Shown here: piece by piece, positions 1 through 64,000 of the stretch
Layout: every line of letters begins with the position of its first letter
Position numbering within the stretch: the first letter of the stretch is position 1
Source of the DNA: Aquimarina sp. AU58
Lineage (GTDB): Bacteria > Bacteroidota > Bacteroidia > Flavobacteriales > Flavobacteriaceae
Length of the DNA: 64,000 nt
Reading direction: 5' to 3'
Assembly (NCBI RefSeq): GCF_900312745.1
Contig: NZ_OMPD01000014.1
Span: 2,914,001 to 2,978,000, forward strand
Made by a program: the position numbers and the translations under genes
The notes under the pieces: generated by a model
What the model was told of the DNA's origin: nothing
Database searches by the model: none
The model's input: the letters and a program-made list of their open reading frames with translations, nothing else

Positions 1-658
1 TGGCTACATTGATAGAATTTGCCGACGTTAATTGTTTATGATCAGTAATACTTGCATCCAGAAATGCAGTTTTTACCATTTCCTGGCAGTCATCAAATAC
101 TCCGTCTACTTCTAAAGCTGTTATATTTTGCCCTAGTGTAGTTAATTGTTTCTCTTGTATTTCACTTACTTTTCCAGTTGGATAGAGAATAACTACATTT
201 ACACCTTTTACTCCTAAAAATCCATTTGCGACTGCACCACCTGTATCCCCAGAAGTAGCAACCAAAACAGTAACCTGGTTTTCGTTATTTTTATTAAAAT
301 ACCCTAAGCATCGCGCCATAAAACGGGCTCCAACATCTTTAAAAGCCATAGTTGGACCATGAAATAGCTCTAAGGTTCCTATATTATTTTCGACTTCTAC
401 TACCGGAAAATCAAAACTTAAAACATCAGTCAGAATATCGCGTAGTTCTGGTTCAGGAATTTCATCCCCAACGAATTGTTGTATAGCCTGATAGGCAATT
501 TCAATGTTATCCAGATCTTCTATGTTTTCAAAAAACGAACTGGGTAACGGAGTTATATTTTCTGGAAAGTATAATCCTCTATCTGGAGCTAAACCTTTTA
601 TGACAGCTTCAGAAAAAGATACTTTAGGAGCATTATTATTTAAGCTATAGTATTGCAT
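1..658 (-). CDS. thrC: Threonine synthase, 3' part cut off by window edge
   Basis: PLP-dependent enzyme that converts O-phosphohomoserine to threonine, the last step of threonine synthesis. About 219 N-terminal residues are visible, starting MQYYSLNNNAPKVSF at the ATG at 658-656. The typical N-terminal domain is followed by the PLP-lysine stretch PTMAFKDVGARFMARCL and the phosphate-binding SGDTGGAVANGF, which together identify threonine synthase. The reading frame runs off the window at base 1. It starts only 6 bases after thrB ends, so it is the third gene of a thrA-thrB-thrC operon on the minus strand. No defect is seen in the visible part. Confidence 0.95.
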   Translation of the reverse strand, partial: MQYYSLNNNAPKVSFSEAVIKGLAPDRGLYFPENITPLPSSFFENIEDLDNIEIAYQAIQQFVGDEIPEPELRDILTDVLSFDFPVVEVENNIGTLELFHGPTMAFKDVGARFMARCLGYFNKNNENQVTVLVATSGDTGGAVANGFLGVKGVNVVILYPTGKVSEIQEKQLTTLGQNITALEVDGVFDDCQEMVKTAFLDASITDHKQLTSANSINVA

Positions 659-664
659 TATTTT

Positions 665-1606
665 TTATTTTCTGTATTCGGTTTCTTCTATTATCTTAAT
701 TCCTTTGCTATTAATTTTTGAAATGTGTATATCAAAATCAATTCCTGTTTTGTTGTAAATGTCTTGTATCACATCTGCTACATCGTTTGCAATCTTTATA
801 CCTTTACTAAGTGCAAAAATTGAAGGACCCGAACCAGATATCCCTGATCCCAAAGCACCTTTTGCAATAGCAGCATTTTTTACACTGTTAAATTCAGGAA
901 TTAAAATGGATCGTAATGGCTCGATAATTACATCATCTAAACTTCTACCGATTAAATCATAATCTTCTGTAAACAATCCAGCAACAAACCCTCCTACATT
1001 TCCCCATTGGTGAATTGCTTTTTTTAAGGTTACCTTGTGTTTGATTACAGATCGGGAATCTGATGTTTTTACTTCTATTTGCGGATGAATAACTGTCATT
1101 ACCAGGTCTTTTGGAGAATGTAGTTTTATAATATCTAATGGATCATAACTACGTACCAAAGTAAATCCACCAAGAAGGGCAGGGGCAACATTATCTGCAT
1201 GTGCGTTACCGCTTGCTAATTTTTCTCCTTCCATTGCAAATTTTACCAATTCGTGTGTGGTAAATGGATTGCCTAATAAATGATTTATAGCCCAAACAGC
1301 ACCAGCGCTACTGGCGGCGCTACTTCCTATTCCGCTACCTGCTTTTATCTTTTTGTAAATTTCAATAGCGACTCCAATATTCTTCCCATATGCATTAAGA
1401 AAAGCTTCAACAGCAACACCAGCAACATTTTTGTGAGTCTCCATAGGAAGATTAGCTCCTTCAATCTTTGTTATTTTTACACCAGGATCTGCTGTGATAG
1501 AAATTATCATTTCGTCACCAACATTATCCAAGCAGCATCCTAATACGTCAAATCCGCAAGAAAGATTAGCAACCGTAGCAGGAGCAAATATTTTGATACT
1601 TTTCAT
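665..1606 (-). CDS. thrB: Homoserine kinase
   Basis: GHMP-family kinase of 313 residues that phosphorylates homoserine with ATP in the threonine pathway. The N-terminus has the family start IKIFAPATVANLSCGFDVLG, and the ATP-binding glycine/serine motif AGSGIGSSAASSAGA lies near residues 90-104. The C-terminal GSGISGSGPSIFAL is the third GHMP motif. Length is normal for the family. It lies 46 bases after thrA and 6 bases before thrC on the same strand, so the three are very probably cotranscribed under control of the leader peptide upstream of thrA. Confidence 0.97.
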   Translation of the reverse strand: MKSIKIFAPATVANLSCGFDVLGCCLDNVGDEMIISITADPGVKITKIEGANLPMETHKNVAGVAVEAFLNAYGKNIGVAIEIYKKIKAGSGIGSSAASSAGAVWAINHLLGNPFTTHELVKFAMEGEKLASGNAHADNVAPALLGGFTLVRSYDPLDIIKLHSPKDLVMTVIHPQIEVKTSDSRSVIKHKVTLKKAIHQWGNVGGFVAGLFTEDYDLIGRSLDDVIIEPLRSILIPEFNSVKNAAIAKGALGSGISGSGPSIFALSKGIKIANDVADVIQDIYNKTGIDFDIHISKINSKGIKIIEETEYRK

Positions 1607-1652
1607 TTGTTGTTTTTTTAGTACGTTTTATTTGTCAGACCGACATTTTATA

Positions 1653-4100
1653 CTACTTACTTTTACCAATTCTTATAATATCTGCAAAGATACCAGAAGC
1701 AGTAACTTCGGCTCCGGCACCCGCTCCTTTAACAATTAGAGGTTGTTTAGGATATCTATCGGTATAAAAAAGTACAATATTATCACTTCCTTCGAGATTA
1801 TAAAAGGGATGATCAACTGGTATGTGCTGCAACCCTACTTTTGCATTTTCTGCTTCATATTGTGCTACATATTTTAATCGACATTGTTTTTTGTTGGCCT
1901 CTGCCAGGATTTCTTTAAAATGATCTTCGTTTTGGGCTAGTGAATTAAGGAACTCGTCTACACTTTTGGTTTCTAAACTTTCCTGGGGAAGAAATGCTTC
2001 ATTCTCGATATTATCCAACTCCATAACTTTTTCACTCTCACGAGCAAGGATCAAGATTTTTCGAGCTACATCAACTCCGCTTAGGTCTATCTTAGGATCA
2101 GGTTCTGTGTATCCTTCTTGCTGAGCCTGTTTTACGATATCATGAAAAGTAACTTCTTCGGTATAATTATTAAATACAAAATTAAGACTGCCTGATAATA
2201 CAGCTTGTATTTTATGAATATTATCTCCAGAGGCAATTAAGTTATTAAGTGTGTCTATTATTGGTAAACCTGCTCCAACATTAGTTTCGTATAAAAACGG
2301 AGCATTAAATTTTCTAGAGAGATCTTGCAATTCTTCATAATTAGAATATTCATCGGCACATGCAATTTTATTACAAGTTACTACAGCCATGCTTTCTGCC
2401 AAATAGTGTTTATAAATCTTGGCAATATTAGGGTTTGCAGTATTGTCTACGAAGATAGAATTACGTAGATTCATTTCTTTTACTTTCGCGAAAAATGATT
2501 CTGCATTGGCTTTTTCTCCCTGTGCAAGGGTTTCTTGCCATTTATCAAGATCAATTCCGTTTTCATTAAAGGCCATTGTTTTGGAGTTTGACATCCCGAC
2601 CACACGAATTTTTAAACGTAATTTATCTTTAAGATATTTATTTTGTTGCTGAAGCTGTTCAAGTAATTTACTTCCTACGTTTCCTACACCAGTGATAAAT
2701 AAATTGAGCTGTTTCGTTTTTACTTCAAAAAATCGTTCATGTAATATGTTTAAGGCTTTTTTGATGTCTTTTTTTGCAATTACTACAGAGATATTTTTTT
2801 CTGAAGCACCTTGCGCGATAGCTCTTATATTTACATTGTTTTTACCCAATGTACTAAACATTTTACCACTCAATCCTTGGTGATGATACATATTATCACC
2901 AACCAATGCAACAATAGCTACATCATTTTCTATTTTAACGGGATCTAGTTTATGTTTAGAAATCTCAAATTCGAATGTAGCATCCAAAATAGTTTTGGCT
3001 TTCTCTGCTTCAGAAGCTTCGACAGCAAGACATATAGAATGCTCAGACGAAGCTTGTGTAATAAGGATTACATTTATATTTTCTAAAAATAAAGCTTCAA
3101 ATAAACGTTTTGAAAATCCGGGAATGCCAACCATGCCACTTCCTTCCAGAGAAATGATCGAGATACTATCTATATGACTAATTCCGGTTACTGGTTTTTT
3201 TCGTTCTTCTACCTTTCGAGTAATAAAAGTTCCTTGATCCTTAGGTTTAAAAGTGTTTTTAATCACTATAGGAATATTCTTTTCTAATACAGGATGTATA
3301 GTAGGAGGGTATATTACTTTAGCTCCAAAATGAGAAAGCTCCATAGCTTCCTGATATGAAATATGATATACTGGTTTCGCTTGTTTTACTAATTTTGGAT
3401 TGGCAGTATATAGCCCACTTACATCTGTCCAGATTTGTAATTCATTGGCATCGATAGCTGCAGCTAGAATGGCAGCAGTAAAATCAGATCCACCTCTTCC
3501 TAATGTTGTGGGTTCACCATCCTGCGTTCTTGCAACAAAACCGGGGAAAAGACTTACTTTGTGGGTACTGTTATTTGCAAATTCTTTAATTCTGGCATTG
3601 GTTTCTTTATAATCTATTACAACTTTAGAGTTAATGGTTTTAACAATGAGCTCTCTAGAATCTTTTAAAACGATATCTAAGCCTTTTATTTTGGCAGCTT
3701 CAGAGATAATATAAGAAGAGAGCATCTCTCCAAAACTTGCAATTACCGCAGCAGTTTTTGGGGATAATTCACTTAGTAAATATACTCCTTCGCACAATGA
3801 TTCTAAGGCATTAAGCTCTGCTTTAACCTTACTTATTATTGCACTTTGGGATACGACAGGAATAAGAGCTTTTACAGCCTCAAAATGTCTTTTTTCAATT
3901 TCTGCCAGTGTGTTTTTATAATTTTCATTATTAGCAGAAGCTTCCTCTCCGGCTTGTAACAACAAATCGGTAATGCCACCCATTGCAGAAACGACTACAT
4001 ATAAGGATTGATTTTGTGATTGTTGTTTTATGATTTCTATTACACTTTCTATGGTCGATGCATTAGCAACAGAAGAACCTCCAAATTTTAGAACGTTCAT
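1653..4100 (-). CDS. thrA: Bifunctional aspartokinase / homoserine dehydrogenase
   Basis: 815-residue fusion that catalyses the first and third steps from aspartate to threonine and methionine. The aspartokinase domain (about 1-290) opens with VLKFGGSSVANA and has TTLGRGGSDFTAA. A pair of ACT regulatory domains follows (about 310-460, for example SLEGSGMVGIPGFSKRLFEAL). The homoserine dehydrogenase begins with the Rossmann motif FITGVGNVGS near residue 465 and includes NVGAGLPIIDTL and LSGSLNFVFN. Order and length match E. coli ThrA. It is the first structural gene of the operon; a Thr/Ile-rich leader ORF starts 216 bases upstream. By family, ACT domains imply allosteric feedback, here probably by threonine. 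Confidence 0.97.
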   Translation of the reverse strand: MNVLKFGGSSVANASTIESVIEIIKQQSQNQSLYVVVSAMGGITDLLLQAGEEASANNENYKNTLAEIEKRHFEAVKALIPVVSQSAIISKVKAELNALESLCEGVYLLSELSPKTAAVIASFGEMLSSYIISEAAKIKGLDIVLKDSRELIVKTINSKVVIDYKETNARIKEFANNSTHKVSLFPGFVARTQDGEPTTLGRGGSDFTAAILAAAIDANELQIWTDVSGLYTANPKLVKQAKPVYHISYQEAMELSHFGAKVIYPPTIHPVLEKNIPIVIKNTFKPKDQGTFITRKVEERKKPVTGISHIDSISIISLEGSGMVGIPGFSKRLFEALFLENINVILITQASSEHSICLAVEASEAEKAKTILDATFEFEISKHKLDPVKIENDVAIVALVGDNMYHHQGLSGKMFSTLGKNNVNIRAIAQGASEKNISVVIAKKDIKKALNILHERFFEVKTKQLNLFITGVGNVGSKLLEQLQQQNKYLKDKLRLKIRVVGMSNSKTMAFNENGIDLDKWQETLAQGEKANAESFFAKVKEMNLRNSIFVDNTANPNIAKIYKHYLAESMAVVTCNKIACADEYSNYEELQDLSRKFNAPFLYETNVGAGLPIIDTLNNLIASGDNIHKIQAVLSGSLNFVFNNYTEEVTFHDIVKQAQQEGYTEPDPKIDLSGVDVARKILILARESEKVMELDNIENEAFLPQESLETKSVDEFLNSLAQNEDHFKEILAEANKKQCRLKYVAQYEAENAKVGLQHIPVDHPFYNLEGSDNIVLFYTDRYPKQPLIVKGAGAGAEVTASGIFADIIRIGKSK

Positions 4101-4149
4101 ATGATATATTGTATTTTTTAAGTTGAAATTATTAATAAAAGTTTTGTTG

Positions 4150-4171
4150 GTAATTCTTTTTTGTGAATTAC
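4150..4171 (-). promoter_or_regulatory. Hairpin between leader peptide and thrA (candidate attenuator)
   Basis: On the transcribed minus strand GTAATTC (4171-4165) and GAATTAC (4156-4150) form a perfect 7-bp stem with an 8-base loop, in the space between the leader stop codon and thrA. The U-rich run TTTTATT only follows 8 bases after the stem, so it is not a textbook intrinsic terminator. A second small stem, ACCC-TTAG-GGGT, lies at the leader stop codon itself. The location fits an attenuator; the exact terminator/antiterminator pairing is inferred, not shown. Confidence 0.4.
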
Positions 4172-4202
4172 ATACGTGGTCCGGTGGTAATATATAAATG
4201 AA

Positions 4203-4316
4203 CTAACCCCTAAGGGTAATAATAGTAATAGTACCTGTTGTAATAGAAGAAGCCTCAGATACGATAATCGTTCCTAAGGTAAATAATAAAGCCAATAAGA
4301 AAATGGTACTAAACAT
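4203..4316 (-). CDS. Threonine operon leader peptide
   Basis: Small ORF of 37 codons read from ATG at 4316-4314 to TAG at 4205-4203. It holds 8 Thr and 7 Ile codons; residues 25-34 read ITTGTITIIT, the same kind of Thr/Ile control stretch as E. coli ThrL. It lies directly upstream of thrA on the same strand, with a promoter-like sequence about 24 bases before its start and a hairpin after its stop. By analogy with known amino-acid leader peptides, ribosome stalling at scarce charged Thr-tRNA or Ile-tRNA would control read-through into thrABC. The codon content is seen; the mechanism is inferred. Confidence 0.8.
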   Translation of the reverse strand: MFSTIFLLALLFTLGTIIVSEASSITTGTITIITLRG

Positions 4317-4339
4317 TTGTTTGCTTTACTTTGCGTGTT

Positions 4340-4370
4340 CAAATGTATAATTTTTTACTTTTAAAGAAAA
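4340..4370 (-). promoter_or_regulatory. Probable promoter of the thr operon
   Basis: Minus strand TACATTTG at 4347-4340 matches the Bacteroidota -7 consensus TAnnTTTG. A TTTT sits 19 bases upstream at 4370-4367, in the place of the TTTG -33 box. This would start transcription roughly 15-20 bases before the leader-peptide ATG at 4316. The -7 match is good, the -33 match is weak. Confidence 0.5.
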
Positions 4371-4581
4371 TTAAATTAACGGCATTCTTAAACTTTTACT
4401 AATTCAATAATTAATAGCTTATTTCATTATGTAATTCATAAAAAAAGGATGAAACAGAGTAGATTAAAATTGTATTTATTGATTTTGAGAAAGGATTATT
4501 TAATTTATTAAAAACTCTTAACATAGAGTTTCTAATATAAAAGCATGAACTAATAGAATACATATTAATACATATAGATAA

Positions 4582-6117
4582 ATGAAAATATTTTCTGCGC
4601 AACAAATGCGTATGGCAGATGAAGCTACAATGGTTTCGGCTAAGATCACATCATTAGAATTGATGGAACGTGCTGCAACACAAATTTTTAATTTGATTCA
4701 TAGCAGGCTACAAGGGTCTCCAATTATGATCCATGTTTTTTGTGGTATAGGAAATAATGGAGGAGATGGATTAGTGGTTTCGAGATTATTGCTAGAACAT
4801 GGGTATAATGTAAGAACTTATATTGTAAATTTTAGCGATAACAGATCAAAGGAATTTCTATCTAACTATGATCGATTAAAAGAAATAGCAAAGGATTGGC
4901 CTATCCAGCTTAAATGTGAAGAGGATTTTCCTCAACTTAAACGTGAGGATATGATTATTGATGCCATTTTTGGTATTGGACTTAACAGGCCATTGGTGCC
5001 TTGGGTAGTTTCTTTGATCAAACATCTTAATACTTCAAGGTGTTTTAAACTTTCGATAGATATTCCATCGGGCTTGTATTCTGATAAAGCACCAGATAAC
5101 CCCGAAGGAGTTATTTTTGCAAATGTTACGGTTACGTTTCAATTGCCAAAGCTTGTTTTCTTTTTACCAGAAACGGGAATGTATACACAAGATCTGGAGG
5201 TGATTGATATTGGATTAGATCGCAATTTTTTAATGCAAAACTCTGGTGTCGGCGTCTTAATTAATAAAAACGAAGTATTACCATTATATCGACCAAGACA
5301 TAAATTTAGTCATAAAGGTACTTATGGTCATTGTGTAGTGATAGGAGGAAGTTACGGTAAGATGGGAAGTGTAGTCTTAGCTACTAAAGCAGCCTTAACG
5401 ACAGGGGCTGGTTTGGTTACTGCATATATTCCAGAATGCGGATATGAAGTACTTCAGACTGCTGTTCCAGAAGCTATGGTAATTGCAGATAGTGATGATG
5501 AATTAGAAGAAATCACCCTGGATTTTAAACCTGCTGCTATAGGAATTGGAATTGGTCTCGGAACTGGTGAAAAAACCATTAGTGCATTTGAAGAGTTTTT
5601 AAAAGAAAATACATCTCCTCTTGTGATAGATGCCGATGGGATCAATATCCTGGCAAAAAAACCTGAGTTCCTTGAGAAACTTCCGAAGAAAACTATTTTA
5701 ACACCACATCCTAAGGAGTTAGAACGATTAGTAGGTAAATGGAAAGGTGATTTTGATAAAATTAAAAAAACAAAGGCATTTTCAAAACAACATGATTGTA
5801 TTGTACTAATTAAAGGAGCCAACTCTATAACTGTATTTGAAGATCAATTGTATGTGAATAATACGGGGAACCCCGGAATGGCAACTGCAGGAAGTGGTGA
5901 TGTACTTACGGGAATGATTACTAGTTTATTGTCTCAAGGTTATGATCCTCTGCATGCTGCTGTTTTTGGAGTCTATCTACATGGAAGTTCGGGAGACATA
6001 GCTGTTCAAAAAACTGGTTTTGAAGGATTGATCGCTAGTGAAATCTTATCTCATATAGGTCCTGCTTTTATAGCGTTATTTAAAACTCCTAATAATGAAG
6101 GGCAACAAGAGAAATAA
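4582..6117 (+). CDS. nnrD/nnrE: Bifunctional NAD(P)H-hydrate epimerase / ADP-dependent NAD(P)H-hydrate dehydratase
   Basis: 511-residue nicotinamide-nucleotide repair enzyme. The N-terminal YjeF_N domain (about 1-215) epimerises R/S forms of hydrated NAD(P)H; visible are the start MKIFSAQQMRMADEAT, GNNGGDGLVVSRLL and IDIPSGL. The C-terminal kinase-like domain (about 225-500) dehydrates S-NAD(P)HX using ADP; visible are HKGTYGHCVVIGGSYGKMGS, DADGINILA, LTPHPKELERL and the anion-hole motif GNPGMATAGSGDVLTGMI. The fused two-domain form is the usual bacterial one and the length is standard. It is monocistronic, divergent from the threonine operon. Confidence 0.95.
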   Translation: MKIFSAQQMRMADEATMVSAKITSLELMERAATQIFNLIHSRLQGSPIMIHVFCGIGNNGGDGLVVSRLLLEHGYNVRTYIVNFSDNRSKEFLSNYDRLKEIAKDWPIQLKCEEDFPQLKREDMIIDAIFGIGLNRPLVPWVVSLIKHLNTSRCFKLSIDIPSGLYSDKAPDNPEGVIFANVTVTFQLPKLVFFLPETGMYTQDLEVIDIGLDRNFLMQNSGVGVLINKNEVLPLYRPRHKFSHKGTYGHCVVIGGSYGKMGSVVLATKAALTTGAGLVTAYIPECGYEVLQTAVPEAMVIADSDDELEEITLDFKPAAIGIGIGLGTGEKTISAFEEFLKENTSPLVIDADGINILAKKPEFLEKLPKKTILTPHPKELERLVGKWKGDFDKIKKTKAFSKQHDCIVLIKGANSITVFEDQLYVNNTGNPGMATAGSGDVLTGMITSLLSQGYDPLHAAVFGVYLHGSSGDIAVQKTGFEGLIASEILSHIGPAFIALFKTPNNEGQQEK

Positions 6118-6228
6118 AGAATACATTTATGCATAGGAAGAATATGTTTTTGCATACAATTTTGTAAGTGTTTTGGAGTTAATTTTAGTGTAATCTAATT
6201 ACATTTTGAAAGATAATTAAAAAGCAAA

Positions 6229-7113
6229 ATGATGACAAAAACAAAATTATTAATAGCTACTCTACTTTTTGGGGTGCTATTGAATTCGTGTTCTAATGAT
6301 GATGATGGCCCAGCAGTTGCCATAATAGAATTAGAGACGATCGGATTAAAAGCTCTTACAGGAGGAACCTCTTATCAGGGATGGATTATTGTTAATGGGC
6401 AACCTGTTGGTACTGCTAAGTTTACTAACCCTACAGGAGTTGTTCGCTTAGAAGTATTTGCTTCTGACCTTGCAAGTGCAACTCAGTTTATATTGACAGT
6501 AGAACCAGTGGGAGATGCTGATAACAATCCTTCTGATACAAAAATTTTGACGGGTAATTTTAATAGTAATTCTGCACAGCTTAGTTTTCTACCAGTAGTT
6601 GCTGATCTTTCTAATACATCTGGTCAGTTTTTCTTAGCAACTCCTACAGATAATGCCGGAGGTGTAGATAATGGTAATGATGAGTTTGGTGTATGGTTTA
6701 TGAATGGTGCTACTACTCCTGGTTTATCTCTTCCTACTCTGTCTAGCGGATGGAAATATGAAGGCTGGGTAGATTTTGGAACTCAAACTTTATCTACAGG
6801 TACTTTTTCTAATGTTAGTGGTGTTGATGATGGAAATTTCTTTAAAGGATCAGGAGGAACTGTTCCCGAGTTTCCTGGAGAAGATTTTCTAGTTTTACCG
6901 ACTCAAGTTCCGATTACAGGAATTACACTTCCTGCTGCCGTAACAAGTAAAAGAGTGTTTATTACAGTCGAGCCTGTTGGGGATGGTGATCCGGCTCCAT
7001 TTTTTATAGAACCTCTTAGCGCAACTGCAGGAATTACAACGGGATCTGGGAATCCTATTACTATGTTGTCTAATACTATTGTTCCTTCAGGAATTGTAAA
7101 GAGGCCAAATTAG
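6229..7113 (+). CDS. Lipoprotein with two anti-sigma-K-like repeats
   Basis: 294-residue lipoprotein: signal peptide MMTKTKLLIATLLFGVLLNS then the lipobox cysteine of NSC followed by SNDDD, the acidic stretch that in Bacteroidota marks surface export. The rest holds two similar units, about 37-110 and 170-290. Each has an SYQGW/KYEGW start, a G-T/S-x-F-(S/T)N turn, and a copy of ITVEPVGD (FILTVEPVGDADNNPSD and VFITVEPVGDGDPAPFF). The TVEPVGD core resembles the C-terminal domain of RskA-type anti-sigma factors, but there is no cytoplasmic or membrane part, so it is not an anti-sigma factor as such. Function unknown; it ends at a strong terminator. Confidence 0.7.
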   Translation: MMTKTKLLIATLLFGVLLNSCSNDDDGPAVAIIELETIGLKALTGGTSYQGWIIVNGQPVGTAKFTNPTGVVRLEVFASDLASATQFILTVEPVGDADNNPSDTKILTGNFNSNSAQLSFLPVVADLSNTSGQFFLATPTDNAGGVDNGNDEFGVWFMNGATTPGLSLPTLSSGWKYEGWVDFGTQTLSTGTFSNVSGVDDGNFFKGSGGTVPEFPGEDFLVLPTQVPITGITLPAAVTSKRVFITVEPVGDGDPAPFFIEPLSATAGITTGSGNPITMLSNTIVPSGIVKRPN

Positions 7114-7139
7114 TATTTTTAAATAGATGTAGTATAGTA

Positions 7140-7182
7140 AAAAGGTTGTTTGAAAAATTACTTTTCAAACAACCTTTTTTTT
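7140..7182. terminator. Bidirectional intrinsic terminator
   Basis: AAAGGTTGTTTGAAAA pairs with TTTTCAAACAACCTTT around a short ATTAC loop, flanked by A-run and T-run. It lies between the convergent lipoprotein gene (ends 7113) and xerD (ends 7209) and can serve both strands. Confidence 0.9.
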
Positions 7183-7208
7183 GAATTTTAAAAAACAAGT
7201 TATAGATA

Positions 7209-8105
7209 TTATCTCCTTGGATGAAAACTATGTATAACTTCACTTAAATGACTTCGGTCGATATGCATATATATTTCTGTAGTCGTAATGCTTTCATGAC
7301 CCAACATTAATTGAATAGCTCTTAAATCAGCACCATTTTCTAAAAGATGAGTAGCGAAGGAGTGTCTAAAAGTATGTGGGCTAACCTGTTTATGGATTCC
7401 TGCTTTTTCTACCAATCGTTTTATGATCGTAAAAATCATTGCCCTGGTAAGTTGTCTACCTCTTCTGTTTAAAAATAAGGTGTCTTCATGCCCTTTTTTA
7501 ATATCAATATGATTACGAATTTCGGAAGTGTAAATATTGATATATTTTTGAGTGGTTTCTCCTATGGGTACAAAACGTTGTTTATCACCTTTTCCGGTAA
7601 CACTAATGTACCCTTCATCAAAAAAAAGACTGGATTTTTTTAAGGTGATAAGTTCGCTTACTCGTAAACCGCATCCATAAAGAGTTTCAATAATTGCACG
7701 ATTACGTTCTCCTTCTGGTTTACCAAGATCGATTTGAGCAATAATGAGATCTATTTCTTCAACAGATAGTGTATCAGGTAGTTTTCTACCTATTTTTGGA
7801 GATTCTATAAGTTCCATTGGATTAGATTCTCTATAATCTTCAAAAACAAGATAATTAAAGAAACTTTTTAATCCAGAAATAATTCTTGATTGCGAACGAG
7901 GATTAACCAGTTTTGCTATTTCAAAAATAAATTGTTGAAGTATTTCTTTTTCAATAGAAAGGGGAGTAGTTGCTATGTCTTGATGTTCTAGAAATTTTAA
8001 TAATCGCTGAATATCAAGAGTGTAGTTAATAATTGAGTTTTCAGACAATCCTCTTTCAATTTTCAGGTAATGTTTGTAGTCTTTTATCGCGTGATCCCAT
8101 TTCAT
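7209..8105 (-). CDS. xerD: Site-specific tyrosine recombinase XerD
   Basis: 298-residue tyrosine recombinase, the usual Xer length, that resolves chromosome dimers at dif with a XerC partner. The N-terminal SAM-like core-binding domain covers about 1-90 (YLKIERGLSENSIINY). In the catalytic domain the six active residues are all present: Arg148 (GCGLRVSEL), Lys172 (TGKGDKQR), His244 and Arg247 (HTFRHSFATHLL), His270 (LGHESITTTEIY) and the nucleophile Tyr279. There are no neighbouring phage or transposon genes, so this is the housekeeping recombinase rather than an integrase. Confidence 0.92.
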   Translation of the reverse strand: MKWDHAIKDYKHYLKIERGLSENSIINYTLDIQRLLKFLEHQDIATTPLSIEKEILQQFIFEIAKLVNPRSQSRIISGLKSFFNYLVFEDYRESNPMELIESPKIGRKLPDTLSVEEIDLIIAQIDLGKPEGERNRAIIETLYGCGLRVSELITLKKSSLFFDEGYISVTGKGDKQRFVPIGETTQKYINIYTSEIRNHIDIKKGHEDTLFLNRRGRQLTRAMIFTIIKRLVEKAGIHKQVSPHTFRHSFATHLLENGADLRAIQLMLGHESITTTEIYMHIDRSHLSEVIHSFHPRR

Positions 8106-8130
8106 TACTACTAAGATATAATATAAAAGA

Positions 8131-8160
8131 AAACCATCCCAATTTACTTATAGATGGTTT
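8131..8160 (-). terminator. Intrinsic terminator of the beta-barrel gene
   Basis: AAACCATC (8131-8138) pairs with GATGGTTT (8153-8160); read on the minus strand the stem is followed by TTCTTTTATATT. It follows the end of the minus-strand gene at 8182. Confidence 0.6.
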
Positions 8161-8181
8161 AGAAATAATAAATCAATGTTC

Positions 8182-8715
8182 TTATAGATGTATGACAAAT
8201 CCTATGTTGAACTGGAAAGCATCTTTATGAAATCGGTCATCTAAGCTAAAATTGTATCGTAACCCTGGTTCAATACTTACCATATCTCCTAGAAAAAATG
8301 CATACCCTCCCTGAACACCAAAATAGGATGGATCTTGATTTAGATCTGTACTGGCACCATTATAATCGATTTGTACAGGGATTACTCCAATAATATAATA
8401 TTTGGCACCTATTTTATATGAAAAAGAGTCAAATGATTCAGAGTCTCCACCTTTATCTACAGATCCATAGCCTAAACCTACTTTTAGAGATAAATCATCC
8501 ATAATAAAATAACCTACTTCGGTACCGATATTAAAGGTTGATCCCCCATTATCAGAAAAACTTGTAAATTGAATACCCGTATTAGAAGCACTTGCTGCTC
8601 CAAAATTTGTATTAGCTTCGATTAGCCATTTTCCTTTAATAGTTTGACCATTGTTTTGAGCATTTGCAAAGACAAAACTTATTACTGCTAAAACAGGTAA
8701 TATCATTTTTTTCAT
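8182..8715 (-). CDS. Outer-membrane beta-barrel protein
   Basis: 177 residues with a clear signal peptide (MKKMILPVLAVISFVFANAQ, cleavage after Ala). The mature part is a small barrel of alternating hydrophobic/polar strands with Gly turns, for example GTEVGYFIMDDLSLKVGLGYG, FGVQGGYAFFLGDMVSIEPGLRYNF and a final strand QFNIGFVIHL, the terminal aromatic/hydrophobic strand typical of Bam substrates. The family is that of small OmpW/PorT-like barrels common in Flavobacteriaceae; the ligand or function is unknown. It stands alone, with its own terminator, divergent from a second barrel gene at 8994. Confidence 0.75.
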   Translation of the reverse strand: MKKMILPVLAVISFVFANAQNNGQTIKGKWLIEANTNFGAASASNTGIQFTSFSDNGGSTFNIGTEVGYFIMDDLSLKVGLGYGSVDKGGDSESFDSFSYKIGAKYYIIGVIPVQIDYNGASTDLNQDPSYFGVQGGYAFFLGDMVSIEPGLRYNFSLDDRFHKDAFQFNIGFVIHL

Positions 8716-8817
8716 ACTCTATTATTGGTTTTAAAATTGGTTGCTAAACTATTTAATTTGCCAATACAAAAAGTTAATTAGTTATTAATATTTTAGATAC
8801 TAATTTTGAAAGTGTAT

Positions 8818-8845
8818 TTTTTATTCTTTTGGTAAAGAATAAAAA
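8818..8845. repeat. Perfect 12-bp inverted repeat between divergent barrel genes
   Basis: TTTTTATTCTTT (8818-8829) and AAAGAATAAAAA (8834-8845) are exact reverse complements around TGGT. It lies between two divergent promoters, where no terminator is expected, so it may be an operator or only an AT-rich palindrome. Confidence 0.5.
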
Positions 8846-8993
8846 GTATCAATTTATGGTAGAACATAAATTCTAAAACCATATTAATAATAACATCTAA
8901 GAGTATTCTAAAATATTGAAGTGCATTTTTTGTGTGTAGATTCAGGTTTTTTAAAAAATAAAACTACTTTTGAGTAGTAATAGTATTTATTAT

Positions 8994-9626
8994 ATGATGA
9001 AGAAATTTTTTCTTATTGTTTCTGCCCTAATGATGATCACATCTTTAACTGCTCAACAAGAGAGTGAAGAATTATATACTCGTGCAGGATTTAAATTTGG
9101 GCTTAATTATGCAAATATAACCGGAGATATAAAAAATACAGATGCGCGAGTGCGAATGCACCTGGGGGCTGTCATAGAATTTCCTGTATCTCAACGGTTT
9201 TTTGTACAGGCAGAAGTATTGTATACAGCACAAGGATATAAAGTTGATGATAATGGAGAAGAAAACAAAATCAGCTTAAATTATTTAACATTGCCTATTA
9301 TTGCTAAATATTATTTTACAAATAAATTTAGTTTGGAGACAGGACCACAACTGGCTATATTGGCAAATGCAACAGAATCTGCAGAGAATACTCCTGATGA
9401 GTTCTTTGATTCTTTTAATAGTTTTGATTTTAGTTGGGGATTTGGAGCTGGATATAAGACAGAGTCTGGTTTGTTTTTTCAATTACGATATAATCTGGGC
9501 CTAACAAATATTAATGATATTGATGCCTTAGATATAGATTTTAAACATTCTGTAGCGCAATTATCGGTTGGGTATTTGTTTAAAACTAAGAATAACCGAA
9601 GACGACAGGATCCTATTAATGAATAA
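8994..9626 (+). CDS. PorT-family outer-membrane beta-barrel protein
   Basis: About 210 residues. The frame is open from a TTG at 8970, but the ATG pair at 8994/8997 directly begins a normal signal peptide, MMKKFFLIVSALMMITSLTAQ, so that start is preferred. The mature protein has the PorT/outer_membrane_beta-barrel pattern: GFKFGLNYANITGD, then strands ending in aromatic residues (RFFVQAEVLYTAQGY, LNYLTLPIIAKYYF, FSLETGPQLAILAN, GLFFQLRYNLGLTNI) and the last strand AQLSVGYLF. Function unknown. The C-terminal tail KTKNNRRRQDPINE is charged. It lies 57 bases before aroQ; cotranscription is possible. Confidence 0.8.
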   Translation: MMKKFFLIVSALMMITSLTAQQESEELYTRAGFKFGLNYANITGDIKNTDARVRMHLGAVIEFPVSQRFFVQAEVLYTAQGYKVDDNGEENKISLNYLTLPIIAKYYFTNKFSLETGPQLAILANATESAENTPDEFFDSFNSFDFSWGFGAGYKTESGLFFQLRYNLGLTNINDIDALDIDFKHSVAQLSVGYLFKTKNNRRRQDPINE

Positions 9627-9682
9627 TAAGCATATAATACATAATTGTTTGTTATGAGTTAAACTACTAAAAAATTAAACGT

Positions 9683-10102
9683 GTGAAATTACTAATCTTA
9701 AATGGCCCTAATCTAAATCTCCTAGGTAAAAGAGAGCCAGAAGTATATGGAAATCAAACTTTTGATGAATTCTTTACTCAATTACAATCTGACTTTTCTA
9801 CACTAGAATTATCTTACTATCAATCTAATATAGAAGGGGAGTTGATCACTAAAATACAGGAAGCAGATGATTGGTGTGATGGAGTTATCCTTAATGCGGG
9901 CGCGTATACTCATACTTCTATTGGTATAGGAGATGCTATAAAGGCAATATCAATTCCTGTTGTAGAAGTACATATATCAAATACTTTTGGCAGAGAAGAG
10001 TTTAGACATCAATCTTATATATCACCAAATGCAAAAGGTGTTATTCTTGGGTTTGGTTTACAAAGCTATATACTGGCAATACAAAGTTTTTCTAAAAAAT
10101 AG
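9683..10102 (+). CDS. aroQ: 3-dehydroquinate dehydratase, type II
   Basis: 139 residues, the standard length of the dodecameric type II enzyme that dehydrates 3-dehydroquinate in the shikimate pathway. It starts at a GTG (9683-9685), since MKLLILNGPNLNLLG is the conserved N-terminus. Visible catalytic features are NGPNLNLLGKREPEVYG with the lid Arg and catalytic Tyr, NAGAYTHTSIGIGDA, VHISN and the REEFRHQSYISP segment. A long, clean terminator follows at 10142. Confidence 0.97.
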   Translation: MKLLILNGPNLNLLGKREPEVYGNQTFDEFFTQLQSDFSTLELSYYQSNIEGELITKIQEADDWCDGVILNAGAYTHTSIGIGDAIKAISIPVVEVHISNTFGREEFRHQSYISPNAKGVILGFGLQSYILAIQSFSKK

Positions 10103-10141
10103 TTGAGAATAAAAACACCTGTTTTTAAAATAATTAATATA

Positions 10142-10178
10142 AAAATGCCTTATTATCCAAGATAATAAGGCATTTTTT
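10142..10178. terminator. Bidirectional intrinsic terminator
   Basis: AAAATGCCTTATTATC pairs perfectly with GATAATAAGGCATTTT across a CAA loop, followed by T residues. It separates the convergent aroQ and lpd genes. Confidence 0.92.
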
Positions 10179-10194
10179 AAGATATATAACTTAT

Positions 10195-11586
10195 TTATAG
10201 ATGAATTACTTCATCGTATGCATCTGCTACTGCTTCCATTACAGCTTCACTCATTGTAGGGTGAGGGTGGATAGCTTTTAATACTTCGTGACCAGTAGTT
10301 TCTAATTTTCTACCTAATACAGCTTCTGCAATCATATCGGTAACTCCGGCACCAATCATATGACAACCTAGCCACTCACCATATTTTGCATCAAAAATCA
10401 CCTTTACAAAACCATCCTTGGTTCCTGCTGCACTAGCTTTACCTGAGGCAGAAAAAGGGAATTTTCCAACTTTTAATTCGTAACCAGCTTCTTTGGCTTG
10501 CTTTTCGGTCATTCCTACACTTGCAATTTCTGGAGAAGCATATGTACAACCAGGAATATTTCCATAATCGATTGGTTCTACATGCATTCCTGCAATTTTC
10601 TCAACACAGGTAATTCCTTCTGCAGAGGCAACATGAGCCAGGGCAGGGCCAGAGACTACATCTCCAATTGCATAAATTCCCGGGATATTGGTTTGATACC
10701 AATCGTTTACTACAATTTTATCTCTGTCTGTAGCGATACCTAATTCTTCTAAGCCGATATTTTCTATATTGGTTTTAATACCTACTGCAGATAATACAAT
10801 ATCTGCTTCGAGAATTTCTTCTCCTTTTTTAGTTTTTACCGTTGCTTTTACGCCATCACCACTTGTATCAACACTTTCTACAGAAGAATTGGTCATTACC
10901 TTAATTCCTGCTTTTTTGAAATTACGTTCAAACTGTTTTGATACTTCTTCATCTTCAAGAGGAACGAGGTTAGGTAAAAATTCTACGATAGTAACTTCTG
11001 TACCCATTGCATTATAGAAATGCGCAAATTCGACTCCAATTGCTCCCGATCCCACCACAATCATTTTCTTTGGTTGAGATTCTAAGGTCATTGCCTGTCT
11101 GTATCCAATTACTTTTTTACCATCTTGGGGTAAGTTAGGTAGCTCTCTAGATCTAGCTCCTGTTGCTACAATAATATGTTTTGCTTCATAATCAGTTGCT
11201 TTTCCATCTGCATCTGTTACTGTTATTTTATTACTGGCTTTTAATTTTCCAAAACCTTCAAGAACATCGATTTTATTTTTCTTCATAAGAAACTGAACTC
11301 CTTTGCTCATTCCTTCTGCTACACCACGACTACGTTTTACAACTGCATCAAAATCTTTATCAAATTTATCTACAGTAAGACCATAATCAGAAGCATGTTT
11401 TAAGTATTCAAATACCTGAGCACTTTTTAATAGTGCTTTTGTAGGGATACATCCCCAGTTTAAGCATACTCCGCCTAAACTTTCTTTTTCAATTACTGCG
11501 GTTTTAAACCCTAATTGCGAAGCTCTAATTGCAGCTACATAACCCCCAGGACCACTTCCTAAAACGATGATATCATATGTGTTCAT
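10195..11586 (-). CDS. lpd: Dihydrolipoyl dehydrogenase (E3)
   Basis: 463-residue FAD disulfide oxidoreductase that re-oxidises dihydrolipoamide of the 2-oxoacid dehydrogenase complexes with NAD. The N-terminal FAD fold is YDIIVLGSGPGGYVAAIRASQLG; the redox disulfide is in GGVCLNWGCIPTKALL; the NAD fold is MIVVGSGAIGVEFAHFYNAMG; the second FAD motif is IPGIYAIGDVV; the C-terminal catalytic His-Glu pair is in HPHPTMSEAVMEA. Length is standard. It is monocistronic with a probable promoter at 11609-11637; E1/E2 genes are not adjacent. Confidence 0.96.
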   Translation of the reverse strand: MNTYDIIVLGSGPGGYVAAIRASQLGFKTAVIEKESLGGVCLNWGCIPTKALLKSAQVFEYLKHASDYGLTVDKFDKDFDAVVKRSRGVAEGMSKGVQFLMKKNKIDVLEGFGKLKASNKITVTDADGKATDYEAKHIIVATGARSRELPNLPQDGKKVIGYRQAMTLESQPKKMIVVGSGAIGVEFAHFYNAMGTEVTIVEFLPNLVPLEDEEVSKQFERNFKKAGIKVMTNSSVESVDTSGDGVKATVKTKKGEEILEADIVLSAVGIKTNIENIGLEELGIATDRDKIVVNDWYQTNIPGIYAIGDVVSGPALAHVASAEGITCVEKIAGMHVEPIDYGNIPGCTYASPEIASVGMTEKQAKEAGYELKVGKFPFSASGKASAAGTKDGFVKVIFDAKYGEWLGCHMIGAGVTDMIAEAVLGRKLETTGHEVLKAIHPHPTMSEAVMEAVADAYDEVIHL

Positions 11587-11608
11587 AAATGTCGATTTTT
11601 TGAAGTCA

Positions 11609-11637
11609 CGAATTTAAGGATAATTCGGCTAACCAAA
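11609..11637 (-). promoter_or_regulatory. Probable lpd promoter
   Basis: On the minus strand TTTG (11637-11634), 17 bases, then TAAATTCG (11616-11609), close to the Bacteroidota TTTG/TAnnTTTG pattern. It is 23 bases upstream of the lpd ATG. Confidence 0.4.
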
Positions 11638-11683
11638 AAAGGATTTAAGTATTCCTAAGAATAAGATTTTCATTAAAAAGGAC

Positions 11684-11715
11684 AAAAAAACACCACGTTA
11701 TATGAACATGGTGTT
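11684..11715 (-). terminator. Intrinsic terminator of the lipoprotein/msrB group
   Basis: AACACCA (11689-11695) pairs with TGGTGTT (11709-11715), with further pairing inside the loop. On the minus strand the stem runs into TTTTTTTGTCC. It follows the minus-strand lipoprotein gene ending at 11780. Confidence 0.7.
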
Positions 11716-11779
11716 AATTTTTAGTGGTTTTTATTATAATTAGTACGTATTATAAAATATAATTGAATTATGTATTTCT

Positions 11780-12256
11780 TTAAAAATCTAATTTAAGAGC
11801 TGATTGTACGGCTTTAAAATCAGAGAAATCTATTTTTGAATTGTTTGCAAAGGTCGATGGTACTATTACTATTCTAAATACTTGATCATCTGTAAAGTTT
11901 GTTCCGATAAGATTAATATCTGGAGTATCTAATAGAATATCTACATCATTTAGAGTAAAATTAAATCTATATGTCAATTTACCTCCGTTGTCTAATTCAA
12001 TCAGAGGAGTTGGAACCGGTTCCCATACGTCGCGACCATCAACAACATTTTCCAACCTATATACTAAAACTACATCTGCTTCAAAAACTTCTATACCAGA
12101 AGGAAAAGGGATATTAACAGCATATTCAGGAGCAATGAAGTCTACATTGTCGATCTCGAATGTTTGTCCTATAGTATCAAAATCTGTATCATCATCGTTA
12201 GAACAAGATGTAAATATAAATGTGGCTAGACATAGTAGTGCGAAAATTTTTCTCAT
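11780..12256 (-). CDS. Small lipoprotein of unknown function
   Basis: 158 residues. Signal MRKIFALLCLATFIFTS then the lipobox Cys of TSC and SNDDDTDFD, the Bacteroidota surface-lipoprotein signal. The mature part is acidic and beta-rich (GQTFEIDNVDFIAPEYAVNI, VVLVYRLENVVDGRDVWEPVP, KLTYRFNFTLNDVDILLD, VFRIVIVPS). I do not recognise a named domain, though similar short lipoproteins are common in marine flavobacteria. It starts 27 bases after the msrB gene at 12284 ends, and may be the last gene of that transcript before the terminator at 11684. Confidence 0.7.
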   Translation of the reverse strand: MRKIFALLCLATFIFTSCSNDDDTDFDTIGQTFEIDNVDFIAPEYAVNIPFPSGIEVFEADVVLVYRLENVVDGRDVWEPVPTPLIELDNGGKLTYRFNFTLNDVDILLDTPDINLIGTNFTDDQVFRIVIVPSTFANNSKIDFSDFKAVQSALKLDF

Positions 12257-12283
12257 GAATTCTAAATTTTATTTATTATCGAT

Positions 12284-12691
12284 TTATTTTTTATTAAAGT
12301 CTATACTAACAGAGTTTACACAATAACGTTGACCTGTAGTTGTTGGGCCATCATTAAATACATGACCTAAGTGACTACCGCAGTTTGCACATAATATTTC
12401 TGTACGTATCATACTGTGCGATGTATCTTTTATATATTCTACTCTTCCTTCTATTGATTCATCAAAACTTGGCCAGCCACATCCCGAATCAAATTTAGAA
12501 ACACTTTTAAATAAAGGTGTATCACAAGCCATGCAGGTATATGCTCCATCTTCAAAATGCATATTATATTCTCCGGTAAATGGTCTTTCGGTTCCTTTTT
12601 GTCTCAATACTCTATATTGTTCTTCTGTTAGCTTCTTTTTCCATTCAGCTTCAGATTTTTGTATCGGATACTTGCTCATTTTTTTACTCAT
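12284..12691 (-). CDS. msrB: Peptide-methionine (R)-S-oxide reductase, cytoplasmic
   Basis: 135-residue MsrB that reduces methionine-R-sulfoxide in proteins. No signal peptide (MSKKMSKYPIQKSEAEWKKKLTEEQYRVLRQKGTERPFTGEY). The four zinc cysteines are in CMACDTPLF and CANCGSHLGHVF, and the catalytic cysteine is in the C-terminal QRYCVNSVSIDF. Length and motif order are standard. Its start overlaps the end of a second, exported msrB by 8 bases, so the two are translated from one message and serve two compartments. Confidence 0.95.
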   Translation of the reverse strand: MSKKMSKYPIQKSEAEWKKKLTEEQYRVLRQKGTERPFTGEYNMHFEDGAYTCMACDTPLFKSVSKFDSGCGWPSFDESIEGRVEYIKDTSHSMIRTEILCANCGSHLGHVFNDGPTTTGQRYCVNSVSIDFNKK

Positions 12692-13166
12692 TAGATTTAA
12701 ACACTAGAGCATCACCATTAATGCAATGTCTCATTCCTGTTGTTTCTTTGGGCCCATCACTAAATACATGGCCTAAATGTCCACCACATGTTCCACATAG
12801 TAGCTCGGATCTAGCATATCCTAATTTATGATCTATATCGTTATCAATGCTTCCTTCTATTGCGCGATCAAAACTTGGCCAACCTGTTCCGCTATCAAAT
12901 TTGTATTTACTTTCGTATAGCGGAGTATTACATGCAGCGCAATAAAATGTACCATGAGTATATAATTTGTTTAAAGGGCTAGAAAATGGTCTCTCTGTCC
13001 CGGCTTGTCTAAGAATATAGTATTGTTCGGATGTTAGAATCTTTTTCCATTCGGCATCCGTTTTAGAAACTGCATATACTTTACTCTCTTTTTTATCCTC
13101 TTTTTGCGCTGTACTTGTACAACTTATTGCCAGAATACTAATACATAATACAATAAAACGTTTCAT
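12684..13166 (-). CDS. msrB: Peptide-methionine (R)-S-oxide reductase, lipoprotein form
   Basis: 160 residues. The N-terminus MKRFIVLCISILAISC-TSTAQ is a lipoprotein signal with Cys16 as the likely lipidated residue, so this copy probably acts in the periplasm or outer membrane. Then a complete MsrB domain: ERPFSSPLNKLYTHGTFYCAACNTPLYESKYKFDSGTGWPSFD, zinc Cys pairs CAAC and CGTC, and the catalytic Cys in GMRHCINGDAL (His in place of the Tyr of the cytoplasmic copy). It is the first gene of the msrB-msrB group. Confidence 0.93.
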   Translation of the reverse strand: MKRFIVLCISILAISCTSTAQKEDKKESKVYAVSKTDAEWKKILTSEQYYILRQAGTERPFSSPLNKLYTHGTFYCAACNTPLYESKYKFDSGTGWPSFDRAIEGSIDNDIDHKLGYARSELLCGTCGGHLGHVFSDGPKETTGMRHCINGDALVFKSNE

Positions 13167-13237
13167 AGTTTTTCTAATTTTAATTATAGTTATACCTAAG
13201 TAGTCGTATAAACTGGCTTAGAATAACTAATCAATAA

Positions 13238-14107
13238 CTATTCCAAAATAAATTCTATGATTTTAGATATTACTTTTGGATCTCCCAAAATTTTTCGGTG
13301 GCCTAATTGTTCGGTAAGAAGTAGTTGTCCGTTTTCTAGATTATTAATGATTTCATGAGCTGCACTATAATGTACATCAACATCATTTTTATCATGTACT
13401 ACTAGAGTAGGTATGTTAACTCCGGTAGCAGAGGTTGCTCCAGAGTAATTGTCAAGATCTTCTCCATACCTTTTATCAAAGTATGTTTTTAATAAACGCC
13501 CCACTTTTTGGTTTAATTGTAAGTTTTTTGCAAAATTTTTAGTGATTGCAGTAATACTATTGGCTGTACCAATAATAACCAAGGATTTGATTTGTAATCC
13601 GAAACGAGTAGTTCTTAATAATGACATTCCACCTAATGAATGCCCTATTGCAGCTTCAAATGGACCGTGAGTTTTTTCTAATTGGTAAATTGTTTCGATA
13701 AAAAAGGGCAGCATACTTCTTTTTCCCGGAGCATGACCATGTGCTGGAGCATCAAAACTTACAGTGCTATATCCACATTCTAATAATTGATCTGCAATTT
13801 TTGAAAGTTGTGTCCCACTTCCAGACCAACCGTGAGCTAAAAGAATTTTTTTATCAGAATTCCCATAATTATATACGATAACCTCTCGGTTAATTTTTTT
13901 AATTCGAATTCTTTCTTTTTTACTTTTTTCATACATTTCTTTCTCTCTATCGGGCATTTTATAACCAAAAGGAGTTAAGAATATTCTGGCAGCAAATCTT
14001 GAAGCCAGAAGAGGGGATATCCAATTCAATATTTTTGCAGTATATACAATAGATTTAGGAATTAGAAGTGCCTGTACAGGGATTAGGTCTTTGTCTGCTT
14101 TAGCCAT
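13238..14107 (-). CDS. Alpha/beta hydrolase
   Basis: 289-residue alpha/beta-hydrolase fold protein. Visible are the oxyanion-side LLAHGWSGSG (about residue 89), the nucleophile elbow GHSLGGMSLL (about 155), a late acid VHDKNDVDVHYSAA and the catalytic His in LGHRKIL. An extra N-terminal part of about 80 residues (IPVQALLIPKSIVYTAKILNWISPLLASRFAARIFLTPFGYKMPD) is hydrophobic and may lie against the membrane. No signal peptide. The substrate cannot be told from sequence; an esterase or lipase-like role is likely. Stands alone. Confidence 0.85.
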   Translation of the reverse strand: MAKADKDLIPVQALLIPKSIVYTAKILNWISPLLASRFAARIFLTPFGYKMPDREKEMYEKSKKERIRIKKINREVIVYNYGNSDKKILLAHGWSGSGTQLSKIADQLLECGYSTVSFDAPAHGHAPGKRSMLPFFIETIYQLEKTHGPFEAAIGHSLGGMSLLRTTRFGLQIKSLVIIGTANSITAITKNFAKNLQLNQKVGRLLKTYFDKRYGEDLDNYSGATSATGVNIPTLVVHDKNDVDVHYSAAHEIINNLENGQLLLTEQLGHRKILGDPKVISKIIEFILE

Positions 14108-14362
14108 TAAATAGGTGTTTATTGAAAGGATAAAAGTTAAATAACAACTGTTCTTGAAATATACAATGATGATAAATTAATAGTATACAAAAAAACGTAA
14201 AGAAACAAAAAATGTCTAGTTTTTACATACATATTAGGACTTATATGAATTCTGATAAGATAGTAAAAATAAAATGTAAATAGATTAAATATATCTTCTC
14301 AATTCTTTCATATAACCTTTAAAAGTGTTTAATTTTGTAGTTTATTTTTTAATAGGAGTTAC

Positions 14363-15883
14363 ATGGGATTACAACCCAAAAGGGTAGATAAAAAAGAGCA
14401 AAAAGTACTTTACGATTATCAGAAACGGGATATAGATAAGATATTTAGTCGCCTTAAAGAATTTTCTCAAAAATATAATCTGTTGTATCAACTTCCTACC
14501 GGAGGAGGAAAGACGGTTATTTTTTCTGAAATTGTTAGAAGATATATAGAATCCACTCGAAAAAAAGTCGTTGTTCTTACACATCGAATTGAACTTTGTG
14601 GTCAAACCTCAAAAATGCTGACTGAGTTTGGGGTAAAGAATAAAATCATAAATAGCTCTGTTAAGGAACTCGATGATCAAAACGAATATATGTGTTTTGT
14701 TGCAATGGTAGAAACCCTTAATAACAGGCTTAATGATGATCATTTAGAACTTTATAATGTAGGAATGGTTATTATCGATGAAGCTCACTATAATTCGTTT
14801 AGAAAGCTTTTTAAATTTTTTAACAATTGTTTTATCCTTGGGGTTACTGCTACACCACTTAGTTCTAATATGAAACTCCCGATGAAGGATAATTATAATG
14901 AATTGATTGTTGGTGATACAATTAGTTCATTAATTAATAGCGGGTTTTTAGCTAAACCTGTAATTTATACCTATGATGTTGGATTAGGATCATTGAAAAT
15001 AGGGATGAATGGAGATTATACTGTAAAATCTTCAGAAGACCTGTATACCAACATGTTAATGCAGGATAAGCTATTGCATGCTTATGAGGAAAGATCAAAA
15101 GGTAAAAAAACATTGATTTTTAATAACGGAATCAATACTTCTATTTATGTTTATGAAACTTTTAAAAAAGCCGGATATCCCATTCGTCACCTTGATAATA
15201 CAAATAGTAAGCAAGAAAGAGAAGATATTTTGGTATGGTTTAAAAGTACAAGTGATGCAATACTTACTTCTGTGAGTATTCTTACCACAGGATTTGATGA
15301 ACCCACAGTAGAGAGTATTATTCTTAATAGAGCGACAAAATCACTTACATTATATTTTCAGATGATTGGTAGGGGATCTCGTATATTACCTACTAAGCCA
15401 GAATTTTCAATAATCGATTTAGGAAACAATACGGCAAGATTTGGATTGTGGAATTCTGATGTTGACTGGCAATCTATTTTTAGGTCGCCAGATTTCTATT
15501 ATGATAATCTGGTAGGGGATGAGGAGATAGAACGTAATTTTAGGTATGTACTACCAGAAGAGTTAAGAAAAGAGTTTTTAAAATCTGAAGATATTGATTT
15601 TGATATCGAAGCCGAATATGCAAAAACAAAACGTTATGGGCATAGAAGTTTAACGGTTCTTGAAAAATCTATAGAGCAGCATGCTGTAATGTGCGTGCAA
15701 AATAGTGAAGATGTTTTTGATGCACGAATCCTAAGTAAACTTTTGGATCAGGACATAGAATATCGTGTACGTAGATATTCTTATTGTATTAGTAAAAGCA
15801 CTAAAAACTACAGAGATTGGTTAGAAGAAGATTATAAACGAAAATTGAGATCTAAAATCAATCAGCTATTCATGGATGATTAA
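14363..15883 (+). CDS. DEAD/DEAH-box (SF2) helicase
   Basis: 506-residue SF2 ATPase. Motif I is LPTGGGKTVIF (about residue 44), motif II VIIDEAHYNSF, motif III GVTATPL, and motif VI QMIGRGSRIL; so both RecA-like domains are present (about 20-200 and 215-370). The C-terminal 130 residues (RYVLPEELRKEFLKSEDIDFDIEAEY...) match no domain I know. The layout resembles the type III restriction/UvsW-like branch of SF2, but there is no adjacent methylase or nuclease gene, so I see no reason to call it restriction-related. Monocistronic, convergent with the oxidoreductase at 15890. Confidence 0.88.
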   Translation: MGLQPKRVDKKEQKVLYDYQKRDIDKIFSRLKEFSQKYNLLYQLPTGGGKTVIFSEIVRRYIESTRKKVVVLTHRIELCGQTSKMLTEFGVKNKIINSSVKELDDQNEYMCFVAMVETLNNRLNDDHLELYNVGMVIIDEAHYNSFRKLFKFFNNCFILGVTATPLSSNMKLPMKDNYNELIVGDTISSLINSGFLAKPVIYTYDVGLGSLKIGMNGDYTVKSSEDLYTNMLMQDKLLHAYEERSKGKKTLIFNNGINTSIYVYETFKKAGYPIRHLDNTNSKQEREDILVWFKSTSDAILTSVSILTTGFDEPTVESIILNRATKSLTLYFQMIGRGSRILPTKPEFSIIDLGNNTARFGLWNSDVDWQSIFRSPDFYYDNLVGDEEIERNFRYVLPEELRKEFLKSEDIDFDIEAEYAKTKRYGHRSLTVLEKSIEQHAVMCVQNSEDVFDARILSKLLDQDIEYRVRRYSYCISKSTKNYRDWLEEDYKRKLRSKINQLFMDD

Positions 15884-15889
15884 TAGTAA

Positions 15890-16924
15890 TTATACTTTTA
15901 CAATTAATTTCCCCATATTTTTCCCGTAGAAAAGCATATTTAGAGCATTGGGCAGGTTTTCAAACCCTTCAATAATTGTTTCTTTGTATTTTATTGACTT
16001 ATCGATAACCCATGGAGTCATTTCTTTAAGCATTTCATCCATTTTATGATTATAATCTCTTGCTAATACTCCTTGTATTGTTGCTCTCTTATATAGTAAT
16101 TTATGTAAAAACCGAGGGCCCAATTCTGGATTATCCAACCCTCCTGAATACTGAGAAATTTGACCGCAAATTATGATCCTTGCATTAGTATTTATTAATT
16201 CGAATATAGCATCGGTGATAAAACCTCCTACATTATCATAATATATATCTATTCCTTCTGGGCATATTCTAGAAAGTTCATTTTTCATTTCTATAGCAGA
16301 GGGGTGTTTTTTATAGTTGATTATAGCATCTACTTTCAGCTCATCTTGTAGATATTTGGTCTTTTTATCTGATCCAGCAATACCTACCACTTTACATCCT
16401 TTTAATTTTGCTATCTGTACAACAATTTGCCCAACCGCTCCAGAGGCACCAGACACGACAATAGTTTCTCCTGTTTTAGGTTTTCCAACTTCAATTAACC
16501 CAAAATATGCAATACGCGCAGGCATTCCTAATACTCCTAATGCGGTAGTTACAGGAGTTTGGTTTGGGTCTAATTTCCGAAGATTATTAGCTTCAGTAAT
16601 TGCATATTCTTGCCAACCAGTGTATGATAATACCCAATCACCAGTTTTAAGAGAAGTGTTAGAACCGTTTATAGCTATTATTTGACCAACTACTGCTCCG
16701 CCTTGAATAGTATTTAAAGGATGAGGACTTTCCCAGGTGTTTTTACTGGATTGCTGAATGCGCATATATGGGTCTATACTAAAATATTCTGATTTTATCA
16801 ATGCTTCACCAGGTTTAAGATATAACTTAGAAATGGTCGCTTCTTGTATGGTATAATGACTATTGTCTACTAATTTCTCAGGTCTTTTAGTATAAATCCA
16901 TTGCCTGTTTCTTAATGTTGTCAT
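15890..16924 (-). CDS. NADP-dependent medium-chain oxidoreductase (PTGR/CurA-like)
   Basis: 344-residue zinc-independent MDR protein that reduces activated double bonds (alkenal/enone) with NADPH. N-terminal start RNRQWIYTKRPEKLV and SIDPYMR are signatures of the PTGR/leukotriene-B4-dehydrogenase branch; the Rossmann motif is VVSGASGAVGQIVVQIAKLKGCKVVGIAGSDKK at about 149; then IDIYYDNVGG and AARIIICGQIS-type strands. No zinc-binding cysteines. It lies 90 bases after the PhzF gene, but a 20-bp-arm palindrome stands in between, so it may be a separate transcript with its own operator. Confidence 0.9.
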   Translation of the reverse strand: MTTLRNRQWIYTKRPEKLVDNSHYTIQEATISKLYLKPGEALIKSEYFSIDPYMRIQQSSKNTWESPHPLNTIQGGAVVGQIIAINGSNTSLKTGDWVLSYTGWQEYAITEANNLRKLDPNQTPVTTALGVLGMPARIAYFGLIEVGKPKTGETIVVSGASGAVGQIVVQIAKLKGCKVVGIAGSDKKTKYLQDELKVDAIINYKKHPSAIEMKNELSRICPEGIDIYYDNVGGFITDAIFELINTNARIIICGQISQYSGGLDNPELGPRFLHKLLYKRATIQGVLARDYNHKMDEMLKEMTPWVIDKSIKYKETIIEGFENLPNALNMLFYGKNMGKLIVKV

Positions 16925-16957
16925 AATATGTATTAATAATATGATAGTATACTGTGT

Positions 16958-17001
16958 TAATTTTGTAATACCAAATACTACTATTTGGTATTACAAAATT
17001 A
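16958..17001. repeat. 44-bp perfect palindrome upstream of the oxidoreductase gene
   Basis: Arms of 20 bp (core AATTTTGTAATACCAAATA at 16959-16977 and its exact reverse complement at 16982-17000, plus one further pair) around a 4-base centre. No T-run follows outside the stem, so it is a poor terminator; it ends 33 bases before the start codon at 16924. It could be an operator for a dimeric regulator, or a terminator of the PhzF operon ending at 17015. Confidence 0.7.
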
Positions 17002-17014
17002 CACTTTCTACAAA

Positions 17015-17800
17015 TTATATTTCTATTTCTCCAATAAGGTATGGAACCGAATGTCCGCTAAGGAAAACACGGTTTCCATCTAATTTGCAATCTAATTCTC
17101 CTCTACGAGCAGACAATTGCTGAGCTTTAAGATTATTTTTCCCTAGTTTTTTAGCCCAAAATGGGACCAGAGAGGTATGAGCAGAGCCTGTAACCGGGTC
17201 TTCGGGTTGAATAATCCCATTTGCATCAAATACACGAGAAACAAAATCTGCATGTTTTCCTTCGGCAGTGATTACAATACATAAATAGGGTAGGTCTTTA
17301 AGTAAATCGAGTTTAGGATTCTCATTTAATACTTCTTCTTCAGACGAAAGTGTGATTACCAAATCACGAGCAGCAAAAGTAGCAATAGGTTTTGCGTTCA
17401 GAGCCTGATAAATTTCGGATGGAATTTCAATAGGTTCTGGTGGTCTCGAAGGAAAATCTAATGTGATTGTTCCGTTATTCTCTTTTTGGGCTTTTAGAAT
17501 TCCGCTTTTTGAAGAAAACGTAATTTCGTTGATAGAATCGTCAAGATAGTTGAAAATTACATATGCCGATGCAAGTGTAGCATGACCACATAAGTCAATT
17601 TCTGCATGAGGCATAAACCATCTTATTTCATAGATGTCATCTTTTTTTACAAAAAAACCGGTTTCTGCCAAATTGTTTTCTACTGCAATGTTCTGTAGAG
17701 TTTGGTCCTCTAACCAATGTGGTAAATGACATATTGCGGCAGGATTACCCCCAAATAGTGTTTTGGTAAAAGCATCGATCTGATACATTGAAATTTTCAT
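17015..17800 (-). CDS. PhzF family isomerase
   Basis: 261 residues, PhzF/diaminopimelate-epimerase fold. Signatures seen: QIDAFTKTLFGGNPAAICHLPHWLED, the catalytic-Glu region VENNLAETGFF, DLCGHATLASAYV (about 72) and the C-terminal EDPVTGSAHTSLVPFWAKKLG. Best known member is the phenazine enzyme PhzF, but most homologues outside phenazine clusters have unknown substrates and there are no phenazine genes here. It is the last gene of a cupin-SDR-PhzF operon (19 bases after the SDR gene), so it probably shares control by the ArsR protein at 18852. Confidence 0.9.
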   Translation of the reverse strand: MKISMYQIDAFTKTLFGGNPAAICHLPHWLEDQTLQNIAVENNLAETGFFVKKDDIYEIRWFMPHAEIDLCGHATLASAYVIFNYLDDSINEITFSSKSGILKAQKENNGTITLDFPSRPPEPIEIPSEIYQALNAKPIATFAARDLVITLSSEEEVLNENPKLDLLKDLPYLCIVITAEGKHADFVSRVFDANGIIQPEDPVTGSAHTSLVPFWAKKLGKNNLKAQQLSARRGELDCKLDGNRVFLSGHSVPYLIGEIEI

Positions 17801-17819
17801 GATTTTATGTGTTTTGTTT

Positions 17820-18419
17820 TTAATATTTTTTACAAATTGTACCTGTGTTATTGTTATTAAATAGTTGTTTGTAGCTATCTACTACATCTGCAATATTAAC
17901 AGGGTAGTATCCAGCAAATTTTTGATCTTCTGGAAAATCTCCTGCAATAGCACCAGGAGCCACAACATTTAACCGAATCCCACGATCTAATTCTTTTGAT
18001 GCTGCATTAACAAAACTGTGTAGAGCACCATTTACAAGTGATAACCCAACAGCATTAGGTTCATAATGTTCTGCCAGAATACCAGTTGTTAAGGTTATTG
18101 AGGCATTGTCATTTATATAATCTTTTGCTATATGCACAAGGTTAACTTGTCCCATTAATTTACTATGTATCCCTATATAATAATCATCTTCTGTTAATTC
18201 TGATAAAGGTTTCCAGGAAGCAGTACCCGCAGCATTAATTACTGCGTCTATTTTTGGTAGTTTTTTAAACAACGCTTTTATAGATTCTTTATCTGTAATG
18301 TCGATAGGGTAGGATTTGCTAGTACGGTGAGCACCGAATACATCATCATATTCATTTTTAAGGGTATTATAAATTGCACTACCTATTGTACCGGTAGCTC
18401 CAATAACTAAGATTTTCAT
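17820..18419 (-). CDS. Short SDR-family protein, atypical active site
   Basis: 199-residue Rossmann protein: cofactor motif KILVIGATGTIGSAIYN, then HRTSKSYPIDITD, VINAAGTASWKPLSEL and RGIRLNVVAPGAIAGD. The usual YxxxK catalytic motif is replaced: where it should stand the protein reads GLSLVNGALHSFVNAA, without Tyr or Lys. A group of about 200-residue SDR proteins has this VNGAL pattern, so it is a family trait rather than decay. It may bind NAD(P) with a changed chemistry. Operon: 11 bases after the cupin, 19 before PhzF. Confidence 0.85.
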   Translation of the reverse strand: MKILVIGATGTIGSAIYNTLKNEYDDVFGAHRTSKSYPIDITDKESIKALFKKLPKIDAVINAAGTASWKPLSELTEDDYYIGIHSKLMGQVNLVHIAKDYINDNASITLTTGILAEHYEPNAVGLSLVNGALHSFVNAASKELDRGIRLNVVAPGAIAGDFPEDQKFAGYYPVNIADVVDSYKQLFNNNNTGTICKKY

Positions 18420-18430
18420 ACGTTTTCTTT

Positions 18431-18796
18431 TTAGATGGTTTCTAATTTATCTCGCGTTAAATTTCCAGGAGTGTTCCCGGTATTGATTGTAGTGTTTGGT
18501 TCGAATAGCATTACAGAAACTTCTTGATCCGCCACTGGTCTATGCTCTGTTCCTTTTGGAATAACCAAAAACTCATTGGCTTTTAAATGTACAACTCGAT
18601 CGCGAAACTCCATTTTAAATTCACCATTTACAACATAAAACATTTCATCTTCGTTATCATGTTTATGCCATACAAATTCACCTTTAAACTTTACTAATTT
18701 TACATGTTGTCCATTAAGTTCTCCAACAATTCTTGGATTCCAATGATCAGAAAAGAGAGAGAACTTGTCGTCGATGTTTACTTTTTCTATGTTCAT
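18431..18796 (-). CDS. Cupin-domain protein
   Basis: 121-residue single-domain cupin. Motif 1 is WHKHDNEDEMFYVVNGEF (two His, a Glu), motif 2 is KGTEHRPVADQEVSVMLFEP with the final His, so the metal-binding set is present. Such proteins bind a divalent metal and may act as small dioxygenases, isomerases or binding proteins; no substrate can be named. First gene of an operon with an SDR and a PhzF protein. Its promoter region carries a near-identical copy of the ArsR-gene operator (18816-18837), 20 bases before the ATG. Confidence 0.9.
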   Translation of the reverse strand: MNIEKVNIDDKFSLFSDHWNPRIVGELNGQHVKLVKFKGEFVWHKHDNEDEMFYVVNGEFKMEFRDRVVHLKANEFLVIPKGTEHRPVADQEVSVMLFEPNTTINTGNTPGNLTRDKLETI

Positions 18797-18815
18797 TCTA
18801 ATATTATTATAATTA

Positions 18816-18837
18816 TATATTTAATTTTATAAATATG
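18816..18837. promoter_or_regulatory. Operator upstream of the cupin operon
   Basis: Palindrome of the form TATATTTA-N6-TAAATATG. It shares 21 of 22 positions with the site at 19176-19197 in front of the ArsR gene, including the central ATTTTA. A TTTG (minus strand, 18847-18844) abuts it as a possible -33 box. Probable binding site of the neighbouring ArsR protein. Confidence 0.75.
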
Positions 18838-18851
18838 TATATCCAAATTTT

Positions 18852-19163
18852 TTATAACTCTTTATTTATGGTTTCTAAAAACTCTTTAATTACAGATTCA
18901 TTCCTTTTAAAATATGTCCATTTCCCATGTCTAGTGGTAATTAACAATCCAGCTTTATGCATACCGGTTAGATAATGTGATATAGTAGGTTGTGATAATC
19001 CTGATTTATTTTTGATGTGTTGTCCGCATACACCATCGTTAAAATGCCCAAGTTCTTCATGGGGAGGGAAATTGGCCTCTGGATCTTTTAACCATTTAAG
19101 TATATCTAAACGTGTTACATTTGATAAAGCTTTATTTATTTCAAGTATTCTTGCATTATTCAT
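18852..19163 (-). CDS. ArsR-family transcriptional regulator
   Basis: 103 residues from the ATG at 19163 (MNNARILEINKALSNVTRLDILKWL). The frame is open upstream to an ATG at 19178, but that one lies inside the operator, so the inner start is preferred. Winged helix-turn-helix of the ArsR type: NVTRLDILKWLKDPE, recognition helix SGLSQPTISHYLTGMHKAGLL, wing TTRHGKWTYFKRNE. A Cys sits in HFNDGVCGQHIKN, but I see no classical metal-binding CxC, so the signal is unknown. It likely represses itself and the cupin-SDR-PhzF operon through twin operators. Confidence 0.9.
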   Translation of the reverse strand: MNNARILEINKALSNVTRLDILKWLKDPEANFPPHEELGHFNDGVCGQHIKNKSGLSQPTISHYLTGMHKAGLLITTRHGKWTYFKRNESVIKEFLETINKEL

Positions 19164-19167
19164 GCAA

Positions 19168-19197
19168 CAAATATACATATTTAATTTTATAAATATG
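19168..19197. promoter_or_regulatory. Operator and promoter of the ArsR gene
   Basis: Perfect inverted repeat CATATTTA-N6-TAAATATG at 19176-19197. Immediately downstream on the minus strand is a -7 box TATATTTG (19175-19168), so the operator fills the space between -33 and -7. The -7 box is only 4 bases before the ATG at 19163, which suggests a leaderless message. Confidence 0.7.
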
Positions 19198-19395
19198 ATA
19201 AAAATCTTGTTATACTATTTATTTATATTAAATATCTAATATTTTTCAGTGTAAACTGTTGTAAATAAGTATCTTATGAAATAATATGATTTTATTGTGT
19301 AACAAAACAGGGGAATGTTCGTCTAGTAAGTATAGGCAGTAAAGAAATGAATAATTTCTTGAAAATAAGCAAATTAGTTTTAACGATACCTATAG

Positions 19396-19431
19396 GGCGC
19401 GTATCTTGATATATCTTGAGATGAGTGCTTT
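19396..19431 (+). repeat. Hairpin repeat, copy 1
   Basis: GCGCGTATCTT pairs, with G-U pairs and one mismatch, to GAGATGAGTGCTT around a TGATATATCTTG-like loop. Sequence, loop included, resembles copy 2 at 19517 (GATAYATCTTGRGATG is shared). A weak T-run follows, then A residues. Confidence 0.5.
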
Positions 19432-19516
19432 AAAAAAAGGTTTATTTGCTTTAAACCAATCATAGAATTGAGTTTCTGTACTTAAAAGAATTCTTGATTC
19501 AAATAATATAAATAAG

Positions 19517-19556
19517 AGCGTTTATCCTGATACATCTTGGGATGGATGCTTTTTTT
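19517..19556 (+). terminator. Hairpin repeat, copy 2, terminator-like
   Basis: AGCGTTTATCC pairs along its whole length (with G-U pairs) with GGATGGATGCT, loop TGATACATCTTG, followed by six T. It looks like an intrinsic terminator on the plus strand, yet no recognisable gene precedes it, which points to a short non-coding transcript or a repeat element. Confidence 0.5.
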
Positions 19557-19751
19557 ATGGCCATTCTGATAATTAAACAGTACTTTTTTTGAGTTTTTCC
19601 TGTATCCGGATACTGCGTAATTATATTACTTTTACTGAGATTAGTATTCTATGTATTTAGAACTTGTTATTAAAACTATATTCTATTGATCAACTGAAGA
19701 CTAATCAAATAAATAATATGAAATCTCAATTAACCACAAATATTTACACAA

Positions 19752-19943
19752 ATGAAAATTATCTTAGACTTGGATGGCGTAAAAACTCTAAGTAAAGATG
19801 AGCAAAGCAAAATCTCTGGAGCAAGACGTTATGCTTGTACTCAAAGAGGTAGAATGTGCTGCGAACTTGCTCCTGGAGGTCCATTCTGTGATGCTGGTAT
19901 CTGTACAGGTATTGGTGGATCTGGAGGTTGTCTCTGGTATTGA
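19752..19943 (+). CDS. Cys-rich RiPP/bacteriocin-like precursor peptide
   Basis: 63 residues. The leader MKIILDLDGVKTLSKDEQSK-ISG has the Bacteroidota double-glycine-type form (LxLxGVKxLSKxEQKxIxG) found before lanthipeptide and other exported peptides; cleavage is expected after Gly23. The core of 40 residues has six Cys (29, 36, 37, 46, 51, 60), is Gly-rich (GIGGSGG near the end) and finishes LWY. No maturation enzyme, peptidase-containing ABC exporter or immunity gene lies next to it, so it would depend on genes elsewhere. Followed by a strong terminator. It could be a lanthipeptide-like, disulfide-bonded or secreted signalling peptide. Confidence 0.7.
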   Translation: MKIILDLDGVKTLSKDEQSKISGARRYACTQRGRMCCELAPGGPFCDAGICTGIGGSGGCLWY

Positions 19944-19965
19944 TCATTACTCGAAAAAGAAGTTT

Positions 19966-19999
19966 AAAAACGAGACTGTTTCATTACAGTCTCGTTTTT
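19966..19999. terminator. Bidirectional intrinsic terminator
   Basis: AAAAACGAGACTGT pairs perfectly with ACAGTCTCGTTTTT across TTCATT. It lies between the peptide gene and the convergent M28 peptidase gene. Confidence 0.92.
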
Positions 20000-20013
20000 T
20001 GTTTCTGTTATAA

Positions 20014-21567
20014 TTAGTTTTGCCCTCCTTTTCTGTTTGGGCTTCTTAATTCTGGCCAGGTACGTTGTTTTTTGGTACGTTTATTTATAGGTAATACACT
20101 TTTTTCTCTCGAAGTTTTTTTAGGATCTTCACTAGCTTTATATGCTAGAATTGCAGTTAGAATTACATTATTAAGTACATCATCAAATATAATTTTATCG
20201 TAGGTATCCCGATTTGTGTGCCAAGTATAATTCCAGTAAGACCAATTAAGTGAACTTAATGAAAATGCAGGAGCTCCGGCTGATACAAAAGAAGCATAGT
20301 CAGAACCACCTCCACCAGGAGTTCCTGGAAAAGTAGTTTCTATATGCTTAGTAATGTTTTCGGGAACAGCTTCTAACCACTTTCCTAAATAATCATAAGA
20401 ATGCAAGAATCCTTGTCCTGATAAACGAACCACACGTCCTGTACCGTTATCCTGATTAAATAACGCTTGTACACCTCCTACAATTTTAGGATGGTCTTCA
20501 ACAAAAGCTCGTGATCCATTTAAACCTTGTTCTTCGCTTCCCCAAAGCCCAATAAGTATGGTACGTTTCGGGTTTGGGTATATTTTTTTAAGAATTCGTG
20601 CGGCTTCCATCATGGTTATGGTTCCGGTTCCATTATCCGTAGCTCCAGTACCTCCGTCCCAAGAATCGAAATGTGCAGAAAGAATAATATACTCGTCAGG
20701 CTTTTCGGTTCCTTTTATTTCTGCAATCGTATTGAATGTAGGCATCATTCCTAGTTCTTTAGATTCTGATACGATCTTTATTTTTGGTTTAGAACCATGT
20801 TCTACAAGGCGATATAACATTCCATAATCTTCTAATGACAGATCTACTGTGGGTATTTTTTTTGTTCGGGCACTAAATATTTTGTTAACTCCAAACCCTC
20901 TAGACCAATTACTTTGTGCTATTCCTACGGCACCAGCTTGTTCTAGCGCAGGAGCAAGAGTTCGACGATTATATCCAGTTTTTTTAATATTTTCTCTCCA
21001 TGCTTTTGTTTGCTCACTTCTTTGTTCTTTCATCTTTTTGAAAGATTCTTCTGTAGCAAATTCTTCCCAATTATAGTCAGGTCTCCCTGTGGGTTGATTC
21101 ATAGATGTCATTACAATTTTACCTTTTACATTTGGTAACCATTTCTGAAAAGCAATTGAATCTTTTACCTTCGGAATTACAATTAACTCGGCAACGACAC
21201 CAGCATTATCGGTGCCAGGACTCCAAGCTAATTGTGTACCTTCAAGAGATTTTACCCAAGGAGATACCATATCAATGTGAGTAATTCCTCGTTGCCATCC
21301 ACGCCATTCTCCCCATTTTTCATTTCTGGCATCAATTCCCCAGGTTTTATATTTAGCAACAGCCCAATCATGAGCTTGTTGCATTTGTGGAGTACCAACC
21401 AATCTAGGTCCAATACCATCCATAAGTTCATGTGCTAGTTCTTTTAATTGAGAATTTTCTGTGGCTTCATTAATAATTTTTTCAATTAATGGATCTTTAT
21501 TCTGCGCCGATGTGACAAAACAAGAAAGATATATTACAATAGTGATAAGTGTGAGTATGCGTTTCAT
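20014..21567 (-). CDS. Exported M28-family zinc peptidase
   Basis: 517 residues. Signal peptide MKRILTLITIVIYLSCFVTSAQ, then LAHELMDGIGPRLVGTPQMQQAHDWAV, a PA-type insert (about 110-270), and the M28 catalytic core: AHFDSWDGGTGATDNGTG (His and bridging Asp), LWGSEEQGLNGSRAF (catalytic Glu and Glu ligand) and the later GGGGSDYASFVSAGAPAFSL and YTWHTNRDTYD (final His). By family it is an aminopeptidase or carboxypeptidase acting on peptides in the periplasm or outside the cell. The basic tail NKRTKKQRTWPELRSPNRKGGQN is not a T9SS domain. Monocistronic. Confidence 0.93.
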   Translation of the reverse strand: MKRILTLITIVIYLSCFVTSAQNKDPLIEKIINEATENSQLKELAHELMDGIGPRLVGTPQMQQAHDWAVAKYKTWGIDARNEKWGEWRGWQRGITHIDMVSPWVKSLEGTQLAWSPGTDNAGVVAELIVIPKVKDSIAFQKWLPNVKGKIVMTSMNQPTGRPDYNWEEFATEESFKKMKEQRSEQTKAWRENIKKTGYNRRTLAPALEQAGAVGIAQSNWSRGFGVNKIFSARTKKIPTVDLSLEDYGMLYRLVEHGSKPKIKIVSESKELGMMPTFNTIAEIKGTEKPDEYIILSAHFDSWDGGTGATDNGTGTITMMEAARILKKIYPNPKRTILIGLWGSEEQGLNGSRAFVEDHPKIVGGVQALFNQDNGTGRVVRLSGQGFLHSYDYLGKWLEAVPENITKHIETTFPGTPGGGGSDYASFVSAGAPAFSLSSLNWSYWNYTWHTNRDTYDKIIFDDVLNNVILTAILAYKASEDPKKTSREKSVLPINKRTKKQRTWPELRSPNRKGGQN

Positions 21568-21692
21568 ATAGATTGATTTTTATTTCTACAATTTAAACAT
21601 ATCAATATTTCCATGGTTTTTATTTAACAAAACCTTAATTCATTTGAGATAATTATTTTAAGAAAACAAAATAATCACTATTCTTGCATACG

Positions 21693-22907
21693 ATGAATAT
21701 TGTTCCGGAAATAACAACTAAAAGGCTTGCTGTTAAGGTAAGGCCTTCGGCAGAAAAGATAATAAAGCAAAGACATCCCTGGGTTTTTGAAGATAGTATT
21801 ATAAAGCAAAATGTAGAAGGAAAAGCAGGTGATTTGGTGATCGTTTATGATACTAAAAAGAATACCTTTTTAGCTTGTGGTTTATATGACCCATATTCTC
21901 CTATACGTATCAAATTAATTCAATTTAGGAAAACAGCACAGATTAATAAAACCTGGTTTGCTGAAAAAATTTCTGAGGCGTACAAAAAAAGGACTCCTTT
22001 ATTAGAAACAGATACAAATAGCTACCGATTGTTATTTGGAGAAAATGATCATCTTCCCGGATGTATTGCTGATGTGTATGACCAGGTTTTGGTAATTAAG
22101 CTATATTCACATATTTGGTTTCCTTATCTAAATTGGATTATTGAACATCTGGTTGCTGTGTCAGGTTGCAACTGTGTTGTGCTTAGGTTAAGTAGATTGT
22201 TACAATCTAAAGGTGAAGTATATGATCTAAAAGATGGTCAGGTAATTTATGGAACTCTGAAAAACGAGGTTGTGGTTTTTAGAGAACATGGAGTTTTATT
22301 TTCTGCAAATGTAATTAAAGGTCATAAAACAGGATATTTTCTTGATCACCGTCATAATAGAAAAAGAGTAGGGGAGCTTGCCTATGATAAAACTCTTTTG
22401 GATGTGTTTTCTTATGCTGGTGGGTTTTCGGTTCATGCTTTAAAAGGCGGCGCAAAGAAAGTTGTAAGTTTGGATATTAGTAAACAAGCTTTGGATATGG
22501 CTAAAGAGAATGTTGCTTTAAACGTACATCATGGAAAACATGATGTTATTGTAGCCGATGCTTTTGATGGATTACAGAAATTAATAGATCATAAAACTGT
22601 ATTTGACATTGTAGTTATAGATCCTCCTTCTTTTGCGAAAAGAGCAAGTGAAATTCATAAAGCTATGATTAGTTATGCTCGATTAGCAGAATTGGGATCG
22701 CATTTGGTATCCTCTAACGGGATTTTGGTTTTGGCTTCTTGTTCTTCGAGAGTTTTGGCCGAAGATTTTTTTAAAATTTCTGAAGAGAGTATTCTTAAAT
22801 CTGGAAGAAGGTTTAGTGTATTAGAAAAAACCAATCATGATATTGATCATCCCATTTCCTTTCCTGAGGGAGCTTATCTTAAATGCGGATATTATAGACT
22901 AGATTAA
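21693..22907 (+). CDS. Class I rRNA (cytosine-C5-)-methyltransferase, RlmI-like
   Basis: About 404 residues. The frame extends to a TTG at 21684, but the ATG at 21693 is the better start (MNIVPEITTKRLAVKVRP). An N-terminal PUA domain (RPSAEKIIKQRHPWVFEDSI, about 12-80), a linking domain with LPGCIADVYDQVLVIKLYS, then the SAM-methyltransferase core: TGYFLDHRHNRKRV, LLDVFSYAGGFSVHALKGGA and the substrate motif VIDPPSFAKRASE. This is the RlmI/YccW architecture, which methylates 23S rRNA. The exact target base is inferred from the family. Confidence 0.88.
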   Translation: MNIVPEITTKRLAVKVRPSAEKIIKQRHPWVFEDSIIKQNVEGKAGDLVIVYDTKKNTFLACGLYDPYSPIRIKLIQFRKTAQINKTWFAEKISEAYKKRTPLLETDTNSYRLLFGENDHLPGCIADVYDQVLVIKLYSHIWFPYLNWIIEHLVAVSGCNCVVLRLSRLLQSKGEVYDLKDGQVIYGTLKNEVVVFREHGVLFSANVIKGHKTGYFLDHRHNRKRVGELAYDKTLLDVFSYAGGFSVHALKGGAKKVVSLDISKQALDMAKENVALNVHHGKHDVIVADAFDGLQKLIDHKTVFDIVVIDPPSFAKRASEIHKAMISYARLAELGSHLVSSNGILVLASCSSRVLAEDFFKISEESILKSGRRFSVLEKTNHDIDHPISFPEGAYLKCGYYRLD

Positions 22908-22909
22908 AA

Positions 22910-22939
22910 AATACCAGGTTTATTTAGAAACCTGGTATT
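22910..22939. terminator. Bidirectional intrinsic terminator
   Basis: AATACCAGGTTT pairs with AAACCTGGTATT across ATTTAG, flanked by an A-run and a T-rich stretch. It lies between two convergent genes. Confidence 0.88.
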
Positions 22940-22949
22940 ATATTATTTT

Positions 22950-23360
22950 TTAATGCCTCCCAAAGACATGAACCTTTGCTTTTTTTCGAGATAAATTTTT
23001 AGTATCATAAAAAAAGGTAATATCTCTAATTATACGTTTTCCACCTTTAAGATCTATTATTCTTGTTTCGCTTTTACGAGAAAAATTATGTTTTAATTGG
23101 ATTACATCTTTTTTCCCATTACCATATTGGATAACCATTTTGTGCATGTTTAAAGAGCCTCCTGTAACCTTAACTTTGAGTTTTTTGAATCCTCCTTTTC
23201 TTGCTGTTACCTTTATAACATCTTTATCTAATCTATAATTTACTGTTCTTGAACCAAGATGTTCCCAACTATTTGTAGTAGAGGTAAAACTACTTGTTAT
23301 TAGTAGTGTTATTAGTAAGAATAAAAAAGCAGGGATTTTTTGTAGTGTTATATTATTCAT
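22950..23360 (-). CDS. Exported DUF2541-like protein
   Basis: 136 residues. Signal peptide MNNITLQKIPAFLFLLITLLITSSFTS. The mature part begins WEHLGSRTVNYRLDKDVIKVTARKGGFKKLKVKVTGGSLNMHK and ends in RDITFFYDTKNLSRKKAKVHVFGRH. The LGSRTVNYRLDKD start and the beta-strand pattern match the DUF2541/YaaI-type group as I remember it; I cannot confirm this without a search. Very basic (many Lys and Arg), so it may bind an acidic polymer. Monocistronic; function unknown. Confidence 0.75.
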   Translation of the reverse strand: MNNITLQKIPAFLFLLITLLITSSFTSTTNSWEHLGSRTVNYRLDKDVIKVTARKGGFKKLKVKVTGGSLNMHKMVIQYGNGKKDVIQLKHNFSRKSETRIIDLKGGKRIIRDITFFYDTKNLSRKKAKVHVFGRH

Positions 23361-23435
23361 AGTTTTTAAATGTTTTGATTTATTACTAAGACATTTTAAA
23401 CATAAAAAGGTTTAATCCGTATTTTTTATAAAATT

Positions 23436-23471
23436 AAAAACGAGATGGATATGATGATCCATCTCGTTTTT
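23436..23471. terminator. Intrinsic terminator downstream of the OmpA-family gene
   Basis: AAAAACGAGATGGAT pairs perfectly with ATCCATCTCGTTTTT around ATGATG. On the minus strand it follows the OmpA-family gene that ends at 23506. Confidence 0.9.
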
Positions 23472-23505
23472 AAAAAATAACGTAGTTGTTATTTAAAAGG
23501 TATGA

Positions 23506-24339
23506 TTAGTTAGAAGACAACATAGCAAAAAACTTATCCATATTTGGCAATAATACGATTCTTGTACGTCTGTTGATTGCCATATTTTCTTCACTGTCAT
23601 TCTCAACAAGAGGCTTGTAACTACTTCTTCCAGAAGCGATTAACTTAGCAGGGTCAACATTGTAGTTAGATTGTAGTTTTCTAATAATAGATGTTGCTCT
23701 TTTTACGCTTAAGTCCCAGTTATCTTGCACCACTGCATTGCTAATGGTTCTTGGATCAGTATGACCTTCTACCATTACTTCAATACTTGACTCAGAATTA
23801 ATTACATCTGCTAATTTTTTTAATATTTCATCAGCTTTATTACTTATTCTGTAACTACCGCTTTTGAATAACATTTTATCAGAAATAGATATCATAACTA
23901 CTGTATTATCGATATCTATAGAAATATCTTCATCTTGTTTTATATCATCTGATAAAGAATTTTTTAAATTATGAGATACTGCCAAATTCATCGAATCTTT
24001 TAAGGATTTAGCTCCCTGAAGTTTTTGTTGATCAACCTTGGCTAAGGTTTCTTTCATTTTCTCTTTGGTCTTGTTAGATATTGCTGCAACATCTTCTACC
24101 ATTACCATTTTTTCATCATTAGAGTCTTTTAAAGAATTGATCTTAGCATTATAATCTGCTACTCTAGCTTCAATTTTAGCAAATTTGCCTTCCAATTCAT
24201 CTTTTTCTACTGCAGTCTTTTGTAACGTACTACGAGTGTCTTGCAATTCTTGCTCTAATGCAACATATTTCTTCTTTGACACACACGATGTCATGATTAA
24301 TGCCCCTGACAAAGCAATAAATGTGAATGATCTTTTCAT
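23506..24339 (-). CDS. OmpA-family peptidoglycan-binding lipoprotein
   Basis: 277 residues. Lipoprotein signal MKRSFTFIALSGALIMTSC-VSKKKY, then a coiled-coil stretch (about 25-115; ALEQELQDTRSTLQKTAVEKDELEGKF), then a C-terminal OmpA domain: DKMLFKSGSYRISNKADEILKKLADVI, the peptidoglycan-contact region VEGHTDPRTISN, NWDLSVKRATSIIRKL and the final NRRTRIVLLP. It would tether the outer membrane to the cell wall; the coiled coil suggests oligomers or a spacer. Monocistronic. No beta-barrel. Confidence 0.92.
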   Translation of the reverse strand: MKRSFTFIALSGALIMTSCVSKKKYVALEQELQDTRSTLQKTAVEKDELEGKFAKIEARVADYNAKINSLKDSNDEKMVMVEDVAAISNKTKEKMKETLAKVDQQKLQGAKSLKDSMNLAVSHNLKNSLSDDIKQDEDISIDIDNTVVMISISDKMLFKSGSYRISNKADEILKKLADVINSESSIEVMVEGHTDPRTISNAVVQDNWDLSVKRATSIIRKLQSNYNVDPAKLIASGRSSYKPLVENDSEENMAINRRTRIVLLPNMDKFFAMLSSN

Positions 24340-24678
24340 GGTTATTTAATTAATAATTAGTGTTATTTAAACTACTACTACGGCCATTTATTGTTGTACT
24401 AATTACTAATGTTTTCATATCAATTTCTTAAAAAGTGTTAATAGTTTTTTGAATACATATTATCCCGTAAAATACCTACGGAAAGCCTGTATAGCTTATG
24501 TTCCGTAACATGTTGATTATCAAAATCCTAGGGAGATTGTCGAAAAAAACATAGAAGATGTTAAAAAATAAATTATTGACTTATTGTAATAACGTATTAT
24601 TTTTACAGTTATATTGTAGAAAATAAACCCCACTACCCAGGTCTACTTTAATTACTAAAAAAAGTATAACAATAATTG
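24340..24678. other. 339-bp intergenic region with possible folded RNA
   Basis: Divergent upstream region of the OmpA-family and M23 genes. No coding sequence seen. CCGTA (24465-24469) can pair with TACGG (24477-24481), while TACGGAA (24477-24483) can instead pair with TTCCGTA (24501-24507), giving two mutually exclusive stems. Confidence 0.45.
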
Positions 24679-25635
24679 ATGTTTTTAATTAAAAAAAGAC
24701 TTGTATTTTACTTCCTGATATTTTCGCCATTCCTGATGATAGTCGCACAGGAAACTTTGAAGCAAACAGAAAATATTCCAGTTGATCATAAAAAGTTAGT
24801 CGTACAGGGTGAGATCATCTGTCTACCCATTTATCCCAAAAAGAATAATAATTATTTTCCTGAAGAAAATGATTTGTCAGAAAATTTAGAAGCCTATAAT
24901 ACAAAATGGGATAACCAACAGTTTAATCCATATTGGAATGAGAATCTTACATTTCCCTTTCAGTTAGCATTTCAGGATGAAGATTTTTCACCACCGGTTG
25001 ATCGTAAAATGGTAATTACATCTCGTTATGGTTGGAGAAGAGGGCGCCCACATCAAGGTATAGATATTGATCTTCAGGTGGGTGATAGTGTAAAATCAAT
25101 ATTAGAAGGTAAAATTCGATATGTTGGATATCATGGCGGACACGGAAATACAGTAGTGGTACGGCACTATAATGGATTAGAGACTGTATATGCCCATCTT
25201 TCTAAGTCGTTGGTAAAAGAGAACGATGAGGTGAAAAAAGGACAAATTATAGGCACAGGAGGAGTAACAGGAAATGCAAGAGGAAGCCATTTACACTTAG
25301 AAGTACGATATCATGGTAAAAGTATTAATCCAGAGTATTTATTCGAGTTTGCCAGTGATACAAAAATTCGATCAGATACTCTTTTTGTAACGAAGAAATG
25401 GATGACACCTAGATATCATAGATCGACTCGTATGAGTAAAATTGTTATTCATAAAACTATAGAGGATATCGCTAGGATTAAAGAAGAACAAAAAAAGATT
25501 TATACGGTACGTAAAGGAGATACTCTTCATCGAATAGCCAATAAGTATGGATTGGCAGTTGCTGAAATATGTAAAACCAATTCGCTAAAATATAATTCGG
25601 TGCTAAAAATTGGGCAACAAATAATTATAAACTAA
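24679..25635 (+). CDS. M23-family peptidoglycan endopeptidase with LysM domain
   Basis: 318 residues from the ATG at 24679 (a TTG just before it is ignored). Signal peptide MFLIKKRLVFYFLIFSPFLMIVAQ. The LytM/M23 domain at about 110-230 has the zinc motif HQGIDID, GHGNTVVVRHYNGLETVYAHLS and the second motif SHLHLEVRYHGKSINPEYLF, so all metal ligands are present and it is probably an active cell-wall hydrolase. A C-terminal LysM domain (YTVRKGDTLHRIANKYGLAVAEICKTNSL...IGQQIIIN, about 275-318) binds the sugar backbone. Placement of LysM at the C-terminus is common in Bacteroidota. Confidence 0.93.
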   Translation: MFLIKKRLVFYFLIFSPFLMIVAQETLKQTENIPVDHKKLVVQGEIICLPIYPKKNNNYFPEENDLSENLEAYNTKWDNQQFNPYWNENLTFPFQLAFQDEDFSPPVDRKMVITSRYGWRRGRPHQGIDIDLQVGDSVKSILEGKIRYVGYHGGHGNTVVVRHYNGLETVYAHLSKSLVKENDEVKKGQIIGTGGVTGNARGSHLHLEVRYHGKSINPEYLFEFASDTKIRSDTLFVTKKWMTPRYHRSTRMSKIVIHKTIEDIARIKEEQKKIYTVRKGDTLHRIANKYGLAVAEICKTNSLKYNSVLKIGQQIIIN

Positions 25636-25636
25636 A

Positions 25637-26911
25637 TTAGTGGGTATGTATTGGGTTATCTATATGTCTGTGAATCATTTCTAATAAATGATTTTTGTTG
25701 TAAGGTTTTAGTATATAATCGTTTAACCCTGCCTGTACTATCTGTCTGTTTAATTGGGTAACATCTACTGCGGTTAAAGCAATGATTGGTGTTTTTGTAT
25801 CAAACTCACGTATCCTCTTTGTAGTGCCAATTCCATTTAGTTTTGGCATATTAATATCCATAAGTATTACATTATACTCATTTTCTCTAACTAATTCTAT
25901 AGCATCAAAACCATTATCTATAGTTGTACAGTCAAAGTTTTCTTTAGATAGAATTTTGTCTGCAACCAGGAGATTTAATTTATTGTCATCTACAATTAAT
26001 ACTTTAAGTTTTGAAGTATTAGAATTGTTAAAAGAAGTGTTGTGGTTTATACTTTCTTTATTAACTTGTGACTTAAAATCAATAACTAATGCATACTCAG
26101 ATCCTGCATGAGAATTATTTTGGATAATAATTTCGCCATCTAGTGCCGAAGCAAGTCTATTTATTATTTTTGAATTAATTCCTGTACCCAGGTATGTTTT
26201 TTTTGCATTTCCGACATTAATAAACTCTTGGTAGATAGATTTTTTGTCTTCTTTTGAAAGCTCATCCCCATCGTGATTAATTTTAAAAGAAATAGTAGAT
26301 ATATTTTCTTTTTTCTTAATTAAAATTACCGAGAAATATACATTTCCATTTTTGGTAAAACGTAAGGCATTACTTATCAAATTCATCAGTATTTGAGAAA
26401 GGATACCAGGATCCCCATAAATCATTTGATCAATTTCTGGGTCAAACTCAAAATGTAATATGTTATCACTGTTTTCTGTAGCATAGCTAAAGGAATGTGT
26501 AAGATTTTGAGTAACCTCTTTTATATCAAATAATACATTTTGTACCGTAATTTCTTCAGAATCTAAAAAATTAACATGTAGAACATTATTAATAAGTGTA
26601 AAAAGATAATCTCCAGAAAATTTTAATGATTTCAGGTTTTTATCATTTTTAAGATCAGGATATTCTTCTTCTAGGAGATTAGTAAGTCCCATTATTCCAT
26701 ACAAAGGTGTTCTTAACTCTTGACTAAGAATAGAAATAAGATTTTGTTGCAATTGAAACTGTTTTTCTGTTTCCTTGCTTAAAGATTTTAATTCTATAGT
26801 CTTTTTTTTAAGTTTTTTGGTAACTTTTCTGTACTGTAGATACAGAAAAAGGAGCATAACCAGAAGTACTCCCCCGATAGCATAATAGATCATACCTATT
26901 TTTAGTAACAA
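25637..26911 (-). CDS. Hybrid sensor kinase-like protein with degenerate kinase core and intact receiver
   Basis: 424 residues: one membrane helix (about 8-26), a coiled linker, a HisKA-like region, an HATPase_c-like region (about 160-280) and a C-terminal receiver (about 302-420). In the H-box the phospho-His is replaced: LISILSQELRTPL has Gln64 (codon CAA) where His is expected. The N-box NLISNALRFT is kept, but the G1 box reads INHDGDELSKED, without the usual DxGxG; GTGIN remains of G2. The receiver keeps DD (308-309), the phospho-acceptor Asp352 in LMDINMP and the Lys of ILKPYN. It may act as a pseudokinase that is phosphorylated by a partner. No sensor domain besides the short N-terminus. 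Confidence 0.88.
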   Translation of the reverse strand: MLLKIGMIYYAIGGVLLVMLLFLYLQYRKVTKKLKKKTIELKSLSKETEKQFQLQQNLISILSQELRTPLYGIMGLTNLLEEEYPDLKNDKNLKSLKFSGDYLFTLINNVLHVNFLDSEEITVQNVLFDIKEVTQNLTHSFSYATENSDNILHFEFDPEIDQMIYGDPGILSQILMNLISNALRFTKNGNVYFSVILIKKKENISTISFKINHDGDELSKEDKKSIYQEFINVGNAKKTYLGTGINSKIINRLASALDGEIIIQNNSHAGSEYALVIDFKSQVNKESINHNTSFNNSNTSKLKVLIVDDNKLNLLVADKILSKENFDCTTIDNGFDAIELVRENEYNVILMDINMPKLNGIGTTKRIREFDTKTPIIALTAVDVTQLNRQIVQAGLNDYILKPYNKNHLLEMIHRHIDNPIHTH

Positions 26912-27273
26912 AATAATAAATATAAGGTTTATCTTACAAGTTTGTAGGTGTATTTTTTTACATATTTCTAATAATTTATGGTTTACCGTAAAATTATTAG
27001 AGCAATAATAACAAATTCAGTGGTTTAGACATCAAAGTACGTAGTGTTTTAAAGGGGGTATTCTTCAAAATCAACATAAAAGTACCTTCAAATATGATCA
27101 ATTGGTTATTGATAGGGATGACTAATACTGTTAGTAATTGTAATTATTACAGATTTATAACGTCTTTATTGGTATAAATTATGGATAGGAAATAAGATTT
27201 TATAGTGAATTAACAGTCATAAAAGACCTATAATATTTATCTTTACTTAAAATTAATGCGCAGCATAAAAGAG
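26912..27273. other. About 360-bp divergent intergenic region
   Basis: No gene seen. The only structure noted is the long inverted repeat at 26967-27001; the rest is AT-rich promoter-type sequence for the genes at 26911 (minus) and 27274 (plus). Confidence 0.5.
26967..27001. repeat. Inverted repeat, 11-bp arms with inner stem
   Basis: TCTAATAATTT (26967-26977) and AAATTATTAGA (26991-27001) are exact reverse complements. Inside, ATGG/CCGT extends the stem around a TTTA loop with one bulge. It lies 56 bases upstream of the hybrid-kinase start, with no T-run. Confidence 0.5.
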
Positions 27274-27918
27274 ATGAAAGCTAATTTTTGTATAATTTTT
27301 TTATTATGTATGGGAATGGTAATGCATGCTCAAATAGAAAATTCTACTTCTTTGCGAATTGATGCTAAAAGTGATCTTAATACAAATAAGTATAGTCTAT
27401 CTAAAGGTTTAAACCCTAATTTTAATAGTGATTCATCTTTATATAAAACTCCAGAAGCATTATCTGAGTATGCTCGTAATAAGCCAACTTTTGATATGAC
27501 TGGTAATGATGGTTTTTTTAAACCCAAAGCAGATGCTGTTCCAAAATGGTTTAAAAAAGATAATGAAATCAAAGACGAATATAAAAGTGATCAATATCTG
27601 GGTGATTTTAAAAGTGACGGAGAATTTGTAAGATTGATGTATAGAGATCATCAGTTTGTAGATGGTGATGTGGTTAGAATTTATCTTAATGATGCCGTTA
27701 TTGTTTCAAAAATATTTCTTACTGGAGATTTTAAAGGAATCTCGGTTGATCTTGCTAAAGGATTTAATAAAATAGACATACAGGCATTAAATCAAGGGGA
27801 ATCTGGGCCTAATACTGCAGAATTTCATCTTTATGATGACAAAGGCAACCTACTTACAAGTAGCGAATGGAATCTTACCACTGGTGTTAAAGCTACATTG
27901 ATTGTGGTAAAAGATTAA
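27274..27918 (+). CDS. Exported protein of unknown function
   Basis: 214 residues from the ATG at 27274, which begins the signal peptide MKANFCIIFLLCMGMVMHAQ; an in-frame ATG at 27256 would add MRSIKE and is also possible. The middle (about 40-100) is polar and low in structure (NPNFNSDSSLYKTPEALSEYARNKPTFDMTGNDGFFKPKADAVPKWF). The last 110 residues are a beta-sandwich-like unit: GEFVRLMYRDHQFVDGDVVRIYLNDAVIVSKIFLTGDFKGISVDL...FHLYDDKGNLL. I recognise no named domain, though such secreted proteins occur widely in marine flavobacteria. Monocistronic. Confidence 0.75.
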   Translation: MKANFCIIFLLCMGMVMHAQIENSTSLRIDAKSDLNTNKYSLSKGLNPNFNSDSSLYKTPEALSEYARNKPTFDMTGNDGFFKPKADAVPKWFKKDNEIKDEYKSDQYLGDFKSDGEFVRLMYRDHQFVDGDVVRIYLNDAVIVSKIFLTGDFKGISVDLAKGFNKIDIQALNQGESGPNTAEFHLYDDKGNLLTSSEWNLTTGVKATLIVVKD

Positions 27919-28071
27919 AATACTTACCTTTTTTAGAGCTACTCATTATTATCTATGATAGCTTATTTTAGTAAATTTTAAGAGTATAATTTAAAAGTTC
28001 ATAAAATATGTATAGGATATTCTGTGATTTTTTTGATATGTCTCATACTAATAAGGAAAATGTAGGCCTAT

Positions 28072-28560
28072 ATGAGTAAAGAATACGAGTTTACTCGAAT
28101 TATTAAGGAAAATGAAGGAGTTATTTTTAAGATAACTACCATTTATACTGATAATTACGAGGATCAAAAAGATCTCTACCAGGAAATTGTTTACCAATTA
28201 TGGAAATCATACGATAGTTTTAAGGGAGATTCTAAAATTAGTACCTGGATGTATCGTGTAGGTCTTAATACTGCTATTACAAGATTAAAAAAAGAAAAAC
28301 GAAGAGGAAATCAAATAGAAATATATGATGTGATCATGCGGCAAACCGAACAGTATGACACAGAATTTGAAGAGCGATTGAAAAAATTATATGCCCATAT
28401 ACATAACCTAAATGAATTAGATAAAGGGTTGATTTTACTGCTTTTAGAAGGTAAGAAATATGAAGAAATAGCGGTGATAACGGGCTTATCTCCAACAAAT
28501 GTTGGAACTAAAATTTCTAGGATTAAGCAAAAATTGAAAACGCAAATTGTAAAAAAATAA
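28072..28560 (+). CDS. ECF-type RNA polymerase sigma factor
   Basis: 162 residues. Region 2 (about 10-75) has DNYEDQKDLYQEIVYQLWKSYDSFKGDSKISTWMYRVGLNTAI, and region 4 (about 100-155) has LNELDKGLILLLLEGKKYEEIAVITGLSPTNVGTKISRIKQKLK. No region 1.1 or 3, so an extracytoplasmic-function-type sigma factor. The next gene starts 5 bases after its stop and encodes a small membrane protein, the position where an anti-sigma factor usually stands. Confidence 0.93.
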   Translation: MSKEYEFTRIIKENEGVIFKITTIYTDNYEDQKDLYQEIVYQLWKSYDSFKGDSKISTWMYRVGLNTAITRLKKEKRRGNQIEIYDVIMRQTEQYDTEFEERLKKLYAHIHNLNELDKGLILLLLEGKKYEEIAVITGLSPTNVGTKISRIKQKLKTQIVKK

Positions 28561-28565
28561 GAGAG

Positions 28566-29183
28566 ATGGAATTGGAAGAAATGCAAACAGTTTGGTCTCA
28601 GATGAGTGACCAGATAGAAAAACAAAAAAAGTTAACCGATAAAATGATCATTATGATGACACAAGAACAATACAGGCAAAAATTAAATAAAATAGCATAT
28701 CCAGAGATGATAGGAGCTATTATATGTTATGGTACGGCAATATTGATATTAATTAATGTTAACAAGTTAGATAACTGGTACACTTTGTTATCAGGAATAG
28801 TATCTACAGTTATTCTATTAGTTTTACCAGTGTTATCGTTAAGATCAATTTATCAAATGAAAAAAGTAAATATTGCTGTAAATAATTATAAGGAAACATT
28901 ACTGGAGTATAGTAAAGGTAAAAAACGATTTCAAACAGTTACCAAAATAGGGCTCTATCTAGGTTTCTTTTTAATGTTTGCTATCCTGCCAGTAGCTACA
29001 AAGATTCTTAATAATAAAGATTTGTTTTCTGGTACCAAATCTATTTGGCCATTTGTAATATCGATACCGATCGCCATTATAGTCTTTATTACCTTTTCAA
29101 AATGGGTGGCCAAGTGTTATAATAACAATATGAATTCTGCAGAGGCATTATTTAAGGAACTTAAAGATGTTGATGTATCATAA
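28566..29183 (+). CDS. Membrane protein cotranscribed with the sigma factor
   Basis: 205 residues. A soluble N-terminus (MELEEMQTVWSQMSDQIEKQKKLTDKMI, amphipathic, about 45 residues) is followed by four probable membrane helices, about 50-67 (GAIICYGTAILILIN), 75-95 (SGIVSTVILLVLPVLSL), 135-152 (GLYLGFFLMFAILPVA) and 165-185 (IWPFVISIPIAIIVFITF). It starts 5 bases after the ECF sigma gene, so it is a candidate anti-sigma partner, the N-terminal helix being the likely sigma contact. I see no zinc motif of the ZAS type. A strong terminator follows. Confidence 0.8.
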   Translation: MELEEMQTVWSQMSDQIEKQKKLTDKMIIMMTQEQYRQKLNKIAYPEMIGAIICYGTAILILINVNKLDNWYTLLSGIVSTVILLVLPVLSLRSIYQMKKVNIAVNNYKETLLEYSKGKKRFQTVTKIGLYLGFFLMFAILPVATKILNNKDLFSGTKSIWPFVISIPIAIIVFITFSKWVAKCYNNNMNSAEALFKELKDVDVS

Positions 29184-29213
29184 AGAAGTGAATATCTAAG
29201 CATACTATATTAT

Positions 29214-29241
29214 AAAAGGGCTGTCTAACAACAGCCCTTTT
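29214..29241. terminator. Bidirectional intrinsic terminator
   Basis: AAAAGGGCTGT pairs perfectly with ACAGCCCTTTT across CTAACA. It separates the sigma-factor operon from the convergent astacin gene. Confidence 0.92.
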
Positions 29242-29268
29242 CTCTTTTAATTTAAGGCAAAAAAATGT

Positions 29269-30438
29269 TCATGAACTACAACGTCCACTGTTGCTCCATC
29301 TTCCATTGGTTCCTAGTGTGTATAAAAACCCGTTATAGGTTACTTTATCTCCGGCTGTATAGCTATTATTTCTACTATATTCGTTAACTCCTTCGCAAAT
29401 ATCTGCACTTGGAGTAGTGTCTTTACATTCTGCGATTCGGTTCCATCTTGTAAAATCTCTTTCGTATAAGAATCCACGGTACGTTACTTTATCTCCTACA
29501 GAATAGCTTTGTCCGCTTACCCATTCTGCAACACCTTTACAAGGGTTGGTTCCTACAGGAGGGTTACCATCAGACGAATATGCTTTGTTTGTTCCTTCGA
29601 TATCAAGAGCAGAAAGTGCGGCTTGTCTTCTTGGTAAAACATTTCCGTTAAGGTCTGTTATAGTAGGTTTTCCGTTTTTACTAAATGTATAACTACCATA
29701 CATCATTGTAGATTTAATATCAAAATCCCTGGTTAGCAAAGTAGCCGAATTACTTTTGTAAAACTGATCCTTAGCTCCATTCTGGATATTGTCAAAATTG
29801 ATAATAATATGATTATCTCTATCCGAACGGTTTTGCTCATGAATATACCCTAAAGTATGTCCGATTTCGTGAATAATCACAACAGCCGTTGTACGGGTAC
29901 CTAAACGAATAAATCCTCTAGATCCATTCATCCCCAGAGTCGCGACACCACAATTACAGTTATCTCCATTACTACTAATGGTAACATAATTTGATTCATT
30001 AGTACGTTCTTTAAAACGAACATTAGTTTTACTTGTCCATTCATCCATCGATTTTTGAAGTTCACTTCTCACAGATTGGCTAAGTCCATTAATTACATAG
30101 ACTATAGTATTATTTGTCCATTTACGAACACCTCCACCAAGTCCTAACTTTGCATTTATTCCTGCATCTGGCTCTAGTTTATCAGAAAGAGGAACTTCTG
30201 TATCGGTTAATTGATCTTCAAATAACCTGGCATCAGTTCCTTGTAGACTATAAGTTCCATCATCTTCCTTTTTTACAAGAACACGGTCTCCCAAGAAATA
30301 CTTTTCGATAAATTGATCTTGTCCTTCAATAGTGTCTGGATTTTGATCAAAATCTTCATTTTTTTGACAAGATGCAAAAGATAAAGCAACTGCCAAGGCT
30401 CCGATTTTAAATCGGTTTAATACGGTTTTTGTTTTCAT
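29269..30438 (-). CDS. Astacin-family (M12A) metalloprotease lipoprotein with two CBM5/12-like modules
   Basis: 389 residues from the ATG at 30438 (MKTKTVLNRFKIGALAVALSFASC); an in-frame ATG at 30480 would put 14 residues before the signal peptide and is less likely. The Cys of FASC is the probable lipidated residue. The catalytic domain (about 95-295) carries the full astacin zinc motif HEIGHTLGYIHEQNRSDRD and the Met-turn STMMYGSY. After it are two tandem modules of about 40 residues, CKGVAEWVSGQSYSVGDKVTYRGFLYE and CEGVNEYSRNNSYTAGDKVTYNGFLYT, with the spaced Trp/Tyr of chitin-binding (CBM5/12-type) domains. It probably cleaves proteins at the cell surface near a polysaccharide. Confidence 0.92.
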   Translation of the reverse strand: MKTKTVLNRFKIGALAVALSFASCQKNEDFDQNPDTIEGQDQFIEKYFLGDRVLVKKEDDGTYSLQGTDARLFEDQLTDTEVPLSDKLEPDAGINAKLGLGGGVRKWTNNTIVYVINGLSQSVRSELQKSMDEWTSKTNVRFKERTNESNYVTISSNGDNCNCGVATLGMNGSRGFIRLGTRTTAVVIIHEIGHTLGYIHEQNRSDRDNHIIINFDNIQNGAKDQFYKSNSATLLTRDFDIKSTMMYGSYTFSKNGKPTITDLNGNVLPRRQAALSALDIEGTNKAYSSDGNPPVGTNPCKGVAEWVSGQSYSVGDKVTYRGFLYERDFTRWNRIAECKDTTPSADICEGVNEYSRNNSYTAGDKVTYNGFLYTLGTNGRWSNSGRCSS

Positions 30439-30625
30439 TAAGTTTAATTTTGAGTTTATGATTTTCGTTAATCTGTGCACATTGTTTAAACTGGTGACAC
30501 ATCTAATTAGTCTTTAAGATGGAGTTAAAAAAACCGTTAAACTTTCTTAAAATTAATGACACGACTCGAATATTTGATGAAATCGATCTGATATGATTTT
30601 ACTCTGTATATAAAAATAAATTCAT

Positions 30626-30657
30626 AAAAAAACCTGAATCAACAATCGTGATTCAGG
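30626..30657 (-). terminator. Intrinsic terminator of the membrane-protein gene
   Basis: CCTGAATCA (30633-30641) pairs with TGATTCAGG (30649-30657); on the minus strand the stem is followed by TTTTTTT. It ends the transcript of the gene at 30690-31118. Confidence 0.88.
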
Positions 30658-30689
30658 CAATAATATAGTATATAGTAAAATGTTATTTA

Positions 30690-31118
30690 TTACGAAATCA
30701 GCCCTTTAGCTATAGAATTTCTCGAAAACCAAACTAAAAAGATAGCAACGACGATAACTATAATTGGCATTATAACTCGATTGCCTGATAATGCCACATA
30801 ATCCTGTAAAAAGAAATTGTATGTTGCTTGTGCAATAACGGCAATGAGTGAAAGAAGTAGGAGAGGAGAAGCCCATTTTTTTCTAAGGAGTAACGCAAGG
30901 CAGCCTAAAGTTCCTGCAAATACTGCTATAGCAAAAGCAGCAGTTACCCAAGCTGGCGTATTGTTATAAAAATTTTGCTCTCCTTCTGGCAAGGTGGCCA
31001 ATACTTCATCTGTCATAAAAGCTTGACCAATATATGCCATTACCCCCATAATATTCCATAAAAGTGCTAAGACGCTAATAATCCAAAACCATACGGGTGT
31101 TTTTGTTTTTGTTTCCAT
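30690..31118 (-). CDS. Four-helix membrane protein of unknown function
   Basis: 142 residues with four probable membrane helices: about 8-30 (VWFWIISVLALLWNIMGVMAYIG), 55-75 (AWVTAAFAIAVFAGTLGCLALLL), 80-97 (WASPLLLLSLIAVIAQATYNFFL) and 108-128 (VIMPIIVIVVAIFLVWFSR). The helix-one loop ends in short acidic PEGEQNFYNNTPAW. This small family is common in Flavobacteriaceae and is usually annotated hypothetical or sugar-transporter-like, on weak grounds. Monocistronic, with its own terminator. Confidence 0.75.
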   Translation of the reverse strand: METKTKTPVWFWIISVLALLWNIMGVMAYIGQAFMTDEVLATLPEGEQNFYNNTPAWVTAAFAIAVFAGTLGCLALLLRKKWASPLLLLSLIAVIAQATYNFFLQDYVALSGNRVIMPIIVIVVAIFLVWFSRNSIAKGLIS

Positions 31119-31447
31119 AATCTATTGATATTAAGTTGTTTTGCTGTAACAATGTAATTAGAAACTCAATGAAATACAAATTAAGAGTTTTATAGATGCT
31201 AATTTTTTAAAGCACAATAGATGAAAGAGATACCTTTTCATATGAATTGATATAATTCTAGTAACTACAAAATACCGATAATTATTAGTACTTTTAGTAT
31301 AGGGTTGCTTGGTTTTATAAGTTGAAATATATAGAATTAACAAGTTTTAATCAGAAGAAAACGAAAAACTAAGTAATTTCTAAAGCTCATTAAAAAAGTA
31401 GAAACGTTTATATTCTGATTTTTTACTCTAAAACCTGAATATTAAAT
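31119..31447. other. 329-bp intergenic stretch
   Basis: I see no gene, hairpin or clear promoter here. A 61-codon minus-strand frame at 31158-31343 has no homology signal and a random-looking composition. Confidence 0.5.
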
Positions 31448-31858
31448 ATGTCAGATCCTATAAAGAATGACAAACTTATTAAACAATATAATCTTGAGCT
31501 AGGTAAAGTTTTTTTCTATGTAAATTATCTGATCATTGAAGTGGCAGAAGGTGTTTGTTTTGATTATGAAAAAGCAAAGACATTATCTCTATTAACAAAT
31601 TTACATTTTGGTAATCGCTCTTTTGGTTATATCTCTCATAGAATAAATTCATATTCACTAGAAGCTACAGATTATATGAAAATAAAGGATGTATTTCCTA
31701 ATATAAAGGCTTTTGCTGCAGTTACGTACAACGAAACTCAGAAGACAAGTATAAGAATAGAAAATATGTTTTACCAAGAAGGTATCGTGTCTTTCGAGAA
31801 TATTGAAGAAGCAATTAAGTGGGTTACAGAACAATTAAAAAACGATTCTAGTACTTAA
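31448..31858 (+). CDS. Small cytoplasmic protein, possibly STAS/SpoIIAA-like
   Basis: 136 residues, no signal peptide or membrane segment. The pattern YNLELGKVFFYVNYLIIEVAEGVCFDYEKAKTLSLLTNLHFGNRSFGYISHRINSYSLEATDYMKI... NIKAFAAVTYNETQKTSIRIENMFYQEGIVSFENIEEAIKWVTEQL has the alternating beta/alpha order and the final helix of the SpoIIAA/STAS-like proteins common in Bacteroidota. The match is from fold pattern only. Function unknown. Monocistronic. Confidence 0.7.
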   Translation: MSDPIKNDKLIKQYNLELGKVFFYVNYLIIEVAEGVCFDYEKAKTLSLLTNLHFGNRSFGYISHRINSYSLEATDYMKIKDVFPNIKAFAAVTYNETQKTSIRIENMFYQEGIVSFENIEEAIKWVTEQLKNDSST

Positions 31859-31877
31859 TATTCAATACATTATAATA

Positions 31878-32201
31878 TTAAGACATGGTGTCTAAATAAT
31901 TACTTAAATCTTCTAGAGCGCCATCCCAGAATTGTTCGTAAAACTTTAACCATTGATTTACTTCTTTCAAAGGATTGGCATTGGCCTGGCAAAAACGTTC
32001 TCTTCCTTTAGTATCTATATTAATCAAACCTGCTCCTTCTAGGGTTTTTAGATGTTTGGTAATACCCTGGCGACTAATATCGAATTGACTTGATATCTGA
32101 GTTATAGGTAGGGCAGTAGCTGCAACCACCAAAGCGTGAAAAATTTCACGTCTGGTGGGATCTGCAACAGCTTTTAATATTGTGGTGATTCTATCCTGCA
32201 T
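31878..32201 (-). CDS. ArsR-family transcriptional regulator
   Basis: 107-residue winged helix protein. N-terminal ITTILKAVADPTRREIFHALVVA, recognition helix SSQFDISRQGITKHLKTLEGAGLINIDTKGRERFCQ. Belongs to the subgroup that stands next to SRPBCC/AHSA1 proteins (usually a 'DPTRR' start) and has no metal-binding cysteines. It overlaps the end of the SRPBCC gene by 11 bases, so the two are cotranscribed. Two tandem palindromes on the shared promoter (32641-32658, 32683-32698) make autoregulation likely. Confidence 0.93.
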   Translation of the reverse strand: MQDRITTILKAVADPTRREIFHALVVAATALPITQISSQFDISRQGITKHLKTLEGAGLINIDTKGRERFCQANANPLKEVNQWLKFYEQFWDGALEDLSNYLDTMS

Positions 32202-32616
32202 GAACCATTTGTTTAAGGTAATCGGTTAATCCCGAAATACAATTATCCCATCCACCATTAAAACTATTAAACATTTCAACAGCAGTTTCTCCTTTGTAAC
32301 CAGAAATACCAGAATGCTCTAGGTATAGTTTAGTTCCTCCTTCGGTTTCTTCTAATACCCATTTAACAGTAGTTTCTATTGGTTTTTCTGTTACAATCCA
32401 CGAATATACTAAAGTATAGGGATTTGCTTGTTTTACTTCGCCTTTTATAGGAGAGCAATCTCCTCCAGAAGCGTTAAAGATATATTGATATCCTTTTTCG
32501 GCTTTAAAATCTGCTTCTATAAACCAGGTCGAAATCTCTTTGGCATCGGTTATAGCGTTCCATACTTTATCGATAGGGTGATTAAGTATTTTCTCTTTGA
32601 TTATTACATCTTTCAT
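32191..32616 (-). CDS. SRPBCC / AHSA1 (Aha1-like START fold) protein
   Basis: 141 residues. Start IIKEKILNHPIDKVWNAITDAKEISTWFIEADFKAEKGYQYIF and end GGTKLYLEHSGISGYKGETAVEMFNSFNGGWDNCISGLTDYLKQM are typical of the Aha1-type SRPBCC fold, which binds a hydrophobic ligand in a deep cavity. In this genomic pairing, SRPBCC plus ArsR, the SRPBCC protein is thought to bind or process a small ligand; the ligand is unknown. First gene of the pair. Confidence 0.93.
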   Translation of the reverse strand: MKDVIIKEKILNHPIDKVWNAITDAKEISTWFIEADFKAEKGYQYIFNASGGDCSPIKGEVKQANPYTLVYSWIVTEKPIETTVKWVLEETEGGTKLYLEHSGISGYKGETAVEMFNSFNGGWDNCISGLTDYLKQMVHAG

Positions 32617-32640
32617 ATGTATTAAGTTTTTAGATTAATA

Positions 32641-32698
32641 TGCAACTATATGGTTGCAAATATAAATAAATATATTTAATATGCAACTTTTTGGTTGC
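32641..32698 (-). promoter_or_regulatory. Promoter with two tandem ArsR operators
   Basis: On the minus strand a TTG (32686-32684, in GTTG) followed by 19 bases and TATATTTG (32664-32657) is a good Bacteroidota promoter. Operator 1 is TGCAAC-N6-GTTGCA (32641-32658, perfect) and overlaps the -7 box. Operator 2 is GCAAC-N6-GTTGC (32683-32698) and overlaps the -33 box. Their centres are 41 bases apart, about four helical turns. This predicts tight repression of the SRPBCC-ArsR transcript. Confidence 0.85.
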
Positions 32699-32781
32699 TT
32701 AAAAAAGTGAACCACCATTATATCAATCATATTTATAGAAAAACAATTGTCTAATTATTAAAAATAGAATATTTTGTGTGT

Positions 32782-33627
32782 ATGGAAAGTATAATTAATT
32801 ATTTTGAAACGATACCATCATCTCATCGTAGTTTAATTTTGGTAGGAGGGATTACTTTTTTCTGGGGTATAGAATATGCTATGCCTTTGTTTAAATTCAA
32901 TTATAAAAAGTTTAGACATGCATGGCCCAATATATTTTTTACACTAACAACTATAGTTATCAATTTTGTATTGGCTTTCATATTACTTAAAACCAGTGAT
33001 TGGACAGTAGTTAACCAATTTGGAGTATTACAATGGTTAGCATTACCGTTATGGGCTACAATAATATTAGGTATTGCTTTACTGGATCTAATAGGAGCCT
33101 GGTTGGCACATTATGTTCAACATATCATAAAACCATTATGGATGTTTCATCTTGTACATCATACCGATAATCATGTAGATACCACAACAGCTAATAGACA
33201 CCATCCGGGAGAAAGTATTATTCGATTTTTGTTTACTACTCTGGCCGTATTTATTGTGGGAGCTCCTATAGGTATAATCATGTTGTATCAATCTTTATCT
33301 GTAGTATTATCTCAATTTAATCATGCCAATATATCTTTACCAAAAAAGGTAGATGATATGATAAGTTGGATTATAGTTTCTCCAGATATGCATAAAGTAC
33401 ACCATCATTATGTATTACCATATACAGATACAAATTATGGGAATATCTTTTCTATCTGGGATAGAATTTTTGGCACTTTTGCCAAAATACGAAATGAGGA
33501 TTTGATATATGGGGTAGATACCTATCCAGATGTGGATTCAAATGCAAATGTGGGTAAATTATTAAAACTCCCTTTTTCAGGATATCGTGCACCTACAGGA
33601 GCAAAGTTTGAATCCGAAAAATCGTAA
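32782..33627 (+). CDS. Sterol desaturase / fatty acid hydroxylase family protein
   Basis: 281 residues from the ATG at 32782 (a GTG at 32776 is a worse start). Integral-membrane di-iron family: four His clusters are visible, HYVQH, HLVHHTDNHVD, NRHHPGES and HKVHHHY, set between membrane helices (about 40-65, 75-105, 140-165). These bind two irons and hydroxylate or desaturate a lipid. C-terminal part ends in FSGYRAPTGAKFE. Substrate unknown; carotenoid or fatty-acid targets are typical. Followed closely by a cupin gene. Confidence 0.9.
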   Translation: MESIINYFETIPSSHRSLILVGGITFFWGIEYAMPLFKFNYKKFRHAWPNIFFTLTTIVINFVLAFILLKTSDWTVVNQFGVLQWLALPLWATIILGIALLDLIGAWLAHYVQHIIKPLWMFHLVHHTDNHVDTTTANRHHPGESIIRFLFTTLAVFIVGAPIGIIMLYQSLSVVLSQFNHANISLPKKVDDMISWIIVSPDMHKVHHHYVLPYTDTNYGNIFSIWDRIFGTFAKIRNEDLIYGVDTYPDVDSNANVGKLLKLPFSGYRAPTGAKFESEKS

Positions 33628-33651
33628 TCTAATTCGCTAAAATAGAAATTC

Positions 33652-34047
33652 ATGAACGTTATATCCATTATTTGTTGTTTTATCATTTCAACAGGGCTTT
33701 TTGCACAAACTAAAAATGCAATTCTGGATTTTGAGCCCGATCGGGACTATGATAATATACTAGTTAAGAAAGTGTATACCGATACACATACTTCGACTTT
33801 TGTAATATGGATTAAAAAGAATGTCAAACCTCATAAACATATAAAACATACCGAACAAGTATTAGTTTTAGAAGGTAAAGCAAGTGTACAATTAAATGAT
33901 AAAGAAATTATAGTACAAAAAGGGGATTGGGTTACTATACCAGAACAAACTATACATGCTGTAAAAGTTTTATCCAAAATACCGTTGAAAGTAATTTCTG
34001 TACAAACTCCCGAATTTAAAGGAGAAGATCGAGTGTTTATAGAGTAA
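33652..34047 (+). CDS. Exported cupin-domain protein
   Basis: 131 residues. Signal peptide MNVISIICCFIISTGLFAQ, then a single cupin barrel: KNVKPHKHIKHTEQVLVLEGKASVQLNDKEIIVQKGDWVTIPEQTIHAVKVLS. The metal set is His-x-His, Glu and the later His. Lies 24 bases after the desaturase gene, so a shared transcript is likely. Periplasmic location is unusual for the family, and the substrate is unknown. Confidence 0.88.
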   Translation: MNVISIICCFIISTGLFAQTKNAILDFEPDRDYDNILVKKVYTDTHTSTFVIWIKKNVKPHKHIKHTEQVLVLEGKASVQLNDKEIIVQKGDWVTIPEQTIHAVKVLSKIPLKVISVQTPEFKGEDRVFIE

Positions 34048-34145
34048 TATCGATGTGTTTAAAACACAAAATTTTCATAAAGTAGGTCTACTGTATTCAA
34101 TTTAAAAGTATTTTGAAAACTAAAGCAGTTGTAAAAATATTTAAT

Positions 34146-34805
34146 ATGCGACAACAACGAGTACAGTTTTTGGTTTTATCAATTTTGATATTGATAATAG
34201 AGATGAGTTATGCCCAATACAAAAAAACAGATTGGGAAGAAAGAGATACCTGGATGAATGTACCAGAAATCTTTAAACTTGCAGAAGTAGAGCAAGGTAA
34301 TGCAGTTGCAGATGTTGGTTGTCACGAAGGGTATTTTACGATGCATCTGGCTCAAAAAGTAGGAGAATCAGGAAAAGTCTATGCGGTAGATGTACGAGAA
34401 GATAGGATCGAAAAATTAAATAAGTATATTAAAGATCGTAAACTTCGAAATATAAAAACTGTAGTTGGAGATTATGATAACCCTAAATTACCAAATGAAG
34501 CATTAGATGTAGTTGTTGTAATGGATACATATCATGAGATGGATGATTATATGAAAATTCTGGATCATATAAAAAATGCACTAAAACAAGGAGGAAGGAT
34601 TGTAATCATTGAGAAATTTAAAAAACATATGCTCAATACATCTAGAGCAGAGCAGACCGAAGCACATACGTTGTCTTTAAAATATGTGAAGAAAGAATTA
34701 CAAAAAGCAGGATTTTTGATCACTAAAGAAATTAAGGATTTTGGAAAATGGAAAAATGAAACAGATAAAACGATTTGGATTTTGGTAGGAACTAAAAACA
34801 AGTAG
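34146..34805 (+). CDS. Exported class I SAM-dependent methyltransferase
   Basis: 220 residues from the ATG at 34146; a TTG frame start at 34113 is less likely. Its N-terminus, MRQQRVQFLVLSILILIIEMSYAQ, is a signal peptide. The methyltransferase core has AVADVGCHEGYFTMHLAQKVGESGKVYAVDVREDRIEKL (motif I and acidic loop), LDVVVVMDTYHEMDDY and GGRIVIIEKF. Export of a SAM enzyme is odd, because SAM is cytoplasmic, so the signal might act as a membrane anchor. Such exported homologues occur in Bacteroidota. Follows the cupin; target unknown. Confidence 0.85.
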   Translation: MRQQRVQFLVLSILILIIEMSYAQYKKTDWEERDTWMNVPEIFKLAEVEQGNAVADVGCHEGYFTMHLAQKVGESGKVYAVDVREDRIEKLNKYIKDRKLRNIKTVVGDYDNPKLPNEALDVVVVMDTYHEMDDYMKILDHIKNALKQGGRIVIIEKFKKHMLNTSRAEQTEAHTLSLKYVKKELQKAGFLITKEIKDFGKWKNETDKTIWILVGTKNK

Positions 34806-34814
34806 CTTTATCGG

Positions 34815-36050
34815 TTATATCTTTGATTCGTATGTTAGAAGACGTTCGTACTTGTCCAAAACACTCATTATAGATTTGTAATGCCTGTAATCTTCTTTTG
34901 TAACAATAGCCGTATTTATCACTAATATCTTACCTGTTCCAGTTTTGGGGTTAAAAAACATATAGGTCTCTGTTCCAGGATCACTACCAGTATGTCCTAT
35001 ATAGCCAACAGGAGTTATCCCCATAAAAAGACCACTATTATATTCTTCATTGTATGGGTTTTTAGTATTTCTGTTTGGTAAGTTTTTAGAAGAAAGTTGC
35101 TCTTTAAATAGTTTTGTATAACTATTTTTATCCAATAAAGTACCAGTTCCGTAATATCCTTTAATGAGTTCGATAAGATACTTGCTGAAATCAGTTATAT
35201 CTGTTAATAAACCTCCATCGGGATATGTAATAAGAGAATATTTTGGTAAACTATCATTACTACTTGAATAAAGTATAGAGTGGTTATCCATATCTATGGT
35301 ATCAAATGACCAACCCGACGCATCCATACCTAATGGTTTTAAGATATGTGCAATAGTATACTCATCATACGGAATCCCCGTTACACGCTCTATAATATAA
35401 GCAGCCAAAGTAGCTCCTATATTGCTATATTTAAAAATAGATCCAGGTTTATTTTTGAGATAGTTTCTCTTTTTGTACCATTCTCCATCTATAGAAAGTA
35501 AGTTTCTCAAAAAAATCGGTAGAGCAATAGTTTCTTCGGGATCATTAAAAATTCGATATTTTTTCATGAGTATACCTTTATCTGTCCCTTTATTATTTTT
35601 CAGAATATAAGATTTGTCATAGTATTTGGTGTCTAGTATTGTTGATGTATGCGTAGCTAAATGCCTAATTGTTATTGGTGTTTGTGGGTAGTGAGGATTG
35701 ATCACATTAAAAGGTAAATGTATGTTTACAGGATCATCAAGATTAAGTTTTCCTTGTTCCTGAGCTTTCATTAAAGCAATACCGATTAATGTTTTAGAAA
35801 CCGAAGCAATATTTTGTATGGTATGAGGTGTATATTCCTTTTTCTTTGACACATCTGCATACCCAAACCCTTTTTTATATAAAACAGCATCTTTATTTAC
35901 AATAGCAACAGAAAAACCATTAATATACCCTTGTTTTTGTAACATTTTTAATTCGCAGGTCAAAGAGTTAATATGCTCTTCATTATCATTATCCTGTGAA
36001 TATATCTGATTTAGCGCAAACAGGGCTATTATTAGAATTATCTTTATCAT
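34815..36050 (-). CDS. Exported serine hydrolase (beta-lactamase class C-like)
   Basis: 411 residues. Signal MIKIILIIALFALNQIYSQ. The beta-lactamase/transpeptidase fold has the SxxK motif in NIASVSKTLIGIAL (about residue 85), the YxN motif in FKYSNIGATLAAYIIE, and a GHTGSDPGTETYMFF segment in place of KTG. These proteins are esterases or D-amino peptidases rather than true lactamases. No second domain. Monocistronic, convergent with the methyltransferase gene. Confidence 0.88.
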   Translation of the reverse strand: MIKIILIIALFALNQIYSQDNDNEEHINSLTCELKMLQKQGYINGFSVAIVNKDAVLYKKGFGYADVSKKKEYTPHTIQNIASVSKTLIGIALMKAQEQGKLNLDDPVNIHLPFNVINPHYPQTPITIRHLATHTSTILDTKYYDKSYILKNNKGTDKGILMKKYRIFNDPEETIALPIFLRNLLSIDGEWYKKRNYLKNKPGSIFKYSNIGATLAAYIIERVTGIPYDEYTIAHILKPLGMDASGWSFDTIDMDNHSILYSSSNDSLPKYSLITYPDGGLLTDITDFSKYLIELIKGYYGTGTLLDKNSYTKLFKEQLSSKNLPNRNTKNPYNEEYNSGLFMGITPVGYIGHTGSDPGTETYMFFNPKTGTGKILVINTAIVTKEDYRHYKSIMSVLDKYERLLTYESKI

Positions 36051-36147
36051 GTATTAGAATATTTTCTACCACAAATCAAAAAATAAAATAAGTATCAAGC
36101 GTTCCAATGGATACATTGGAACCAATTTTTATAAAAATAAAGAATGA

Positions 36148-37281
36148 TTAAAGCCTATTTTTATATTCTGAAGGAGAAACCCCCGTTTCTTTTTTAAATA
36201 TCCTGTAAAAACTGGTTTTAGAACTGAAGCCACATTCATAAGCGATTCCTAAAAGTGTATAGTTTTCGTATTTAGCAGAATTTATTTTTTCTTTTACAGC
36301 GTTTACTCGATAGGTATTAATAATATCGTAGAAAGAGACATTCATATACTGGTTTAAAAGAGCAGAAAGTTTTTTATCTGTAGTGGGGATGAGTTGAGCT
36401 AATTTTATAAGAGTAAGTTCTTCATCCAGATATGGTTTTTCATTTTTTAGTACCTGTTCTAGCTTTAATCTTAGTTCAGAAAGTTCTGCATCAGTCGAAT
36501 TTGATAAGTGATGAATACGTTCTTTTTTGGTAGTTTCGGGAGTATCTTCAAGGATTAAAAAATCTGGTAACAATACTTTTGATTGATTTATACCATAGTA
36601 TCCTAAGTACGAAATGAGAAGTATCATTGCTATAACCGTGATATAGCCATGATCTGTATCTGGATAATCAAAAATATGCTGATAGAGCAATATTAGTAAA
36701 TCAATACTAATAACTATCCCACTACCTAATAATAAATGTTTAATCCACCCAGCATCTTTCTCGGTAAGATTAGAATAATTAGATTTCATGGCTTTTCTAT
36801 AGCGGGAAAATAATTTAAAAGATAAGAAAAGGTAGAAAAGAGTATACAAATTAGAGAGCTCTGCTTCTATAACCGAATGTTCGAAATAAAAATCTAAATA
36901 ATTAAATACTGGTTTTTTAATGATATCTGATATTAGTTCAGGAATTGAAATAAACACAAGATAAGTACAGAAAGGAATAAAGTGTACTATGGTGTTCCTT
37001 ATCAATTTTTCCTTTTTATGAAACAAAGATTTAATGTATAAAAATAATAATGGACCTATTAACCACTGAGTAATATCGAAAGGAACAAAACTTATCCACT
37101 GTAATACATGGATGTCGTGTAAATCGGCGTAAAAAAATATAGAAACAAATAATAGAAAAACAAATAGAACAATAAGAATATACTTAGGTAATTGCTTTTC
37201 TTTTGATTTTATTAATAAAAATAGAATTAAAACAGTAATAGTAATACCAACTACTAAAATAAAATCCACAACTAAGGTCAT
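36148..37281 (-). CDS. Membrane-anchored AraC-family regulator
   Basis: 377 residues. The N-terminal 240 residues carry about seven membrane helices (LVVDFILVVGITITVLILFLLI, YILIVLFVFLLFVSIFFY, ITQWLIGPLLFLYI and others), and the C-terminal 100 are an AraC DNA-binding domain: EELTLIKLAQLIPTTDKKLSALLNQYMNVSFYDIINTYRVNAVKEKI and TLLGIAYECGFSSKTSFYRIFKKETGVSPSEYK. This 7TM-AraC form is a Bacteroidota speciality, with the membrane part sensing a small molecule. It lies downstream of the aldehyde dehydrogenase/DUF779 genes, 124 bases away. Confidence 0.92.
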   Translation of the reverse strand: MTLVVDFILVVGITITVLILFLLIKSKEKQLPKYILIVLFVFLLFVSIFFYADLHDIHVLQWISFVPFDITQWLIGPLLFLYIKSLFHKKEKLIRNTIVHFIPFCTYLVFISIPELISDIIKKPVFNYLDFYFEHSVIEAELSNLYTLFYLFLSFKLFSRYRKAMKSNYSNLTEKDAGWIKHLLLGSGIVISIDLLILLYQHIFDYPDTDHGYITVIAMILLISYLGYYGINQSKVLLPDFLILEDTPETTKKERIHHLSNSTDAELSELRLKLEQVLKNEKPYLDEELTLIKLAQLIPTTDKKLSALLNQYMNVSFYDIINTYRVNAVKEKINSAKYENYTLLGIAYECGFSSKTSFYRIFKKETGVSPSEYKNRL

Positions 37282-37405
37282 TCATTCATTTTTTTATTAA
37301 TCTTTTTACAAGAGATTGCTCTCATTTTTAATATAGACTAATATAAATAATTAATGTTACTATCATGTTATATCGAATAGTAGATATCACTTGCTGTTTG
37401 ATCAT

Positions 37406-37780
37406 CTATATTTCACCAACGTGGATAGCACTTAGCTCTTTCATTTCTTGTTCGGTATATATTCTTGATTTGATGATAAAACGAATTCCCATAGGGATTT
37501 CGAGTGAAAAACTAGATCCCCTACCTTTTACAATATCTATAGTTAATTGTGTATGTTTCCAATATTCGAATTGGTCTTCAGACATATAAAAATCACAACC
37601 ATGAATATTGCCCAGCCAGATATCTGTTTCATTAATCATTAATTCTCCTTTTTGAAAACACATCGGGGAGGAGCCATCACAGCATCCTCCACTTTGATGA
37701 AACATCAACTCCCCGTGTTTTGCAGTAAGGGTATCGATTACAGCTTTTGCTGCATCGGTAATCTTAATACGTGATATCAT
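37406..37780 (-). CDS. DUF779 family protein
   Basis: 124 residues. Sequence FHQSGGCCDGSSPMCFQKGELM near residues 28-50 holds the conserved cysteine motif of DUF779; later HGCDFYMSEDQFEYWKHTQLTIDIVKGRGSSFSLE. DUF779 genes are almost always beside an aldehyde dehydrogenase of the ExaC/AldB type, as here (11 bases apart), so it is probably an accessory protein of that enzyme. Its action is not known. Confidence 0.93.
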   Translation of the reverse strand: MISRIKITDAAKAVIDTLTAKHGELMFHQSGGCCDGSSPMCFQKGELMINETDIWLGNIHGCDFYMSEDQFEYWKHTQLTIDIVKGRGSSFSLEIPMGIRFIIKSRIYTEQEMKELSAIHVGEI

Positions 37781-37791
37781 TTTTTCATTTT

Positions 37792-39315
37792 TTAGAAGAA
37801 GCCCATCGCTTTTTTATCGTAAGATATGAGCATGTTTTTAGTTTGGCGGTAGTGATTAAGCATCATTTTGTGGGTTTCTCTACCAATTCCAGATTTTTTA
37901 TACCCTCCAAAAGGAGCATGTGCTGGATAGGTATGATAGCAATTTACCCAAACACGACCTGCCTGTACTGCTCTCGAAACCTGATAAGCCTGATGAGTAT
38001 CACGAGTCCATACTCCGGCACCTAATCCATATAATGTATCGTTAGCTATCTCAATAGCTTCTGCCTCATCTTTAAACGTAGTAACACATGCCACAGGACC
38101 AAAGATTTCTTCCTGAAATACGCGCATTTTGTTATTCCCTTTTAGAAGTGTAGGTTTTATATAGTAACCATTTTCGAGCCCTTCGATATAGGCAGATTCT
38201 CCTCCTGTTAATACTTCGCATCCTTCTTCTTTTCCAATAGAAAGATAGTTTAGTATTTTTTCATATTGATCATTAGAAGCCTGAGCTCCCATCATCGTTT
38301 CGGGGTCTAATGGATGCCCTAATTTAATAGCTTCTGTACGCTCAATAACACGTTCTATAAATTGGTCATATATACTTTCCTGAATTAAAATTCTGGAAGG
38401 GCAAGTACATACTTCTCCCTGATTGAGAGCAAACATTACTGCTCCTTCTAAAGACTTATCAAAAAACTCATCATCAGCCTCCATGATACTTTCAAAAAAG
38501 ATATTTGGTGATTTCCCTCCAAGTTCCAGAGTTACCGGAATGATATTTTTTGATGCATATTGCATGATAAGCTGCCCTGTAGTAGTTTCTCCGGTAAAGG
38601 CTATTTTATTAATACGTGGACTTGATGCTAACGGTTTACCTGCTTCAACTCCAAAACCATTTACTACATTAAGAACACCAGCAGGAAGTATACCTTCGAT
38701 AAGTTCCATTAAGATCATAATCCCAACAGGAGTTTGTTCTGCTGGTTTTAAAATAACACAGTTTCCTGCTGCCAGTGCTGGGGCAATTTTCCAAGTGGCC
38801 ATTAATAAAGGGAAATTCCATGGGATAATTTGCCCAACAACTCCCAGAGGTTCTGGTACATTTATAGATACCGTATTGGCGTCGAGTTCACTAACCGAGC
38901 CTTCTTCTGCACGAATTACTCCTGCAAAATATCTAAAATGATCAATCGCTAATGGAAGATCTGCAGCAAGAGTTTCGCGTAATGCTTTTCCATTATCCCA
39001 GGTTTCTGCCCGGGCTAATACTTCTAGATTTTCTTCTAATACCGTTGCAATTTTTAATAAACAGTTACTACGATATGTGGCAGAAGAATTGTTCCACTCT
39101 GGTGCAGCAGCCCATGCAGCGTCAATTGCAAGTTCTATATCTTCACTGGTAGAACGAGCCACTTTGGTAAAGCTAACTCCGTCAACCGGAGAGATGTTTT
39201 CAAAATATAGGCCTTTTACTGGTGAGGTCCATTTTCCTCCAATATAATTATCATATTGGTCCTTAAAGTTTGGTCTTTCCATTTTACTTTTAGGGGATGC
39301 TTGTGAGATACTCAT
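37792..39315 (-). CDS. Aldehyde dehydrogenase, ExaC/AldB-like
   Basis: 507-residue NAD(P)-dependent aldehyde dehydrogenase. Cofactor and catalytic signatures: [49 protein letters not shown], the base Glu in [13 protein letters not shown], and the nucleophile Cys in [18 protein letters not shown]. End [23 protein letters not shown] is typical of the AldB/ExaC group, which oxidises acetaldehyde and similar short aldehydes. First gene of the ALDH-DUF779 operon. Confidence 0.95.
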
Positions 39316-39472
39316 AATTTTAGATTTAAAGGTTTTTAAGTAATAAAATGTGTGTGTATTGTCTACATGTGTAATGTGTTGACAAGAAGAGATCTATCCT
39401 TAAATATACGGCATTTTGATCATATTACTTTAGCAAACACTGTTAATATTATTGTAGATTTTTAAGGAGTAT

Positions 39473-39537
39473 AACACCCATATATTTATGGGGTGTTTAC
39501 CTTATGTTTTATAGTTGTAAAACTCTGTTTTACAACT
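39473..39537. promoter_or_regulatory. Two palindromes upstream of the MNIO operon
   Basis: AACACCCATA (39473-39482) pairs, with one bulge, with TATGGGGTGTT (39487-39497). AGTTGTAAAAC (39513-39523) and GTTTTACAACT (39527-39537) form a perfect 11-bp inverted repeat with a TCT centre, ending 48 bases before the start at 39586. No gene ends here on the plus strand, so they are better candidates for operators than for terminators. Confidence 0.5.
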
Positions 39538-39585
39538 GATTGTGTTAGTATTTTTATGTGATTAATAATTAAAACACAAAAAAAG

Positions 39586-39993
39586 ATGAAAAGTAATCAA
39601 AGAGTGGGAAGAGGGGCAGTAAGATTATCAATCCCAGCAAAAGTTGCGTATGATGCAAAAGCCTTTCAAAATAGTATTCATGAGCTGTTAGATGAATTGG
39701 GATGTCCAAAATGTTTCTCTGGGGTAGATTGTTATTTTCAGACGATTAGAGATTACGTTTTAGACCCGAGAGAAAATGTAGTTTCACGATCACTGGCTTT
39801 TAGAGATCCTTCTCCACAACCTAGTAAATTAATAGCAACAAAAACTCTAAATGTTGGGGTGTCCCCGGCAGTATCTTATGATATTGGTAAGATTGATGAA
39901 GCTATAAAAAGTATTTTTGAAGAAATAGGATGCCTGGCATGTTGTTCTGGGAATGATATATTCTTTCAAAACCAGTTTGATTTTAATTTTTAA
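39586..39993 (+). CDS. Duplicated Cys-motif protein, candidate MNIO substrate
   Basis: 135 residues, no signal peptide. It is made of two similar halves. Half 1 has SIPAKVAYDAKAFQNSIHEL and then GCPKCFSGVDCYFQ (39-52); half 2 has GVSPAVSYDIGKIDEAIKSI and then GCLACCSGNDIFFQ (115-128). The shared motif is GC-x2-C-x-SG-x-D-x2-FQ. A basic, glycine-containing N-terminus (MKSNQRVGRGAVR) precedes. It is directly upstream (8 bases) of an MNIO-family enzyme, the usual place of the Cys-containing peptide substrate of such enzymes. I do not recognise the family; the substrate role is inferred from context and motif. Confidence 0.75.
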   Translation: MKSNQRVGRGAVRLSIPAKVAYDAKAFQNSIHELLDELGCPKCFSGVDCYFQTIRDYVLDPRENVVSRSLAFRDPSPQPSKLIATKTLNVGVSPAVSYDIGKIDEAIKSIFEEIGCLACCSGNDIFFQNQFDFNF

Positions 39994-40001
39994 AACAAAT
40001 C

Positions 40002-41456
40002 ATGGGTGTAATTGAAAAAACGCTAGAATTAGAATGCCTACCACAATTAGGGGTAGGCATTATTTACTCGCCTACAGTGGCCAATATTAATTTCCCTAAT
40101 GGGCTAATTGATACGTTTGAAATAGAACCTCAAACATTGTGCATCAGAGATGAAAATGACAACTTGAAGGTACCAACAGAAGTTTTTGAAGAAATACATA
40201 AACTACCATATCATAAATTAGTACATAGCATAGGAGCGCCTGTAGGAGGAAGCTTACTGCCCAAAAATGATCAGTTAGCATTAATTAAATATGCTACAAC
40301 TCTTTTTGAGAGCCCCTGGGTAACAGAACATCTTAGTTTTAACGCCACTACCGAATTTAATACTGGTTTTTTTCTTCCGCCTTGCCAAACAAAAAAAGGG
40401 TTGGAATTAGCCATACGAAACATAAAGTATCTTCAAGATAAAATAGGAAAACCAATAGCTATTGAAACCGGGGTAAATTATCTAAAACCCAATAGTCATG
40501 AAATGAATGATGGAAGTTTTGTTGCAGAATTATGTAGAGAAACGGGATGTGGAATATTATTAGATATTCACAATATTTTTGCTAATCAATTAAATGGTCG
40601 TCAAAGTATTACAAACTTCTTAAAAGAAATACCACTAGAGCATGTAGTAGAAATGCATATTGCAGGAGGAACCGAATTAAATAATTTATGGATGGATTCT
40701 CATTCTGGACCTATAGATAAAAGGTTACTTGCTATAACAAAAGAAATTTTACCAGATCTTACTAATTTAAAGGCTGTTACTTATGAAATATTTGATTCTT
40801 ATATTCCTGTAGTTGGTGATGCTCTTATTATTTCTGAAATGGAAAAAGTAAGAGAACTTTGGGAAAACAGAAAAGAGCAATATCATATTTCTGAAGAAGA
40901 AAAATTGCCTAAGACGGTATGTAATATTCAAAAACTTAATCAGGAATTTGATCCTATCGCATGGGAAAACATGCTAGGTAATCATGTTATTGGCCGAGTA
41001 GATGAACATAATGTGCTAGAGAATGAAGAAAGAATTAAAATTTATCAAAAGTTAATAAAAGAATTTAGAGCTTCTATGGTAGCTCGAATTTTTAAACTTA
41101 CAACACGATATATGATGTTGGTGTTAGGGATGGAAGTATTTGCTGCCATTCTTAATGATTTTTGGAAACATTACCCTCCCGAACAACTAAGTCATAAAGA
41201 AGCTAAGAATTTTGCTGCTTATCTAATGCATAAAGACTATAAACTTCCTTGGTTAGATCGATTACTTAACTATGAAGTTGCTGTACTTGATACTCTAATG
41301 GATGAAACTCTTAGGGTAGTTACATTCGATGCCGACCCTACACCTATGTTTAATGCTCTTTCTCAAGGAAAATTACCAGAAAAAATAGGAGATTTGGGAG
41401 ATTATGAAGTCGAAATTACTCCCGAAACCTCTACAACAAACTGGATGGTGATATAG
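40002..41456 (+). CDS. DUF692 / MNIO iron oxidase fused to a DUF2063-like partner domain
   Basis: 484 residues. Residues about 1-285 are a DUF692 TIM-barrel oxidase (family of MbnB and TglH, which oxidise Cys residues of peptide substrates using a multinuclear iron centre). Likely metal ligands are all visible: His75, His110 (EHLSF), Glu155 (IETGVN), Asp188 and His190/Asn191 (LLDIHNIFAN), His219 (MHIAGG), Asp232 and His234 (DSHSG), Glu262. Residues about 310-460 (NEERIKIYQKLIKEFRASM, WKHYPPEQLSHKEAKNFAAYL, LPWLDRLLNYEVAVLDTLMDE) look like the DUF2063 partner that in other systems is a separate gene. Cotranscribed with the duplicated Cys-motif protein upstream. Product unknown. Confidence 0.85.
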   Translation: MGVIEKTLELECLPQLGVGIIYSPTVANINFPNGLIDTFEIEPQTLCIRDENDNLKVPTEVFEEIHKLPYHKLVHSIGAPVGGSLLPKNDQLALIKYATTLFESPWVTEHLSFNATTEFNTGFFLPPCQTKKGLELAIRNIKYLQDKIGKPIAIETGVNYLKPNSHEMNDGSFVAELCRETGCGILLDIHNIFANQLNGRQSITNFLKEIPLEHVVEMHIAGGTELNNLWMDSHSGPIDKRLLAITKEILPDLTNLKAVTYEIFDSYIPVVGDALIISEMEKVRELWENRKEQYHISEEEKLPKTVCNIQKLNQEFDPIAWENMLGNHVIGRVDEHNVLENEERIKIYQKLIKEFRASMVARIFKLTTRYMMLVLGMEVFAAILNDFWKHYPPEQLSHKEAKNFAAYLMHKDYKLPWLDRLLNYEVAVLDTLMDETLRVVTFDADPTPMFNALSQGKLPEKIGDLGDYEVEITPETSTTNWMVI

Positions 41457-41674
41457 TAAAAAAAGAGGCTATATAGTGTATTTGTAGTAATTATTTTGTG
41501 TCGTTTTTTTATATTGTTTTCTACAAGAAAGGATTAATAGGAGCCTTCTCTAAAAACAAAGAAAATAACGTTTCTACTTAATTCTCACGAATTTAGTACC
41601 TTTAGGTTTGATATTTATTACACGATATCATTAAAACCTAAATATTAACTCAATTTAAATTACTCTTAAAACCA

Positions 41675-44600
41675 ATGAAAAAAAACATCATGTTAATGCT
41701 GTTGGTGTATTGCACCATAAGCATTTCTCTTTTTGCGCAAAAAAGTAATAAAGAGCTCGCCAACGAATATCTGAACCTAAAAGGTGAAGTGATTTTTAGC
41801 TTCACAATCAATAACAAAGCAGAATTAAGTACTATTACCAAAGAATTAGCTATTGTTCATTTTGATGAAAATACCAATAGTGTTAAAGTAATGGCTAATA
41901 AAAGCCAATTTTCTTCTTTCCTACAAAAGAATGTTCCTTTTACCCTAACTTCAGAAGATAATATCATTGGGTATAGAACTATGACTTCTGATCTGGCGAT
42001 AAAAGCCGCTACATTTCCACTTACTGCATACCCAACATATGCTGATTATGTAACAATGATGAATGATTTTGCCACTAATAATCCATCTTTATGTAAAGTA
42101 GAAAATATCGGAGCTACAGGAGAAGGAGATAAATCGATATTATTTGTGAAATTATCAGATAATGTAAACCAAAACGAGCAAGAACCTCGAGTAATGTATA
42201 CTTCTTCTATGCATGGTGATGAGATCGCAGGATACCCTATGATGCTTAATCTTATTGATTATTTACTAGGAGCTTATAAGAATACAAGTCATCCAAAACA
42301 CGCTGAGATCAAAACCCTTTTGGATAATAATGAGGTATGGATTAATCCACTGGCAAATCCTGATGGTACATATCGCAATAGTGCAAATAACACATCTGTT
42401 GCTAATGCTACCCGAGGAAATGCTAATAATGTAGATTTAAATAGAAATTACCCCGATCCAGATGATGGGGCACATCCAGATGGTAACAGTTATCAGACAG
42501 AAACTGTTGCTTTTATGAATTTTGCTGATACCAAACATTTTGTATTGTCTGCTAATTTTCATGGCGGAATAGAATTAATCAACTACCCATGGGATACATA
42601 CGCAGGAGCACATCCCGATGAGGATTACTTCATTTATGTATCTAAAGAATACAGAGATCACTGTCAGGCGAATAGTCCTTCAGGATATTTTACCGGACAA
42701 AATAATGGTATTACAAACGGGTATGCATGGTATGAGGTACAAGGAGGTAGACAGGATTACCAAATATATAATCAGAAAGGAAGGGAAGTTACTGTTGAAC
42801 TGTCAAACAATAAAACTCCCCCTGCTAATCAATTGGTAAATTATTGGAACTATAATAGAGAAGCACTTCTGGCATTTTTGAAACAAATAAATTATGGTAT
42901 TCGCGGAGTAGTAACCGATGCATCAACCAGCCAGCCAATACAAGCCAAAGTAACTGTTGTAGGTCGTGAGAGTTATGACTCCTGGACACCCACAGAATTA
43001 CCAGAAGGAGATTATTACAGACCTATAAAAGCAGGAACTTATGATATTTTATACGAAGCAGAATGTTATGAATCACTTACTTTAACCGGGGTAACAGTAG
43101 CAGACTATGCTGCAGTGGTTAAAAATGTTCAATTAACACCTATTGGTGGAGTAGCCCCAACAGGATTAGCAGCATCAAATATACAACCTACAACAGCAAC
43201 ATTGAACTGGAATGCTAATTCTGGAGCTACATATGATGTAAGATATCGTGCTACTGGAAGTTCGAATTGGACTACTTTGTCTTCCAATACAAATACAATT
43301 AACATAACCGGGTTAACTGCTACAACTCAATATGAAGCTCAGGTAAGAAGTAATTGCGCAGGAGGAGCAAGTTCTCCTTATAGTACTTTAATAAACTTTA
43401 CAACTACAGATACTCAAGCTTGCACAGGGGTAAATAGTTTCCCATATACAGAAAGTTTTGAAACTGGTTTGGGCCTTTGGACTAATGCAACCGGAGATGA
43501 TATTAATTGGACACGAGATTCTGGAGGAACTTCCTCATCGTCAACAGGACCGTCATCGGCTCAAGATGGTACTTTCTATTTATATACCGAGGCATCTACA
43601 AATGTTACACCACCAGGAAGCCCAAATAAAACAGCACTTCTTAATAGCCCTTGTATTGATTTGGCAACTCTTTCTGGTATTTCTTTAGAATTTGGATATC
43701 ATATGTATGGATCTAATATGGGAAGTATGGAAGTCTTAGTGAGTACAGATGATGGAGCTAATTACACATCATTATGGACAAAGAGCGGGGATCTGGGTAA
43801 TACTTGGAACCAAGCAACAATAGATCTTACTGCATACGCCGGATCGGTCATAAAACTACAGTTTAAAGGTACTACAGGAACAAGTTTTAGAAGTGATATG
43901 GCAATAGATAATATTAGTATAAAATCTTCTGCTCCCGATACAGAAGCTCCTTCTGTACCAACTGGACTCACAACATCGTCGGTTACTTCGACTACTATTG
44001 GGTTATCCTGGAATGCTTCGACAGATAATATAGGAGTATCGGGATATGAAGTATATCAGGGAGCTACTTTGGTTACAACGGCGACAAGCACCAGTTATAC
44101 TGTTACTGGATTGACACCTAATACTAGCTATACTTTTTCTGTAAAGGCTAAAGATGCGGCAGGAAATATTTCTTCATCTAGTAATACAGCTAGTGCAACT
44201 ACATCTGATACTTCAATTACATATTGTGATTCTAAAGGAAACAATGTAAGTTATGAATATATCGATTATGTGGGGCTAGGTGGTATTACAAATACGACAG
44301 CTGCAAATGCAGGGTATGGAGATTTTACCAATTTAATTGCAAATATCGGAACAGGAACAAATACAATTGTAGTAAGTGCCGGTTTTGCAAATACGGCATA
44401 TAGAGAATATTGGAGTATATGGATTGATTATAATCAAAATGGGACTTTTGATGCTGCTGAGCAGATTGTATCAAATTTATCCAATAGTAGTGCTAATCAA
44501 TCTTTTAATTTTGATGTTCCTACTACAGCTGTGGCAGGTAATACAAGAATGCGGGTATCTATGAAATACAGTACAGCATCTGGACCATGTGATACCTTTA

Positions 44601-44908
44601 CCTATGGAGAAGTAGAAGATTATACCGTAAATATTAGCACTACTTTACTTTCTAAAGGAGATGAACCTTTTTTGGTAAATGATTTGGTATTGTATCCAAA
44701 TCCGATAAAAGATGGAGTGTTATTTGTAAAAAATATAAATCAAAAAAATGTATCCTTTAGAATCGTCAATTATATGGGGCAAACAGTAATGCAAGATCAA
44801 TTATCGCAAGATAAAATCAATGTAGCACGTTTATCTGACGGAATGTACTTTTTAGAGGTGAATATGGGTAACAAAACGATTACCAAAAAGTTTATCATAA
44901 CTAAGTAA
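41675..44908 (+). CDS. T9SS-secreted M14 zinc carboxypeptidase, multidomain
   Basis: 1077 residues. Signal MKKNIMLMLLVYCTISISLFAQ. An M14 domain (about 110-405) holds MYTSSMHGDEIAGYPMM (zinc His and Glu), DLNRNYPDP, the later His in LSANFHGGIELINYP and the catalytic Glu in REVTVELSNNKTPP. Next come a carboxypeptidase regulatory-like domain (GIRGVVTDASTSQPI), a fibronectin type III domain, a MAM-like jellyroll (ACTGVNSFPYTESFETGLGLWTN), another FN3 (APSVPTGLTTSS), a GEVED domain (YREYWSIWIDYNQNGTF, GEVEDYTVNI) and a type A T9SS sorting domain (LVLYPNPIKDGVLFVKN...GMYFLEVNMGNKTITKKFIIT). Exported and probably surface-bound or released, it would trim peptides outside the cell. Confidence 0.95.
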   Translation: MKKNIMLMLLVYCTISISLFAQKSNKELANEYLNLKGEVIFSFTINNKAELSTITKELAIVHFDENTNSVKVMANKSQFSSFLQKNVPFTLTSEDNIIGYRTMTSDLAIKAATFPLTAYPTYADYVTMMNDFATNNPSLCKVENIGATGEGDKSILFVKLSDNVNQNEQEPRVMYTSSMHGDEIAGYPMMLNLIDYLLGAYKNTSHPKHAEIKTLLDNNEVWINPLANPDGTYRNSANNTSVANATRGNANNVDLNRNYPDPDDGAHPDGNSYQTETVAFMNFADTKHFVLSANFHGGIELINYPWDTYAGAHPDEDYFIYVSKEYRDHCQANSPSGYFTGQNNGITNGYAWYEVQGGRQDYQIYNQKGREVTVELSNNKTPPANQLVNYWNYNREALLAFLKQINYGIRGVVTDASTSQPIQAKVTVVGRESYDSWTPTELPEGDYYRPIKAGTYDILYEAECYESLTLTGVTVADYAAVVKNVQLTPIGGVAPTGLAASNIQPTTATLNWNANSGATYDVRYRATGSSNWTTLSSNTNTINITGLTATTQYEAQVRSNCAGGASSPYSTLINFTTTDTQACTGVNSFPYTESFETGLGLWTNATGDDINWTRDSGGTSSSSTGPSSAQDGTFYLYTEASTNVTPPGSPNKTALLNSPCIDLATLSGISLEFGYHMYGSNMGSMEVLVSTDDGANYTSLWTKSGDLGNTWNQATIDLTAYAGSVIKLQFKGTTGTSFRSDMAIDNISIKSSAPDTEAPSVPTGLTTSSVTSTTIGLSWNASTDNIGVSGYEVYQGATLVTTATSTSYTVTGLTPNTSYTFSVKAKDAAGNISSSSNTASATTSDTSITYCDSKGNNVSYEYIDYVGLGGITNTTAANAGYGDFTNLIANIGTGTNTIVVSAGFANTAYREYWSIWIDYNQNGTFDAAEQIVSNLSNSSANQSFNFDVPTTAVAGNTRMRVSMKYSTASGPCDTFTYGEVEDYTVNISTTLLSKGDEPFLVNDLVLYPNPIKDGVLFVKNINQKNVSFRIVNYMGQTVMQDQLSQDKINVARLSDGMYFLEVNMGNKTITKKFIITK

Positions 44909-44924
44909 TTTTTATCTAGATAAT

Positions 44925-44961
44925 AAAAGCTTCCGGAAAATTTATTTCCGGAAGCTTTTTT
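44925..44961. terminator. Bidirectional intrinsic terminator
   Basis: AAAAGCTTCCGGAAA pairs perfectly with TTTCCGGAAGCTTTT across ATTTA, followed by T residues. Between the convergent carboxypeptidase and ABC permease genes. Confidence 0.92.
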
Positions 44962-45003
44962 GATTCAACCTGTTTGGTTTTTTGATTGAAGTATTGATTG
45001 TAT

Positions 45004-46554
45004 TTATATTCTTTTCAATTCAATATTTCTAATACTATAGCTAATGGTTAGCAATATCGCTACCAGAATAGCAATGCCAGCGAGATAGCTATATTGGCGA
45101 TGTAAGCCACCAAAATAGTCTGTAAATGGTACTGCATTAATATTGGCATAGGTGATCATAAAGAATAAGATTTCAAATAATTTCTTTCCTTTGGTCAAAA
45201 TCCCAGTTAGAACAGCAAGCGAAACAATAAAAACCCCACCTAGTATAATAGAAGTAACATACATAAAATCAAGCTGTATCATATACCTTAATAATAATGG
45301 TAAAGCAAGTAAAAGAGCCAATAGTATCCCAGATAGTATTTGAGACAACAAGAGTCTTTTAAGCGGTTGATATGAAGCAAAAGTAAAGAAGTGTGTACTA
45401 AACATTCGCTCTTTGGTTACTAATGAAGACCATCTGCTTACTTGTAAGAACCATAGTATGGGCAATATCATTTGATGGGCAATAGATAGAGGAGCAAAAC
45501 ATAACGCCAACATACCTGCAATATTTAATATCCATAACCATTTATGCCCACTTCGTATGAGTAATACAAACTCAGTTTTTATAAGAGGCAATATTTTAAA
45601 TGAGAGAGAAACTTTTGGAAGATTGGAAATATCAATATCATTATCAATTTTGGTTTGTAAGAGTGTTTTTTTATTTTTTAATTGAAAACGTTCTTTAACT
45701 TTAAATCTATGAAAAAACAGAGAGGCAAGGCCAAGTAAAAGAATTCCGAAAATGATCCATCCCATACGACTTAAAATATAACCTATGGGAAAATCTACTC
45801 CATCAAAAAGAAAATGATTAGCTTCAGATACATTTCCTAATACGAATCCAATGTTTAATCCACCTAAATCTTCATGAGTTGTAGTATTTCTTACTGTTTC
45901 TTCCATTTGAGATGTGATTATCTTAGTGCCAAATGCATCCAAATAAAAATTCTTTGAAGTATCACCAGGCTTATGCAAAGCCATTATTGAAAAAAGAAAG
46001 AAAAAAAGAATATTCTGAAGTATAGATTTTTGAATCAAAAAAACTTCAAATAGTACGGCCAGTACCGAAATGAAAAACAACGATGGAATGACAATGATAC
46101 TGTATGGAGTGATGAATTGAAGTATTTCAAAAGAAAACCCATCATTGTATAAAAAGAATAGTACAATGCTCATTATAAATATAATAAATGCTATAGTACA
46201 TAAGACTAAAAAGTTACTAATTGTTTTAGATAGTAGGTATCCAAAATTTGAAACCCTTGTAGTAGCTATGATCTGACCTACTTTACTATTGATATCATTT
46301 TTAATTGTACCGTTAACCAGGTAAAAACCAACTAAAGAAAGAAAAATACTAGTCATAAGAGCTGTTACATAACCTATCCAGGAGGAGTTATAAAAACCTA
46401 GGTAATCTCCGATTCGAATAGTGGAGTAACTCGCACCCGGAGCTGGGATAAATGAATACGCTACAGCAAGACTAATGCATAGTGTAATTAAAAAAGCATA
46501 GCTACGAGTACGTTGTAAATAATCTGATTTTATTATCGTTATAAAATTTTTCAT
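45004..46554 (-). CDS. ABC-2 type transporter permease
   Basis: 516 residues with about twelve membrane helices in two halves: AFLITLCISLAVAYSFIPAPG, WIGYVTALMTSIFLSLVGFYLVNG, IISNFLVLCTIAFIIFIMSIVLFFL and so on. A long extracytoplasmic part carries DAFGTKIITSQMEETV. Same general form as the N-terminal permease part of the 59268 protein, but without its peptidase domain. Its ATPase gene is 12 bases upstream. Substrate unknown. Probably controlled by the divergent LytS/LytTR pair at 47779. Confidence 0.88.
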   Translation of the reverse strand: MKNFITIIKSDYLQRTRSYAFLITLCISLAVAYSFIPAPGASYSTIRIGDYLGFYNSSWIGYVTALMTSIFLSLVGFYLVNGTIKNDINSKVGQIIATTRVSNFGYLLSKTISNFLVLCTIAFIIFIMSIVLFFLYNDGFSFEILQFITPYSIIVIPSLFFISVLAVLFEVFLIQKSILQNILFFFLFSIMALHKPGDTSKNFYLDAFGTKIITSQMEETVRNTTTHEDLGGLNIGFVLGNVSEANHFLFDGVDFPIGYILSRMGWIIFGILLLGLASLFFHRFKVKERFQLKNKKTLLQTKIDNDIDISNLPKVSLSFKILPLIKTEFVLLIRSGHKWLWILNIAGMLALCFAPLSIAHQMILPILWFLQVSRWSSLVTKERMFSTHFFTFASYQPLKRLLLSQILSGILLALLLALPLLLRYMIQLDFMYVTSIILGGVFIVSLAVLTGILTKGKKLFEILFFMITYANINAVPFTDYFGGLHRQYSYLAGIAILVAILLTISYSIRNIELKRI

Positions 46555-46566
46555 AAGTCGATTATG

Positions 46567-47427
46567 TTATTTTTTAGTAGTATACAGATAAGCATCCTCT
46601 AAGGTTGCTTCACATGGTGTTGCTGATTCTATTAAGGTGTCAGAGATGTATCGTACGATAACGGCCTCTTTTTTACGAATAGTATTTAATATACTATGAT
46701 GATTTTTGAAGTCGGATACTTCCTCTTTGTTCATTGTTATTTCAAATACTTTGTTTTTTACTGTATCGATAATAGTTTTTTGATTTCCCTGGCATAATAG
46801 CTGGCCTTCTTTCATTATAGCTACCTGATCCGCTATGGTATCAATATCAGAAACAATATGTGAAGACAAAATAACAATACAATCATTGGCTAATTCTGAA
46901 ATTAGATTGCGAAAACGTACACGTTCTTCCGGATCCAAACCAACAGTTGGTTCATCAAATAATAATATTTTTGGATGATTAAGTAATGCCTGGGCAATTC
47001 CGATACGTTGTTTCATTCCGCCAGAATAATTACCTATAGGTTTTTGGGCTACTTCGGTTAAGTTTAATCCTTCTAGAAGAAATGCGATTCTTTGTTTTAA
47101 TTGTGTTCCTCCGATACCTTTTAGTGCGGCCATATATTCTAAGAATTCATAAGCATTCAAGTTGGGATATACACCAAAATCTTGAGGTAGATACCCTAGT
47201 TGTTTTCGCATATAATTTGGATCTTTTACAACATTGTTCTTGTTGAGTAAAATACTTCCATTTGATGGCTTACTAATCGTAGCGATCATTTTTAATAGTG
47301 TAGATTTTCCTGCACCATTAGGACCAAGTAATCCCAAAATACCATTCTCGATATTTAAGGTATATTCTTTTAGACCATATTTATTGCTGTTGTATTTTTT
47401 GGATACGTTTTGTATATCTAGTTTCAT
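46567..47427 (-). CDS. ABC transporter ATP-binding protein
   Basis: 286-residue ABC ATPase. Walker A GLLGPNGAGKSTLL, Q-loop LPQDFGVYPNL, signature YSGGMKQRIGIAQALL, Walker B ILLFDEPTVGLDPEERVRF, and the H-loop His in SSHIVSDI. It is clearly paralogous to the ATPase at 58377 (for example both have LGYLPQxFGVYP and GLDPEER). Partner of the permease at 45004. The C-terminal extension (about 215-286) is variable in the family. Confidence 0.95.
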   Translation of the reverse strand: MKLDIQNVSKKYNSNKYGLKEYTLNIENGILGLLGPNGAGKSTLLKMIATISKPSNGSILLNKNNVVKDPNYMRKQLGYLPQDFGVYPNLNAYEFLEYMAALKGIGGTQLKQRIAFLLEGLNLTEVAQKPIGNYSGGMKQRIGIAQALLNHPKILLFDEPTVGLDPEERVRFRNLISELANDCIVILSSHIVSDIDTIADQVAIMKEGQLLCQGNQKTIIDTVKNKVFEITMNKEEVSDFKNHHSILNTIRKKEAVIVRYISDTLIESATPCEATLEDAYLYTTKK

Positions 47428-47778
47428 TTTATTATCGTTTTAGTGGTTTTGATATATTTTTTATGATTCACCTTTTTAGATTGCAACAAAAGTTTTTATC
47501 ATGCTAATAATAAATAGTACAATAAGAAGGCATAAGTTTACAATTGATTCCATGTTGATTGATTTTTGAATTAACACTTCAAAAGTGAGGGTAAGTCAAT
47601 AGATTAAAAAGAAAGAATGATCAATGTACAGGATTTAATGATCAATAGTACAAAAGGTGAGTTTGTTCCCTTCATCAGCATATTGAAGATGTTTACAATC
47701 AAAAGAACTCCTTTGATCATTAATATCTGTGTTTTAGAAGCATTTTCTAGTATTTTTGAGGACATTTAAAGAAAAAAT
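47428..47778. other. 351-bp divergent intergenic region
   Basis: No gene seen. It holds a direct-repeat pair at 47616-47646 (see separate entry) and promoter-type sequence for the ABC transporter (minus) and the LytS/LytTR pair (plus). Confidence 0.5.
47616..47646. promoter_or_regulatory. Direct repeats, candidate LytTR binding site
   Basis: AATGATCAAT occurs at 47616-47625 and 47637-47646, 21 bases apart, each followed by TACA within a few bases (GTACA / AGTACA). An inverted near-copy TTTGATCATT is at 47712-47721. LytTR regulators are known to bind pairs of short direct repeats two helical turns apart. The pair lies between the ABC genes (start 47427) and the LytS/LytTR genes (start 47779). 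Confidence 0.6.
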
Positions 47779-48756
47779 ATGTCCAAATTAGATCGATGGA
47801 TAGATAATCGTTTTGTACAGAATCTTGTAGTATGGCTTTTTACTACATTAATTCTCACGATGTCTATTCAGTCAGAAAACAGACTTCTTACTGCTGTATG
47901 GGCAACACTATATCTTATTGTCCCTGTGTATATAAACAACCTGAAAATACTACCACTATTTAACAGGAAAAATAAACTTTTGGGAATTGGACTTTTTTGT
48001 CTAAATGCTTTTTTGTTTAGTAGTATTGCTGTCTTTTTTATGAGTAAACAGTTTCAGAAATTCGAATGGTCGATGTTGTACAATCTTTTTTCTGTAATGA
48101 TTTTGGCCTTATTATTTAGCTCTGCGATAAAGATTGCAAAAGATAGTTTTACTCGTAGGCAAGAAATAAAGGATGCCGAACTAAAATTGTTAAAAGCACA
48201 ATTAAATCCACACTTTCTGTTTAATACATTAAACAATTTATACGGTTTATCTGTTGTGAATTCTGATAAATTACCAGATTTAATGTTAAAGCTTTCAGAT
48301 TTACTACGATATAGCTTATATGATACTAAAGAACAATTAGTGCCTTTGCAAAAGGAAATTCAATATTTACAAAATTATGTGTCTTTAGAACGTATACGCT
48401 TAGAAGATAAAACAGAGATAGTGTTAAGTACTTCTGGTGAAATGAGTACTTTAAATATCGCTCCAATGCTTCTGATTGTGTTTGTAGAAAATGCTTTTAA
48501 ACATTTGGGAGTATCTAAAAAAGGAGAGAGTAGAGTAGTAATTACTACTCAGATAATCGAAGACGAATTATGGTTTAGTTGTGTAAATACAGCTGATTAT
48601 AAAAGTCATAATGAATCTGATCTTGAAAAAGGGAAAAGTGGTATTGGTTTGCAAAATGCAAAAAAACGATTGACGCTGATATATCCAGACAGACATACCT
48701 TGAATATTAATAAAAAAGAAGAAGAGTTCGAAGTTCAATTAACCTTAAAACTATAA
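47779..48756 (+). CDS. LytS/YehU-family sensor histidine kinase
   Basis: 325 residues. Four short N-terminal membrane helices (VQNLVVWLFTTLILTMSI, LTAVWATLYLIVPVYI, GIGLFCLNAFLFSSIAVFFM, SVMILALLFSSAIKI), then a His_kinase domain with the phospho-His145 in LNPHFLFNTLNNLYGLSVV and an ATPase region (IAPMLLIVFVENAFKHL, GIGLQNAKKRLTLIYP). Signal probably sensed at the membrane. Stop TAA is directly followed by the regulator gene at 48757. Confidence 0.94.
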   Translation: MSKLDRWIDNRFVQNLVVWLFTTLILTMSIQSENRLLTAVWATLYLIVPVYINNLKILPLFNRKNKLLGIGLFCLNAFLFSSIAVFFMSKQFQKFEWSMLYNLFSVMILALLFSSAIKIAKDSFTRRQEIKDAELKLLKAQLNPHFLFNTLNNLYGLSVVNSDKLPDLMLKLSDLLRYSLYDTKEQLVPLQKEIQYLQNYVSLERIRLEDKTEIVLSTSGEMSTLNIAPMLLIVFVENAFKHLGVSKKGESRVVITTQIIEDELWFSCVNTADYKSHNESDLEKGKSGIGLQNAKKRLTLIYPDRHTLNINKKEEEFEVQLTLKL

Positions 48757-49470
48757 ATGGAGATTTTAAAATGCATTATTGCCGATGATGAGCCTATTGC
48801 TCGTCAGATATTAGAAAATTATATTGAGCAAATCCCTAATTTAGAAGTATTAGCATCTTGCAAAGATGCTTTTGAGGTTATGAAAATTCTTCAAAATCAA
48901 TCTGCCGATATTCTTTTTTTAGATATTAATATGCCAAAATTATCAGGTTTAAGTTTGTTAAAAACAATGCAGAAACGACCAGATGTGATTATTACAACTG
49001 CGTATCCAGAGTACGCTATTGAAGGATTTGAATTGTCGGTAACTGATTATTTATTAAAACCTTTTTCATTAGAACGTTTTATCCAGGCGGTTACAAAAAT
49101 TCAGAAAAAAAATATAACAGATACTGTAGGAATACACCTTTCAGAAAAAGAAGAGATAACAACTTCGGTTTTTGTAAAAAGCGATAAGAAATTAATTAAG
49201 GTACTTTTTAAAGATATTCAATACATAGAAGCTTATGGTAACTATATTAAAGTTTTTACCGACACTATGATTTTAACACCCAATACGTTATCAGATTTTT
49301 TTGATAAACTTCCTAAAGAAGACTTTATAAGAATTCATAAATCGTATGTTATTAATTTTAATGAATTAAAACTAATAGAAGGGAACCAGTTAATACTTAA
49401 TAATGCTACTACTTTACCTATTGGTAAATCCTATCGAAAATTGGTTTTAGACAAAATAGATGGGATGTAG
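48757..49470 (+). CDS. LytTR-family response regulator
   Basis: 237 residues. Receiver domain with the acidic pair in IIADDEPIARQIL, phospho-acceptor Asp56 in LFLDINMPKLSG and the Lys of LLKPFSLERF. C-terminal LytTR domain (about 140-237): FVKSDKKLIKVLFKDIQYIEAYGNYIKVFT, FIRIHKSYVINFNELKLIEGNQLIL. Start is the base after the kinase stop. Likely activator or repressor of the divergent ABC genes and of itself. Confidence 0.95.
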   Translation: MEILKCIIADDEPIARQILENYIEQIPNLEVLASCKDAFEVMKILQNQSADILFLDINMPKLSGLSLLKTMQKRPDVIITTAYPEYAIEGFELSVTDYLLKPFSLERFIQAVTKIQKKNITDTVGIHLSEKEEITTSVFVKSDKKLIKVLFKDIQYIEAYGNYIKVFTDTMILTPNTLSDFFDKLPKEDFIRIHKSYVINFNELKLIEGNQLILNNATTLPIGKSYRKLVLDKIDGM

Positions 49471-49475
49471 AATAA

Positions 49476-50585
49476 TTATTTAATACTAAACTTTATTTTA
49501 TGCGTTTTAGGCAAACGGTGAGATATAGTATCGGTAATTTCACTGTCGAATAACCTGTCTAAATTGTTTCCTGCTAAATCTTCAATATGATTGTCGAATA
49601 AAATATTATAACTTCCTTTTTCCCAAGGATATAATGGTGTAAAAGACAAGGTTGATTCATGATTAATAAGTTGCCAATTTCCATCAATTTTTCCCCCTTT
49701 TGCATTTACAACGATAATACTGTTTTGCGTACTACCATAATCTAAAGACTCATGACATGAAATTAATACATGTGATTTAGAATTTACTTTTGGGGACTGT
49801 ATTTTCCATGAGTTAACATCGGGTTTTACACGATCGTCATTAGTAATTTGAAATGAGTGTGTAAAATTGTCCTGCATAGATATTCCATTTTTGTCCTTCA
49901 ACTTTTTTAAAACTACGAGTTTATATGCGTTTTCATTTTTAAAAACCGGACCTAATTGCCTATTGGGGATTAAATCTCGTTTTTGACGCCCAGGTTCTAT
50001 CCAAATGGTTAGTAGTTTTCCCTGATCACTAATGAGCGCATTCTCTAACGATAAAGCAGCTCTGGGTAATGTATCTCCTGTAGTATTTATGAATCGAATA
50101 TGATCATAAATATGAGTTTCGTTGATAGGATGAGAGAATTGAATATACCATTTTAAAAGGTTGGAAGGAAGAGTTTTTGCTGAAGGGTAAATCGACGTTA
50201 CAGAAAGATATTTGTATTCTTCAGGAATATCAAGTGTGAAATATTCTACCGTATCACCATATACTAATGTATATTTTTGATTCCATCCAAAGGGTATTAA
50301 CGGAGTAAAATGTAGCAATGTTTTTTCCTCGATGAGTTTACCCAACACCGGATTTACATTAGAAAGCTCGTCTTTAGGAACCTCACCTCTATAGATATGT
50401 AAATTTCCCGATGTTTTTACATCTTTTTTTACAGTAATATATTCTTTATTAAAAGTAAATTCTGGAGATGTTTGAGAATAGATCTCCAGAACAGTAAAGA
50501 ATATTATTAAAACGAAAAGTATCGAGTTTTTCACTTTACTAACAGATAATATAAACCATAGCAGTGCTATTATTTCTCGAGCCAC
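49476..50585 (-). CDS. Exported protein with Ig-like (SbsA-type) domains
   Basis: 369 residues. The frame starts at ATG 50585 inside the upstream gene; a GTG at 50534 (VKNSILFVLIIFFTVLEIYSQ) starts a better signal peptide and may be the real start. The mature part reads as three beta-sandwich units with SbsA/Big-like patterns: TPLIPFGWNQKYTLVYGDTVEYF, LKWYIQFSHPINETHIYDHIRFI, and LSFTPLYPWEKGSYNILFDNHIEDLAGNNLDRLFD. I recognise no catalytic motif. It overlaps its upstream neighbour by 16 bases and probably forms one operon with it under the AraC-type regulator at 51869. Confidence 0.75.
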   Translation of the reverse strand: MAREIIALLWFILSVSKVKNSILFVLIIFFTVLEIYSQTSPEFTFNKEYITVKKDVKTSGNLHIYRGEVPKDELSNVNPVLGKLIEEKTLLHFTPLIPFGWNQKYTLVYGDTVEYFTLDIPEEYKYLSVTSIYPSAKTLPSNLLKWYIQFSHPINETHIYDHIRFINTTGDTLPRAALSLENALISDQGKLLTIWIEPGRQKRDLIPNRQLGPVFKNENAYKLVVLKKLKDKNGISMQDNFTHSFQITNDDRVKPDVNSWKIQSPKVNSKSHVLISCHESLDYGSTQNSIIVVNAKGGKIDGNWQLINHESTLSFTPLYPWEKGSYNILFDNHIEDLAGNNLDRLFDSEITDTISHRLPKTHKIKFSIK

Positions 50586-51682
50586 CAGCTATTTCCTTTT
50601 TTTAGAGTAAGGTTTCCACTAGATTCTCTTTGAACGATAAGAAAACCAGTGCCTCCAAATTTGTCTAACTGTTGTACATTAACATAAGGCAGGTTTACAT
50701 AACTTACTCCTTCTGCAGCTCCTTTTTTAACGACGGGAGTAGTAAGAGAACCATTGTAGGACTCAAGGTCAGTAAATTCCATTTTCATAAGAGGTCTGTT
50801 ATTATTGGCTATAAGTAAGTATCGTTGTCCACCATTTTTGATTTCTACCATATCTACAGGACTGTTACCACTTCCTAATTCTGCAATGGTTCTACCTTTA
50901 TTATGTTCTCCGGGTTTAATGTTATTCATAGGAAAAATAACAAGAGGAGTACAGGTATAGCCAGCGATGATATGGGAGCTACCTTTTATTTTGGTGGGGA
51001 TAAATGCTTTTATAGGAGCATGAGTTTCATATTGACCGTGCGCAGCATGATAAATCTCTAATGAACCATAATCTTGTTTATCTGTAAAAGGAAAATCAAC
51101 CGATCTAAAAGTAGAAGCAAATTCTTTATTACTTAAACCAGAAAGCAATACTTTACCAGAAGTATATTTGATATCTGCAACTGCCCACTTACGAAGTTTT
51201 CGACCTCGTTTATCCTTCGCTTCTTTATTTACAGGATCGATTAATGAAGTTTTGCTATGAGATATATTATCTAGAGAAACTTTTTTTAATGTATTATGCT
51301 CTACACGAAACAATACCACATTACCCGAACTATGATGAACAGAGAGGTAAATATTATCATTTTCTGGATTAACTGCCATATCTGTGATTTGTATTTGATC
51401 GATAGCAGAGCCCAACATATCGGCAATTAATTTATCAAGAAAATCAATCTTCACTGCGCTATTATCAACTTTTGGATGAGTACTTAGGTCTATTGCAACA
51501 ATTTGTGCAGATTTACTATCACCAATAAACAAAATACCTTCTGGTCCAAAGGTCATCGAATTGATAGAAGAAATACCGGGATCACCGGTTTTAAAATCAA
51601 CTTTTAAAGAAGAATTAGCAAAGATAGGATTTTCTAAAAAAGAAAGGATCAATAAAAGAACGAACGTTATTAATGTTTTCAT
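50570..51682 (-). CDS. Exported beta-propeller-like protein
   Basis: 370 residues. Signal MKTLITFVLLLILSFLENPIFANS. The rest shows repeating beta-strand blades with conserved small phrases: SINSMTFGPEGILFIGDSKSAQIVAIDLS, ITDMAVNPENDNIYLSVHH, NSPVDMVEIKNGGQRYLLIANNNRP, and a final QLDKFGGTGFLIVQ. It looks like a six-bladed propeller of the NHL/SMP-30 type, usually in protein or sugar binding or lactone chemistry, but no catalytic set is seen. First gene of a two-gene operon. Confidence 0.75.
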   Translation of the reverse strand: MKTLITFVLLLILSFLENPIFANSSLKVDFKTGDPGISSINSMTFGPEGILFIGDSKSAQIVAIDLSTHPKVDNSAVKIDFLDKLIADMLGSAIDQIQITDMAVNPENDNIYLSVHHSSGNVVLFRVEHNTLKKVSLDNISHSKTSLIDPVNKEAKDKRGRKLRKWAVADIKYTSGKVLLSGLSNKEFASTFRSVDFPFTDKQDYGSLEIYHAAHGQYETHAPIKAFIPTKIKGSSHIIAGYTCTPLVIFPMNNIKPGEHNKGRTIAELGSGNSPVDMVEIKNGGQRYLLIANNNRPLMKMEFTDLESYNGSLTTPVVKKGAAEGVSYVNLPYVNVQQLDKFGGTGFLIVQRESSGNLTLKKGNSWWLEK

Positions 51683-51701
51683 AATGATTGATTTATAGAA
51701 T

Positions 51702-51830
51702 GATCAAAGTTCCTAAATGTAGGAAAAAAGTACTATGCCTACAGTTAAAGAAATGCCAATATGAATTGTAATTTTTTAAACTACTTTAATGGCATTATTT
51801 TTGTTTTTATACAATTTAGGAACTTTGATC
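51702..51830. promoter_or_regulatory. Paired 17-bp element in a divergent promoter region
   Basis: ATTTAGGAACTTTGATC is at 51814-51830 and its exact reverse complement at 51702-51718. Each copy points towards the nearer gene: the minus copy 20 bases before the 51682 start, the plus copy 38 bases before the 51869 start. AATGCCA (51752-51758) and TGGCATT (51790-51796) also form an inverted repeat between them. Confidence 0.6.
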
Positions 51831-51868
51831 TTTTAGAAAGAAAGATTCTTTTTTTAGAGTGGTACAAT

Positions 51869-52657
51869 ATGATTGCATTAAGAAGTAAGGAGTTTTTGGG
51901 AAAAACAACAGAACAATTTTCTTTTGGAAATTATGATATTTCTATGGTAAAATACCATAAACCGGTTTCAGAAGATTGGCATTCTCATGAAAAATATCAC
52001 CTTTCTTTGGTTTTGCAAGGCGGTAACTTAGAATCTCGAAAGGGAAAGGATATTCAAATTTTTCCAGGAAGCATTGTGTTGTATGATAAGCTAGAGGTGC
52101 ATCGTAATAGGCATACTGCATTTCCTTCTGAGAATTTAAATATAGAAATCGATGATTCTTTTTTTATGAAAAATGAACTGTCAACTTCGGATTTTAGGAC
52201 TTCGATTCTTAAAGATACTGTAGTTCAGTTTCAACTACTAAAAATATATAAGGAATTAAAGATCGATGATGCATCTTCTTCAGATTCGATTCATTCGTCA
52301 TTACTTACATTATTTTCTGGATATAATAAAATGACCGATTATAAACCTATATGGGTCGATACTATTCGAGAATTGTTATGCGATAGATGGGATGAATTTA
52401 TTACCCTAAAAGAGTTATCAGAAAAAGTACAGATACATCCGGTTACAATTTCCAGATACTTTTCAAAATATTTTAATTGTACGTTGGGAGAGTATATGCG
52501 TAGGATTAAAATAGAAAAGGCAATTTTGTTTTTAAAACATACAAACAAATCGCTTACCGAAATTACATTCCTCTGTGGTTTTTCTGACCAAAGTCACTTT
52601 TCTAAAACTTTTAAACTTTGTACAGGGTTCAAACCCAATGAATTTAGGCGAATATAG
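51869..52657 (+). CDS. AraC-family transcriptional regulator
   Basis: 262 residues from the ATG at 51869 (MIALRSKEFLGKTTEQFSFGNYDIS). The frame is open back to 51761, but that region is the divergent promoter. N-terminal cupin-like sensing domain (VKYHKPVSEDWHSHEKYHLSLVLQGGNLE) and C-terminal HTH pair: LKELSEKVQIHPVTISRYFSKYFNCTLGEYMRRIKIEKA and LTEITFLCGFSDQSHFSKTFKLCTGFKPNEFRRI. Divergent from the exported-protein operon; the shared 17-bp elements suggest it controls both. Confidence 0.9.
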   Translation: MIALRSKEFLGKTTEQFSFGNYDISMVKYHKPVSEDWHSHEKYHLSLVLQGGNLESRKGKDIQIFPGSIVLYDKLEVHRNRHTAFPSENLNIEIDDSFFMKNELSTSDFRTSILKDTVVQFQLLKIYKELKIDDASSSDSIHSSLLTLFSGYNKMTDYKPIWVDTIRELLCDRWDEFITLKELSEKVQIHPVTISRYFSKYFNCTLGEYMRRIKIEKAILFLKHTNKSLTEITFLCGFSDQSHFSKTFKLCTGFKPNEFRRI

Positions 52658-52762
52658 AGAAATGTGCTCTTGAGGTTAATTTCATTCTATTTTTCATGGA
52701 TTTTTCTTTATTAATTTACACTAGGTAAAAATCACTTGCCAATAATTAATAATTCAACTTTC

Positions 52763-54094
52763 ATGAAACAAACAGTATTACAGAAAAGTAAAATAGTAAT
52801 CGCATTTCTTTTCATTACAACATCTTTTTTTGCTCAATCTAATAATGAAATCATCAAAGAAGCGCAAAAATTATTAGAAAAAAACTATATCTTCTTAGAT
52901 AAAGCAAAAGAAATCAATGCTCATTTGGATGCATTGATGGAAAAAGGTTTTTTTGATAATCAATCTCCCAAAGATTTTGCCAAAACACTTACCCAGGAAT
53001 TACGAAAAATCACAAAAGACAAGCATCTACGGTTTTTATCTCCCAGACCACCAGAACAATCAAAAAAAGATACAAAAGCTTCTTTCATACAGAACCTATC
53101 TAGATATAGACCTCCTATGCTAAGGGGATTTAAACTTATGAAATCTAATATTGGATATATCGACCTTGCTTTTTTTGGTGGTTCTGAGGAACATTTGGCA
53201 AAAATAGATCAGGTAATGAATGATATGCTTGTTGCAGATGCTATAATTATAGATATGAGAAGAAATGGTGGCGGAAGCCCAACTACGGTAAATTATTTAT
53301 CGAGTTACTTCTTTAATGAGAAGTTATTGTTAAATACTATTTATTCTCGTGCCAATGATCATACCGAAGAATTATGGGTGGCAGATGTGAAAGGGATAAA
53401 AAGGCCTAAAGTACCTGTTTATATACTTACCAGTGATTATACATTTTCTGGTGCCGAAGATTTTTCATACACTATGCAAAGTAGAGGTAGAGCCACTGTA
53501 ATAGGAGAAGTTACGGGAGGGGGAGCACATCCAACCAGAGGTTTCTCTCTACCAAATGGGTTTAGGATTGCAATCCCTTTTGCAAGAACAATAAATCCGG
53601 TTACTAAGACCAATTGGGAAGGTGTTGGGGTGCAACCTGATATAAAAATATCTGCAAGTAAAGCTTTAGAAAAAGCAAAAAAACTAGCATCAGCACAAGC
53701 TGTAACATATAGAGATTCATTTTTTGAACCCTTAGAAAAAACTCTTACAGTTATAGAGAAAAATAAGACAACAAGCCAAGAGTCTAAAAATGACATTTAC
53801 AAACAACTTGTTTTATTAACCCATACTGGTATGATAAATGAAAGTGAAATTAATGCAATGGGGTATTATTATTTACAAAACAATAATCCACAAACAGCTT
53901 TAATTATTTTTGAATCTAATACTCAGTTATTTCCAGATTCTGCAAATGCATGGGATAGTCTCGCTGAAAGTTATTTGGGGCTAGAAAACAAAGAAAAAGC
54001 AATTGAATATTATGAGAAAGCAATTGAAATGGATCCAAAAGGAGGAGTAGGAGAAAATGCAAGAGGAATGCTAAAAAGAATTAAGTCGCAATAG
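52763..54094 (+). CDS. Exported S41-family peptidase with TPR repeats
   Basis: 443 residues from the ATG at 52763 (a TTG at 52736 is less likely). Signal MKQTVLQKSKIVIAFLFITTSFFAQ. S41 (tail-specific/CtpA-like) domain at about 130-300: GYIDLAFFGG, AIIIDMRRNGGGSPTTVNYLSSYF, the nucleophile Ser in YTFSGAEDFSYTMQSRGRATVIGEVTGGGAHP. No PDZ domain is seen. The C-terminus has about two TPR motifs (NAMGYYYLQNNNPQTALIIFESNTQLFPDSANAWDSLAESYLGLENKEKAIEYYEKAIEMDP). Likely periplasmic. A strong terminator follows. Confidence 0.9.
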   Translation: MKQTVLQKSKIVIAFLFITTSFFAQSNNEIIKEAQKLLEKNYIFLDKAKEINAHLDALMEKGFFDNQSPKDFAKTLTQELRKITKDKHLRFLSPRPPEQSKKDTKASFIQNLSRYRPPMLRGFKLMKSNIGYIDLAFFGGSEEHLAKIDQVMNDMLVADAIIIDMRRNGGGSPTTVNYLSSYFFNEKLLLNTIYSRANDHTEELWVADVKGIKRPKVPVYILTSDYTFSGAEDFSYTMQSRGRATVIGEVTGGGAHPTRGFSLPNGFRIAIPFARTINPVTKTNWEGVGVQPDIKISASKALEKAKKLASAQAVTYRDSFFEPLEKTLTVIEKNKTTSQESKNDIYKQLVLLTHTGMINESEINAMGYYYLQNNNPQTALIIFESNTQLFPDSANAWDSLAESYLGLENKEKAIEYYEKAIEMDPKGGVGENARGMLKRIKSQ

Positions 54095-54145
54095 GTATAT
54101 GAAATAATATATGTGATTTTATAGTGTACTACTAAAATCACTAAC

Positions 54146-54194
54146 AAAATGCCAAATAAGCTCTACTATTTTTAGAGCTTATTTGGCATTTTTT
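54146..54194. terminator. Strong bidirectional intrinsic terminator
   Basis: AAAATGCCAAATAAGCTCTA and its exact reverse complement (54173-54192) form a 20-bp stem with a 7-base loop, then T residues. Confidence 0.93.
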
Positions 54195-54277
54195 ATATCC
54201 AAACCAGACGTTGCATCCAGCACTTAATTAAATTTTAAGTATGGGTTTACCAATATAGAAGAGAAGAAAAAATGAAA

Positions 54278-54487
54278 TTATTTCTCTTTATAGTCAATAA
54301 TATCTCTTATTTCTACTCCCATATAATCGGCAATTTTCTTTAGCCGCTCAAAATCTTTTACCAGATCTTTTCGCTTAACCACATAATCTCCTGCCTGTGG
54401 ACTAACTCCTAAAGCTTTAGATATACCGTATACCGTTTTAGCTCCTTTACTTTTTTTAAGGAGCCTTTTTAATTTCTTATTAATCAT
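54278..54487 (-). CDS. Small XRE-type DNA-binding protein
   Basis: 69 residues; the sequence KKSKGAKTVYGISKALGVSPQAGDYVVKRKDLVKDFERLKKIADYMGVEIRDIIDY is a lambda-Cro/XRE helix-turn-helix (turn at GISKALGVSP). No extra domain. It is very basic. Its promoter carries a perfect 16-bp palindrome over the -33 box, so it probably represses itself, and possibly the divergent gene at 54603. The start ATG is at 54487-54485. Confidence 0.85.
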   Translation of the reverse strand: MINKKLKRLLKKSKGAKTVYGISKALGVSPQAGDYVVKRKDLVKDFERLKKIADYMGVEIRDIIDYKEK

Positions 54488-54492
54488 AAAAG

Positions 54493-54524
54493 CAAATATA
54501 CATATAACATTTGATTAATCAAAT
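54493..54524 (-). promoter_or_regulatory. Promoter and operator of the XRE gene
   Basis: Minus strand TTTG (54523-54520), 19 bases, TATATTTG (54500-54493): a perfect Bacteroidota promoter. The palindrome ATTTGATTAATCAAAT (54509-54524) covers the -33 box. The -7 box is only 5 bases before the ATG, so the message may be leaderless. Confidence 0.85.
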
Positions 54525-54543
54525 AAGTTTTTATTAAAGAAAT

Positions 54544-54575
54544 ATTTGATTATTAAAAAAATGTTTGTATATTCG
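54544..54575 (+). promoter_or_regulatory. Promoter of the 54603 gene
   Basis: TTTG (54545-54548), 19 bases, TATATTCG (54568-54575): near-perfect Bacteroidota promoter. An ATTTGATTA half-site of the XRE palindrome (54544-54552) covers the -33 box, so the XRE protein may also act here. Confidence 0.75.
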
Positions 54576-54602
54576 TAGCATACAAATTCAAATCATCGAA
54601 CT

Positions 54603-54953
54603 ATGAAACTTTTATTTGCAACAGTACTATTTTGCGTATCTATAGGAAATGCAGCTCCTTCTAAAACAGGGCCTGATACTGATAAAAAAGAGAAAACAGA
54701 ACGTAAGAAAGAAGTCGAAAAGAAAACATCGCTGAACAAAAATGTTCACTCTCTGAAAAAATGGAAAATGACGATTGAATATGTTAATGGTAATACGATA
54801 TCGAAGACGATTGTTGTAAGTGAAAATTCACATCTAAGTGCATTACAAACTGCTTTTGAAGAAGCAGATAAGCACTTAAAGAATATAAAAAATGTAAAAG
54901 AATACAGTATCTCTCCTGTAACGAGTTCTTATGTGCTCTTAGCAGGTGATTAA
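54603..54953 (+). CDS. Small exported basic protein
   Basis: 116 residues. Signal MKLLFATVLFCVSIGNA. A Lys-rich, low-complexity linker (KTGPDTDKKEKTERKKEVEKKTSLNKN, about 20-48) precedes a compact domain (KKWKMTIEYVNGNTISKTIVVSENSHLSALQTAFEEADKHLKNIKNVKEYSISPVTSSYVLL), about 60 residues with beta-alpha-beta order. I recognise no family. Divergent from, and possibly controlled by, the XRE regulator at 54487. Ends at a strong terminator. Confidence 0.75.
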   Translation: MKLLFATVLFCVSIGNAAPSKTGPDTDKKEKTERKKEVEKKTSLNKNVHSLKKWKMTIEYVNGNTISKTIVVSENSHLSALQTAFEEADKHLKNIKNVKEYSISPVTSSYVLLAGD

Positions 54954-54990
54954 GAATTAATCAGTAACCCCTGAACTTACCTATTTTGAT

Positions 54991-55025
54991 AAAAAAAGAA
55001 GCCACATTGCGTGGCTTCTTTTTTT
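54991..55025 (+). terminator. Intrinsic terminator
   Basis: AAAAAAAGAAGCCAC pairs with GTGGCTTCTTTTTTT across ATTGC. It follows the small exported protein gene. Confidence 0.93.
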
Positions 55026-55137
55026 ATGAACTTTACAATATGCCTGTATAAGCAACACAGAATAAGATTTTTTTATACAGAAGTGATTTAATGTGTAACT
55101 ATTTTTGAACATATTCGTCATATTTTAAACGACCAAA

Positions 55138-55698
55138 ATGTCATCAAAACTTCAACACATCATAAAGTATACCTGGATTGGTCTTGTTGCCTTATGTTTG
55201 TTGATATATTTTATTTATCCAGCCCTGTTTACAAAAGAAAAAATTGCTTCTTTTGTAGGGCAGTTTCATAAATACGCTTGGATGGCTTATTTTTTAATAC
55301 ATGTGATAAGAGGTTTCATTTTGTTACCCAGTACACCTTTAATTTTTGCGGGTGTGTTATTATTTCCCAATGATTTAGTTTGGGTACTCATTATTTCTTT
55401 AATAGGAATTCTTGCATCATCATTATTAATCTACTTTTTTTCGAATACATTAGGCTTTTCTAAAGTATTTGAAAGAAATAATACCAAGTTTAATGTTATA
55501 GAGAATAAGTTATTGGGTAAAAATGGTTATTTATATATTATCCTTTGGTCTTTTATACCGGTAGTACCTACAGATTTAATTTGTTATCTATCTGGTGCAA
55601 TTAAAATTAAAATCCCTGTATTTATTGCTTCTATTTTATTAGGAGAATTAGTTTTATGTTCAATTTATATCTTTGGAAGCACATTCATCATCAATTAG
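55138..55698 (+). CDS. VTT/SNARE-associated (TVP38/DedA-like) membrane protein
   Basis: 186 residues with about five membrane helices. Signature of the TVP38/TMEM64 (VTT) family: GFILLPSTPLIFAGVLLFPNDLVWVLIISLIGILASSLLIYFFSNTLGF and the second re-entrant stretch WSFIPVVPTDLICYLSGAIKIKIPVFIASILLGEL. Such proteins scramble or flip lipids. The methyltransferase that follows starts 23 bases after its stop and may modify a lipid too. Confidence 0.88.
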   Translation: MSSKLQHIIKYTWIGLVALCLLIYFIYPALFTKEKIASFVGQFHKYAWMAYFLIHVIRGFILLPSTPLIFAGVLLFPNDLVWVLIISLIGILASSLLIYFFSNTLGFSKVFERNNTKFNVIENKLLGKNGYLYIILWSFIPVVPTDLICYLSGAIKIKIPVFIASILLGELVLCSIYIFGSTFIIN

Positions 55699-55721
55699 AA
55701 ATCAATCATAATCAAAAAATC

Positions 55722-56261
55722 ATGTCAAACTTTTTCACAATTACTGCTTTAAAAAACCTAAAACAAACAGGAAGCTTATTTCGAAGTTCTAGAACATTAG
55801 CAAATAAACTTGTTGAACCTTTGGATAATAATAAAGATTTGGTAGTAATTGAGTTAGGTGCTGGTGATGGAATTATTACGAAGCAAATTTTAAGCAAAAT
55901 AGGGGTGAATTCTTATTTACATTCCTTTGAAATAAACCTTTCATTTGTACCTATATTAGAGAATATAAATGATGAACGTTTAACAATACATAATACATGT
56001 GTATCTAATTTGGCCACTATTTTTTCTGAAAATAAAGTAGATTTTGTAGTGTCTTGTTTGCCTTTAGCTAATATTGAACGCACATTTAAAAAACAATTGA
56101 TCGAAGATGTAAAATTTATACTTAAAGATAGCGGAAGCCTAATTCAGTATCAATATTCTAAAAAAGATTTAGAGTTCTTAAAAAATAATTTTACAGACAC
56201 AAGCACAACACTTTGTATTAAAAATATTCCACCAGCTTTTATTTATAATTGCAAAAACTAA
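55722..56261 (+). CDS. SAM-dependent methyltransferase, phospholipid N-methyltransferase-like
   Basis: 179 residues from the ATG at 55722 (MSNFFTITALKNLKQTGSLFRSSRTLANKL); an in-frame ATG at 55656 lies within the preceding gene and is less likely. Motif I is LVVIELGAGDGIITKQILSKIG, the acidic loop LHSFEINLSFVPIL, and the late motif DFVVSCLPLANIERTFKKQLIED. The N-terminus with LKQTGSLFRSSRTLA resembles bacterial PmtA-type enzymes, which methylate phosphatidylethanolamine. Context with a VTT lipid scramblase supports a lipid target, but this is inference. Confidence 0.8.
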   Translation: MSNFFTITALKNLKQTGSLFRSSRTLANKLVEPLDNNKDLVVIELGAGDGIITKQILSKIGVNSYLHSFEINLSFVPILENINDERLTIHNTCVSNLATIFSENKVDFVVSCLPLANIERTFKKQLIEDVKFILKDSGSLIQYQYSKKDLEFLKNNFTDTSTTLCIKNIPPAFIYNCKN

Positions 56262-56327
56262 ATACCATTAGTTTTTTAGTGTAATACATATTATACTCTA
56301 ATCATATTTCAAAAAAACAATACATTT

Positions 56328-57041
56328 CTATCCATTAGAACTATAGAGTTTATAAATTCTACTCTTATATGTTTGACCTACAGGTATTTTATGCGTATTG
56401 ATTAAGATTCTATTTCCTTCGATAGTTTTTATTTTATCTATAGCAACAATAAAAGATTTATGAACTCGTATAAAATTGTCTTTTAACAAAAGTTCTTCTA
56501 AAGATGATATTTTTTCATGACTCACAATCATATCATCATCATTAAGGTAGAGTTTGGTATAATTTCCATATGCTTCAATAAACAAAATTGTTTCTGTAGC
56601 TATTTGGTGGTATTTTTTATCGCCCTTAATAAAGAAACGGCTTTGTTTTGCAATAGAGGATGGCGGCGTAGTGGTTGTGTTATTTTTTACAACAGTATTA
56701 ATCGTTTTATTAATAGCTTTTACAAACCGTTCAAAAGAAAAAGGTTTTAATAAATAATCTGTGATATCAAGTTCATACCCTTCGATAGCAAACTCTTTAT
56801 ATGCTGTTGTAACAATAATTTTTGGGGGATTAGATAGTGTTTTTAAGAATTCAAAACCCGATAATTTTGGCATATTAACATCCAAAAACATAAGATCTAC
56901 TTGTTTTTTATTAAGCATTTGCATAGCCTCGAAAGCATCATAACAATTACCTGCTTTTTCTAAATGCGGTAGATTATTGCAATACCCCTCGATAATACGA
57001 TGTGCAATAGGTTCGTCGTCTATAATAATATATCGTATCAT
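56328..57041 (-). CDS. LytTR-family response regulator
   Basis: 237 residues. Receiver with IIIDDEPIAHRIIEGYC, phospho-acceptor Asp54 in LMFLDVNMPKLSG and Lys in LLKPFSFERF; LytTR domain in the last 100 residues (FFIKGDKKYHQIATETILFIEAYGNYTKLYL, FIRVHKSFIVAIDKIKTIEGNRILI). Overlaps the kinase gene by 4 bases. Paralogue of the regulator at 48757. Confidence 0.95.
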   Translation of the reverse strand: MIRYIIIDDEPIAHRIIEGYCNNLPHLEKAGNCYDAFEAMQMLNKKQVDLMFLDVNMPKLSGFEFLKTLSNPPKIIVTTAYKEFAIEGYELDITDYLLKPFSFERFVKAINKTINTVVKNNTTTTPPSSIAKQSRFFIKGDKKYHQIATETILFIEAYGNYTKLYLNDDDMIVSHEKISSLEELLLKDNFIRVHKSFIVAIDKIKTIEGNRILINTHKIPVGQTYKSRIYKLYSSNG

Positions 57042-58165
57042 TGTATGTCTATCTCTAGGGTTGTTTTGTAAATAGTTTTATCTTTTTTGATAAGTAGTTT
57101 ATGTTTTTTTGGATAAATAAGTTTTAATCTGTCTTTTAAATTATCCAATCCAATCCCATGTTGACCGGTTTCTTTTGGTTCTTCATAATTATTCTCGATA
57201 CAAAATTTAATGGTATCGTTTTCTGTTGTTAAATTAATATGAATATAAGCATCTTTTGTTAATCGTTCTACGCCATGCTTAAACGCATTTTCTAGCAAAA
57301 TGATAAATAACAAAGGTGCAACCTTATCATCTTCATCATAAGTATAATCAAATGTTATAACCACTTTTTTTTGATACCGTATTTTATGTAATTCTATATA
57401 GTTCTCTAAATATTTGATTTCATCTTTTAATAATACAGTATCTTGCTTACCTTCATAAATAGTATATCGCATCATATCAGATAGTTTTAGAACTACTTCT
57501 GGAGCACTATCTGATTTTTCGACTGTTAAGCCGTATAAATTATTTAATGTATTAAAAAAGAAATGTGGATTTACCTGGCTTTTTAATAAAGCCAACTCGG
57601 CTTTTCCTTTTTCTGCTTTCAATGTCTTTAGCCATTTCCATTGCTCAAATAACCAAAGCATAATTAGAATAGGTATAGGTAATGTAAGAATAATGAATGC
57701 AATATCTTTTTCATCATTTAGATAAGTGTCTAAGTTTTTAGAAAACAAGCGAACATAAAAGAAATAGGATATTGCGATGGTATAGATTACTAGAATGAAC
57801 AGCTTATACTTTTTAAAAAATGAAGAAAATAATACATAAAAAACACCTAGCCAGAACAATGTAATTAGAAATATAACAATAGGGTTATCTGGGATTTTCC
57901 AATAACTATCTACTGTAATGGCTACTATGAGTAAAAGTATTAGTCCAAGTATTTTATATACTACAATTTTATTTTTTTTGAAATACCTGAATTTATAAAT
58001 AGGAAGTGAGGCAACAAGCCACCAAAATGTAAAAATAACAATGACCTCTATATGACTATCTTCTGGAATTTTGATGAACTCTATATGCTCTAAATACAGT
58101 ATTGTAAAGAAGACCACAAAAAAACCAATTACAAAAGCTTTATATTTTTTTAGAAATGTAATCAT
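57038..58165 (-). CDS. LytS/YehU-family sensor histidine kinase
   Basis: 375 residues from the ATG at 58165 (MITFLKKYKAFVIGFFVVFFTILYL); the TTG frame start at 58201 is less likely. Seven or so membrane helices in the first 195 residues, then His_kinase domain with the phospho-His in VNPHFFFNTLNNLYGL and ATPase (PLLFIILLENAFKHGVERL, GIGLDNLKDRLKLIYPKKH). It is longer than the kinase at 47779, mainly in the membrane part. Divergent from the ABC genes at 58377. Confidence 0.93.
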   Translation of the reverse strand: MITFLKKYKAFVIGFFVVFFTILYLEHIEFIKIPEDSHIEVIVIFTFWWLVASLPIYKFRYFKKNKIVVYKILGLILLLIVAITVDSYWKIPDNPIVIFLITLFWLGVFYVLFSSFFKKYKLFILVIYTIAISYFFYVRLFSKNLDTYLNDEKDIAFIILTLPIPILIMLWLFEQWKWLKTLKAEKGKAELALLKSQVNPHFFFNTLNNLYGLTVEKSDSAPEVVLKLSDMMRYTIYEGKQDTVLLKDEIKYLENYIELHKIRYQKKVVITFDYTYDEDDKVAPLLFIILLENAFKHGVERLTKDAYIHINLTTENDTIKFCIENNYEEPKETGQHGIGLDNLKDRLKLIYPKKHKLLIKKDKTIYKTTLEIDIQ

Positions 58166-58376
58166 ATCCACAAAAATACAGATGTTATAGTGTCTTGACA
58201 ATAAATTTGATGAACGATACTTTTTTTTGCATATACACCTTTCTTTTTTATATCAATCCTACTTTGTATCTATTATAGGTGTTTGTATCGATTTTTTTAG
58301 TGTAGTGGTCATAAAAGTTGGTTAGTGATCTCATTTCCGGATAGGTTCGTATTAGAAATCATTAATTAATCAAACC

Positions 58377-59264
58377 ATGAACAGATTACATATTCAAAAT
58401 TTATCTAAAACGTATCCTAATGGAGTAAAAGCCCTGGATAATGTTTCTCTTACCATTACCAATGGTATGTTTGGCTTATTAGGACCCAATGGAGCAGGAA
58501 AATCATCTTTAATGAGAACAATTGCTTCATTACAGGAACCTACATCGGGTAAAATAACCTTTAATGACAAAGATATTGTTAACCACCCTCAGGAAATTAG
58601 AAATCATTTAGGGTATTTACCTCAAGAGTTTGGAGTGTATCCTAAGATTAGTGCTCAAAATCTACTTCATCATATTGCTATTTTAAAAGGAATATCTAAT
58701 AAAAGCGAATGTAAAGATCAGGTAGAAGCGCTATTACAACAAACAAACTTATATCAACATCGTAAAAAAGCTGTACATACATTTTCTGGTGGTATGCGGC
58801 AACGTTTTGGAGTAGCTCAAGCGTTATTGGGTAACCCACAACTCATTATTGTAGACGAGCCTACTGCAGGATTAGATCCCGAGGAACGTAACCGATTTTT
58901 GAATTTATTAAGCGAGATAGGAGAGAATGTGATTGTTATTCTATCGACTCATATTGTAGAAGATGTTCGCGATTTATGTGCAAATATGGCTATTATGGGA
59001 GAAGGAAAAATTATAAAACAAGGCAATCCCATAGAGCTTACCAAAGCCTTGGCCGGAAATGTCTGGACAAAAACCATTACAAAGGAAGAACTTCAATTTT
59101 ATAAAGAGCAGTTTAATATAATCTCCACACGACTAGTTTCGGGGAAAACACAGATTCAGGTTTTTGCCGAGACCATTCCCGAAAACGGATTTGAAACTAT
59201 GCAACCAGATCTGGAAAGCGTGTACTTCTCTACATTATTTAATAATCAACCTATAAACAGCTAA
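58377..59264 (+). CDS. ABC transporter ATP-binding protein
   Basis: 295-residue ABC ATPase. Walker A GLLGPNGAGKSSLMRTIAS, Q-loop LPQEFGVYP, signature FSGGMRQRFGVAQALL, Walker B LIIVDEPTAGLDPEERNRF, H-loop LSTHIVEDV. Strong paralogue of the ATPase at 46567. Followed after 3 bases by its permease/peptidase partner, so one operon. Confidence 0.96.
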   Translation: MNRLHIQNLSKTYPNGVKALDNVSLTITNGMFGLLGPNGAGKSSLMRTIASLQEPTSGKITFNDKDIVNHPQEIRNHLGYLPQEFGVYPKISAQNLLHHIAILKGISNKSECKDQVEALLQQTNLYQHRKKAVHTFSGGMRQRFGVAQALLGNPQLIIVDEPTAGLDPEERNRFLNLLSEIGENVIVILSTHIVEDVRDLCANMAIMGEGKIIKQGNPIELTKALAGNVWTKTITKEELQFYKEQFNIISTRLVSGKTQIQVFAETIPENGFETMQPDLESVYFSTLFNNQPINS

Positions 59265-59267
59265 GCT

Positions 59268-62200
59268 ATGATATCTTCTTTATTACGTTTTGAAGCCAGC
59301 TACCAACTCAAACAAAAGGCATTTATTGGTTTCATCATTATTTTCCTTCTTTTTGGATTTATGTTGGGAAGTCAGGGTTCTTCTTTGGCTAAAGTAAATT
59401 TTAATTCTGGATACCAGATTAGTTACAATATTGCCATATTATCACTGGGATGTATGTTCGCTATTATGTTTTTTGCCATTAGTGGAATGCTAAGAGATAA
59501 GCAATATCGAATGGAAGCCATAATCTATAGCACACCAATAAAGAAACCTCATTTTTTTCTTAGTCGATTTCTTGGAGTATTTGTATTTAGTTTACTTGTT
59601 TTTTCGATGACTTTAGTCGGTTTTGCTTTGGGAACATTTATGCCTAACCTGGATCCAGAACGACTGGGATCTTTTCAGGTGACTCATTATTTATGGACAT
59701 GGTTACTCATCGTTTTGCCAAATGTTTTTATTTGTACTGCATTTGTCTTTTCGGTTAGTGCATTTAGCAAAAATAATATTGCTACATATATTAGTGCAAT
59801 TCTAATATATGCACTATACTGGATTTGCTCTATCTTTTTCAACTCTCCCTTGTTGGCCAATGCAACACCTGCTTCTCCAGAAAATTTGATTATAGCTGCA
59901 TTGGCAGATCCGTTTGGACTTTCTGCCTTTTTTGAGCAAACTCAATACTGGACTCCTTTTGAAAAAAATACACGATTACTTTCTCTTTCTGGTAATTTTC
60001 TATGGAACAGAGTGCTCTGGATTTCAATATCACTACTAGTTTTAAAAATAACGTACACCTATTTTTCATTTAAGAAATTAAAACAAAAAAGTAAAAGAGT
60101 AGCAATTATAGAAGAAAAAGAAATAGTAAAAAAAGCATATTACCCCATTACTACTATAACAACTACGGTAAGAACACATATAGCAAGTTTTAAATCTTTA
60201 TTAAGAATCGAACTTATCAATGTATTTAAGAGTTTACCCTTTATAGCTATTATACTAATTTGGATTGTTATTGTTGTTACCGAAATTTATACAAGAGTTA
60301 ATCAAGGTGGGGCATATAATGATAGTTTATATCCAACAACAGATTTACTTATTTGGTTAATTAAAGATCCGTTACCATTTTTAGGATTATTGCTAATTGT
60401 ATTTTATAGTGGCGAATTAGTTTGGCGCGAACGTAGCTTGCAATTTGACGGTATAATTGATGCTACCCCAGCTTCGAATATGGTATTTTTTTTATCAAAA
60501 GCCATAACACTTATTCTACTACCAGTTATATTAATCACAATAAGTATTCTTATCGCTATTGGAATTCAAATAACAAAAGGGTATTATATTTTTGAAATTT
60601 GGCAATACTTCTCTATGTTTTATTACTTGGGAATGAGTTTTCTCTTTTACATTTTATTAGCCTTATTTATTCAAAGTTTATCTCCCAATAAATATGCAGG
60701 GATGGCAATTACGGGATTGATTATTATCTTTTTTGGAAGCTCTCTTGCTTCATTTATAGGAATTGAACATTCATTACTTCGAATAGGGAGTTTGCCTGCT
60801 ACAAAATATACAAATATGACAGGTTATGGGGATTATACTAAACCTTTTCATTATTATGCTGTTTATTGGACTGCATTAGGTTTAGTACTTACAGTATTAT
60901 CTTTTAAATTATGGCAACGAGGTACAATACATAAGTTTGTTTTCAGATTAAAACAACTTCGATATCATTGGAAAAAATGGGAACTTGCTACACTTGTCTT
61001 TTTTGGAATACTTTTTATGGCCTCAGGAGCAACTATTTATTATAATAAAAATGTGGTAAATGAATATGTTACAGTAAGCGATAATTTAGATTTTCGTGAA
61101 ACATATGAAAAAAAATATAAGAAATATGATGTCCCCCGACAGCTTATTCCTGTAGCGATGAAAACCAAAATGGATATATATCCAGATAAGAATTTCTATA
61201 CTATTAAGGCCGATTATATTCTCGAAAATAGAGGGGAAAAAATTTTACGAGAAATCTTTATTTCAGAGAGGGTTCCGGTTACTAATATGTCTATAGAAAA
61301 TGCAATATTAGAAAAACACGATAGTGTTTATAATATTCGAATTTTTAAATTCGAAGAACCTCTGGCTCCGGGAGAACAAATAAAATATACCTATGAATTA
61401 ACTTATCAAAAAAAAGGGTTTGAAACCAGTACTATTTTGGTTAATAACGGATCATTTATACAGCATAGTAATTTTGAACCAATTTTGGGGTACACTACGA
61501 GTTTTGAAATCACAGATTCGTTCGAAAGAGAAAAACGTGGGTTACCAAAACAAATAGAGGATGAAAACAATGCTAGCCATTTTAGTGCTGTTGATGTTTC
61601 ACATGTTAAATTACCATATGAAACTGTTGTGTCTACACAAAAAGATCAGACCGCTATAGCAACAGGAGAATTAATAAAAACCTGGGAAGAAAACGACAGA
61701 AACTTTTACCATTATAAATCGTCTCATGATATTATTCCCTTTTTAGCTTACTATTCGGGAGCCTATAAGATCGAAAAAGAAAACTATAAGGGAGTAGAAA
61801 TCGAACAATATTATCATCCTGGACATGAGTATAATATCAATACTATTTCAGAAAGTACTAAACAAACTTTAGACTATTGTCAAAAACACTTTACAGATTA
61901 TAAGTTTGATCATATACGAATTGCAGAAATACCGGGACATTGGCGATTTGGAGGACAAGCACAACCAGGAACTATTGCAATGGTTGAGAATCGATTATAC
62001 CTTACAGATAATCGTAATACAGACAATTTTGATCTTGTAGCCAAACGAACTATTCATGAAGTTGCACACCAATGGTGGGGCCATATGCTTACTCCTAAAA
62101 ATGTAGATGGAGGAGGGTTAATCACAGAAGGGTTAACCAAATATACCGAAGCAGTTATTATGGAAAAATACTATGGTAAAAAAGCAATTTGGCAATTAAG

Positions 62201-62843
62201 TAAATCTGCTAATACTAGATATTTTACCGGTCGTTCTTATGCTACCGATCCAGAACCTCCTTTATACATTGGAGAAGGACAATCTTATTTGCTTTATGGA
62301 AAAAGCTATGTGTCCCTGTTAGCACTTAGAGATTTGATAGGAGAACAGAATATGAACGAAGCTCTTAGAAAATTGGCAATCAAATATAAAGATGAAAAGG
62401 AATCTAAAATTACATCAACAGAATTATTAAACGAGTTTTATTCGGTTACCCCAGAGAAGTACCATATTTTGATAGATGATTGGTTTAAACGTATTATTAC
62501 ATATGATTTACAAATTGAAAATGCAAAGGTTACTGTACTCGACACCGGTAAATACGAAGTTACTATAGACATTTCGGCAAAACGTTTTGAAACCAAAGAA
62601 AATGGAGAAGCGATAGCAATTTCAATAGATGAACCTATTCAAATTGGGATGTTTTCAAAAGACCCAAGTACGATAGATCATCAAGATGCTATACTATATT
62701 TAAAGCCTCATCAGATCAATACAGATCAAATGCAGATTAAACTTATTGTAGATGAGATTCCACAATATATCTCAATTGATCCTTTTGGTACCCGTTTGGA
62801 TGCAAATACTATTGATAATACTAAGAAACCCATAGGTATTTAA
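59268..62843 (+). CDS. ABC permease fused to an M1-family metallopeptidase
   Basis: 1191 residues. Residues about 1-590 are a two-part ABC-2 permease with about twelve membrane helices (ISYNIAILSLGCMFAIMFFAISGML, FLSRFLGVFVFSLLVFSMTLVGF, and a second set from about 320). Residues about 600-1190 lie outside the membrane and contain an M1 gluzincin domain: zinc motif TIHEVAHQWWGHML (His930, Glu931, His934) and third ligand Glu954 in LITEGLTKYTEAVIM. The gap between the HExxH and the Glu is 19 residues, one more than in classical M1 enzymes, as I recall for this ABC-fused group. The layout, transporter plus peptidase, suggests peptide export with trimming or peptide sensing. Substrate unknown. 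Confidence 0.93.
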   Translation: MISSLLRFEASYQLKQKAFIGFIIIFLLFGFMLGSQGSSLAKVNFNSGYQISYNIAILSLGCMFAIMFFAISGMLRDKQYRMEAIIYSTPIKKPHFFLSRFLGVFVFSLLVFSMTLVGFALGTFMPNLDPERLGSFQVTHYLWTWLLIVLPNVFICTAFVFSVSAFSKNNIATYISAILIYALYWICSIFFNSPLLANATPASPENLIIAALADPFGLSAFFEQTQYWTPFEKNTRLLSLSGNFLWNRVLWISISLLVLKITYTYFSFKKLKQKSKRVAIIEEKEIVKKAYYPITTITTTVRTHIASFKSLLRIELINVFKSLPFIAIILIWIVIVVTEIYTRVNQGGAYNDSLYPTTDLLIWLIKDPLPFLGLLLIVFYSGELVWRERSLQFDGIIDATPASNMVFFLSKAITLILLPVILITISILIAIGIQITKGYYIFEIWQYFSMFYYLGMSFLFYILLALFIQSLSPNKYAGMAITGLIIIFFGSSLASFIGIEHSLLRIGSLPATKYTNMTGYGDYTKPFHYYAVYWTALGLVLTVLSFKLWQRGTIHKFVFRLKQLRYHWKKWELATLVFFGILFMASGATIYYNKNVVNEYVTVSDNLDFRETYEKKYKKYDVPRQLIPVAMKTKMDIYPDKNFYTIKADYILENRGEKILREIFISERVPVTNMSIENAILEKHDSVYNIRIFKFEEPLAPGEQIKYTYELTYQKKGFETSTILVNNGSFIQHSNFEPILGYTTSFEITDSFEREKRGLPKQIEDENNASHFSAVDVSHVKLPYETVVSTQKDQTAIATGELIKTWEENDRNFYHYKSSHDIIPFLAYYSGAYKIEKENYKGVEIEQYYHPGHEYNINTISESTKQTLDYCQKHFTDYKFDHIRIAEIPGHWRFGGQAQPGTIAMVENRLYLTDNRNTDNFDLVAKRTIHEVAHQWWGHMLTPKNVDGGGLITEGLTKYTEAVIMEKYYGKKAIWQLSKSANTRYFTGRSYATDPEPPLYIGEGQSYLLYGKSYVSLLALRDLIGEQNMNEALRKLAIKYKDEKESKITSTELLNEFYSVTPEKYHILIDDWFKRIITYDLQIENAKVTVLDTGKYEVTIDISAKRFETKENGEAIAISIDEPIQIGMFSKDPSTIDHQDAILYLKPHQINTDQMQIKLIVDEIPQYISIDPFGTRLDANTIDNTKKPIGI

Positions 62844-62926
62844 ATGATTAATTTATGATATGGCGAAAAATAATGGGAGTGTAAAAAAAGAATTCATAAC
62901 TTTCAAAATTCTATTATACTGAATTT

Positions 62927-63496
62927 ATGAAAAAAATACACTTCCTTATTTTTTTGTTAGGTTGTTTTACAGCATCTTTCTCTCAGGATGTAAATGAAAC
63001 TCATCAATTTTGGAACTCATTACAGAATTTATGCGGAAAATCATTTGAAGGTACTCTGGAACTACCCGTAAAAGATGAGCAATTTGGTGGCAAACGATTA
63101 GTGATGCATGTACGTTATTGTAGTGATACCGTTATAAAAATACCTTTTTTTGTTGGGGATGATAAATCCAGAACCTGGGTATTAACGTATAAAAATGATC
63201 GTATTACTTTAAAACATGATCATAGGCATGAAGATGGCTCTGAGGATAAAATTACTCAATATGGTGGTAGTACGACAAATCTAGGGCAAAAAGGGATACA
63301 AGTATTTCCTGCAGATGAGGAAACCAAAAAAATGATTCCCGCAGCCTCTACTAATGTTTGGTGGATTACGGTTGATGATACAACTTTTACCTATAACTTA
63401 AGACGTTTAGGGACTCCACGCGTTTTTAAAGTTGTAATGGATATCACAAAATCGGTAGAAAATCCTGATGCTCCCTGGGGTTGGTTAAAGGATTAA
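62927..63496 (+). CDS. Exported protein of unknown function
   Basis: 189 residues. Signal MKKIHFLIFLLGCFTASFSQ. The mature part WNSLQNLCGKSFEGTLELPVKDEQFGGKRLVMHVRYCSDTVIKIPFFVGDDKSRTWVLTYKNDRITLKHDHRHEDGSEDKITQYGG...SAPWGWLKD-like end has a single beta-sandwich pattern with two Cys (35 and 64). Homologues of this type are common in bacteria as secreted hypothetical proteins; I know no function. Monocistronic. Confidence 0.75.
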   Translation: MKKIHFLIFLLGCFTASFSQDVNETHQFWNSLQNLCGKSFEGTLELPVKDEQFGGKRLVMHVRYCSDTVIKIPFFVGDDKSRTWVLTYKNDRITLKHDHRHEDGSEDKITQYGGSTTNLGQKGIQVFPADEETKKMIPAASTNVWWITVDDTTFTYNLRRLGTPRVFKVVMDITKSVENPDAPWGWLKD

Positions 63497-63523
63497 TACA
63501 TCCTCAATTATAGTATTGTATTT

Positions 63524-63934
63524 ATGTTGGATAATATAGATCATAAAATTATCAATAGACTTAAAGATAATTCGAGAGCGTCTTACGTTGAAATAGGTCG
63601 ACAAATAGGACTTTCTCCATCCTCGGTTAGAGAGCGTATCCAAAAATTAGAGGATCTTGGAATTATAAAAGGGTATAGGGTTGAATTGGATAATAAAAAA
63701 CTAGGTTTTGGTATTGAAGTTCTTATTATGCTCAAATTATTTAGTGGAAACCTGAATGTGTTTTGTAGTGAATTAGATAAATTTCCAGAAATTGTTGAAG
63801 CACACCGTGTTACAGGGGCACACAATATTTCTATGAAAGTGAAATTAATTGATCAATTACACTTACAACAGTTTATTGATAAACTACTACGATATGGTGA
63901 TCCTACAACGTATTTAATTTTATCTGATATTTAA
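63524..63934 (+). CDS. Lrp/AsnC-family transcriptional regulator
   Basis: 136 residues. Winged HTH LDNIDHKIINRLKDNSRASYVEIGRQIGLSPSSVRERIQKLEDLGIIKGYRVELD (about 1-58), then a RAM-type ligand domain (FGIEVLIMLKLFSGNLNVFCSELDKFPEIVEAHRVTGAHNISMKVKLIDQLHLQQFIDKLLRYGDPTTYLILSD). Length is slightly short for the family. Typical Lrp proteins sense amino acids; no target is evident here. Its last bases overlap the end of a minus-strand gene that leaves the window. Confidence 0.92.
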   Translation: MLDNIDHKIINRLKDNSRASYVEIGRQIGLSPSSVRERIQKLEDLGIIKGYRVELDNKKLGFGIEVLIMLKLFSGNLNVFCSELDKFPEIVEAHRVTGAHNISMKVKLIDQLHLQQFIDKLLRYGDPTTYLILSDI

Positions 63935-64000
63935 CTCATTTCACCTTCACCAACAGGTTCATTAGCAGTAGAAATCCTAGAATTATTGAATCCGTTATCA
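63931..64000 (-). CDS. C-terminal end of a minus-strand gene (partial)
   Basis: Read on the minus strand, bases 64000 to 63931 are open and end with ...STANEPVGEGEMS and a TAA at 63933-63931. The stop overlaps that of the Lrp gene, as for convergent genes. Only 22 residues are seen, hydrophilic and Gly/Glu-rich; the product cannot be named. It might also be chance, as the plus frame is open over the same bases. Confidence 0.4.
   Translation of the reverse strand, partial: DNGFNNSRISTANEPVGEGEMS

Follow-up and report, generated by a model that had tools for sequence, protein, structure and literature searches.

The locus lies in a 64,000-nucleotide stretch of Aquimarina sp. AU58 DNA, here called the window. 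Two open reading frames, separated by 8 bases, are found exactly where a first-pass annotation made from the sequence alone had placed them (Table 1). The smaller protein is an internal tandem duplication. Aligned locally, its halves reach a score of 78, where 5000 shuffles gave 48 at most, and the two motif segments read as the annotation had quoted them. Judged from hydrophobicity alone, the protein has no obvious signal peptide: among 11-residue stretches close to the N-terminus, the highest Kyte-Doolittle mean is 1.03. Comparison of the motif domain with Pfam, NCBIfam and PDB sequences returned nothing meaningful, and structure prediction of the small protein was uninformative (pLDDT 41).

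Table 1. Features of the two-gene locus (window positions) and positions of the three-gene loci of Acidobacteria.
Feature	Position	Strand	Remarks
Substrate candidate, 135 aa, 6 Cys	39586..39993	+	two tandem ~45-residue leader-plus-motif domains
Copy 1, leader-like part	39616..39699	+	residues 11-38; strand + helix
Copy 1, motif GCPKCFSGVDCYFQ	39700..39741	+	residues 39-52; C43 = second Cys, proposed target
Copy 2, leader-like part	39844..39927	+	residues 87-114
Copy 2, motif GCLACCSGNDIFFQ	39928..39969	+	residues 115-128; C119 = second Cys, proposed target
Fused MNIO-partner enzyme, 484 aa	40002..41456	+	
MNIO TIM-barrel domain	40041..40886	+	about residues 14-295
C-terminal partner-like domain	40953..41426	+	about residues 318-475
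Three-gene Acidobacteria loci	L125:5721-7474, L126:5730-7489, L127:5532-7333		

Residues 57-285 of the larger protein match the Pfam family MbnB_TglH_ChrH (PF05114) with 143 bits (cut-off 25; 1.4e-41), as do all 40 fused members at E <= 0.01. The best-scoring NCBIfam model is BufB (NF050167), with 121.5 bits where the cut-off is 310. The nine iron ligands of TglH (H71, H107, E151, D184, N187, H216, D229, H231 and E258; PMC10880893) align one to one, in a profile alignment, with H75, H110, E155, D188, N191, H219, D232, H234 and E262 of the window enzyme and are invariant in 40 of 40 fused sequences, which bears out the annotation's reading of a DUF692/MNIO enzyme with its whole ligand set. Consistent with this, an AlphaFold2 model computed from an alignment of the 40 fused enzymes (pLDDT 88.6, pTM 0.86) found TglH (8hi7) as its best structural match (Z 28.2, rmsd 3.0, 282 aligned).

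MNIO enzymes usually need a separate partner. The annotation had proposed that in the window enzyme this partner, similar to DUF2063, is fused to the C-terminus. In the model of the enzyme the C-terminal domain is a helical bundle (residues 318-434); as for the RRE-type winged-helix domain of PME-type 2 partners, the model has just a short beta-alpha-beta tail behind the bundle. Family models alone fell under their curated cut-offs, with 17.8 bits for Pfam DUF2063 (PF09836; cut-off 27.2) and 18.7 bits for HvfC (cut-off 142); within the set of 40 fused members, DUF2063 was found in 4 (best E 2.2e-4) and HvfC in 8 (E <= 0.01). The profile of the fused C-terminal region (~190 residues) was compared by hhalign with 20 separate partner proteins, chosen by script as following unfused MNIO genes and all matching DUF2063. 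The two profiles matched with a probability of 95% (P 3.6e-8). Among controls, 20 column shuffles had a best P value of 0.22; these shuffles, the reversed partner profile and the MNIO domain put in the place of the C-terminus gave at most 0.3%. A three-gene version of the locus exists in Acidobacteria (L125-L127), consisting of a small protein with the sequence ACxxC[K/R]SG, an unfused MNIO and a partner-like protein of 205-227 residues. The fused C-terminal domain matched these three partners with 95.6% (P 1.1e-8, 133 columns; shuffled profiles, 0.6% or less), and the three partners, none of which matched a Pfam family, matched the DUF2063 set with 78.6% (P 1.7e-5). The Acidobacteria motif protein matched the motif alignment with P 4.5e-6, over just 20 columns. 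Structure prediction, which the annotation had suggested as a check on both domains, recovered the MNIO barrel and no DUF2063 fold among the matches listed: the 50 rows listed by each of VIA-align and Foldseek contained the MNIO barrel and other TIM barrels, with no C-terminal partner chain among them. Because the barrel dominated the structure matches listed, the case for the fusion is built on profile comparison and not on fold search. Together, the profile comparisons support the view that the C-terminus of the enzyme represents a fused, DUF2063-like partner.

Among genome contigs, the closest named relatives belong to Aquimarina, the enzyme being 98% identical in A. megaterium XH134. One scan of genome contigs with four fused enzymes as queries identified 53 loci, of which 48 (L077-L124) match across both domains, L110 only up to the end of its contig. 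Three of the 48 (L088, L094 and L119) are the query enzymes' own genomes, and reading frames are interrupted at two (L098 and L124). A further locus from the same MAG as L110, carrying a substrate gene and the start of an enzyme gene (L129), may be the other half of L110. Judging by record names, bacterial hosts come from six phyla (Bacteroidota, Balneolota, Pseudomonadota, Actinomycetota, Acidobacteriota and Cyanobacteriota), and one archaeal host is a MAG named Nitrosothermus; the cyanobacterial and archaeal cases, each a single MAG, could be binning errors. In a tree built from 63 MNIO domains, the fused enzymes (33 rows, taken from the 48 loci) formed one group (100/98); the 22 other unfused MNIOs, the 5 ChrH-like sequences and the 3 Acidobacteria rows each formed a group as well. 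Since the composition of 10 of the 63 rows is unusual and several of the inner forks are poorly supported, horizontal transfer is read from the patchy host pattern only. Searches of viral contigs in IMG/VR revealed no fused relative, and the substrate had no match among PLSDB plasmids. Enzyme matches in PLSDB (20 of 354 records listed, plus one record) were discarded as ordinary DUF692 proteins or unannotated stretches; others among those listed were weak and spanned separate DUF692 and partner genes. Other MNIO clusters are present in the genus (L013:1027-1245, L012:798-1382 and L011:2481-3257); among their products are a precursor of the chryseobasin kind, with CIACGMG at its end, and long proteins rich in Cys that are encoded next to DUF692 and partner genes.

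An alignment of 43 motif copies (A7) had been assembled by a pattern already requiring [C/H]xxCx[S/T]G, so that its "invariant" Cys, Ser/Thr and Gly prove nothing. Owing to this circularity, we quote here a search with the leader columns only, using a profile itself built from the same 43 copies, with a limit of E <= 0.01. Run on the 259 upstream ORFs of the 48 fused-enzyme loci, the profile identified 73 leader copies in 47 loci, L110 having no upstream sequence. The [C/H]xxCx[S/T]G sequence directly follows the leader in 71 of the 73 copies; in 60 of these it begins with Cys and in 11 with His. The motif Asp is found in 34 of the 43 copies of A7. Thus, the GC-x2-C-x-SG-x-D motif of the first-pass annotation is real but was drawn too strictly, as His may replace the first Cys and some copies have no Asp. 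A CxxCC sequence occurs in 26 of 26 two-domain substrates and in 5 of 25 ORFs with one copy. Start codons of the substrate genes are uncertain in some loci (L102, L114 and L121, for example).

The two leader copies not followed by the motif belong to Acidobacteria (L091:1547-1783 and L096:454-681). Both proteins retain the leader-like part and lack the Cys motif, and the fused enzymes adjoining them are ligand-intact. Either these loci are decaying or the Cys is not the sole target. As the leader is kept without the motif, the recognition and target parts of these proteins seem separable. Substrate homologues that lost the second or both motif Cys were also seen in Mucilaginibacter-type genomes (L094:5283-5549, L165:1444-1809 and L166:2065-2313, reading GYPDGYAGF, GYPNSYSEF and GCKNSSRGF, respectively); the Cys-less L094 paralogue was not picked up by the leader-only profile at its limit. 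A half of the HxxCATGC or HxxCASGC type comes first in L093, L104 and L162 (Synechococcaceae, Actinomycetota) and last in L101, L109, L111 and L123 (Rhodobacterales), the order of the halves being swapped. One locus (L097:5418-5992) has two tandem single-domain substrate genes ahead of one fused enzyme, and the sequence NPQPLPP or NPQPDPP is found near the N-terminus or between the halves in L117:5774-6004, L121, L162 and L093.

A motif ORF lies directly upstream of the fused enzyme at 45 of the 48 loci; the motif-less homologues account for two of the others and the cut contig of L110 for the third. Within the genus both genes are present in the same 7 of 52 genomes, the other four matches to the enzyme being other DUF692 proteins or a fragment, and among 149 genomes sampled from the family the pair occurs solely in the window's own genome. 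Separate searches for the motif and for the fused enzyme in a Bacteroidota sample singled out the same 3 of 395 genomes. These results support the association of the small protein with the enzyme that the annotation had proposed. Precursor-first searches were made around other hosts. In the class of Marivita (250 genomes) they gave one true match, in the centre genome, and one chance match; in the phylum of Streptomyces (178 genomes), three true matches, all with a fused enzyme and one of them newly found (G929); and in the order of Mucilaginibacter (181 genomes), two true matches, one chance match and one Cys-less homologue (G1075, the genome of L165). In this single genome the fused-MNIO profile had no match at E <= 0.001, which speaks for the linkage of motif and enzyme; as a control, the profile detects unfused MNIOs in two genomes (G596 and G606) at about 1e-35. 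Across 39 host genomes (that of L109 left out), there were as many substrate matches as domain copies in the cassette. Exceptions were G606, which has a degenerate copy (L166), G596, with a neighbour lacking Cys, G614, where one match is weak, and G625, where a match covers the leader only; G624 and the three Acidobacteria with three-gene loci gave no match. Each intact motif protein recognised in the precursor-first searches adjoined a fused MNIO.

The possibility, raised in the annotation against its own proposal, that the motif protein occurs widely without any DUF692 gene found no support in the genomes sampled. At E <= 0.1 the motif search of the 395 genomes gave matches in 49; inspection covered L022 and L023-L050, the 24 weaker matches (E 0.037-0.095) having no locus. 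Among the 28 loci L023-L050, the motif was present at the middle solely in L024; a few loci lie at the ends of contigs, and in these the middle does not quite coincide with the match. Three further candidates were set aside as chance matches: L160, by inspection antisense to a PIN-domain-like ORF; L164, with two internal stops; and G614:C171, a weak match.

Clustering of the genes surrounding 33 loci showed that, besides the pair, only two families occur in at least four loci, one in four Mucilaginibacter-type loci and the other, acetyltransferase-like, in those four and L104. No third gene family is common to loci across lineages, and no protease, exporter or immunity gene is shared. Pfam was run on 85 of 130 neighbours, and among the 25 of 88 families listed none is found in more than three: response-regulator receiver, His_biosynth and Dus in three each, Peptidase_S66 and sigma-70 in two each. 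Nothing among the families listed points to copper in the neighbourhoods scanned. Upstream of the substrate gene, positions 39513-39537 form a perfect 11-base inverted repeat, AGTTGTAAAAC-TCT-GTTTTACAACT. Its arms are 9 bases long in L077 and decayed further in L079-L081; as the arms shrink even in close relatives, it is not put forward as an operator. Sigma-70-like sites number 12, against 12.3 in shuffles, and terminator-like sites 5, against 1.3, one of the latter being the inverted repeat itself.

Analysis of dN/dS in nine comparisons indicated purifying selection on both genes. With the four nearest relatives (L079-L082) the small protein has ratios of 0.05-0.07 and the enzyme ratios of 0.04-0.08; by this measure both are constrained to the same degree among close relatives. 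Where a value could be obtained further off it is higher, with 0.28 (L089) and 0.22 (L090) for the small protein and 0.13 (L088) and 0.20 (L090) for the enzyme, in a set of five remaining comparisons whose silent sites are wholly or partly saturated or which are more distant. Identities of small protein and enzyme are 46% and 63%, respectively, with L089, and 52% and 58% with L090. In distant relatives the small protein thus drifts faster than the enzyme, chiefly outside the leader and motif, which means that it is not uniformly frozen.

The first-pass annotation did not recognise the substrate family. Its two-domain members are probably in print as the uncharacterised adjamnio-IV group described by Antoine et al. 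2025 (PMC12452194), which numbers 10 putative precursors, 119-146 aa long, with 5-6 Cys and a CxxCC sequence, without signal peptide and in the order "Adjamnio-IV - MNIO", with no partner listed in the part of the paper available. The window protein resembles them in length, Cys number, CxxCC and position ahead of the MNIO gene, and the first three of these characters fit 19 of the 26 two-domain substrates, the window protein included. That description, in its accessible part, names no host, internal duplication, fused partner or single-domain forms (PMC12452194).

Accessory domains fused to MNIOs are known in several forms, one of them being the MNIO/nitroreductase type. ChrH and DybH, like the window enzyme, have a C-terminal helical domain and are associated with a CPxC motif; in cyanobacteria the ChrH-type domain is separate (MelHc; PMC12636315). 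The C-terminal domain of the window enzyme differs from the ChrH bundle in being larger and of the DUF2063 type, and in the tree the two enzymes fall in separate groups; the motif here is Cx[S/T]G as opposed to the CPxCGxG of chryseobasin precursors (PMC12636315). MovX, too, does without a separate partner and carries an additional domain fused to its MNIO, but this domain is a winged helix-turn-helix and the target of MovX is a C-terminal Asn (PMC12452194). Fused C-terminal accessory domains in ChrH and MovX, together with the adjamnio-IV report, make the finding less isolated than the first reading of the locus implied. Bufferins and captophorins (BufABC, HvfABC) likewise combine a Cys-modifying MNIO with a DUF2063-type partner, but their substrates have Sec signal peptides and the partner is a separate gene, neither of which was seen here (PMC12452194, PMC13097082). 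TglHI, although the closest solved structure and identical in its nine iron ligands, has a separate partner, TglI, and works on a scaffold to which a C-terminal Cys has been added, that Cys being its target (PMC10880893). In the literature searched, with subscription papers mostly outside it, an MNIO fused to a DUF2063-type partner, the single-domain forms and a multi-phylum cassette are unreported. The novelty lies in the fusion to a partner, in a layout of just two genes, in substrates with one or two motifs and in a patchy distribution over several phyla.

Linkage of the substrate gene, the intact MNIO site and the fusion to a partner together point to modification of the small protein as the likely function, and we consider it very probable that the enzyme acts on the protein encoded beside it. 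We postulate that the strand-plus-helix part of the small protein, VRLSIPAKVAYDAKAFQNSIHELLDELG, would be bound by the fused partner domain and that the MNIO domain, using two or three irons and O2, would oxidise the second Cys of each [C/H]xxCx[S/T]G. This Cys is the probable target since it is found in all 71 motif copies while the first can be His. A four-electron route may lead to a sulfur-bearing heterocycle, 5-thiooxazole-like, with a change of about -4 Da per motif, so that about -8 Da would be expected for the two motifs of the window protein. The choice of a heterocycle, which has a somewhat less than even chance of being correct, was made by analogy with other Cys-modifying MNIOs, such as the one that forms a -4 Da thiooxazole on FonA (PMC13097082). 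Export of the modified protein appears rather unlikely, as there is no obvious signal peptide and no shared protease or exporter gene. The product would then most likely be a cytoplasmic metal-binding, perhaps copper-binding, protein and not an exported natural product. The metal role is the weakest step and is put forward tentatively. Taken as a whole, the reading in which a protein staying in the cell has its motif Cys modified by a fused MNIO seems to us fairly likely to be right.

This reading was weighed against others. The modified motif part could be cleaved off as a RiPP natural product, its release depending on housekeeping proteases and transporters whose genes lie elsewhere. Clusters of the DybA/DybH type also comprise a precursor, an MNIO and little else (PMC12636315), and the leader-plus-core layout of the substrate, with the leader kept where the motif is lost, is what such a pathway would have. 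We regard this as unlikely given that no protease, exporter or immunity family is common to loci across lineages and that single neighbour families stay at or below 3 of 85, Peptidase_S66 at 2, among those listed; moreover, in close relatives the small protein is under the same constraint as the enzyme, and in the window protein more than 80 further residues trail the first motif copy. In another scheme both Cys of a CPxC sequence would enter a macrocycle/hydantoin rearrangement, as ChrH catalyses on the CPxCGxG of chryseobasin. The two systems share CPxCxxG, and ChrH, too, has a fused C-terminal helical bundle (PMC12636315). However, His replaces the first Cys in 11 of 71 copies, the motif of the Streptomyces substrate (L102) has a single Cys, and in all 43 copies of A7 the residue after the second Cys is other than Gly. 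Comparison of the C-terminal domains by hhalign gave no match (P 0.62), the two groups stand apart in the tree, and the NCBIfam ChrH model (NF050165) gives the window enzyme 62.9 bits for a cut-off of 600; chemistry of this kind is thus improbable.

Finally, the small protein might be an unmodified metal carrier or chaperone, whose Cys/His/Asp motif loads iron into the MNIO or regulates it. The sequence [C/H]xxCx[S/T]GxD does resemble a metal site, and the exchange between Cys and His at its first position (60 and 11 copies) would suit a metal ligand. Among characterised MNIOs none is known to be encoded together with a metal carrier of its own, which counts against this idea, as does the enzyme's own partner domain, expected to bind a gene-linked substrate. 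In addition, a similar motif protein holds the substrate position in the precursor-MNIO-partner operon of the three Acidobacteria. We find a carrier function very improbable.

Returning to the modification of a resident protein, the patchy recurrence of the same pair in several phyla and one archaeon suggests a self-contained protein-modification kit. Speculatively, and less likely than not, it might be a portable cofactor kit and no natural-product pathway, spread horizontally between phyla and to archaea as well, which would convert the conserved Cys of a small resident protein into a built-in heterocyclic ligand, the paired sites of two-motif substrates making up one intracellular metal or redox centre. 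A single-chain enzyme and a short soluble substrate alone would constitute the simplest unit for studying the interplay of partner, leader and active site, and the natural variants (His-first motifs, one or two motifs, Cys-less forms and the three-gene loci of Acidobacteria) provide a set for mapping target and recognition. If the product does stay in the cell, the role of MNIO enzymes would widen from the making of exported chelating peptides to the outfitting of resident proteins.
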